Below, piece after piece: positions 1 to 33,010 of a stretch of DNA of 33,010 nucleotides. The translations under genes were made by a program, and so were the position numbers. The stretch is from Phytoactinopolyspora halophila (GTDB lineage: Bacteria > Actinomycetota > Actinomycetes > Jiangellales > Jiangellaceae): the NCBI RefSeq assembly GCF_003287285.1, contig NZ_QMIG01000048.1, positions 1 to 33,010 of the forward strand, written 5' to 3'. Below the pieces are notes generated by a model, which was given only the letters and a program-made list of their open reading frames with translations, did no database searches and was not told where the DNA came from. Every line of letters begins with the position of its first letter. Within the stretch, counting starts at the first letter, position 1.

Positions 1-54
1 AACCCAGCGGCTCAACCAGCTGCTCATTGCAAGCACCGATTGAACCTGCCCATA

Positions 55-81
55 GGTCGACTACTGTTCATGATCAGCGGG
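55..81. repeat. Half-palindrome related to the 24.5-kb hairpin
   Basis: These 27 bases match the right arm of the perfect hairpin at 24506-24564 at 25 of 27 positions (shared core GTTCATGATCAGCGGG). The matching left arm is not present in bases 1-54. As at the other site, it lies immediately beyond the stop codon of a - strand gene (stop at 82-84). It may be a decayed or half terminator/palindromic element. Bases 1-54 hold nothing else recognisable. Confidence 0.6.
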
Positions 82-1008
82 TCAAGGGGTGATCACGACG
101 TTGGCCAGTGGCTCGCCGGCGGCGTAGCGTTCCAGCTGGTCGCGGACGAGCCTGCGGGCGCGCGGCCAGAACGCGGATGTGGGGCCGCCGACGTGGGGTG
201 ACATCAGCAGTCCCGGAACGTGCCACAGGGCGTGTCCCGGCGGCGGCGGTTCGGGATCGGTGACGTCGAGCGCAGCCCGGATCCGGCCCTCGGACAGCTC
301 TGCCACCAGGGCGTCGGTGTCGACGATGCCACCGCGCGCGACGTTGACGAGGAGCGCGCCGTCTCGCATCCGGGCCAGGAACTCCTTGCCGACCAGCCCG
401 CGCGTCTCGTCCGTGAGCGGGCAGATCACGATGATGACATCGCTACGGCCCACCAGCTCGGGCAGCGCGTCAAACCCGGCGACGCCATCCCGCGCCGTGC
501 GCGCCACGCGCAGGACGTCACACTCGAACGGGACGAGACGGGACTCGATGGCCTGGCCGATCGCACCGTAGCCGACGATCAGCACGGTCTTGTCCGCCAG
601 CGACTCATACCAGCCGAATGCCCATTCCTCGCGTGCCCGTGCCTCGACGAACGTGGGAATACCGCGCAGCGAGGCCAGGGTGAGGGTCACGGCGAGCTCG
701 GCCGTGCTCGCGTCGTGTACGCCTCGGGCATTGCACAGGGTCAGCCCGTCGTGGAGGTAGGGCAGCACGTGCTCGTACCCGGCTGTCAGCGTCTGCACGA
801 TCTTCACGTTGGGCAGCTTGCCGATGATGTCGCCGGTGTCCGGGGCAAACGTGTACGGCATGACGTAGCACTCGGTCCGCTCCAGGACGTCGTCGGGCGG
901 CAACTCGTCGCCGCTGTCCCACACGTGCACGTCCAGCCCGCTGGGAAAAGCGTCGCTGTTGGCCTTCGAAGGGATCAGAACTCCAGTCACGGTTTCCAAC
1001 CTACCCAT
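82..1008 (-). CDS. D-isomer-specific 2-hydroxyacid dehydrogenase
   Basis: This is a cytoplasmic NAD(P)-dependent oxidoreductase of about 308 residues, expected to interconvert 2-hydroxy and 2-keto acids. The Rossmann nucleotide site is visible as VGYGAIGQAI. The three catalytic positions of the family are all present: Arg in NVARGG, Glu in DPEPP and His in SPHVGG. Length is normal for the family. The open frame runs up to 1071, but the ATG at 1008 is preferred because a GGGGGAGGGG Shine-Dalgarno stretch sits directly before it and the added residues look non-coding. It is transcribed alone, divergently from the sugar dehydrogenase at 1107. The substrate (glyoxylate, hydroxypyruvate, phosphoglycerate-like or other) cannot be deduced; no ACT domain is present, which argues against classical SerA. 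Confidence 0.9.
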   Translation of the reverse strand: MGRLETVTGVLIPSKANSDAFPSGLDVHVWDSGDELPPDDVLERTECYVMPYTFAPDTGDIIGKLPNVKIVQTLTAGYEHVLPYLHDGLTLCNARGVHDASTAELAVTLTLASLRGIPTFVEARAREEWAFGWYESLADKTVLIVGYGAIGQAIESRLVPFECDVLRVARTARDGVAGFDALPELVGRSDVIIVICPLTDETRGLVGKEFLARMRDGALLVNVARGGIVDTDALVAELSEGRIRAALDVTDPEPPPPGHALWHVPGLLMSPHVGGPTSAFWPRARRLVRDQLERYAAGEPLANVVITP

Positions 1009-1106
1009 CCCCTCCCCCGTTGATCGCCGGCCGCCCGTCACGTCGGGTGCGGCACCTACCGCGGTGAACATGGGAGAGGGAACGCCGAGCGTGGCACGAT
1101 GGGCGC

Positions 1107-2342
1107 GTGAACACCAGCTCTCGTCTCCGCGCTACTCCTCTCCTCGCTGCTCGTCTCACCACCGCTCGTCTCCTCGCTACCACCGCAGCGCTGACGCTCG
1201 CCCTCGCGGCATGCAGCGACACCGACGAGGAAGACACCTCGTCCGGGGACGACGACGCGACACCCACCGAAACGGACGAAACACCCGACGACACCGGGGA
1301 CGAGACACCGGAGGACACACAGAAGGCAACCCCGTCACCCCCTCCCACGCCGGTCCCCGGACCGCTCGAACCCGACGAGGTCGACGACATCGTGACCGGC
1401 CTGGACGCGCCGTGGAGCATCGCTTTCCCGCCGGACGGCGGCGATCCGCTGGTCTCGCAGCGCGACGAGGGCACTATCGTGCAGGTCTCCGAGGACGGCG
1501 ACGTGACCGAGATCGGCGACGTTCCCGGCGTCGAGGGCACGGAGGAGGGCGGCCTGCTCGGCATCGCCTTCGATCCGGACGCACCGGAGAACCTGTACGC
1601 CTACGCCACGATGGGTGCGGAGAACCGGGTGGTACGCACGACGTTCGACGGCGAGGAGTTCGGCGAGTTCGAGACCGTCGTCGACGGGATCTCGGCTCAC
1701 CCCTTCCACAACGGCGGTCGGCTGGCCTTCGGTCCCGACGGCATGCTCTACGTGTCCACCGGCGATGCCGGCGAGGGACCGCGCGCCCAGGACCCGGACA
1801 CCCCGGAGGGCGCGATCTTGCGCGTCACCCCGGAGGGCGACGTCCCCGAGGACAACCCGTTCGACGATTCGCCGGTCTATTCCTATGGTCACCGCAACGT
1901 GCAGGGGCTGGCCTTTGACGAGGAGGGCCGCTTGTGGGCCAGCGAGTTCGGCCCGGACACGGTGGACGAGCTCAACCTCATCGAGCCCGGCGAGAACTAC
2001 GGCTGGCCCGAGGTCGACGGCATCGCCGGCGACGAACGGTTCGTCGACCCGGTGTACGAGTGGCCGGTGGAGGAGGCCTCACCCAGCGGGCTCGCCTACT
2101 TTGGCGAGACCCTGTTCATGGCCTCGCTGCGTGGTGAGCGGCTGTGGCAGATCCCCGTCTCCGACGAGGATGTCGCGGAACCTGCCCAGTACATCGACGA
2201 CCGGGGACGGCTGCGCGACGCCGTCATCGCCCCCGACGGGACCCTCTGGGTACTGACGAACAACACCGACGGCCGCGGTGACCCGCGCGACGGAGACGAC
2301 CGCATCCTCCGCGTCACCCTCGAACAGTCCGCCCCCGAATAA
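1107..2342 (+). CDS. Lipoprotein PQQ-type glucose/sorbosone dehydrogenase
   Basis: This 411-residue protein is likely membrane-anchored outside the cell and oxidises aldoses or related sugars in the soluble quinoprotein glucose dehydrogenase (GSDH) beta-propeller family. Residues 1-36 form a lipoprotein signal with lipobox LALAAC (Cys36). A Thr/Asp/Glu-rich linker to about residue 90 precedes the propeller. Family landmarks are APWSIAF, GLLGIAFDPD, HNGGRLAFGPDG (containing the catalytic-type His), YGHRNVQG and ENYGWP. The start is GTG at 1107; no strong ribosome site is visible, but the signal peptide begins there. It is a single gene with a palindromic element just after the stop. Many GSDH-family members have no demonstrated PQQ activity, so the exact substrate and cofactor are inferred. 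Confidence 0.9.
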   Translation: MNTSSRLRATPLLAARLTTARLLATTAALTLALAACSDTDEEDTSSGDDDATPTETDETPDDTGDETPEDTQKATPSPPPTPVPGPLEPDEVDDIVTGLDAPWSIAFPPDGGDPLVSQRDEGTIVQVSEDGDVTEIGDVPGVEGTEEGGLLGIAFDPDAPENLYAYATMGAENRVVRTTFDGEEFGEFETVVDGISAHPFHNGGRLAFGPDGMLYVSTGDAGEGPRAQDPDTPEGAILRVTPEGDVPEDNPFDDSPVYSYGHRNVQGLAFDEEGRLWASEFGPDTVDELNLIEPGENYGWPEVDGIAGDERFVDPVYEWPVEEASPSGLAYFGETLFMASLRGERLWQIPVSDEDVAEPAQYIDDRGRLRDAVIAPDGTLWVLTNNTDGRGDPRDGDDRILRVTLEQSAPE

Positions 2343-2350
2343 CCACCCAC

Positions 2351-2430
2351 CGAATGATCATGTTTGGTACGTTTTCCCGGGCCGTAACACGCCTGTAGAC
2401 GTGTCACGGCCCGAGAAAGCCGTTTACCGT
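2351..2430. repeat. Palindromic element, copy 1 (decayed right arm)
   Basis: It starts 8 bases after the sugar dehydrogenase stop. The first 33 bases agree at 31 positions with the left arm of the long palindrome at 11909-12002 (shared AATGATCATGTTTGGTACG). The central 24 bases are also related and contain an inner dyad bounded by GGCC on both sides. The outer right arm has diverged, so only the inner stem remains strong. It probably acts as a terminator between the converging genes at 1107 and 2511, or is a dispersed palindromic repeat. Confidence 0.7.
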
Positions 2431-2440
2431 ACGCTCTGGC

Positions 2441-2510
2441 GTGGCAGCCGTCTCAGGTGCACGGCCGTGGCAGCCGCAGCAGGCGAGCTGGCCATGGCAG
2501 CCGCCGCAAG
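2441..2510. repeat. Degenerate tandem repeats, core CGGCTGCCA (on -)
   Basis: Three copies of [G/A]TGGCAGCCG begin at 2441, 2467 and 2494, spaced 26-27 bases. They lie immediately downstream of the CGTase-like gene's stop codon. On the - strand the best copy matches the 31-bp tandem units at 12896-13018 at 20 of 24 positions, in opposite orientation. No open frame of interest covers them. Confidence 0.55.
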
Positions 2511-4739
2511 CTAGTCACGCCACGTCGCGGCGAAGTGCCCGACGCCATCGCAGGGCACGTCATACACGTGGTTCGACCCGCCCTCCCAGGTCGCGTTCCC
2601 CGCGCCGTCGATCTTGACGAACTTCAGCTCCACCGTCTCGCATGCGGGCAAGGACGCCGTGACGAACCAGTCGGGATATTCCGGCGGGTGCATCGGACCG
2701 ATCGCCCGATCCGGCGTCGCCTGCCACTCTCCGAGCTCCCAGGCATCACCGGTGACGTAGCAATTCTCCCCGAGGTCCGTGGTGCAATTCTCCACTTCGA
2801 ACACCACCGGTACCTGCCGCCCCGACAGCACCTGCACGTCGTACTCGTTCGAGACCACGCCGTCCGCCGTCTCCACCTGCACGGCCGTGATCCCGGAGGT
2901 GACATCGGGAACGGTCAGCTCGATCTGCTCCGCGGACCAGCTCTGCACGTCGGCCGCCACGCCGCCGACGGTCACCGCGCCGGCCTGGGTGCCGAATCCC
3001 TGCCCGTCGACGACGACGGTGTTACCGGGCCTGGTGAGCGTCGGCCCCACCGAGCCCACCTGCGGCCCGGCCGGCTCACCCGACTCCGATGCCCGGTAGG
3101 ACCACACCGACACCGAGCCGGCCGGCAGCTCGAAGTCACTCACGGCGCGATCGCCGCTGCCGGAACCGACCGAGATCGAGACACCGCCGAAGGACCCGGA
3201 CAGATAGTCGTCGTACGTGCCTGCCGCGAGCCGCGTCTCCAGCCCGGTGATCGAGTACGACGTGTCCAGGTTCCGGTTGACAGCAACGAGGACGACGTCG
3301 TCGAAGAACTGCCGCTCGTAGATGTAGACGTCGTCGTTGATCCATCGCGACGTGTGCGTTCCGTACTGCACCGCGGGCTGCTCGCCGCGCAGCCCGGACA
3401 GCGTGGAAATCAGGTCGAACGCCGGCGTGCCGGTGTCGAACGACGACATCCACGGGCGGTTGTAGGGATCCTCGCCGCCGTCGGTGTCCTCGTGCAGATA
3501 CTGCTCCGTGCCGTAGTACACGCACGGTGTCCCGCGCACGGTCAGCAGGAACGCGAGTGCCTGATGCAGCCTCGTGTGATCGTCGTTCTCCGTCAGGAAC
3601 CTGCTCATGTCGTGGTTGTCCAGGAACGTGATGAGGTTCTCCGGGTAGTCGATCTCCGCATCGAGCACGCCCAGCGTGTCCCGCAGGTCGTACATGCTCG
3701 CCGAGTCGGCCGCGAACACGTCGCGCACGGTGGTGTTCAGGGTGAAGTCGAGCGTGCTGATCCCGGTCCGGTTGGTGAATCGCACGTAGTCGTCCCAGTG
3801 CGGGTCGGAAGGACCTTCGAGGTACCACTCCCCGAACGCGAAACTCGGCCCGAGGCCGTACAGGTGGTCGGCCCAGCTCTGCTGCCACCACAGCGGCATG
3901 TGCTTCACGGCGTCGACCCGGACACCGTCGACGTCGTGGCCGTCCAGCCACACCGTTGTCGCATCGCGCATGTAGCCGTCCACGAACGACGACTCCTGCC
4001 GCAGGTCGGAGAGATCGTACAGGTTGTGATACCGGACCTGGTAGCGATCGTTCCAGTCGTCGACCCCGCCGTTGTGGTTGAAGTACCAGTCCGGGTCATC
4101 GGCATAGCTCGCGACGTACTCGCCGTCGTCATAGAGCGCGCCCTGCTCGGCGTAACCGGGCGTGTCGGTGTCGTGCGGGCTCGTGTGGTTCGGCGCGAAA
4201 TCGACGACCACCTTGATGCCCCGCGCGTGTGCTTCCGCGACCAGCGTGTCGAACTCCTGCCACGTCCCGAAGTGTTCTTCCGGAGCCTTGAAGTCGCGCG
4301 CCCAGTAACCGTGGTAGGCCGCACCCGCGTCGGTTTCGGCGTCGACGTTGTCCATCGGCGGGGAGATCCACAACGCGCCGACGCCCAGCTCGTCAAGGTA
4401 GTCGAGCTTCTCCGTCAGCCCGGCGAAGTCGCCACCCCAGTACATGCGCCAGTCCGTCTTGGTGGAATCGTACAGCCCCGGGCTCTTGTCCGGGTCGTTG
4501 TTGCTGGTGTTGCCGTCGGCGAACCGGTCGGTGAGGACCTGATAGCACAGGTCTCCCTTGTAGTCCGCGCTATCCGCCGTGCTGTTCACAGCGCTGCCCG
4601 CCGCGGTGTCCGCCGTGTTGCCGGTGGCGCCGTCGGTGGTGCTGGCCGCCGACGCAGCGCGTTCAGCTGGAGCCGAGGTGCTCACCGCCGCTACGAGACC
4701 GACGGTGACCGCCCCGACGAGAAGACCGCGTGGTTTCAT
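2511..4739 (-). CDS. Secreted CGTase-like GH13 enzyme with TIG and CBM20
   Basis: This 742-residue secreted alpha-glucan enzyme has the five-domain CGTase layout. It has a signal peptide (about 1-25, cleavage near SAPA), a GH13 barrel (about 60-430), domain C (about 430-550), an IPT/TIG domain (about 556-637) and a starch-binding CBM20 (about 640-742). Catalytic residues are Asp276 (VRVDAVKH), Glu304 (AFGEW) and Asp377 (FLDNHDMSRF), plus DFAPNHTSP. The central aromatic residue that promotes cyclisation in CGTases is present as Tyr241 in NLYDLSDL, which favours cyclodextrin glucanotransferase over maltogenic amylase. Four Cys in the CBM20 (652, 660, 700, 730) could form disulfides. The start has AGGAG upstream. 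It is last in the - strand operon, 48 bp after the intracellular GH13 gene. Product specificity is inferred from motifs. Confidence 0.9.
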   Translation of the reverse strand: MKPRGLLVGAVTVGLVAAVSTSAPAERAASAASTTDGATGNTADTAAGSAVNSTADSADYKGDLCYQVLTDRFADGNTSNNDPDKSPGLYDSTKTDWRMYWGGDFAGLTEKLDYLDELGVGALWISPPMDNVDAETDAGAAYHGYWARDFKAPEEHFGTWQEFDTLVAEAHARGIKVVVDFAPNHTSPHDTDTPGYAEQGALYDDGEYVASYADDPDWYFNHNGGVDDWNDRYQVRYHNLYDLSDLRQESSFVDGYMRDATTVWLDGHDVDGVRVDAVKHMPLWWQQSWADHLYGLGPSFAFGEWYLEGPSDPHWDDYVRFTNRTGISTLDFTLNTTVRDVFAADSASMYDLRDTLGVLDAEIDYPENLITFLDNHDMSRFLTENDDHTRLHQALAFLLTVRGTPCVYYGTEQYLHEDTDGGEDPYNRPWMSSFDTGTPAFDLISTLSGLRGEQPAVQYGTHTSRWINDDVYIYERQFFDDVVLVAVNRNLDTSYSITGLETRLAAGTYDDYLSGSFGGVSISVGSGSGDRAVSDFELPAGSVSVWSYRASESGEPAGPQVGSVGPTLTRPGNTVVVDGQGFGTQAGAVTVGGVAADVQSWSAEQIELTVPDVTSGITAVQVETADGVVSNEYDVQVLSGRQVPVVFEVENCTTDLGENCYVTGDAWELGEWQATPDRAIGPMHPPEYPDWFVTASLPACETVELKFVKIDGAGNATWEGGSNHVYDVPCDGVGHFAATWRD

Positions 4740-4787
4740 CCTGACTCCTCTCGCGGTACCGATATCTTCACTCCCCCGCGCTCTTGT

Positions 4788-6665
4788 TCACGGCAACGAC
4801 CACACGACGACGCCGGGTCCGTCGCCGGGAAGCGTCACCAGGCCGTCGTCGTCGGCCCGAAGTGCCGGACCATCGCCGTACACGCACTCCGCCGACGCGC
4901 CCGCCGCCATGCCCGCCGACGAACCGGCCGCCGACGAACGCGGCGCCAGCCCGAGGGGCGCGGCGGGCACGCGGGGCGGCGTCGCGGGCGCCCGGCTGGC
5001 CATGATGAGCAGCCGCTGCTCCGGGCTCTCCCGCAGGCAGGCCACGCAGTCGGCGGTGGCGCACACCCAGCGCAGACCGCCGCGTCGCAGGGCAGGCTGG
5101 GTACGCCGCAGCCGGATCAAATCGCGGTAGCGTTCGAGCGTCGCGCGATCCCACGAGCCGGGACGCTGCCACGGCATGGGCCGGCGCGCGTCCTCGCCGA
5201 ACTCTCCCTCCAAGCCGATCTCGTCCCCGGCGAAGATCATCGGGATGCCGGGCAGCGTGAACAGCATGCCCGCCGCCACGGCCTGGATCGCCGGATCCCG
5301 CACGACGGTGCGGATCCGCGCCGTGTCGTGCGAGCCCAGCAGGCTCCACGAGTGGATGTACGAGCGCCAGGGCACCCGGGCGGCGAATGCCCGCATGGTG
5401 GCCACCGCCGCGGCCCCTCCCCAGCGGGGAATGTGGGTAGGCACTCCCAGGAACGGGAGCTCGACGTCCGGGTGGCGCAGCCACGACCAGATCGGCCGGG
5501 TGAACCCCGGGTAGTTCATCGCGCCGTGCCAGCCGTCCCCGAGCAGATCCGCGGAGGCGTCGTGGTTGTGCTCGGCGATCAGCAGCGCATCCGGCCGCGT
5601 CGCAGCGAGCGTGCCGCGCATCGTCCGGGCCACCTCGTGCGCGTGGTCGTCGGCGGCACGCCGGCCGGTCATGTTGGCGACGTCGACGCGCCACCCGTCC
5701 AGGGCATAGGGCGGGCGCAGCCAGCGCCCGGTGACCGATGCCGGCCCGTCGAGCAGCCGCGCCCGCAACTCCTCGCTGGAGTGATCGAACTTCGGCATCG
5801 ACGGCACGTCCCACCAGCTGGTGTACGACCCGTCGTTTTCGATGTAGAAGAACGCGCGCTCGGCGCTGTCCGGGTCGTTCATGGCCGTGGTGAACCACGG
5901 ATGGTCGCTGCCGCAGTGGTTCGTGGTCAGGTCGCCCATCAGCCGCCATCCCCGCTCGTGCACGGCAGCCGACAGCCGTTCCAACGCGGCGTCGCCGCCG
6001 AGCAGGGGGTCGACGCGGTCGAAGGCCGACGCGTCGTAGCGGTGGCTGGACCCGGCGGGAAAGATCGGCGTGAGGTAGAGCGTGTTGACGCCCAGGTCGG
6101 CGACGTGATCCAGGTGCTCGACAATGCCGTCCAGGTCGCCACCGAACAGTTGCCGTCCGGACATCGGCCCGTGCGGTGTCACCGGCTCGTCCCAGTCGGC
6201 CGGCTCCGCCCATTCGGGCACGTCGCGCCCGGCTGCCGCAGCCGAGCGGGCGAACCGGTCCGGATAGACCTGGTAGATCACCGCGTCCAGCGCCCAGTCC
6301 GGCGGCGCGGCGTAGGTAGTGAGCAGGAAGTCGGTGGCGTCGGGAACGTCGTGATCCACCAGCCCGGCAGCCGTGAGCCAGCGATAGCCGTCGGCGGTGG
6401 CCAGCAGGAACCGGTACGACGTCACCGGGTTGCGCATCCGCAACTCGGCCAGCCACCGGGTTCCCGCCGCGGTCCGCTGATCCGGCCTGGCCTTGGTGAA
6501 CACCGGTTCCCCGTCCAATACGCTGCGGACCCACACTCCCGTGACGGGAAAGCTGTCCGGCACGTCCACGATCACCGGCACCACGTCACCCAGATCCGGT
6601 GCCTGCGTGCCGACGTAGCGAGCCGAGCCGTCATGGTGCGGTAGATCCAGCATGTCGAGCGTCAT
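4788..6665 (-). CDS. Cyclomaltodextrinase/neopullulanase-like GH13 enzyme
   Basis: This 625-residue protein has no signal peptide, so it should act in the cytoplasm on imported cyclodextrins or maltodextrins. An N-terminal beta domain (about 20-118, CBM34-like) precedes the barrel. Catalytic residues are Asp328 (GWRVDVAN), Glu365 (LIAEHNHD) and His446-Asp447 (GSHDTAR); region I reads DLTTNH. The region V sequence MPKFD resembles the MPKLN signature of the neopullulanase/cyclomaltodextrinase subfamily. It is slightly longer than typical members (about 580-600). It begins 10 bp after the malG stop and is followed 48 bp later by the secreted enzyme, so all are probably cotranscribed. A maltogenic amylase or maltodextrin glucosidase role is the alternative; the linked CGTase favours cyclodextrin ring opening. 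Confidence 0.88.
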   Translation of the reverse strand: MTLDMLDLPHHDGSARYVGTQAPDLGDVVPVIVDVPDSFPVTGVWVRSVLDGEPVFTKARPDQRTAAGTRWLAELRMRNPVTSYRFLLATADGYRWLTAAGLVDHDVPDATDFLLTTYAAPPDWALDAVIYQVYPDRFARSAAAAGRDVPEWAEPADWDEPVTPHGPMSGRQLFGGDLDGIVEHLDHVADLGVNTLYLTPIFPAGSSHRYDASAFDRVDPLLGGDAALERLSAAVHERGWRLMGDLTTNHCGSDHPWFTTAMNDPDSAERAFFYIENDGSYTSWWDVPSMPKFDHSSEELRARLLDGPASVTGRWLRPPYALDGWRVDVANMTGRRAADDHAHEVARTMRGTLAATRPDALLIAEHNHDASADLLGDGWHGAMNYPGFTRPIWSWLRHPDVELPFLGVPTHIPRWGGAAAVATMRAFAARVPWRSYIHSWSLLGSHDTARIRTVVRDPAIQAVAAGMLFTLPGIPMIFAGDEIGLEGEFGEDARRPMPWQRPGSWDRATLERYRDLIRLRRTQPALRRGGLRWVCATADCVACLRESPEQRLLIMASRAPATPPRVPAAPLGLAPRSSAAGSSAGMAAGASAECVYGDGPALRADDDGLVTLPGDGPGVVVWSLP

Positions 6666-6675
6666 ACGTGTGTGT

Positions 6676-7671
6676 TCATCCCTTCACTGCGCCGGCAGCC
6701 AGCCCGCCGACGATGTATTTCTGCAGGAAAAAGAAGAGCGCGACCGTCGGGATCGCCGTCAGCAGCGTCCCGGCCGCGAACAGACCGAAGTTCTGGTTCC
6801 GGTCTGCCGAGACCAGCCCGTACAAGCCGACAGCGAGCGTCTGCGCGTGCCGGTCGGTGAGAAACAGGCTGGCGATGATGAACTCGTTGATCGTCGCGAT
6901 GAACGAGAGCAGCACGGTCACCGCGAGGATCGGCGACACCAGCGGGAAGATGATCTGAAAGAACACCTTCGCGTGCGAGGCGCCGTCCACGCGGGCGGCC
7001 TCGTCCAGCTCCTTCGGAACGGTGTCGAAGAAGCCCTTCATCAGCCACGTGTTCGCCCCCAGCGCTCCCCCGAGATACAGCAGCATCAGCCCCCAGATCG
7101 AGTTGAGCCCGATCACGGGGTAGTAGTTGCCGATCTCGGTGAACATGAGGAAGAGCGCGACGATGGCCAGGAAGGTCGGAAACATCTGGACCAGCAACAG
7201 GAACATCAGCCCCGGGCGCCGCCCGGTGAACCGCAGGCGGCTGAACGCGTAGGCGGCACAGGCCGACACGAAGATGCTGACCGCCGACGACAGTCCCGAG
7301 ACCAGGATGGAGTTCCAGAACCAGTGCGCGAACGGCGTCGTGCGGAAGAGTTCTGTGAAGTTCTCCCCGGACACCTGCGTTGGAACCAGCTCGGACGAGC
7401 TCAGCGTGCCCACCGGGTTGAGCGCCGCCGAGACGACGAAGACGATCGGGAAGATCGCGAAACAGACGGCAGCGATCGCGAACGCGTGCCGCAGGCCGCT
7501 CTCCCAGCGGCGATCCCGTCGCCGGCGGCCGACGACGGCTACCGGTGCACCCGTTGGTGGTGCACCGGCCGTAGGGCCACCCGTCGTAGGGCCACCCGTC
7601 GTGGGCGCACTCGCGGATCCGCCCGCCGGCTGGCCGGCAGGTGCACCGCCGGGCGTCGTCGACGCGGTCAT
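6676..7671 (-). CDS. malG: Maltose/cyclodextrin ABC transporter permease MalG-like
   Basis: This 331-residue inner-membrane permease is half of the sugar import channel. A Pro/Gly/Ala-rich cytoplasmic N-terminus (about 1-60) precedes six predicted membrane segments. The cytoplasmic EAA loop that docks the ATPase reads KELDEAARVDGASHAKVF, near residues 220-238. The C-terminus ends GGLAAGAVKG, a typical MalG-type tail. Its ATG overlaps the malF stop by 4 bp (7668-7671), indicating translational coupling. No ATPase gene is linked, so a distant MsiK-type ATPase must serve it. Assignment to the maltose/maltodextrin subfamily rests on similarity and operon context; cyclodextrin transport is inferred from the enzymes alongside. 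Confidence 0.92.
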   Translation of the reverse strand: MTASTTPGGAPAGQPAGGSASAPTTGGPTTGGPTAGAPPTGAPVAVVGRRRRDRRWESGLRHAFAIAAVCFAIFPIVFVVSAALNPVGTLSSSELVPTQVSGENFTELFRTTPFAHWFWNSILVSGLSSAVSIFVSACAAYAFSRLRFTGRRPGLMFLLLVQMFPTFLAIVALFLMFTEIGNYYPVIGLNSIWGLMLLYLGGALGANTWLMKGFFDTVPKELDEAARVDGASHAKVFFQIIFPLVSPILAVTVLLSFIATINEFIIASLFLTDRHAQTLAVGLYGLVSADRNQNFGLFAAGTLLTAIPTVALFFFLQKYIVGGLAAGAVKG

Positions 7672-9389
7672 CGGTACACCTCCTCAAGCCGTCGGCTCCG
7701 GCGGAAGCCGGCCCACGAGATCAGCGCCACGATCCCGAAGATGTAGATCGACACCGCCGCCGCGAAGCCGAACTCGGCGGCCCCGCTGCCGAAGGCCAGC
7801 CGGTAGGTGTAGCTGATCAGCAGGTCCGTTGCTCCAGCCCGCGGGTTCTCCGGATCGAAAGGCCCTCCACCCGTCGTCAGGTGGATGGCGTTGAAGTTGT
7901 TGAAGTTGTACGCGAACGACGCGATCAGCAGCGGCGCCACCGCCACCATCAGCAACGGCACCGTGATCGTCGTGAAGGTTCGCCACCGGCCCGCGCCGTC
8001 GATCTCCGCGGACTCGAACATCTCGCGCGGCAGGGCCTGCAGCGCCCCCGTGCAGATGAGGAACATGTACGGATAGCCCAGCCACAACTGGATGATCAGC
8101 ACGGCGAGCCTGGCCATCCACGGATCGCCCAGCCAGTCGACGTTCATGCCGAGCAACTGGTTGATCAGCCCGAAATCCCGGTTGAACAGGTCACGCCAGA
8201 CCAGCAGCATGGCGAACGCCGGCATCGCGTACGGCAGCACCACCAGCACCCGATACCCGCGCCGCATCCGCAGCCGCGCGTTGTTCAACAACAGCGCGAC
8301 CCCGAGACCGAGGAAGAACGTGCTGGCCACCACGACGAACGCGAACGTGACGTTCCACGCCAGGATCCCGACGAAGTAGTCGCGGATCACCGGGTCGGTG
8401 ACGACCGAGAGGAAGTTGTCCGCGCCGACGACGACGCGCCAGCCCTGCGCGAGACGGTGGCCGCCCTCGCCGACGAAATATCCCTCGTCGTCGTCCGCGT
8501 ACCAGACCTGCCCGGTCTCGCGATCCCGGATGCAGTCACACCCCGCGTCGTACTCGCGCACGGCGCGCAGCTCGACCGCGGCGGTGAGGCCCTGGCTGGT
8601 GATGGCGCCGTCATCGGTCGGGATCCGCATGTCGGCCAACTCGCCGCCGCGTGCGGCCAGTTGCTGGCCGGTGAGAACGGTCCAGCCGTCGGCGTCAATC
8701 ACCTGTCCGGTGTCGTCGAGCTGCACCTCGGCCGGTGACACGGGTGTGACGCCGTCGTCCTCGGTGCCCAGCAGGATCTCGTCGGTGTCCGGGTCGGTGA
8801 GGAAGAACGCCAGGCGGCCGGTGGCCGGATCGTCGTCGGTCGCGACACTCAGCACGTACCGCGACGACCCCGGGACCTGCTCCAGGTTCGTGCTCTCGAT
8901 CGCGGCGATCGCGTGTTCCTTGCTGCCGCGATGCGCGTCACCGTAGTTGGTGAATGCCACCTGGACGGTGTAGGCGATCGGGAACAGCTGGAACACGAGC
9001 AGCAGCAACGTGCCGGGCAGCAGGAACTTGGCCGGGAACTTGCGCTTGGACAGGTAGATCCAGAAGATCACTGCCGCGATGCCGGCCAGCAGGAGCAGCC
9101 CCAGCCAGTTCCCCGCGTCGACGAGCGGAAACGCCCCCGCCACCGCGAGCGCCAGCGCGAGGCCGAGCACCGTGACCTTCGCGACCACGGCACCCAGCGA
9201 TCCGCCCGTGCGAGAGCGCAGGGCATCCCGCACCGCATCGCGCACGACGCGGGCGCGCGGCGCATTCGACCCGCCCGGGGTGCCCGGAGTCCCTGGAGTC
9301 GCCGGCGTGCCCGGAGCGCCCGGAGTCCCAGGAGTGCCCGGCGTCCCCGGCGTCTCCCTCCCCTTCGCCGTGTCCGGCCCGTGCGGCAT
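7668..9389 (-). CDS. malF: Maltose/cyclodextrin ABC permease MalF-like, P2-type domain
   Basis: This 573-residue inner-membrane permease closely follows the E. coli MalF pattern: YRVLVVLPYA, GYPYMFLICTG, FESAEIDGAG (EAA loop) and SFAYNFNNFNAIHLTTGGG. Between early and later membrane segments lies a large extracytoplasmic region of about 170 residues, starting after AFTNYGDAHRG. It corresponds in place to the MalF P2 domain, which contacts the binding protein and is often absent in Gram-positive relatives. The N-terminus is odd: residues 13-40 are a run of Gly-x-Pro-type triplets (GTPGTPGTPGAPGTP...) before the first helices. It overlaps the binding-protein gene by one base at 9389 and malG by 4 bp. 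Confidence 0.92.
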   Translation of the reverse strand: MPHGPDTAKGRETPGTPGTPGTPGAPGTPATPGTPGTPGGSNAPRARVVRDAVRDALRSRTGGSLGAVVAKVTVLGLALALAVAGAFPLVDAGNWLGLLLLAGIAAVIFWIYLSKRKFPAKFLLPGTLLLLVFQLFPIAYTVQVAFTNYGDAHRGSKEHAIAAIESTNLEQVPGSSRYVLSVATDDDPATGRLAFFLTDPDTDEILLGTEDDGVTPVSPAEVQLDDTGQVIDADGWTVLTGQQLAARGGELADMRIPTDDGAITSQGLTAAVELRAVREYDAGCDCIRDRETGQVWYADDDEGYFVGEGGHRLAQGWRVVVGADNFLSVVTDPVIRDYFVGILAWNVTFAFVVVASTFFLGLGVALLLNNARLRMRRGYRVLVVLPYAMPAFAMLLVWRDLFNRDFGLINQLLGMNVDWLGDPWMARLAVLIIQLWLGYPYMFLICTGALQALPREMFESAEIDGAGRWRTFTTITVPLLMVAVAPLLIASFAYNFNNFNAIHLTTGGGPFDPENPRAGATDLLISYTYRLAFGSGAAEFGFAAAVSIYIFGIVALISWAGFRRSRRLEEVYR

Positions 9390-10705
9390 CAGTCAGTGAC
9401 CGACCGGATCGTCTCGGCCGCCGCGTCGAGTGCCGGTTCGACGTCCTCGCCGCCGACGATGGACGCCGACGCGATGCCGGCCGGCTCCCACACCGCACCC
9501 ATCTCCGGGATGAGCGGCATCGGGTCCGCATCCCGCGCCGCCTCCGAGAAGCCGGCGATGTCCGGGTCGTCCGCCGAGACCTGCTCCAGCGCTTCGAGCA
9601 GCGCCGGCGGGCGTGGTTCGGACTCGTACAGCGCCAACGCGACGTCGGGCTGGCTGAAGTAGTTGGTGACGAGCTCCTGGGCCAGCGCCTTGTTCTGCCC
9701 CGCGCTGGCGACGAAGAACGCCTGGACGCCGAGGAACGGACGGGCAGGCCCTTCACCTTCGAAGCCCGGTATGGCGCTGACCTCGTAGGGAACGTCCGAG
9801 GCTCGGATGTCGGCGATCGACCACGGGCCGGTGACGTGAAACGCGGTCTCGCCATTGACGAAGAAATCGCGCGAGTTGTCACCGTCGATGCTGCGCTTCA
9901 ACGCGCCCGTGCCGGACTCGCCGAGCTCGCGAATGCGTTTGAAGGCGTCGACCGTTTCCGGGCTGTCGAGTCCGAGGTCGTCGGGGTCGTACTCGCCGTC
10001 GTCGTCCCGGCCGAACAGGTAGCCACCGGCCGAGGTGACCAGCGGGTACATGTGGTACCAGTCGCCCTCCTCGCCGACCTGCAACGACATGATCTCGCTC
10101 GCCTCGCCGTCGTCGACGAGTTCTTGACCGGTCGCCACGAGTTCCTCGATGGACTCGGGAACTTCCGGGGCGAGATCGGTGTTGCGCACCAGGGCGAGGT
10201 TCTCCACCGCGTAGGGCACGGCGTAGAGCTGACCCTCGAACGTGGCCACGTCGATCGCCACCTCGTCGAAGAGCTGGCGCTGGTCTTCGCTCAGGTCGAT
10301 CGGATCGATGACGCCGTTCTGCACGAAGTTCCCGATGTGATCGTGTGCCGTGACGACCACGTCCGGTCCTTCCCCCGAGATTGCCGCCTCCACGAAGCGG
10401 CTCTCCAGATCTTCGGCGATCGCCGCGACCTCCACCTCGATGCCGTACTCGTCGCCGAAACTCTCGGCGAACGGTTCGAGCACCGGCGCGCGCTGGTTGT
10501 CGGCCCAGATGAGGAGCCGGCCCTCGCTCGCGCTTTCCGGCTCGCCTTCCGCGTCGTCGTTCCCTTCATCAGAGGCGTTACCGGTGCCGCCAGCCGTGGC
10601 CTCGTCGGACGCCTCGTCGTCGCTTCCGCTGCCGCACGCGGCCAGGACCATCACCACGCCGAGCGCGACGGCTGGTAAGCCGTGACGGCTTCGTCTGCCC
10701 ATCAT
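9389..10705 (-). CDS. Maltodextrin/cyclodextrin-binding lipoprotein MalE-like
   Basis: This 438-residue extracellular solute-binding protein captures the sugar for the MalFG channel. It has a lipoprotein signal with VLAAC (Cys24), then an acidic, Gly/Asp/Glu-rich linker (about 25-60) and a family 1 binding-protein fold beginning GRLLIWADNQRA. Motifs such as NGETAFHVTGPWS and PFLGVQAFFVAS match maltose-binding relatives. ATG at 10705 follows AGGAGG at good spacing; a second Met is next to it. It is the first gene of the - strand operon. A TTGACG/TAGCCT promoter and a LacI-type operator lie upstream. Ligand identity is inferred from the neighbouring enzymes. Confidence 0.92.
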   Translation of the reverse strand: MMGRRSRHGLPAVALGVVMVLAACGSGSDDEASDEATAGGTGNASDEGNDDAEGEPESASEGRLLIWADNQRAPVLEPFAESFGDEYGIEVEVAAIAEDLESRFVEAAISGEGPDVVVTAHDHIGNFVQNGVIDPIDLSEDQRQLFDEVAIDVATFEGQLYAVPYAVENLALVRNTDLAPEVPESIEELVATGQELVDDGEASEIMSLQVGEEGDWYHMYPLVTSAGGYLFGRDDDGEYDPDDLGLDSPETVDAFKRIRELGESGTGALKRSIDGDNSRDFFVNGETAFHVTGPWSIADIRASDVPYEVSAIPGFEGEGPARPFLGVQAFFVASAGQNKALAQELVTNYFSQPDVALALYESEPRPPALLEALEQVSADDPDIAGFSEAARDADPMPLIPEMGAVWEPAGIASASIVGGEDVEPALDAAAETIRSVTD

Positions 10706-10724
10706 CCGGACCCTCCTTCAGGGA

Positions 10725-10738
10725 TGTAACATGTTTCA
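10725..10738. promoter_or_regulatory. LacI-type operator O1
   Basis: TGTAACATGTTTCA is an imperfect dyad (TGTAAC / GTTTCA) with the CpG-less LacI-family half-site pattern. It lies downstream of the predicted malE-side -10 and just before that gene's ribosome site, where binding would block transcription. A near copy is at 10834-10847. Confidence 0.7.
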
Positions 10739-10758
10739 CTCTCGTGAAATATATTCGC

Positions 10759-10787
10759 AGGCTAGAGGCGGGTTAGCTCGCCGTCAA
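10759..10787 (-). promoter_or_regulatory. Putative promoter of the malEFG-amylase operon
   Basis: On the - strand, TTGACG (10782-10787) and TAGCCT (10759-10764) are separated by 17 bases. The operator O1 lies about 20 bases downstream of the -10, consistent with repression by the divergent LacI protein. It was identified by hexamer match only. Confidence 0.45.
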
Positions 10788-10833
10788 TACCGGTCTGGCG
10801 CATTATTTCGGTAACACTTACACTGCCCGTGGA

Positions 10834-10847
10834 TGTAACACGTTTCG
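10834..10847. promoter_or_regulatory. LacI-type operator O2
   Basis: TGTAACACGTTTCG resembles O1 at 12 of 14 positions. It sits between a TACACT -10-like sequence (10819-10824) and the regulator's ribosome site, so it could mediate autoregulation. With O1 about 109 bases away, both could be held in one looped complex. Confidence 0.65.
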
Positions 10848-10857
10848 GGAAGGCGAG

Positions 10858-11886
10858 ATGGCCAGTCTCCGACAGGTAGCGCAGCGGGCAGGCGTCAGCG
10901 TCGCCACCGCGTCACGCGTCGCCACGGGCAGCGCGGACGTCCGTGCCGACACTCGCCTGCGCGTCGAACAAGCAATGCAAGAGTTGCTCTACGTCCATCC
11001 CGGCCAGCGCTCAGCCACCGGGCTCATCGGTGTCCACGTCCCCGAACTGGTGAACCCGATCTTCCCCGCCTTCGCGCACGCGCTGGAGACCTCCGCCGCC
11101 GCTGCCGATCTGGCGTGCGTGATCTGCAACAACACGTGGCAGGACAAGCGCGAGCAGGCCTACGCCCACCAGCTCCTCGACCTCGACGCCACCGGCATGG
11201 TCTTCGTGTCCACACAGGTCACCCAGCGACGCGAGGACCACGAGCTGTTCGACCGCCTGTTCTCGCGCCGGTTTCCCGTCGTCCTCATGAACGAGATCCT
11301 CCCCTCGGCGCACGCCGGCGTCGTGCTCACCGATGAGCAGCTAGGCACGAGGCTCGCCACCGAGCACCTGATCCAGCTCGGCCACCAGCGCATCGGCCTG
11401 ATGGCGCAGTCCGAGCGGCTGCCGCCGGCCAGCGAGCGCATCGCAGGGTGGCGCGGCGCCCTCGAAGCCGCCGGCCTGGCCGACTACGGAACGCAGGTCA
11501 TGGCCGATTTCTCCGTCGACGGCGGGCGGGTCGCCCTGCGCTACTTCGCGGGTCTCGGAGAGCGGCGGCCCACGGCGGTGATCTGCGGGAGCGACCTGAT
11601 GGCCATGGGGGTCCTGCAGGAGGCCGCTGAGCTCGGGCTGAAGGTTCCCGGCGATCTCTCCGTCATCGGCTTCGACGGCGTAGAAGCCGGGAGCTGGGCC
11701 AACCCGCCGCTCACCACCGTCGAGCACCCGATCGACGAGATGGCCCGCACCGCGATCGAGACAATCCGGGTACTCGCCGCCGAACCGGGCCGCCAGCTCC
11801 CGACGTCGGTGTTCCGGCCCTCGCTGCGCATCCGGGGTACTACCGCACCCCCGCCATCAACCCGAGCACCCGCCGCCTCAGAATGA
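10858..11886 (+). CDS. LacI-family transcriptional regulator of the cyclodextrin locus
   Basis: This 342-residue DNA-binding repressor has the N-terminal LacI helix-turn-helix (LRQVAQRAGVSVATASRVATG, given in part) at residues 4-24 and the hinge region near 45-55. A periplasmic-binding-protein-like effector domain follows from about 60 to 330, with typical VIGFDGVEAG and TTVEHPIDEM. ATG at 10858 is preceded by GGAAGG. It is divergent from the malE-side operon, and two matching dyads lie in the 152-bp gap, so it very likely represses the operon and itself until a maltodextrin or cyclodextrin binds. The inducer is not deducible. The gene is followed by a long palindrome that should end its transcript. 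Confidence 0.92.
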   Translation: MASLRQVAQRAGVSVATASRVATGSADVRADTRLRVEQAMQELLYVHPGQRSATGLIGVHVPELVNPIFPAFAHALETSAAAADLACVICNNTWQDKREQAYAHQLLDLDATGMVFVSTQVTQRREDHELFDRLFSRRFPVVLMNEILPSAHAGVVLTDEQLGTRLATEHLIQLGHQRIGLMAQSERLPPASERIAGWRGALEAAGLADYGTQVMADFSVDGGRVALRYFAGLGERRPTAVICGSDLMAMGVLQEAAELGLKVPGDLSVIGFDGVEAGSWANPPLTTVEHPIDEMARTAIETIRVLAAEPGRQLPTSVFRPSLRIRGTTAPPPSTRAPAASE

Positions 11887-11908
11887 TCACCCGCGGAAAC
11901 GCCCGCTT

Positions 11909-12002
11909 TCCGAATGATCATGTTTGGTACGTTTCCTCGGGCCATACCACGTCTGCAGACGTATTACGGCCCGAGGAAACGTACCAAACATGATCATTCG
12001 GA
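11909..12002. terminator. 94-bp near-perfect palindrome, copy 2
   Basis: Perfect 35-base arms (11909-11943 and 11968-12002) flank a 24-base centre that is itself largely palindromic around ACGTCTGCAGACGT. It lies 22 bases after the LacI gene stop and 60 bases before the next gene. It could form a very stable hairpin in RNA, or a cruciform in DNA. No T-run follows, as is common for actinobacterial intrinsic terminators. Its left arm is shared with the element at 2351-2430. Confidence 0.8.
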
Positions 12003-12061
12003 CGTGGGGCAATGCGGAGGTGGTTCGGTCGTCGCCGCCGGCTCCGGATAGGCTGGCGAAT

Positions 12062-12910
12062 ATGGCCGAAAGCGACCGCCGCACCCGGCGCGCCCGCCAC
12101 ATCACCCGGCTCCAGGTGGTGCGCACCGAGTGGCTCACCCCGCACATGGTGCGCGTTGTCGCCGGTGGTCCGGGCTTCGCCGACTTCGTCACCAACGAAT
12201 ACACCGACCGCTACGTTAAGCTGCTCTTCCTCAGCCCGGACGTCGAGTACCCGAACCCCATGGACATCGCCGAGGTCCGCGCCTCCATGCCACCCGAGCA
12301 CTGGCCGGTCACCCGCACCTACACCGTCCGCTACGTCGACACCGCCGCCGGCGAGATCGCCATCGACTTCGTGCTCCACGGGGACAGCGGCATCGCCGCA
12401 CCATGGGCAGCCAGCGCCCAGCCCGGTGACGAGATCAGCTTCTTCGGTCCCAGCGGCGCCTACGCCCCCAGCCCGCACGCGGACTGGCACCTGCTGGCCG
12501 GCGACGAAGCCGCCCTCCCGGCCATCGCCTCCGCGCTCGAAGCCATGCCCGACGGGGTGCCGGTCCATGTCATCATCGAGGTTGCCGACGCCGCCGAAGA
12601 GCTCCCGCTGCCCACCAAGGCCGACGCCACCATCACGTGGCTGCACCGCGACGGCGCCCCACCCGGCGATCCCAGCCGCCTCATCGAGGCCGTCAAGGCC
12701 GACCCGTGGCTGCCCGGCACCGCTCAGGTGTTCGTTCACGGAGAGGCCGGCCTGGTCAAGGGGCTGCGCCGGTACTTCCTCGACGAACGCGAGGTGCCAC
12801 GGGAGTTGCTCTCGCTGTCCGGGTACTGGCGTGCCGGGATGGTCGAGGACGACTTCCAGGCCTGGAAGAAGACCGAACGTGCCCGCGGCAGCGACGCCAT
12901 TCTCGCCTGA
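12062..12910 (+). CDS. Siderophore-interacting protein (FAD-binding, ViuB-like)
   Basis: This 282-residue cytoplasmic flavoprotein of the siderophore-interacting family is expected to reduce ferric siderophores and release iron. The FAD-binding beta-barrel contains PVTRTYTVRY and the following IDFVLHG, and PGDEISFFGPSG. The C-terminal NAD(P)H-binding half contains LLAGDEAALPAI and FVHGEAGLVKGLRRY. The frame is open from 11924, but that extension is encoded by the palindrome, so ATG at 12062 (MAESDRR) is chosen; its ribosome site is weak. It is a single gene with no siderophore transport or synthesis genes nearby. The stop codon lies within the first unit of a 31-bp tandem repeat. Confidence 0.92.
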   Translation: MAESDRRTRRARHITRLQVVRTEWLTPHMVRVVAGGPGFADFVTNEYTDRYVKLLFLSPDVEYPNPMDIAEVRASMPPEHWPVTRTYTVRYVDTAAGEIAIDFVLHGDSGIAAPWAASAQPGDEISFFGPSGAYAPSPHADWHLLAGDEAALPAIASALEAMPDGVPVHVIIEVADAAEELPLPTKADATITWLHRDGAPPGDPSRLIEAVKADPWLPGTAQVFVHGEAGLVKGLRRYFLDEREVPRELLSLSGYWRAGMVEDDFQAWKKTERARGSDAILA

Positions 12911-13018
12911 CCACACCGCGCCGCCACGCCATTCCCGCCTGACCGCACCGGCTGCCATGCCGTTCTCGCCTGACCGCACCGGCTGCCATGCCGTTCTCGC
13001 CTGACCGCACCGGCAGCG
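12896..13018 (+). repeat. 31-bp tandem repeat array overlapping a stop codon
   Basis: Four units carry the motif GCCTGACC at 12905, 12937, 12968 and 12999 (spacing 32, 31, 31). The last two are nearly identical and include CACCGGCTGCCATGCCG. The first unit covers the last codons and TGA of the siderophore-interacting gene. The array fills the gap to the helicase start. A related, inverted set lies at 2441-2510. Confidence 0.8.
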
Positions 13019-13033
13019 GCACACGGTAGCCTG

Positions 13034-15571
13034 GTGCGGATTGCTATGCCGACCAGACTGACACCACTCGCCGCCGACTCCGATCCCGACGAGCTCTACG
13101 ACGCCTTCACCAGGTGGGCGGCCGAGCAGGGATTCGATCTGTACACGGCGCAGCAGGACGCCCTGATCGAACTGGTCTCGGGCTCGCACGTCATCCTGAA
13201 CACGCCCACCGGTTCGGGCAAGAGCCTAGTCGCGGTCGGTGCGCACTTCGCCGCGCTGAGCACGGGCCAGCGCACGTTCTACACCGCGCCGCTCAAGGCG
13301 CTGGTTTCGGAGAAGTTCTTCGATCTCATCGAGACGTTCGGTGCCGACAACGTCGGGATGATGACCGGCGACTCCAGCGTGAACGCCACCGCGCCCGTCA
13401 TCTGCTGCACGGCCGAGATCCTCGCGCAGATCGCCCTGCGCGACGGCGCGAATGCCGACGTCGGCCAGGTCGTCATGGATGAGTTCCACTTCTACGCCGA
13501 TCCGCAGCGCGGCTGGGCCTGGCAAGTCCCGCTGCTGGAGTTGCCCAATACGCAGTTCCTGCTGATGTCGGCGACGCTCGGCGACGTCAGCTTCTTCGAG
13601 AAGGATTTACGACGACGCACCGGCCGCGACGTCGCCGTCGTCGCCTCCACCACCCGTCCCGTCCCCCTGACCTATTCCTACTCCACCGACTCCATCCACG
13701 AACTGCTCGACGAGCTGCTGTCCACCCACCGCGCTCCGGTCTACGTCGTCCACTTCACCCAGGCGTCCGCGATCGAACGCGCACAGTCCCTCACCAGCGT
13801 CAACGTCGCCAGCCGGGCCGAACGGGACCGGATCGCGGAAGAGATCGGCGGCTTCCGGTTCCATGCCGGGTTCGGCAAGACGCTCAACCGGCTGGTACGC
13901 CACGGCATCGGCGTGCACCACGCCGGAATGCTGCCGAAGTACCGGCGCCTGGTTGAGCGGCTCACCCAGGCCGGCCTGCTGAAGGTCATCTGCGGGACGG
14001 ACACTCTCGGCGTCGGGATCAACGTGCCGATCCGCACCGTCGTGCTTTCGGGGTTGACCAAGTTCGACGGAACCAGGACCCGGCATCTCACCGCGCGGGA
14101 GTTTCATCAGATTTCCGGCCGTGCCGGGCGCGCCGGGTACGACACCGTCGGCGAGGTCATTGTCCAGGCGCCGGAGCACGTCATCGAGAACGAGAAGGCG
14201 CTGGCCAAAGCCGGGGACGATCCCAAGAAACGCCGCAAGGTCACCCGCAAGAAGCCACCCGACGGCTTCGTCTCGTGGAGCGAGAAGACCTTCCAGCGCC
14301 TCGTTGACTCCGCTCCCGAGCCGTTGACGTCGAGTTTCGCGGTGACGCATGCGATGGTCCTCGGTGTCGCCGGCCGCCCCGGCAACGCGTTCGAGGCGAT
14401 GCGCACCCTGCTCACCGACAATCACGAGTCCCGTCCTGCGCAGCGACGCCACATCCGCCGGGCCATCGCCGTCTACCGGGCGCTGCTGCAATCGGGTGTC
14501 ATCGAGCGCCTCGACGAACCTGACGACGATGGCCGCGTCGTCCGGCTCACCGTGGATCCGCAGTCGGATTTCGCGCTCAACCAGCCGCTCTCCCCGTTCG
14601 CCCTGGCGGCGTTCGAGCTGCTCGACCCGGAGTCGCCGAGTTACGCCCTAGACGTGCTCTCCGTCGTCGAGTCGACGCTCGACGATCCGCGTCAGGTGCT
14701 CGCCGCGCAGCAGAACAAGGCACGCGGCGAGGCAATCGCGGAGATGAAGGCCGACGGCATCGAGTACGACGAGCGCATGGAGCTGCTCGAAGACATCACC
14801 TACCCCAGGCCGCTCGACGAGTTGCTGCATGCTGCCTTCGAGACCTACCGGCAGAGCAACCCGTGGGTGGCCGACCACGAGCTCTCCCCGAAATCCGTCG
14901 CCCGCGATCTCTACGAACAGGGACGCAGTTTCGGCGAGTACGTGCGCTACTACGAGCTCGCCCGGTCCGAAGGACTGGTGCTGCGCTACCTGGCCGACGC
15001 CTATCGCGCGATGCGCCAGACCGTTCCCGACGAGATCCGCACCGAAGAGCTCACCGACCTGATCGAGTGGCTGGGCGAGCTGGTACGGCAGGTGGACTCC
15101 AGCCTGCTCGACGAGTGGGAACGGCTCCAGAATCCCGACGCGCTCGCCCGCGACGCCGGCCCCGAGACGGCAGGCGCGGCGAGCTCCGAGACGCCGCGTC
15201 CGGTGACCGCCAACCGGAGGGCTTTCACGGTGGCGGTGCGCAACGCCATGTTCCGGCGGGTGGAGCTCGCCGCACGCGAGGACTGGGACGGGCTGGCCGA
15301 ACTGGACTCGGCGTCTGGATGGGACGCCGACGCCTGGGCCGACGCCCTGGAGCCGTACTTCGACGAACACGAGGACATCGGCATCGGCCCCGACGCGCGC
15401 AGCCCGAAGATGCTCCTCATCACCGAACATTCCGACCATTGGGAGATCCAGCAGATCCTGGAGGACCCCGCTGGTGATCACGATTGGCGGATCAGCGCGA
15501 CGGTGGACTTCGACGCGTCGAACGAGGCCGGGCACCCCGTTATCGAGATCACCGACGCCGGCCAGCTGTGA
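13034..15571 (+). CDS. DEAD/DEAH-box helicase, DUF3516 family
   Basis: This 845-residue superfamily 2 helicase is expected to unwind RNA or DNA using ATP. Visible motifs are Walker A TPTGSGKS (57-64), the DEFH box (149-152), motif III MSATL (178-182), and in the second RecA domain HHAGMLPKYRR and motif VI QISGRAGRAG (359-368). The C-terminal half (about 400-845) matches the actinobacterial DUF3516 extension in length and position. A GTG start at 13034 is used; ATG at 13046, four codons on, is equally possible, and no clear ribosome site is present. It stands alone after a tandem repeat array. The biological target of this family is not well defined. Confidence 0.9.
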   Translation: MRIAMPTRLTPLAADSDPDELYDAFTRWAAEQGFDLYTAQQDALIELVSGSHVILNTPTGSGKSLVAVGAHFAALSTGQRTFYTAPLKALVSEKFFDLIETFGADNVGMMTGDSSVNATAPVICCTAEILAQIALRDGANADVGQVVMDEFHFYADPQRGWAWQVPLLELPNTQFLLMSATLGDVSFFEKDLRRRTGRDVAVVASTTRPVPLTYSYSTDSIHELLDELLSTHRAPVYVVHFTQASAIERAQSLTSVNVASRAERDRIAEEIGGFRFHAGFGKTLNRLVRHGIGVHHAGMLPKYRRLVERLTQAGLLKVICGTDTLGVGINVPIRTVVLSGLTKFDGTRTRHLTAREFHQISGRAGRAGYDTVGEVIVQAPEHVIENEKALAKAGDDPKKRRKVTRKKPPDGFVSWSEKTFQRLVDSAPEPLTSSFAVTHAMVLGVAGRPGNAFEAMRTLLTDNHESRPAQRRHIRRAIAVYRALLQSGVIERLDEPDDDGRVVRLTVDPQSDFALNQPLSPFALAAFELLDPESPSYALDVLSVVESTLDDPRQVLAAQQNKARGEAIAEMKADGIEYDERMELLEDITYPRPLDELLHAAFETYRQSNPWVADHELSPKSVARDLYEQGRSFGEYVRYYELARSEGLVLRYLADAYRAMRQTVPDEIRTEELTDLIEWLGELVRQVDSSLLDEWERLQNPDALARDAGPETAGAASSETPRPVTANRRAFTVAVRNAMFRRVELAAREDWDGLAELDSASGWDADAWADALEPYFDEHEDIGIGPDARSPKMLLITEHSDHWEIQQILEDPAGDHDWRISATVDFDASNEAGHPVIEITDAGQL

Positions 15572-15697
15572 CCCGGGCGGGATCGGGTCAGGGATCGATC
15601 CCGGAGTATCCGTCGACCCTGTCAGACGAGGGCCGTACGAGTTGACCTGCTATACAGGCTTCACGATCACGGACCTCGAAAGGATACGACGAGCACC

Positions 15698-16210
15698 ATG
15701 GACGACCTCGCCGAACCGTCGCACCAGCTCTCCGATCCCCAGGAGCTGCTACTCGGCTATCTCGACTATTACCGGTCGGCCGTCGCACGCAAGCTCCACG
15801 GCTTGCCGGAGGCTGAGCTCCGAACCAGCCGTCTGCCGTCCGGCTGGACCCCGCTCCAACTCGTGAATCATCTCCTGTACATGGAGCGGCGGTGGCTGCG
15901 GTGGGGATTCGTCGCCGAACATGTGGACGCGCCGTGGGGAGACATCGACGAGGACGATCGCTGGTACGTGTCGCCGGACGCGACCGCGGCGGAGCTCGTC
16001 GCCCGCCTGGATGAAGCCGGCGAACGTACCCGTGCGATCGCCGAGGCAGCCGATCTCGACGATCTCGCCGCCCTCGGTGGGCGCTTCCAGACCGATGCTG
16101 ATCGGCCCACGCTCGCCTGGACACTCTTCCACGTCCTGCAGGAGTACGCCCGCCACGCCGGGCACCTCGATGTCGCGCGCGAACTCGCGGACGGTCAACT
16201 CGGCGAGTAG
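15698..16210 (+). CDS. DinB-like protein (DUF664)
   Basis: This 170-residue four-helix DinB-fold protein is of the DUF664 type common in actinobacteria, where some relatives are mycothiol-dependent transferases. A probable metal triad is His58 (QLVNHLLYMERR) with His153 and His156 in YARHAGHLD. The family tryptophan-containing stretch SGWTPLQLV is present. ATG at 15698 follows GAAAGGA. It lies 126 bp after the helicase, same strand, and could be separately transcribed. Substrate and thiol dependence are unknown. Confidence 0.88.
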   Translation: MDDLAEPSHQLSDPQELLLGYLDYYRSAVARKLHGLPEAELRTSRLPSGWTPLQLVNHLLYMERRWLRWGFVAEHVDAPWGDIDEDDRWYVSPDATAAELVARLDEAGERTRAIAEAADLDDLAALGGRFQTDADRPTLAWTLFHVLQEYARHAGHLDVARELADGQLGE

Positions 16211-16274
16211 ATCACGACGCCCCTTCCCCATTCCCCCTTCCCGTCGATCACTGTCTCGGGACACTCGCCGTTCG

Positions 16275-16354
16275 CCCCGGCGGCACTTCGACACCCAGGC
16301 GTGCGTTTATCCCCGCCACACGGCGAATTACCGCACGTTTCAGCATCGAAGTCG
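16275..16354 (+). repeat. 80-bp direct repeat, left copy
   Basis: It is identical to 17629-17708 apart from one base (16280). Positions 16281-16354 match without error. The unit is an interrupted palindrome: outer ACTTCGA/TCGAAGT, inner CGTGCG/CGCACG and CGCC/GGCG-type pairs surround a short ACA centre. It stands 260 bp upstream of the AbiEi-like gene's start, in the same orientation as the right copy. Confidence 0.9.
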
Positions 16355-16387
16355 GTCGGACGATCGTGTCAGGGGGCTTCCCCGACG

Positions 16388-16459
16388 ACGGAGCCGGTCC
16401 ACAGGTGCACCACGGAGCCGGTCCACAGGTGCACCACGGAGCCGGTCCACAGGTGCACG
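16388..16459 (+). repeat. 24-bp tandem repeat, three copies
   Basis: The unit contains GGAGCCGGTCCACAGGTGCA, repeated at exactly 24-base spacing (starts of GGAGCC at 16390, 16414 and 16438). A fourth partial TGTCCACA follows near 16474. It lies in the upstream region of the AbiEi-like gene, where it could be a regulatory binding array. A multiple-of-three unit would also keep a reading frame if translated. Confidence 0.85.
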
Positions 16460-16534
16460 TCGCGTTCCGCGACTGTCCACAAATCGGCTCACCCTGCTTT
16501 CCCCGGACGACGGCGGGCCACAAGGTTGTCTTCC

Positions 16535-17611
16535 ATGGCACGCCGGCCCAGAACTCGACTGCCCGGAGACATATCGACGCTGCTGTGGCGAGGCGACGGG
16601 CTTCTCGACCTCCCGACGGCCCGCACCTTCGGCGTCTCGCCCGATCGGTTGCGCAGGCTGGCGCGGTCCGGACTTCTCGTGCGGCTGGCCGAGGGTGTCT
16701 ACGCCTCAGCCGAGACCATGCCGCTGCTCGACGAGTGGGAACGGCACGCCTTGATGGCCCGCGCCTTCGTCCTGTCCTGCCACGATGCTTACGCCACCGG
16801 ATGGTCCGCGGTTATCAACTGGGGATTGCCAACGCTGGGCCGCCCGCCCGAGCTACCTATCGTCATGCGGCCGAAGCTGGCAAGTCGAGGCACGACGTTC
16901 AGTACCTACGGACGCATCGTGACGGCAGCGCTTCCGCCGCACCATCGATGGCAACGCAGGGGGATCCGGCTCGTGAGCCAGGCGTGGGCCGCAGCCACGG
17001 TGGCGCTGAACGCACCCGTCGCTGCAGCGTTGATCGTCGCCGATGCTGTCGCCCGGCGCGAGCACGACCTCGCCGAAGCCGTGCGCCAGATGTCTCGCTG
17101 GCCAGGAGTCACCCGCGCCCGATGGGTGGCGGAGCACGCCGATCCGCTGGCCGAAAGCCCGGTGGAGACGCTCGGCCGGTTCGCCATCATCGCCGGAGGC
17201 CTGCCCCGAGCCGTGTCCAACGCATGGGTTGGCATGGAGCGACCAGAGTTCCGGGTGGACGGCCTCTGGCCATATCACCACGCAGCCCACGAGGCCGACG
17301 GGAGCTGCAAATACAACAACCGTCCCGACGCCGCCAAGGTTGTGGCTCAGGAAAAGGAACGCGAGTGGCGGTTGCGAAGGCTCGGTCTCGACATCGTCCG
17401 GTATGATTTCGCGCTCGCAGCATATCGGCGTGCTGACCTGATCCGCCGCTTTCACCATCTCCTTCGCGACAATCCGCCGAGTACGGCACCCATCCGGTGG
17501 TGGAAGCACGTTCCCGGCGTCGGTCCGGTGGAGCCGCGCCCGGGCGACTGGCCGTCGCCCTACCCGGTAGCGACCATCCTTCCTCCCGGCTGGTACGACG
17601 AACGCCGGTGA
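16535..17611 (+). CDS. AbiEi-like winged-helix protein with nuclease-like C-terminus
   Basis: This 358-residue protein resembles the type IV antitoxin AbiEi / DUF559-containing group of actinobacteria. The N-terminal part has a winged-helix arrangement (ARTFGVSPDRLRRLARSGLL near 29-48, then LAEGVYAS). The C-terminal part has a PD-(D/E)XK-type pattern: Glu211 (SPVETLGRF), Asp242 (RVDGLW), Glu253/Asp255 (HEADGSCKY) and Lys259, followed by EKEREWRLRRLGLDIVRY. ATG at 16535 starts the recognisable domain. No AbiEii-type toxin or other partner is adjacent, and the gene is bracketed by 80-bp direct repeats. Possible roles are DNA-binding regulator, orphan antitoxin or small defence nuclease; function is not established. 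Confidence 0.78.
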   Translation: MARRPRTRLPGDISTLLWRGDGLLDLPTARTFGVSPDRLRRLARSGLLVRLAEGVYASAETMPLLDEWERHALMARAFVLSCHDAYATGWSAVINWGLPTLGRPPELPIVMRPKLASRGTTFSTYGRIVTAALPPHHRWQRRGIRLVSQAWAAATVALNAPVAAALIVADAVARREHDLAEAVRQMSRWPGVTRARWVAEHADPLAESPVETLGRFAIIAGGLPRAVSNAWVGMERPEFRVDGLWPYHHAAHEADGSCKYNNRPDAAKVVAQEKEREWRLRRLGLDIVRYDFALAAYRRADLIRRFHHLLRDNPPSTAPIRWWKHVPGVGPVEPRPGDWPSPYPVATILPPGWYDERR

Positions 17612-17628
17612 CCCGACCCCGCGCTCCA

Positions 17629-17708
17629 CCCCGCCGGCACTTCGACACCCAGGCGTGCGTTTATCCCCGCCACACGGCGAATTACCGCACGTTTCAGCAT
17701 CGAAGTCG
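17629..17708 (+). repeat. 80-bp direct repeat, right copy
   Basis: This is the second copy of the repeat at 16275-16354, offset by 1354 bases, with one mismatch. It begins 18 bases after the AbiEi-like gene's stop and ends 19 bases before the stop of the converging ROK gene. Its interrupted dyad could also serve as a terminator between the two genes. Confidence 0.9.
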
Positions 17709-17727
17709 AGCGGTAGCAGGGCTTGCT

Positions 17728-18939
17728 TCACGCACCGGGAGACGCGTATGCATCCAGGAGGCGCTTCTCCGCTTCGGTCAACGCCAGCCGAACCGCCCCG
17801 AGCGCCACCGCGTCGTCGCCCAGGGTGGACAGCTCCAATCTCGGCACGACGAGTGCCCGCGCACCGAGGTGCCGCTGGATTCCCTCCACGATCGCACCTT
17901 CGGCCAGCGTGATCCCTCCGCCGATGATGACCAGCTCCGGGTCGAGCGCTGCCAGCACCGGCGCGAAGCCGCGCGCGAAGTGCGTGCACGCCTCGTCGAT
18001 CACCGTAAGCGCGGGCTCCTCTCCGGCTGCGGCTGCCTTGAGTACCGCCACCGCATCTGGACTGTGGTGATCACCCAGGCTGCGCGCCCGGCGCAAGATC
18101 CACGACGTTCCGATGGACGCCTCCAGCGGGCCCTGGCCATCGGGCCGGATGCCCTGGGGATCCTCGTCCTCAACGTCGACGAACCCGATCTCACCGGCGG
18201 CACCGTGCGCACCGCGATGCAGGTTGCCCTGCACCAATACCGCCGCGCCCAGCCGGGAACCCCATTGCACCAGGACCAGATCGTCGACGTCGCTCCCGAC
18301 GCCGTCCCAGCGTTCGGCCATCACGGCGAGATTGACGTCGTTCTCGATCTGCACGGGACAGCCGAGGTTCTTGCGCAGCAGGCGGGCGAGCTCCAGCGAG
18401 CTCCATCCGGGCACGGACGGCACCTGCACCACGCTCTCGTGCTGCTCGTCGACGATTCCCGGCGTCCCCACCCCGACAGCGGCCAGCGACGACGGCGGGA
18501 TCGACGCCTCGGCCATGGCGAGCCCTATCGTCGTTTCGACGTGTTCGAGCAGGTCGGCAGGTGAGCTCAGCGGTTCCACGGCCCGGCGCACGTGGGCAAC
18601 GATCGCACCGTTCAGGTCAGCTACTGCGCAGTAGATCTTGTGTGGGCCGACGTCGATTCCCACGACGTGCCGGGCGTCGGCGCGGAACCTCAGGATCCGA
18701 GCCGGCCGGCCCATCCGCGGTGACGATGCCTCGGAGGAGTCCGAGGAGTCTGCTTCTTCGACCCATCCGTCGTCGATGAGCGTCGAGACTGCGGCGGTGA
18801 CCGTGGGGCGCGACAAGCCGGTCGCCGTCACCAGTTCGGTCACGCGCGCGGATCCCGTGTCGCGAAGGGCATGCAACACGGCCGCGCAATTCATGAGTCG
18901 CAGCAGCTGCGGCCCGCCACCGAGTCCAGATTGTGTCAC
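17728..18939 (-). CDS. ROK-family transcriptional regulator
   Basis: This 403-residue sugar-responsive regulator is of the NagC/XylR type. A winged helix-turn-helix (about 10-70; RVTELVTATGLSRPTVTAAV) precedes a ROK actin-like domain (about 90-390). The kinase-type features have degraded: the phosphate loop reads DVGPHKIY in place of DIGGTK, and the ROK zinc cluster CxCGxxGC is absent after HGAAGEIGF. The base-type Asp in IENDVNLA remains. It is probably a pure regulator without kinase activity. GTG at 18939 follows AAGGGG. It is divergent from the sugar ABC operon at 19181, with an AAGAAA/TTTCTT dyad between, so it likely represses that operon. Confidence 0.9.
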   Translation of the reverse strand: MTQSGLGGGPQLLRLMNCAAVLHALRDTGSARVTELVTATGLSRPTVTAAVSTLIDDGWVEEADSSDSSEASSPRMGRPARILRFRADARHVVGIDVGPHKIYCAVADLNGAIVAHVRRAVEPLSSPADLLEHVETTIGLAMAEASIPPSSLAAVGVGTPGIVDEQHESVVQVPSVPGWSSLELARLLRKNLGCPVQIENDVNLAVMAERWDGVGSDVDDLVLVQWGSRLGAAVLVQGNLHRGAHGAAGEIGFVDVEDEDPQGIRPDGQGPLEASIGTSWILRRARSLGDHHSPDAVAVLKAAAAGEEPALTVIDEACTHFARGFAPVLAALDPELVIIGGGITLAEGAIVEGIQRHLGARALVVPRLELSTLGDDAVALGAVRLALTEAEKRLLDAYASPGA

Positions 18940-18948
18940 GGCATCCCC

Positions 18949-18977
18949 TTGACAGTCTCATGGGATCGGAACATAGT
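18949..18977 (+). promoter_or_regulatory. Putative promoter of the second ABC operon
   Basis: TTGACA (18949-18954) and CATAGT (18972-18977) are spaced 17 bases. The -35 is a perfect consensus and the -10 matches four of six. It implies a leader of about 195 bases before the binding-protein gene. Confidence 0.55.
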
Positions 18978-18978
18978 G

Positions 18979-18991
18979 AAGAAAGTTTCTT
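18979..18991. promoter_or_regulatory. Putative ROK operator
   Basis: AAGAAAGTTTCTT is a perfect dyad with a one-base centre. It resembles known sugar ROK sites, which are AT-rich dyads centred on AAA.TTT. It begins one base after the predicted -10, a position suited to repression by the divergent ROK protein. Confidence 0.6.
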
Positions 18992-19180
18992 ATCTAAGCC
19001 TAGACGAACGGCGCAAGACCACGGCGTCCGACGTACCACCTGACCGTGTAGGAGCGACCTCATGTCGGCCATCACCGCAGCTCACAGGGTGACGGTCGGA
19101 CACGAGACATCCGGAACGAGCACAAGGCGGATCACGCATCCGTCGCATCCACCGGCCCACTGAGAAACACAGGAGAATAC

Positions 19181-20503
19181 ATGTCGAAACGACTCCGCTG
19201 GATGGCACCGGTCGTGGGCGCCGTCCTGGTTCTCGCCGCCTGCGGCGAATCCGAAGATCCCCGGGATGAGCCGGAGGATCCGGCTGGCGAAGCGGACGCC
19301 GACGACGGGGATCAAGAACAAGTCGAGCTCCTCATCGAGAGCTGGCGCAACGACGACCTCGCCGTCTGGGAAGACGTCATCTTGCCGGCCTTCCACGAGG
19401 AGCACCCCAACATCCAGGTCACCTTCCAGCCGACGGCTCCGGACGAGTACGACGCGGCGCTCGAAGCCAAGCTCGAAGGCGGCACCGCCGGCGATCTGAT
19501 CACCTGCCGGCCGTTTGACGTGTCTCTCGACCTGTTCGAGAGCGGGCACCTCGAATCGCTGAACGACCTGCCGGGCATCGACGAATACGGGGACGTTGCC
19601 CGCAGCGCCTGGGTCACCGACGACAATTCGGACATCTTCTGCGTGCCCATGGCGTCCGTGATCCACGGGTTCATTTACAACGCCGAGATCTTCGAGGAGC
19701 TGGGACTCTCCGAGCCCGAGACCGAGGAGGAGTTCCACGCGCTTCTCGACGAGATCGCGGCGCACGGCGAGTACGCCCCGCTGGTCATGGGCACCGCGGA
19801 TCAATGGGAAGCCGCAACCATGGGATTCCAGAACATCGGCCCGAACTACTGGAAGGGTGAGGAAGGCCGGCAAGCCTTGATTGACGGCGAGGAGCAGCTC
19901 GACGACGAGCAGTACGTCTCCGTGTTCGAGGAACTCGCCACGTGGTCCGAGTACCTTCCCAGCGGCTACGAGTCAGTGACCTATCCGGACTCGCAGAACA
20001 TGTTCACCTTGGGTCAGGGAGCGATCTTCCCCGCGGGTTCGTGGGAGATCGGCCTGTTCCGCGAGCAGGCAGACTTCGATATGGGCGCCTTCCCGCCCCC
20101 GCCGCCGGAGGGTCAGGACACCTGCTACATCAGCGACCACACCGACATCGGGATCGGGATGAACACCGCAACCGAGCATCCCGAGGAGACCCGCACGTTC
20201 CTCGAGTGGGTCACCACGGCCGAGTTCGCGGACCTGTACGCCAATTCCCTGCCCGGGTTCTTCCCGCTTTCCGAGCACGAGGTCGAGCTCGAGGATCCGC
20301 TGGCGCAGGAGTTCCTCGACTGGCGTGACCAGTGCGAGCAAACCATCCGCAACTCGTACCAGATCCTCTCTCGCGGGGAGCCCAACCTCGAAAACGAGCT
20401 GTGGGACCTCAGCGCACAGGTGCTCAACGGCACCATCGAACCTCAAGAGGCCGCCGAGCGTGCCCAAGACGGCCTAGAACGCTGGTACGAGCCTCACCAG
20501 TAA
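19181..20503 (+). CDS. Sugar ABC transporter substrate-binding lipoprotein
   Basis: This 440-residue extracellular solute-binding protein of family 1 has a lipoprotein signal MSKRLRWMAPVVGAVLVLAAC (Cys21, last residue shown truncated) and then a strongly acidic linker (about 22-50). The core begins VELLIESWRNDDLAVWEDVI and includes FPAGSWEIGLFR and GIGMNTATEHPEETRTFLEW, typical of oligo/monosaccharide binders. AGGAG precedes ATG 19181. It is the first gene of a five-gene + strand operon controlled by the divergent ROK protein. The ligand is unknown; the linked dehydrogenases suggest a sugar, polyol or sugar acid that is oxidised after uptake. Confidence 0.92.
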   Translation: MSKRLRWMAPVVGAVLVLAACGESEDPRDEPEDPAGEADADDGDQEQVELLIESWRNDDLAVWEDVILPAFHEEHPNIQVTFQPTAPDEYDAALEAKLEGGTAGDLITCRPFDVSLDLFESGHLESLNDLPGIDEYGDVARSAWVTDDNSDIFCVPMASVIHGFIYNAEIFEELGLSEPETEEEFHALLDEIAAHGEYAPLVMGTADQWEAATMGFQNIGPNYWKGEEGRQALIDGEEQLDDEQYVSVFEELATWSEYLPSGYESVTYPDSQNMFTLGQGAIFPAGSWEIGLFREQADFDMGAFPPPPPEGQDTCYISDHTDIGIGMNTATEHPEETRTFLEWVTTAEFADLYANSLPGFFPLSEHEVELEDPLAQEFLDWRDQCEQTIRNSYQILSRGEPNLENELWDLSAQVLNGTIEPQEAAERAQDGLERWYEPHQ

Positions 20504-20575
20504 GCGGCTGTTCCGATACCCGGCAGGCGGTTCCCCCGAGCCGCCTGCCGGCCCAGCTTCTCGCAAGGAGCACGC

Positions 20576-21568
20576 ATGAGCCACACACAGACCTCGGGGT
20601 CGTCCGACGGCGCCGATTCCGGTCCCGATTCCGAGGCTGTCGCGACGCACGCCGCCCCGGCCGGTGGCGCTCCCACACCCGTACGGCAGCGACGTCGTTC
20701 CCGGTTCCCGACACACCTGATCGTGTTCATCGGGCCGGCGTTCGCCATCTACACGGTTTTCATGATCTACCCGCTGCTCGACTCGATGCGGTTGAGCCTG
20801 TACGGCGCCGAAGCGGGCGACCAGATCTTCGTGGGTTTGGACAACTTCCTGCGGCTGCTCACCGATGACATCATGTCGAGCAGGTTCTGGAACGCGGTAT
20901 GGAACAACCTGCTCTTCTTCGCCGTCCACTTCTTCGTCCAGAACCCGATCGGGCTCCTGCTCGCCGCGCTCCTCGCCTCGTCGACACTGCGCGGGCGCAC
21001 GTTCTACCGGACCGTCATCTTCATCCCGACGACTCTCAGCGTGGTCATCGTCGGGTTCATCTGGCAGCTCATCCTCAGTCCCCTGTGGGGATTCGTGGAG
21101 ACACCACTACTGGGCCAGTCCAGCACCGCCTTGCTGACCCTGTCGCTGATGTCGGTCTGGCAGTATGTCGGGATTCCGATGATCCTCTTCTACGCGGTGC
21201 TGATCGGCATTCCCGAGGAGCTCGTCGAATCGGCCCGGGTGGATGGAGCCACGGGCTGGCAGGTCTTCTGGCGGATCAAGTTCCCCCTGGTGCTGCCGAC
21301 CGTCGGCGTCGTGTCGATCATCACCTATATCGCGAACATGAACGCGTTCGACCTCATCTATACGGTCAAAGGCGCGCTTGCCGGCCCAGACTTCGCCACG
21401 GACATCATGGGGACCTTCTTCTTCCGCACGTTCTTCGGCTTCCAGCTGCAACGCGGGTCAACCACCATGGGAGCGACCGTGGCCACGATGATGTTCCTGC
21501 TCATCCTCGCCGGGGTCCTCCTGTATTACTTCTCCTGGCATCGCCGGGTCGAGCACTATGAGCTATGA
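20576..21568 (+). CDS. Sugar ABC transporter permease (UgpA/MalF type)
   Basis: This 330-residue membrane permease has a Ser/Asp/Gly-rich cytoplasmic N-terminus (about 1-45) and then six predicted helices. The first reads LIVFIGPAFAIYTVFMIYP. The EAA loop is EELVESARVDGATGWQVF (about 218-235). Unlike the MalF at 7668, it has no large extracytoplasmic insert. AAGGAG lies before ATG 20576. It follows the binding protein by 72 bp and overlaps or nearly abuts the next permease. Confidence 0.93.
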   Translation: MSHTQTSGSSDGADSGPDSEAVATHAAPAGGAPTPVRQRRRSRFPTHLIVFIGPAFAIYTVFMIYPLLDSMRLSLYGAEAGDQIFVGLDNFLRLLTDDIMSSRFWNAVWNNLLFFAVHFFVQNPIGLLLAALLASSTLRGRTFYRTVIFIPTTLSVVIVGFIWQLILSPLWGFVETPLLGQSSTALLTLSLMSVWQYVGIPMILFYAVLIGIPEELVESARVDGATGWQVFWRIKFPLVLPTVGVVSIITYIANMNAFDLIYTVKGALAGPDFATDIMGTFFFRTFFGFQLQRGSTTMGATVATMMFLLILAGVLLYYFSWHRRVEHYEL

Positions 21569-21578
21569 GGGGAAGCCA

Positions 21579-22475
21579 GTGAGCACCGTCGACACCAGTG
21601 ACAGCGCCCGCAAGGCGGCGCCGGCCCGCAGGTCAGCAGCGGGGACGCCCCGGCCCGGAAGGATCAAGGCGCTGGTCCCGCACGCGATACTGATCGTCTA
21701 TCTGCTCATCGCCTGCGGCCCGATCGCGCTGATCATCATGAACTCGTTCAAGTCGCGCCAGGCGATCTTCGACGAGCCGTTCACACCGCCCACGTTCGAC
21801 ACGTTCGACACCGTCGGATACGGCACCGTGTTCGAACGTTCGCGGTTCGAGCTGTACTTCTTCAACAGCTTCGTCATCACGGTGGTATCGGTGATCCTCG
21901 TCCTGGTGTTCGGTTCCATGGCCGCGTTCGCGCTGGCCGAATACCGGTTCCGGGGTGCGGCGATGGTAGCCCTCTACCTGGCGCTCGGCATCATGATCCC
22001 GATCCGGCTGGGCACCGTCGGGATTCTCGAACTGCTGGTGGATCTGGGCCTGGTCAACTCGCTCACCGGAATGATCTTCGTGTACACGGCGATGGGCCTG
22101 CCTCTGGGGGTATTCGTCCTCACGACGTTCTTCAAACAGGTGCCGCGTGATCTCAAGGACGCCGCCCGCATCGACGGCGCCAGCGAATACCGCGTCTATG
22201 GCATGACCGTGCCGCTCATCCGCCCCGGCCTGGCCGCCATCGGAATCTACACCATGTTGCCGATCTGGAACGATTTGTGGTTCCCGCTGATCCTCGCCCC
22301 GGCCGAGCAGGTGCGCACCGTGACGTTGGGCGCCCAGGCATTTCTTGGCCAATTCGTCACCGATTGGAACGCCGTGCTGGCGGTACTGACCCTGGCGATG
22401 CTGCCCATGATGGCGCTGTATCTCATCTTCTCCCGGCAGTTCGTCCGAGGTCTCACGGGAGGGGCCATCAAATGA
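21579..22475 (+). CDS. Sugar ABC transporter permease (UgpE/MalG type)
   Basis: This 298-residue second permease has six predicted helices, the EAA loop RDLKDAARIDGASEYRVY, and the usual tail FVRGLTGGAIK. Two in-frame starts exist. ATG at 21558 would overlap the upstream gene by 11 bp but has no ribosome site; GTG at 21579 follows GGGGAAG directly and is preferred. The stop overlaps the start of the next gene (22472). No ATPase gene follows, so a remote shared ATPase is implied. Confidence 0.9.
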   Translation: MSTVDTSDSARKAAPARRSAAGTPRPGRIKALVPHAILIVYLLIACGPIALIIMNSFKSRQAIFDEPFTPPTFDTFDTVGYGTVFERSRFELYFFNSFVITVVSVILVLVFGSMAAFALAEYRFRGAAMVALYLALGIMIPIRLGTVGILELLVDLGLVNSLTGMIFVYTAMGLPLGVFVLTTFFKQVPRDLKDAARIDGASEYRVYGMTVPLIRPGLAAIGIYTMLPIWNDLWFPLILAPAEQVRTVTLGAQAFLGQFVTDWNAVLAVLTLAMLPMMALYLIFSRQFVRGLTGGAIK

Positions 22476-23524
22476 ACCCGGCACCGGAGAAGCCACCGCC
22501 ACCACCGCCGCCGGGCCGGAGCTCCACCTACCGGATCGGCATCGTCGGCGCGGGCTTCATGGGATCCGTGCACGCGGCAGGCTGGGCCGCCTGCGACGGC
22601 GCCGAGCTCACCGCGATCATGTCGAGTCCCCAGAACCCGCCCAACGAGCTGGCCGCACAGTACGGGATGCGCGTGTGCACGGGCCTCGACGAGCTGCTCG
22701 GCGAGGTCGACGTCGTCGACGTGTGCGCACCCACGCACCTGCACCACGACATCGTCCTCGCCGCGGCAGCCGCAGGACGGCCGGTCATCTGCGAGAAGCC
22801 GCTCGCCCGCACCCCGGCGGACGGTGAACAGATGATCACCGCCTGCCGCGATGCCGGCGTGCCGCTGCTGGTCGCGCACGTCGTGCGGTTCTTCCCGGAG
22901 TACGCCGCCGCGCACGCGTCCGTCCTCGACGACGCGATCGGCCGTCCCTCCGTCATCCGGCTCTCGCGCGCCACGTACCTGCCGTCAAAGCCGGACGGTG
23001 ATTGGCTCGCCGACGACGAGCTCTCCGGCGGCCTGGTCCTGGACCTGATGGTCCACGACTTCGACTATGCGCGGTGGGTCGCCGGTGACGTCGCCACCGT
23101 GCATGCCCGCAGTGTCCGCGCATCGCGCCCCGAGGCGGGCACGGACCACGTCCTTGCGATCATGAAACACCGCTCCGGAGCGATCAGTCACGTGGAAGGG
23201 TCATGGGCACATCCGCCGCCGACGTTCCGCACGCGGGGCGAGATCGCCGGGACACGCGGCCTGCTCGAATTCGACTCGGACCGCACTGCGCCCGTCCGCG
23301 CATCACTGCGGTCCACCGCGCCCGCCAGCGCCGTCCCGCTACCGTCCAGCCCGCTGGCTGAACCGCCGCACACCACCCAGCTCCGGCACTTCCTGGCCGT
23401 ACTCGACGGCACCGCCGAACCGGTGGTGACCGCCGACGACGGCCTGGCGGCGCTGCGCATCGCCAGCGCAGCCGCGGACTCCATCGTCACCGGCCGGCCG
23501 GTACCCGTGGAGGTTGCATCATGA
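22472..23524 (+). CDS. Gfo/Idh/MocA family oxidoreductase, first copy
   Basis: This 350-residue NAD(P)-dependent dehydrogenase probably oxidises the imported sugar or derivative. After an unusual proline run (residues 6-14), the Rossmann site reads RIGIVGAGFMG, followed by the family CEKPLAR and the C-terminal catalytic region LVLDLMVHDFDYARW, including the His-Asp positions typical of the family. ATG at 22472 follows GGGAGGGG and overlaps the permease stop by 4 bp. It overlaps the next dehydrogenase by 4 bp. The substrate (inositol, glucose, sugar acid or other) cannot be told from the sequence. Confidence 0.9.
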   Translation: MNPAPEKPPPPPPPGRSSTYRIGIVGAGFMGSVHAAGWAACDGAELTAIMSSPQNPPNELAAQYGMRVCTGLDELLGEVDVVDVCAPTHLHHDIVLAAAAAGRPVICEKPLARTPADGEQMITACRDAGVPLLVAHVVRFFPEYAAAHASVLDDAIGRPSVIRLSRATYLPSKPDGDWLADDELSGGLVLDLMVHDFDYARWVAGDVATVHARSVRASRPEAGTDHVLAIMKHRSGAISHVEGSWAHPPPTFRTRGEIAGTRGLLEFDSDRTAPVRASLRSTAPASAVPLPSSPLAEPPHTTQLRHFLAVLDGTAEPVVTADDGLAALRIASAAADSIVTGRPVPVEVAS

Positions 23525-24513
23525 GAGTGGGATTCCTCTCGCCGGCCCACGTGCACGCCGATGCCTACGTCGCGAACGTGCGCGCCGCCGGAGCCGACGT
23601 CGTCGGCGTGACCGACGACGACACGAAGCGCGGCGTGCGCTGGTCGGCCGAGCACGGCGTGCCGTGGATGGGCTCGGCCGATGAACTGTTCGACGCCGGC
23701 GTGGATGCCGTCGTCGTGTGTTCCGAAACCGCTCACCACCGCAAACACGTCGAGCGTGCCGCCGCCGCAGGTGTCGCGGTGCTCTGCGAGAAACCGCTGG
23801 CCACCACGGAGGACGACGCCCGCGCGATCGTCGACACCTGCACCCGGTCCCAGGTGACCCTCATGACCGCGTTTCCCATGCGGTTCAGCCCGCCGCTGCG
23901 CGAAGTCGCGTCGACCATCGCCAGCGGGACGATGGGGCGGCTGTACGCGTGCACCGGAACGAACCAGGGCGAACTTCCCCTGCATCACGGCGCGTGGTTC
24001 GGCGATCCCGTCCTGGCCGGCGGCGGCGCGCTGATGGATCACACCGTCCACGTCGCCGACATCTTGCGCTGGTATCTGGGTCAGGATCCGGTCGAGGTCT
24101 ACGCGGTGACCAACAACCTCCTGCATCGCGAGGCCACGCCCGTCGAAACCGGTGCGCTGGTGATGTTGACGTATGCCGACGGCTTCTTCGCCACCATCGA
24201 CGCCAGCTGGAGCCGGCCGCCGGCCTATCCGACGTGGGGCGGGCTGACCGTCGAGTTCGTCGGCGAGCACGGCGTCGTCGACGTCGATGCGTTCAGCCAG
24301 CAGTTGACCATCTACGGCGGAACGCAGAACCAGCTGAGCTGGCTCCCGTGGGGCTCCGATGCCAACCAGGGGCTGATCGACGAATTCCTCGCGGCCGTGC
24401 GCGAGCGCCGCACGCCGGCGGTGACCGCCGACGACGGCCTGGCCGCCACCCGTGTCGCGCTGGCCGCCTTGCGCTCAGCCGAGACCGGCGCACCCATCCC
24501 CTTCTCCCGCTGA
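23521..24513 (+). CDS. Gfo/Idh/MocA family oxidoreductase, second copy
   Basis: This 330-residue oxidoreductase is of the same family as the preceding gene. The nucleotide site is atypical: RVGFLSPAHVHADAY in place of GxGxxG. CEKPLATT and GGALMDHTVHVADILRWYLG are present. Its end (VTADDGLAATRVALAAL) closely parallels the first copy (VTADDGLAALRIASAAA), so the two probably arose from related ancestors and may act on successive intermediates or the same sugar. The start overlaps the previous stop (ATGA). The stop codon is inside the stem of a perfect hairpin. It is the last gene of the operon. Confidence 0.88.
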   Translation: MRVGFLSPAHVHADAYVANVRAAGADVVGVTDDDTKRGVRWSAEHGVPWMGSADELFDAGVDAVVVCSETAHHRKHVERAAAAGVAVLCEKPLATTEDDARAIVDTCTRSQVTLMTAFPMRFSPPLREVASTIASGTMGRLYACTGTNQGELPLHHGAWFGDPVLAGGGALMDHTVHVADILRWYLGQDPVEVYAVTNNLLHREATPVETGALVMLTYADGFFATIDASWSRPPAYPTWGGLTVEFVGEHGVVDVDAFSQQLTIYGGTQNQLSWLPWGSDANQGLIDEFLAAVRERRTPAVTADDGLAATRVALAALRSAETGAPIPFSR

Positions 24514-24564
24514 TCATGAACACTAGGCGACCTATGTGGTCGCCTAGTGTTCATGATCAGCGGG
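24506..24564. terminator. Bidirectional hairpin with 27-bp perfect arms
   Basis: Arms at 24506-24532 and 24538-24564 are exact complements around a 5-base TATGT loop. The left arm begins inside the final codons of the oxidoreductase and contains its TGA; the right arm ends 6 bases before the stop of the converging Enzyme I gene. It should end both transcripts. The right arm is related to 55-81. Confidence 0.88.
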
Positions 24565-24570
24565 CGAGGG

Positions 24571-26289
24571 TCAGCGGATGAAGGGCTCGGCCTCGGGGTC
24601 GAGGAGCTCGCCGACGGCGTCTCGCGCCCCCGCCGGGTCCGGCGCCGCCCGCGCCGCAGCCGCCATCTCCACACAACGCTGCCGATCGTGCAAGGCCAGC
24701 ATCGCCCGTACCGCCGGCACCTTCGCCGGTGCCATCGACACGCTGGTCACTCCCAACCCGACCAGCACCAGCGCCAGCAGCGGATCACCCGCGGCCTCGC
24801 CACACACGCCCACCGGCACCGGACGCTCGCCGAGGTCCCCCGCCCCGGCGCACGTCGCGGCGACAAGATCCAGCACCGCCGGCTGCCACGGATCGAGCAG
24901 CGGCGCCAGCTCGCCGAGCATCCGATCGGCGGCGAGTGTGTACTGGGCGAGATCGTTGGTGCCGATGCTGGCGAAATCGACGCTGGCCAGCACCTCGCCT
25001 GCTCGCAGCGCCGCTGCCGGAACCTCGATCATCACTCCCACGGTGTCCAGCCCGGCGGCGCGCGCCCGATCGGCGTACCAGCGGGCCTCCTCGGCGGTGG
25101 CCACCATCGGAGCCATCACCCAGACGTCGGCCTCGCTCTGCTTCGCGGCCGCGGCCAGGGCGGTGAGCTGGTCGGACAGCAGCGCCTCGACACGCCGGCT
25201 CAAGCGCAGGCCACGCACGCCAAGCGCCGGGTTCTCCTCCTCGCCGGACGGGGCGAACGCCAGCGGTTTGTCGGCACCGGCATCGAGAGTGCGCACCACC
25301 ACCCGGCGCGTCCCGAACGCGCGCAACACCGACGCGTACGTCTCGGTCTGCTCCTCCACGCTCGGCGGCGTGGAACGATCGAGATAGAGAAACTCCGTAC
25401 GGAACAGCCCGACACCCTCGACGTCGACGTCGGCGGCGGCGAACGCGTCGTCGGCGGTGCCGATGTTGGCCAGCAGCGCCACCGGGTGCCCATCCCGCGT
25501 GCGCCCCGGGCCGCTGTACCGCGAGAGCCGCGTTTCTCGCTCGCCTGCTCGCCGCGTCCACGCGTCGCGGGTCGCCTCGTCCGGCTCGACGACGATCTCA
25601 CCGGACGCGCCGTCGACGGCTATCACCACCCCGTCGGTCAGCGACGCCCGTACCGGGCCGTCGCCCCCGGGCTCCGCACCGACAACGGCCGGGATGCCCA
25701 GCTGCGCCGCGAGGATGGCCGTGTGACTGGTGGGCCCACCAGCCTCGGTGACGATCGCGAGGACGTCGTCCTGGGACAGCCCCGCCGTGTCGGCCGGCGC
25801 GAGATCGTGCGCCACCAGGATCGACGGGTGTTCGAACACCGGAAGTCCCGGCTGCGGCGCGCCCACGAGGATCGCCACGACGCGATCGCGCACGTCGCGC
25901 AGATCACTGGTGCGCTCGGCCAGATACCCGCCGGCCGCCTCCAGCGACGCGCAGACCTCCTCCACCGCGTTATCGAGCGCGTTGGCCGGGCCCATTCCCT
26001 CGCCGATCCGCCGTTCGGCACCGGAACGCAGCGACGGGTCGCGTGCCATCATTGCCGTGGCGGTGAGGATCTCGGCGGCCGTGGCCTCGGCCATCTCGGC
26101 GCGCCGTTCCAGCTCGCCCGCCACCGATTCCAGCGCCTCGGACACCGCCTCGACGGCCGCCGCGCTGTCCGGAGCGGCAGGCTCGTCGGCCGGCGGGCGG
26201 ATCGGTTCAGCCATCCGCACCACCGGGCCGATCGCCACGCCCGCGCTGACCCCAATCCCGCGCATCCCCGTGCCCGCTTCCGGACTCAC
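24571..26289 (-). CDS. ptsI: PTS Enzyme I (phosphoenolpyruvate-protein phosphotransferase)
   Basis: This 572-residue cytoplasmic enzyme transfers phosphate from phosphoenolpyruvate to HPr. It has an N-terminal HPr-binding and phosphohistidine domain with active His189 in GGPTSHTAIL, then a PEP-binding barrel with FRTEFLYLDR, IGTNDLAQYTLAADR and the catalytic Cys near 496 (VGVCGEAAGDP). The frame is open to 26397, but GTG at 26289 has GAGGAG at proper spacing and gives the expected N-terminus (MRGIGVSAGVAIGPV soon after). It lies 145 bp after EIIBC as the last gene of the fructose operon. The HPr gene it needs is not in the window. Confidence 0.93.
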   Translation of the reverse strand: MSPEAGTGMRGIGVSAGVAIGPVVRMAEPIRPPADEPAAPDSAAAVEAVSEALESVAGELERRAEMAEATAAEILTATAMMARDPSLRSGAERRIGEGMGPANALDNAVEEVCASLEAAGGYLAERTSDLRDVRDRVVAILVGAPQPGLPVFEHPSILVAHDLAPADTAGLSQDDVLAIVTEAGGPTSHTAILAAQLGIPAVVGAEPGGDGPVRASLTDGVVIAVDGASGEIVVEPDEATRDAWTRRAGERETRLSRYSGPGRTRDGHPVALLANIGTADDAFAAADVDVEGVGLFRTEFLYLDRSTPPSVEEQTETYASVLRAFGTRRVVVRTLDAGADKPLAFAPSGEEENPALGVRGLRLSRRVEALLSDQLTALAAAAKQSEADVWVMAPMVATAEEARWYADRARAAGLDTVGVMIEVPAAALRAGEVLASVDFASIGTNDLAQYTLAADRMLGELAPLLDPWQPAVLDLVAATCAGAGDLGERPVPVGVCGEAAGDPLLALVLVGLGVTSVSMAPAKVPAVRAMLALHDRQRCVEMAAAARAAPDPAGARDAVGELLDPEAEPFIR

Positions 26290-26434
26290 GACGTCTCCTC
26301 GTATCGGCGACAACTCAACCGTATTCCTCTCAGCATGGACCACCATCGACCTCACCGTCCGTGTCAATGCCCCGCCACGTTCCGTGATCCGTAACACGTC
26401 GGCTCAACCCGCGGCATCGCCGGGCAGGAAGGCG

Positions 26435-28084
26435 TCACGCCGACGCCGTGGCCGAGCCCGTCGTCGTGGCGGGCGCCGACGCCGTAGCCGTCGTCGCCGG
26501 TGTCGCTGGGGACGCCTCGTCGGGTGCGCGTCGCAGGCTCTTCAGCACGATGACGCATGCGGCTGTCACCGCCGCGCCCGCCGCGATCGCCAGCACGTAC
26601 AGCACGGGCTGGCCGATCAAGCCGGTCACCCAGATGCCGCCGTGGGGCGCGCGCAACGTGTTGCCAATACCCATCACCAGCGATCCGGTCGCGGCAGAGC
26701 CCACCATGAGCGACGGAATGACGCGCAGCGGGTCCGCCGCCGCGAACGGGATGGCTCCCTCGGTGATGAACGACGCCCCCAGCAGCCAGGCCGCCCGGCC
26801 GTTCTCCCGCTCAGCCGGAGTGAACAGCCGCTTGCGCACGACGGTGGCCAACGCCAGGCCCAGCGGCGGTGTCATCCCAGCCGCCATCACGGCCGCCATG
26901 ATCGTCAAGTTGGTGCTGTCGGCCGCGGTGGCAGCGCCCGCCAGGCCCGTCGTGGCGAAGGTGTAGGCCACCTTGTTCACCGGCCCGCCCATGTCGAAGG
27001 CCATCATCAACCCGAGCAGCGCACCCAGCAGGATCAGGTTCGCCCCGGTGAGCCCGTTCAGCCACTCCTCCAGCCCGTCGGCGGCTGCCGACAGCGGGCC
27101 TCCCAGCAGCACCAGCATGATCAGGCCGGTGACGGCCGTGGCCAGCAGAGGGGTCACGACGACGGGCATCACGCCCCGCAGGGCCTTGCCCACCGGAATC
27201 CGGCTGATCCACAGCGCGAGGAACCCGCCGATGAACCCGGCCGCGATACCACCGAGAAAGCCCGCCTCAACGCTCATCGCCAGCGCACCGCCGACGATGC
27301 CCGGTGCCAGACCGGGCCGGTCAGCGATCGCGAAGGCGATGAAACCGGCGAGGATGGGCACGAGGAACCCGAACGCGGACGAACCGACGTGGTAGAACAG
27401 CGCCGCCCAGCTGGTGGAGGACAGCGGGTTGAAGTCTTCGACGACGCTGCTCAGCTCCGTCTCAACGATCTCGTAGTCGCCAATCATGAAGCTCAGCGCG
27501 ATGAGGATGCCCCCGGCGGCGACGAACGGGATCATGTAACTGACGCCGGTCATGAGCCACTGCCGGATCCGGGTACCAACGCCCGCCCCGGAGGTCACCT
27601 TCGTCGCCGGCGACGACCCGGAAGGCTCCGGCGCCCCGGATGCCCCAGAGGACTCGGATGCCCCAGAGGACTCGGATGCCCCGGAGAGTCCGGCGGTCCC
27701 GGAGCCGCCGGAATCCTCTGCTGCACCCTCTCCTGCACCCCCTGCCGCGCCTTGAGCTGCGGCTACGCTCGCGCCCGCCTCCCGGGCGGCCCGTTCGGCC
27801 TGCGTGATCACGTCTGGGGCTGACGAGATCGCATGCTTGACGCTCACGGTCACGACGGGCTTGCCGTCAAACCGCTCCCGATCGCGTACCCCGATGTCGG
27901 CGGCGAAGATCACCGCGTCGGCGTCAGCAATGATGCTCGCCGACACCGCCTTCGCACCCCCGGCCCCCTGCGTCTCGACGGTGATCTCGTGTCCGGCGGC
28001 TCTGGCCGCCTGCTCCAGCGCCTCGGCGGCCATGTAGGTGTGGGCGATCCCCGTGGGGCAGGAACTGACGGCAACGAACTTCAT
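26435..28084 (-). CDS. fruA: Fructose PTS transporter EIIBC
   Basis: This 549-residue membrane permease imports fructose and phosphorylates it at C1. Domain EIIB (about 1-100) has the phosphocysteine Cys9 in SSCPTGIAHT. A Ser/Gly/Ala/Glu-rich linker (about 108-165), with a short repeat ASESSG at the DNA level of 18 bases, joins the EIIC channel (about 168-515), which contains FIAFAIADRPGLAPG and FDMGGPVNKVAY. The C-terminus is an Ala/Thr/Pro-rich tail. ATG at 28084 overlaps the EIIA stop by 4 bp. EIIA is separate here, in contrast to EIIABC fusions. Confidence 0.94.
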   Translation of the reverse strand: MKFVAVSSCPTGIAHTYMAAEALEQAARAAGHEITVETQGAGGAKAVSASIIADADAVIFAADIGVRDRERFDGKPVVTVSVKHAISSAPDVITQAERAAREAGASVAAAQGAAGGAGEGAAEDSGGSGTAGLSGASESSGASESSGASGAPEPSGSSPATKVTSGAGVGTRIRQWLMTGVSYMIPFVAAGGILIALSFMIGDYEIVETELSSVVEDFNPLSSTSWAALFYHVGSSAFGFLVPILAGFIAFAIADRPGLAPGIVGGALAMSVEAGFLGGIAAGFIGGFLALWISRIPVGKALRGVMPVVVTPLLATAVTGLIMLVLLGGPLSAAADGLEEWLNGLTGANLILLGALLGLMMAFDMGGPVNKVAYTFATTGLAGAATAADSTNLTIMAAVMAAGMTPPLGLALATVVRKRLFTPAERENGRAAWLLGASFITEGAIPFAAADPLRVIPSLMVGSAATGSLVMGIGNTLRAPHGGIWVTGLIGQPVLYVLAIAAGAAVTAACVIVLKSLRRAPDEASPATPATTATASAPATTTGSATASA

Positions 28085-28533
28085 GACGGAACCACCTCTC
28101 GCATGACGATGCCGGCAACCGTCGCGGCATCGGGGGCGGACAGCAATGCCTCGGTGAACTCCTGGCTGACCAGCCGCCGGGCCAGCGCGGCGAGAATCTG
28201 CAGATGCTCGCTGTCGCCCCCGTCCGGGGCGGCGATGAGGAAGACCAGCCGCGCCGGGCCGTCGTCAGCACCGAAGTCGACGCCGGCGGGAGACCGGCCG
28301 AACGCGAGTGTTGGTGTCACGACGTGCATACTCTTGGCGTGCGGGATACCGATGCCGCCCGGAAGCCCGGTCGACATCTGTTCCTCGCGTGCGCGCACGT
28401 CAGCAAGGAACCCGTCGAGGTCGGTCACCCGGCCGCCAGCGACCAGCAGCTCGGCCAGCCGACGCGTGGCCGCGTGCTTGTCCTCGGCGTCCAGATCGAG
28501 GTCGACGAATTCGGGGGTGATCAGCTCGCTCAT
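28081..28533 (-). CDS. Fructose-type PTS EIIA
   Basis: This 150-residue cytoplasmic phosphocarrier passes phosphate from HPr to EIIB. The active His65 lies in GGIGIPHAKS. The fold landmarks LVFLIAAPDGGDSEHLQILAAL (partly shown) are typical of the fructose/mannitol EIIA family. ATG at 28533 follows GAGGAGG, placed in the 15-bp gap after the fruK stop. It overlaps EIIBC. Confidence 0.94.
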   Translation of the reverse strand: MSELITPEFVDLDLDAEDKHAATRRLAELLVAGGRVTDLDGFLADVRAREEQMSTGLPGGIGIPHAKSMHVVTPTLAFGRSPAGVDFGADDGPARLVFLIAAPDGGDSEHLQILAALARRLVSQEFTEALLSAPDAATVAGIVMREVVPS

Positions 28534-28548
28534 CGTGGCCTCCTCGGC

Positions 28549-29661
28549 TCACTCCTGGACCGGCACGTTCCGGTCGGGATCGGTCCGTACGTGCACGCGC
28601 AATGGGGCAACGTCGGACGGCTCTGGCATCTGGCTTCCGGGAAGGCCGACAGCGGCCGTTCCCCAGGCGACGGCAGTCCGGACGGCTTCGACGTAGCGCC
28701 CGTCGGCAAGGTCCCCACGGGCGTCGGCGCCATCCGCGAGGTCCCCACCGGCGCGGCCCCCGGGGAAGTCGACGCCAACATCGTCGTCCCCGCCATTGAG
28801 GTCCGTGGCGCTATCGCCCACTCGTTCGATCGTGTCGAGATAACCGGCGAGCAGGGCATCGCCCGCCCCCACCGTGCTGCGCGGGGTGATGGCGTCGGCG
28901 ATCGCCCACACCGGGGTAGCGCCTTCCCGGACGAGCACCGCGCCGTGCGGGCCGAGGCTGACCAGCGCGGCAGGGTGCGCCCCGGCACACGCGACAGGGT
29001 GCGTCCCAGCACAGGTGGCCAGGAGCTCGCGGGCGGCGTCGGCGACATCGCCCAGCGTGGGCAGCACCCGCCCGGCAATTTCCTCAAGCTCGAACAGGTT
29101 CGGTTTCACCAGGTCGGCGCCCGCGCGGACCGCTTCGTGTAACGCGGTGCCCGACGTGTCGATCGCCGCCCGGATACCGCGCGCATGTGCCAGCCGGACG
29201 AGATCCGCGTAGAAACCCGCCCCGACGCCGCCCGGCAGGCTGCCACAACCGACCAGCCACCCGGGCGCCCCGGTCGAGCGCGCCAGGGTCGCGGACACGG
29301 CGTCGAGAAGGGCCGATCGCTCGTCGGGTGACAGATGCGGGCCGGGTTCGTTGAACTTGGTCGTGGTGCCGTCCGATTCGACAACCGTCACGTTGGTCCT
29401 GACCCCAGCGGCGATCGGCACCGGCACAACGTCGACGCCGTGCTCCTCCAGCACTTGCACCAGTAGCTGGCCTTCCGTACCGCCCACCGGCAAGACGGCG
29501 GCCGCCTTCGTGTGATGTGCAGCCAGCACCCGTGCGACATTGACTCCCTTGCCGCCCGGATCGACGCGGACCGACGTGCCATGGTGCACTCGTCCCAGGT
29601 GGATGCGGTCCACACCGATGGTCCGGTCGGCACTCGGATTGGGTGTCACGGTGACGATCAC
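28549..29661 (-). CDS. fruK: 1-phosphofructokinase with unusual inserts
   Basis: This 370-residue cytoplasmic PfkB-family kinase converts fructose-1-phosphate to fructose-1,6-bisphosphate. PfkB signatures are PGGKGVNVARVLAAH (36-50) and STVGAGDALLAGYL (262-275) with catalytic Asp268. The typical length is about 310-320; the excess comes mainly from an Asp/Gly-rich insert at residues 276-321 (with GDLADG twice) just after the catalytic motif, plus a Cys/Ala/His repeat CAGTHPVACAGAHP at 217-230. After the insert the normal sequence resumes (VRTAVAWGTAAVGLPGS). GTG at 29661 overlaps the fruR stop. It is probably active, since the key motifs are intact. Confidence 0.92.
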   Translation of the reverse strand: MIVTVTPNPSADRTIGVDRIHLGRVHHGTSVRVDPGGKGVNVARVLAAHHTKAAAVLPVGGTEGQLLVQVLEEHGVDVVPVPIAAGVRTNVTVVESDGTTTKFNEPGPHLSPDERSALLDAVSATLARSTGAPGWLVGCGSLPGGVGAGFYADLVRLAHARGIRAAIDTSGTALHEAVRAGADLVKPNLFELEEIAGRVLPTLGDVADAARELLATCAGTHPVACAGAHPAALVSLGPHGAVLVREGATPVWAIADAITPRSTVGAGDALLAGYLDTIERVGDSATDLNGGDDDVGVDFPGGRAGGDLADGADARGDLADGRYVEAVRTAVAWGTAAVGLPGSQMPEPSDVAPLRVHVRTDPDRNVPVQE

Positions 29662-30425
29662 GCTCGCACCACCCGGGGCCCGGCCGCTTCCAGCTCGGTC
29701 GCTGTCTCGTCGTCGAGACCGGTGTCGGTGATCACCGTGTCGACCACGTCGATGGCCGCGACCCGTGCGAAGTGGTCGGTGCCGATCTTGGTGTGGTCGG
29801 CCAGCACCACGCAGCGCCGCGCCGCGTTGGCCATGGCGTGCTTGACACCGGCTTCCGTCTGATCGGCCGTGGTCAGGCCGCGCTCGACTGACAGGCCGTT
29901 GGTGCCGAGGAACGCGACGTCGACGAAGACCTCGGCCAGGGCACGTACCGGCCACTCCCCCACGCCGGCCAGCGTGACCCCGCGAACGCGCCCGCCCACC
30001 AGGTACAAGGTGAGATTGGAACGCGTGGCCACGGTGTTCGCGATCGTCAGCGAGTTGGTGACCACACGCAATTCCCGGTCGAACGGCAACTGCTCCGCCA
30101 GCCGGGCCGTCGTCGTTCCCGCATCGAGCAGGATCGCGCCGTCGTCGGGAAGCTCGGCCACGGCCGCCTTCGCGATCCGTTCCTTCTCCGCGACAAACCG
30201 GTCCTCCCGCACGGCGAGGCCGGGCTCAAATCCGAGGCGCTCCACGGGCACGGCCCCGCCGTGCACGCGCCGCAGCAGCCCATGACGTTCCAGAAGGCTC
30301 AGGTCACGCCGGACCGTCTCGGGCGTGACGTCCAGGAACGACGACAGACCGTTCACGTCGACGCGACCGTCTCCGCGTGCACGTTCGAGAATCAGTTGCT
30401 GCCGTTCCGCCGCGTACATCGACAC
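29658..30425 (-). CDS. fruR: DeoR-family regulator of the fructose operon
   Basis: This 255-residue DNA-binding repressor has a DeoR helix-turn-helix (VNGLSSFLDVTPETVRRDLS, about 24-43, followed by the RRVHGGA signature) and a sugar-phosphate-sensing domain from about 75 containing LDAGTTTARLAEQL and LGTNGLSVERGLTTAD. It likely senses fructose-1-phosphate. The start is GTG 30425; an ATG two codons on (30419) is also possible. It is the first gene of the - strand operon with fruK, EIIA, EIIBC and Enzyme I, hence autoregulated. Confidence 0.92.
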   Translation of the reverse strand: MSMYAAERQQLILERARGDGRVDVNGLSSFLDVTPETVRRDLSLLERHGLLRRVHGGAVPVERLGFEPGLAVREDRFVAEKERIAKAAVAELPDDGAILLDAGTTTARLAEQLPFDRELRVVTNSLTIANTVATRSNLTLYLVGGRVRGVTLAGVGEWPVRALAEVFVDVAFLGTNGLSVERGLTTADQTEAGVKHAMANAARRCVVLADHTKIGTDHFARVAAIDVVDTVITDTGLDDETATELEAAGPRVVRA

Positions 30426-30487
30426 CCACTTCCCGCTGCAACCCTCAGCGATGCCCCGAGGGAGACTCGGAACTATTCGGACGTTGA

Positions 30488-30525
30488 TTTACGTCTGTTT
30501 TACGGATTATTTGCCGCCACGTCAA
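30488..30525 (-). promoter_or_regulatory. Putative fru promoter with direct-repeat operator
   Basis: On the - strand TTGACG (30520-30525) and TAAAAC (30497-30502) are 17 bases apart. Two CGTAAA direct repeats (30499-30504 and 30488-30493), 11 bases apart, overlap and follow the -10, one helical turn apart as in many DeoR operators. The rest of 30426-30686 shows no gene. Confidence 0.5.
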
Positions 30526-30686
30526 CACTTTCGGGCAGAAACACACATCTCCGGATACTCTTGGTGCTGCCCGTTCGCCAGATACCGGGGCCGTGGCGGG
30601 TCCGGGCGATGCCGGATGCGATCTCAGGGCGCAATCCTCACGGAGACGGAAGCTCCACGTGGCGACAGGCAGTACCGTGGTCCGTC

Positions 30687-31499
30687 GTGACACCAGAGAG
30701 CACCCGGCACGAACCGGCGCGGCCTGCCGCCGCATCCCGCATCGCAGGTACGCGGCGGCAGGCCAGCATGATCACCGCGAGCGTGGTCCTCGTCGCTGTG
30801 ATCGCGCTCTCCTGGGCAACCCGATCCAGCGACGTGTCCGCCGTCGCCTTCGACGAGCAGGTGACCCGTGTGGAGATCCAGATCTCCTCCGGAGACCTCA
30901 CCATCACCGGCACCACGTCCGGCACGCCCCAGCTCCGGAGTCACTCCGACGACGGCCTGATCCGCGCGGCAGACGTCACACACCGAGTCGACGGAGGCAC
31001 CCTCCATGTCGAAGCACGGTGCCACGGCAACAGCATCGTCCCCACATTCGGCTGCCGGGCCGACATCGACCTGAGCGTGCCCGGCGGCGTCGCCGTCGTC
31101 GCCGAGTCGTCGGGCGGATCGATCGAGACGCGTGACCTCCGAGGAGACACGACGCTGGAATCCTCTGCAGGGCCCATCGACGTCGCCCACCAAGGCGGGC
31201 CACTGTCCGCGCGATCCACCGGCGGCGACGTCGTCGTCACCGACCTGGCGGTGGATGAAGCGCAGGTGACGTCGACAGCGGGATCCGTCCAGGTCGAATC
31301 AAGCGTTCCCCCGCGGTCGCTGGACGCCGAATCAAGTGGAGGCCCGGTGTCGGTCACCGTTCCTGCTGGCCACACCTACGACGTTCAGGCAAGCAGCCGG
31401 GTCGGCGGGGCCACCATCGACGCATCCACCAATCACTCGTCGATCTTCAAAGTGCGAGCCTTCTCCAACGCCGGCCCGGTGAACGTCGGAACCGGGTGA
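30687..31499 (+). CDS. Membrane-anchored DUF4097-like protein
   Basis: This roughly 270-residue protein has a basic N-terminus, one membrane helix (MITASVVLVAVIALSWA) and an extracytoplasmic domain of repeated short beta strands. Examples are SSGDLTITG, SSGGSIETRDLRGD, SSAGPIDVAHQGGPLSARSTGGDVVV and SSGGPVSVTVPAG. This right-handed beta-helix-like repetition is the DUF4097 (putative adhesin) pattern. The start is uncertain: GTG 30687 is chosen, with ATG at 30609 and ATG at 30768 in frame. It is divergent from fruR and unlinked to other genes. The function is unknown; related proteins sometimes sit with anti-sigma or envelope-stress genes, but none is here. Confidence 0.75.
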   Translation: MTPESTRHEPARPAAASRIAGTRRQASMITASVVLVAVIALSWATRSSDVSAVAFDEQVTRVEIQISSGDLTITGTTSGTPQLRSHSDDGLIRAADVTHRVDGGTLHVEARCHGNSIVPTFGCRADIDLSVPGGVAVVAESSGGSIETRDLRGDTTLESSAGPIDVAHQGGPLSARSTGGDVVVTDLAVDEAQVTSTAGSVQVESSVPPRSLDAESSGGPVSVTVPAGHTYDVQASSRVGGATIDASTNHSSIFKVRAFSNAGPVNVGTG

Positions 31500-31712
31500 A
31501 CGCCCGCCACGTTCTACGTCTGCGCTGCGAAAACCTCCACGAGCGTGAACACCACACTGTCGACTGCACTCACATGTCGTTATTGCTAGTAACGAGAAGT
31601 GACGAGCATTCCGGGACGTTTTCACGGAAGTGCTTTGGTCACCTGCCCGGACAGGAGCATCATAGGAATTGCGGGATCAGCCTCGTGTCCTCTCGCTAAG
31701 GAGGTGGGGGTC

Positions 31713-32141
31713 ATGAGTTCGCATACTCCCGACATCGAGCAACATCCCGACGTCACCGCCATGCGGCGGAAGTACGACCAGGTCGCCGAGACGCCGATGG
31801 CGCAAGGAGCCGACGGAATCGTCTTCCTCGGCGGCATGTACCTGGCCCTATCGCCGTGGATCGTCGGGTTCACCGGACACGACAGCATGATGATGAGCAA
31901 CCTGCTGTCAGGACTCGCGATAGCCGTGCTCGCCATCGGCTTCGTCGCCGCATACGGAAACCTCCACGGCATCGCCTGGGTCGCGCCGCTCCTCGGCATC
32001 TGGGCCATCGTCTCGCCGTGGCTCGTGGACGGAGGAAGCCCAGCCGGTGAAGTCATCGCCAGCAACGTGATCGTCGGCGCGGTCATTCTGCTGTGCTCGC
32101 TAGCCATGATTTCTACCGGAATGCGCAGAATGCGCTCGTAG
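31713..32141 (+). CDS. SPW-repeat membrane protein
   Basis: This 142-residue integral membrane protein has a soluble acidic N-terminus of about 40 residues and four predicted helices carrying two copies of the SPW motif (LALSPWIVGF and AIVSPWLVDG), defining the SPW-repeat family. TAAGGAGGT lies 8 bases before ATG 31713, an almost ideal ribosome site, suggesting strong translation. The 213 bp upstream contains no gene. The role is not known. Confidence 0.88.
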   Translation: MSSHTPDIEQHPDVTAMRRKYDQVAETPMAQGADGIVFLGGMYLALSPWIVGFTGHDSMMMSNLLSGLAIAVLAIGFVAAYGNLHGIAWVAPLLGIWAIVSPWLVDGGSPAGEVIASNVIVGAVILLCSLAMISTGMRRMRS

Positions 32142-32156
32142 AACCACCTGAAGGAC

Positions 32157-32195
32157 GGGCGGTGGCGCCAGACCTGATCCCGCGTGCCACCGCCC
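32157..32195 (+). terminator. Hairpin after the SPW gene
   Basis: GGGCGGTGGC (32157-32166) pairs exactly with GCCACCGCCC (32186-32195), 16 bases after the stop codon, with a 19-base loop. No T-run follows; it is probably a factor-assisted or actinobacterial-type terminator. Confidence 0.6.
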
Positions 32196-32321
32196 ACTTC
32201 ACGCCACCACGGCCCGCCGCCCGACTTCACGCCACCGCGGCCCGCCGCCCGACTTCATGCCACCGCGGCCCGCCGCCCGACTTCATGCCACCGCGGCCCG
32301 CCGCCCCACTTCATGCCACCA
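32196..32321 (+). repeat. 28-bp tandem repeat array
   Basis: ACTTCA[C/T]GCCACC starts at 32196, 32224, 32252, 32280 and 32308: four full units with exactly 28-base period and a partial fifth. The rest of each unit is CGGCCCGCCGCCC. Unique spacers are absent, so this is not CRISPR. Decayed CGCCACCGCGC-type relics continue to about 32480. Confidence 0.9.
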
Positions 32322-32492
32322 TGCACCTAACGCCGCCGCGCAGATCGCGCCACAGCACCTCCGACCACCCGCACCTCAGGCCACCGCCCACTCCGCACCA
32401 GCGGACCCATGCCAACGCACCCCTCACGCCACCGCGCCACCAGGCACTCGCCACCAGCCCTTTTTACGCCACCGCGCACCCGTTGATCTCCA

Positions 32493-32558
32493 CTTGTTGG
32501 GTCTGAGGAACGTCCAGGAGAACAAATCGAGTTCTGGACGTTCCTCAGACCCAACAAG
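32493..32558. terminator. Perfect inverted repeat, 25-bp arms
   Basis: Arms 32493-32517 and 32534-32558 are exact complements around a 16-base loop, with the outer sequence CTTGTTGGGTCTGAGG. It is isolated from any confident gene (the nearest stop is 350 bp left). It could be a terminator for a - strand gene outside or lost, or a palindromic repeat. Confidence 0.75.
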
Positions 32559-33010
32559 CTCGATCCAGTGTCCGTGCCCGGATACCTGTCCCGGCCCGGA
32601 ACATGCTCGATTACCCTCTGCTGGCCCACAGCACAACGCGGCCACATAAACCCGCCGCATTTCCGCTGAACCATCGCCATGCATAAGAGGACAGTGCTCC
32701 CACCCCGCAGGCTCGGCGGACATGACTGATCATCGCCACCGCGTGGACGAGGAAAGCGAGGCGATCCCGGAGCTCGAACATCTACGTCAACATGCCATCA
32801 TTCCGGCGCGCGGGAGCATGCCTCCCTCACGCGGACTCTGTGGAGGCGAGACCCCGCGTGCGCCAGCAGGAGCGCTTGCTTGGGAATGATCGTCTAACGA
32901 ATGGCCTCTGCCGACCGCATGTCGATTCTCCCCGCGTGCGCGGGGAAGGTCAAGTCCCCCGTAGTGGTGTAGCGCGGTGTCCTTCGGTTTGGTGTTAGGC
33001 GCTGAGTGCG
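32559..33010. other. Right-hand stretch without a convincing gene
   Basis: Only short frames occur. The best is 32722-32889 (+, 55 residues, MTDHRHRVDEESEAIPELEH...), with no clear ribosome site and no family I recognise; its confidence as a gene is low. On the - strand a TAA at 32995-32997 after ALSA could be the very end of a gene that enters from beyond the window. The CRISPR-like unit at 32923-32951 lies here. Confidence 0.5.
32923..32951 (-). repeat. Orphan type I-E CRISPR-repeat-like sequence
   Basis: On the - strand these 29 bases contain CTTCCCCGCGCACGCGGGGA followed by GAATCG. The length, the CCCCGC/GCGGGG stem and the flanking bases agree with the type I-E repeat class (E. coli type TTCCCCGCGCCAGCGGGG). 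No second copy exists about 61 bases to either side within the window, so no array is visible. A plain terminator hairpin is the alternative. Confidence 0.45.

Follow-up and report, generated by a model that had tools for sequence, protein, structure and literature searches.

An AbiEi/Vsr-like nuclease gene flanked by fixed-length palindromes in Phytoactinopolyspora halophila: a candidate REPIN-like partnership in Actinomycetota

The window analysed here is a stretch of 33,010 nucleotides from Phytoactinopolyspora halophila (assembly GCF_003287285.1, contig NZ_QMIG01000048.1, positions 1 to 33,010, forward strand). Direct comparison of 16275-16354 with 17629-17708 gave agreement at 79 of 80 positions, including an identical stretch of 73 bp (16282-16354 / 17636-17708), and the two repeats lie in direct orientation at a spacing of 1354 bp. 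Each 80-bp repeat contains a 68-bp interrupted dyad, ACTTCGA...TCGAAGT, and between both repeats there is a single gene (Table 1); the first repeat begins 260 bp and finishes 180 bp upstream of its ATG, and the second begins 18 bp past its stop codon. An earlier sequence-only reading of this DNA, which had described two near-identical dyad-bearing direct repeats with one mismatch around one AbiEi-like gene, was therefore confirmed on these points, distances included. The two 68-bp units are each other's nearest relatives (68/68), with random copies of the family agreeing at about 70%. The gene has a mycothiol transferase gene upstream and a convergent ROK gene as neighbours, and no AbiEii nucleotidyltransferase toxin gene was found among the neighbours.

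Table 1. Positions of the gene, its domains and the repeats within the window
Feature	Coordinates	Strand	Remarks and basis
Upstream 68-bp palindrome (copy 1)	16285..16352	+	arms 16285-16305 and 16332-16352
Three 24-bp tandem repeats (ACCACGGAGCCGGTCCACAGGTGC), between upstream palindrome and start codon	16385..16458	+	window sequence
AbiEi-like DNA-binding protein fused to Vsr-like nuclease, 358 aa	16535..17611	+	ATG to stop codon; Pfam AbiEi_4, homolog alignments, AlphaFold2 pLDDT 92
AbiEi-type module, residues 11-203: winged helix and AbiEi second domain	16565..17143	+	6y8q structural match
Vsr / I-Bth0305I-like nuclease domain, residues 206-315	17150..17479	+	3r3p and 1cw0 structural matches; invariant columns
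Downstream 68-bp palindrome (copy 2)	17639..17706	+	arms 17639-17659 and 17686-17706; same orientation as copy 1

In the AlphaFold2 model of the protein, residues 10-203 matched the AbiEi antitoxin of Streptococcus agalactiae (6y8q; VIA Z 9.9, 170 aligned residues, Foldseek E 1.7e-5), and the nuclease domain matched I-Bth0305I (3r3p; Z 11.5) and Vsr (1cw0; Z 9.5), so that the winged helix coupled to a nuclease-like domain, as had been read from the letters, reappeared in the predicted structure as an AbiEi module joined to a Vsr-like domain. Residues E207, E211, R240, D242, E253, D255, G256, K259 and Y260 did not vary among 32 homologs, the most distant at 26% identity, and D242, E253-x-D255 and K259 make up a putative active site; no His-x-His motif was invariant in the 32. 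A PDB sequence search with the protein returned four near-threshold matches only. Searches for homologs on plasmids or phages gave no matches, and a plasmid or phage origin of the gene was rejected on this ground.

Using a model built from sequence only, we located the 68-bp element at about 44 places in the P. halophila genome, and 42 of these could be aligned without gaps, each being exactly 68 bp with both half-sites conserved; the same fixed-length element at so many places is a repeat far beyond chance. About 40 copies lie at intergenic sites unrelated to the AbiEi-like gene, which bears out, as to dispersal, the plain alternative offered at the outset, namely a dispersed genomic repeat. 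All sites fall between called genes, and convergent gaps were enriched among gaps with a site (16/34) relative to gaps without (3/53, P = 8e-6; gene calls come from a custom codon-usage caller and are approximate). Compared with shuffled sequences the 68-bp unit has a more stable fold (z = -3.2), but from copy to copy its two arms change independently, with no more pairing at variable positions than in shuffles. This independence points to a two-fold protein site on double-stranded DNA and not to a hairpin under selection. An RNA-structure reading was rejected, as no Rfam family matched and arm covariation did not exceed that of shuffles. Near-identical copies, unlinked or neighbouring, were observed for C6/C21 (67/68), a C41 pair (68/68) and a C12 pair (66/68). 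Target-site duplications of 2-8 bp at offsets 0-5 showed no excess at the 42 sites, and DDE-type transposition (IS or MITE) was rejected because of their absence. The two C12 copies (C12:274535-275534; L005, L009) are direct and bracket a PIN-domain (VapC-like) gene together with a small ORF, maybe an antitoxin; the AbiEi-like gene is absent there, and the similarity runs about 10 bp to the left and 29 bp to the right beyond the core. Contig C39 (411 kb) holds 11 of the roughly 44 sites, about three times its even share, and a tyrosine recombinase gene (C39:281165-282073) adjoins its site at 282664. A tyrosine recombinase as mobilizer was set aside, since such a gene lies beside this one site only, as was a sugar-transport context (from G004 C3), which was not seen at other sites.

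Homologs of the protein occur in 20 of 22 genomes of the family (Jiangellaceae, assigned via named homologs), with palindromes of about 64-78 bp nearby, often on both sides, which resemble each other within a pair but differ from one homolog to the next. We examined 80 loci of named homologs (Haloactinopolyspora, Phytoactinopolyspora, Jiangella, Hoyosella, Lolliginicoccus, Microbacterium, Humibacter, Geodermatophilus and others), at which palindrome density was 1.04 per kb within 500 bp of the gene compared to 0.07 elsewhere. A 60-80-bp palindrome was present in 75/139 gaps beside homologs, about half of these gaps being without one above threshold, compared to 7/173 other gaps at the same loci (odds ratio 28, P = 5e-25). 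A direct match common to the upstream and downstream flanks was found in 47/75 loci versus 4/75 after shuffling, and at some loci (e.g. L212) the flank match is inverted, so the orientation of the pair is not fixed. Downstream copies were about as frequent as upstream copies, the upstream palindrome lies at a similar distance before the gene in many homologs, and the length of about 67-68 bp is kept from Jiangellaceae to Microbacterium while the letters change by homolog. Distant homologs in Bifidobacterium, Geodermatophilus and Nocardioidaceae had inverted repeats across the gene, or nothing; five loci (L230, L236, L240, L245 and L253) showed strong inverted repeats across the gene (e.g. GTCATTTCATCCAGATTCCGGCTGAACTGAC) and no palindrome on each side. 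The sequence-only reading would have counted a repeat with no link to this gene family as evidence against its proposal; what we found is a linkage that recurs across Actinomycetota homologs.

Allowing lengths of 62-78 bp, a free-spacing pattern detected the element in four Jiangellaceae genera at essentially always 67-69 bp, the few other spacings being apparently shared coding-sequence matches. The inner arms of these palindromes are genus-specific, and the Jiangellaceae letters were absent from about 370 genomes outside the family in a class sample of 394. From the flanks of the Microbacterium homologs we derived the pattern CGAGASTGC...GCASTCTCG, which gave up to 10 exact copies per Microbacterium homolog genome, all of 67-68 bp with 58-74 allowed (67, rarely 68); no copy was found in the Jiangellaceae, Hoyosella and Lolliginicoccus genomes included in this search or in one Microbacterium genome (G405). 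Among 89 Microbacterium genomes, these palindromes were present in 21, at 1-42 copies each, and a close homolog (E below 1e-60, a cut set at a score gap after the scores had been seen) was present in 20/21 genomes with them versus 37/68 without (P = 5e-4); many close homologs in the pattern-free genomes are flanked by palindromes with other letters, mostly of 67 bp. One such alternative set of letters, taken from beside the genes in G436 and G442, was searched in the 89 genomes and matched these two alone; the copies (9 in G436, 3 in G442) share one fixed length, and they lie mostly away from the gene in G436 and in 1/3 cases in G442. This coupling of palindrome letters to the homolog strongly supports recognition of the palindrome by the protein, as judged from comparison of genomes. 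The proposal that the protein binds these repeats as its own sites is well supported, by flanking palindromes of the same length whose letters follow the homolog and match the scattered copies of its genome.

Palindromes with other letters were also observed in P. halophila. The paralog at C39:97-1053 (L149:1163) has upstream a 66-bp palindrome with quite different letters, CTTGTTGGGTCTGCGG..., so that the letters are again coupled to the neighbouring gene. A perfect 66-bp palindrome at 32493-32558 of the window, CTTGTTGGGTCTGAGGAACGTCCAG..., has the letters found upstream of this paralog and is, by these letters, a copy of a second palindrome family. The window palindromes at 2371-2420 (50 bp) and 11909-12002 (94 bp, perfect arms) carry CTCGGGCC..TAC..ACGTC letters, which they have in common with a palindrome beside a distant paralog (C25:205917, L034:2531); these two are possibly a third family or terminators. 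A further 59-bp palindrome at 24506-24564, CCCGCTGATCATGAACACTAGG..., has a similar counterpart about 1 kb from the C49 paralog (L033:3388).

Collectively, we lean towards a two-part element as the somewhat likelier account, in which a chromosomal AbiEi/Vsr-like nuclease gene is paired with fixed-length palindromes (68 bp here) that its product recognises and spreads or maintains, much as is proposed for RAYTs and REPINs. Pairs of 23-bp inverted repeats are bound by AbiEi (halves 3 bp apart) and by Rv2827c (13 bp apart) (PMC7319586), which gives overall lengths of 49 and 59 bp, not far from the 67-68 bp found here. With halves of that size, sites of 67-68 bp would have about 21-22 bp in the middle, a gap longer by roughly one helical turn. 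Homology, geometry and the coupling of letters make it probable that both half-sites are occupied by AbiEi modules, two of them or a multiple of two, so that the module would bind the palindrome as two or four subunits, and the upstream copy probably doubles as the gene's own operator. The nuclease domain may then cut or nick at or near the palindrome, in such a way that copies spread and are kept, as is supposed for RAYT on REPINs; for cutting by the predicted Vsr-like domain, the fold and the conserved residues are the sole support. We infer spreading from the genome-specific expansions, the near-identical unlinked copies (C6/C21) and the patchy distribution. If this account is true, a second unrelated enzyme with its own palindrome would represent an independent origin of the REP-type way of life, a large protein group annotated as 'AbiEi antitoxin' would gain a function, and a class of fixed-length intergenic palindromes in actinobacteria would be explained. 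Matched letters per lineage make the protein-DNA specificity readable from the DNA itself and directly testable. We found no description of this gene-palindrome pair in the open-access literature searched.

We compared orthologous solo sites among three Microbacterium species, where the boxes differed at 6/308 positions compared to 31/161 in the spacers (P = 2e-10); in a second species pair of very low divergence, the counts were 1/140 for boxes and 4/195 for spacers. Solo sites are thus maintained, whether through being in use or through the loss of all but the intact ones. In the trio, sites were inherited in place and stable between species, and we found shared sites and one copy-number locus only, with no clean empty site. 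Movement was not caught in these sites, nor in P. halophila, where target-site duplications were not found. The copy-number locus has two tandem palindromes in G403 (C1:13182/13308) and one in its relative G404 (C2:7870), a change of 126 bp. Conserved boxes at solo sites would suit a binding site of benefit to its carrier just as they would suit a mobile one. The main rival holds that the sites serve the host: the protein would be a domesticated DNA-binding protein and the scattered palindromes its chromosomal sites, for instance as terminators or roadblocks where genes converge, or as anchors that structure the chromosome. The nuclease would act rarely or on foreign DNA only, and the sites would have arisen by ordinary duplication and been kept by selection. 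This rival explains box conservation and stability as well as the two-part element does, and it is further favoured by the strong bias to convergent gaps, the independent variation of the arms, which suits a double-stranded dimer site, and the lack of target duplications. Against it are the invariant catalytic residues and the patchy distribution with genome-specific arm letters in many copies, which is hard to obtain by dozens of sites changing in step, and we regard the rival as possible but rather unlikely.

The remaining explanations fare worse than either. The upstream palindrome could be an AbiEi-type autoregulatory operator only, with the downstream and scattered copies as role-less by-products; AbiEi antitoxins do autoregulate via paired inverted repeats (PMC7319586) and the upstream palindrome is similarly placed in many homologs, yet palindromes are found about as often after the gene as before it, and the scattered copies avoid promoters while keeping their boxes, which makes this explanation improbable. 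The sequence-only reading had raised, as one possibility, a mobile defence cassette with the palindromes as recombination sites; the gene between them would then be exchangeable cargo. Two near-identical pairs in the P. halophila genome do bracket defence or toxin-antitoxin-type genes (AbiEi-like here, PIN at C12), but the bracketed gene across genera belongs to the same nuclease family, pair orientation varies (inverted at L212), and with no empty site, no target duplication, no plasmid or phage homologs and no AbiEii partner, the cassette was left unsupported and seems very improbable. A plain dispersed repeat (a MITE, or a REP served by another transposase), of which two copies flank the gene by chance, would account for the copies at unrelated intergenic sites and for the direct pair around the PIN-domain gene, but is already strongly disfavoured, hardly credible beside the linkage to gene homologs in many genera with different letters, the outcome of the letter prediction (G436/G442, 2/89 genomes) and the missing target duplications.

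Returning to the two-part element, its anatomy is closest to that of REPtrons (REPIN + RAYT) of Pseudomonas and enterobacteria, which likewise have a chromosomal gene flanked by palindrome copies, many scattered extragenic copies whose letters differ by flanking gene, and a unit of two inverted halves (PMC3116915, PMC3733652). Cognate palindromes on the flanks of the gene, and extragenic copies across the genome that carry the resident gene's letters, are REPtron features that we found here. The two differ in that RAYT is an HUH (Y1) tyrosine transposase whereas an AbiEi plus Vsr-like fold is predicted here, in that REPs carry a GTAG or CGTC foot whereas the consensus here ends in ACTTCGA or CGAGASTGC, and in that the unit here has a fixed 67-68 bp and arms that vary independently, not as a hairpin. 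In the cited REPIN/RAYT literature, REP-type repeats with a dedicated enzyme are described for HUH transposases only (PMC3116915, PMC3733652). The AbiE type IV toxin-antitoxin system (AbiEi; Rv2827c) shares the AbiEi winged helix with its second domain and paired inverted repeats recognised by AbiEi (PMC7319586), recognition here being predicted from letter coupling; it differs in that the protein here carries a fused nuclease domain, in that palindromes occur past the stop codon and genome-wide as well, and in that no AbiEii toxin gene is adjacent, so that this is not an AbiE toxin-antitoxin pair. With Vsr endonuclease and the Vsr-like homing endonuclease I-Bth0305I, the C-terminal domain shares its predicted fold and a conserved acidic putative active site, whereas here this putative site consists of D242, E253-x-D255 and K259, the domain is fused to an AbiEi module and the gene lies between two intact sites instead of interrupting its own. 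Since the enzyme is by its predicted fold not of HUH type, the REP foot is absent, no AbiEii toxin gene adjoins and target duplications are lacking, we regard this as a distinct kind of system. There is, in our judgement, an even chance that AbiEi-Vsr nucleases copy their own fixed-length 67-68-bp palindromes across Actinomycetota and co-evolve with them, letter by letter, in a RAYT/REPIN role that arose independently from a homing-endonuclease-like enzyme, and the way of life of the element may well be REPIN-like.
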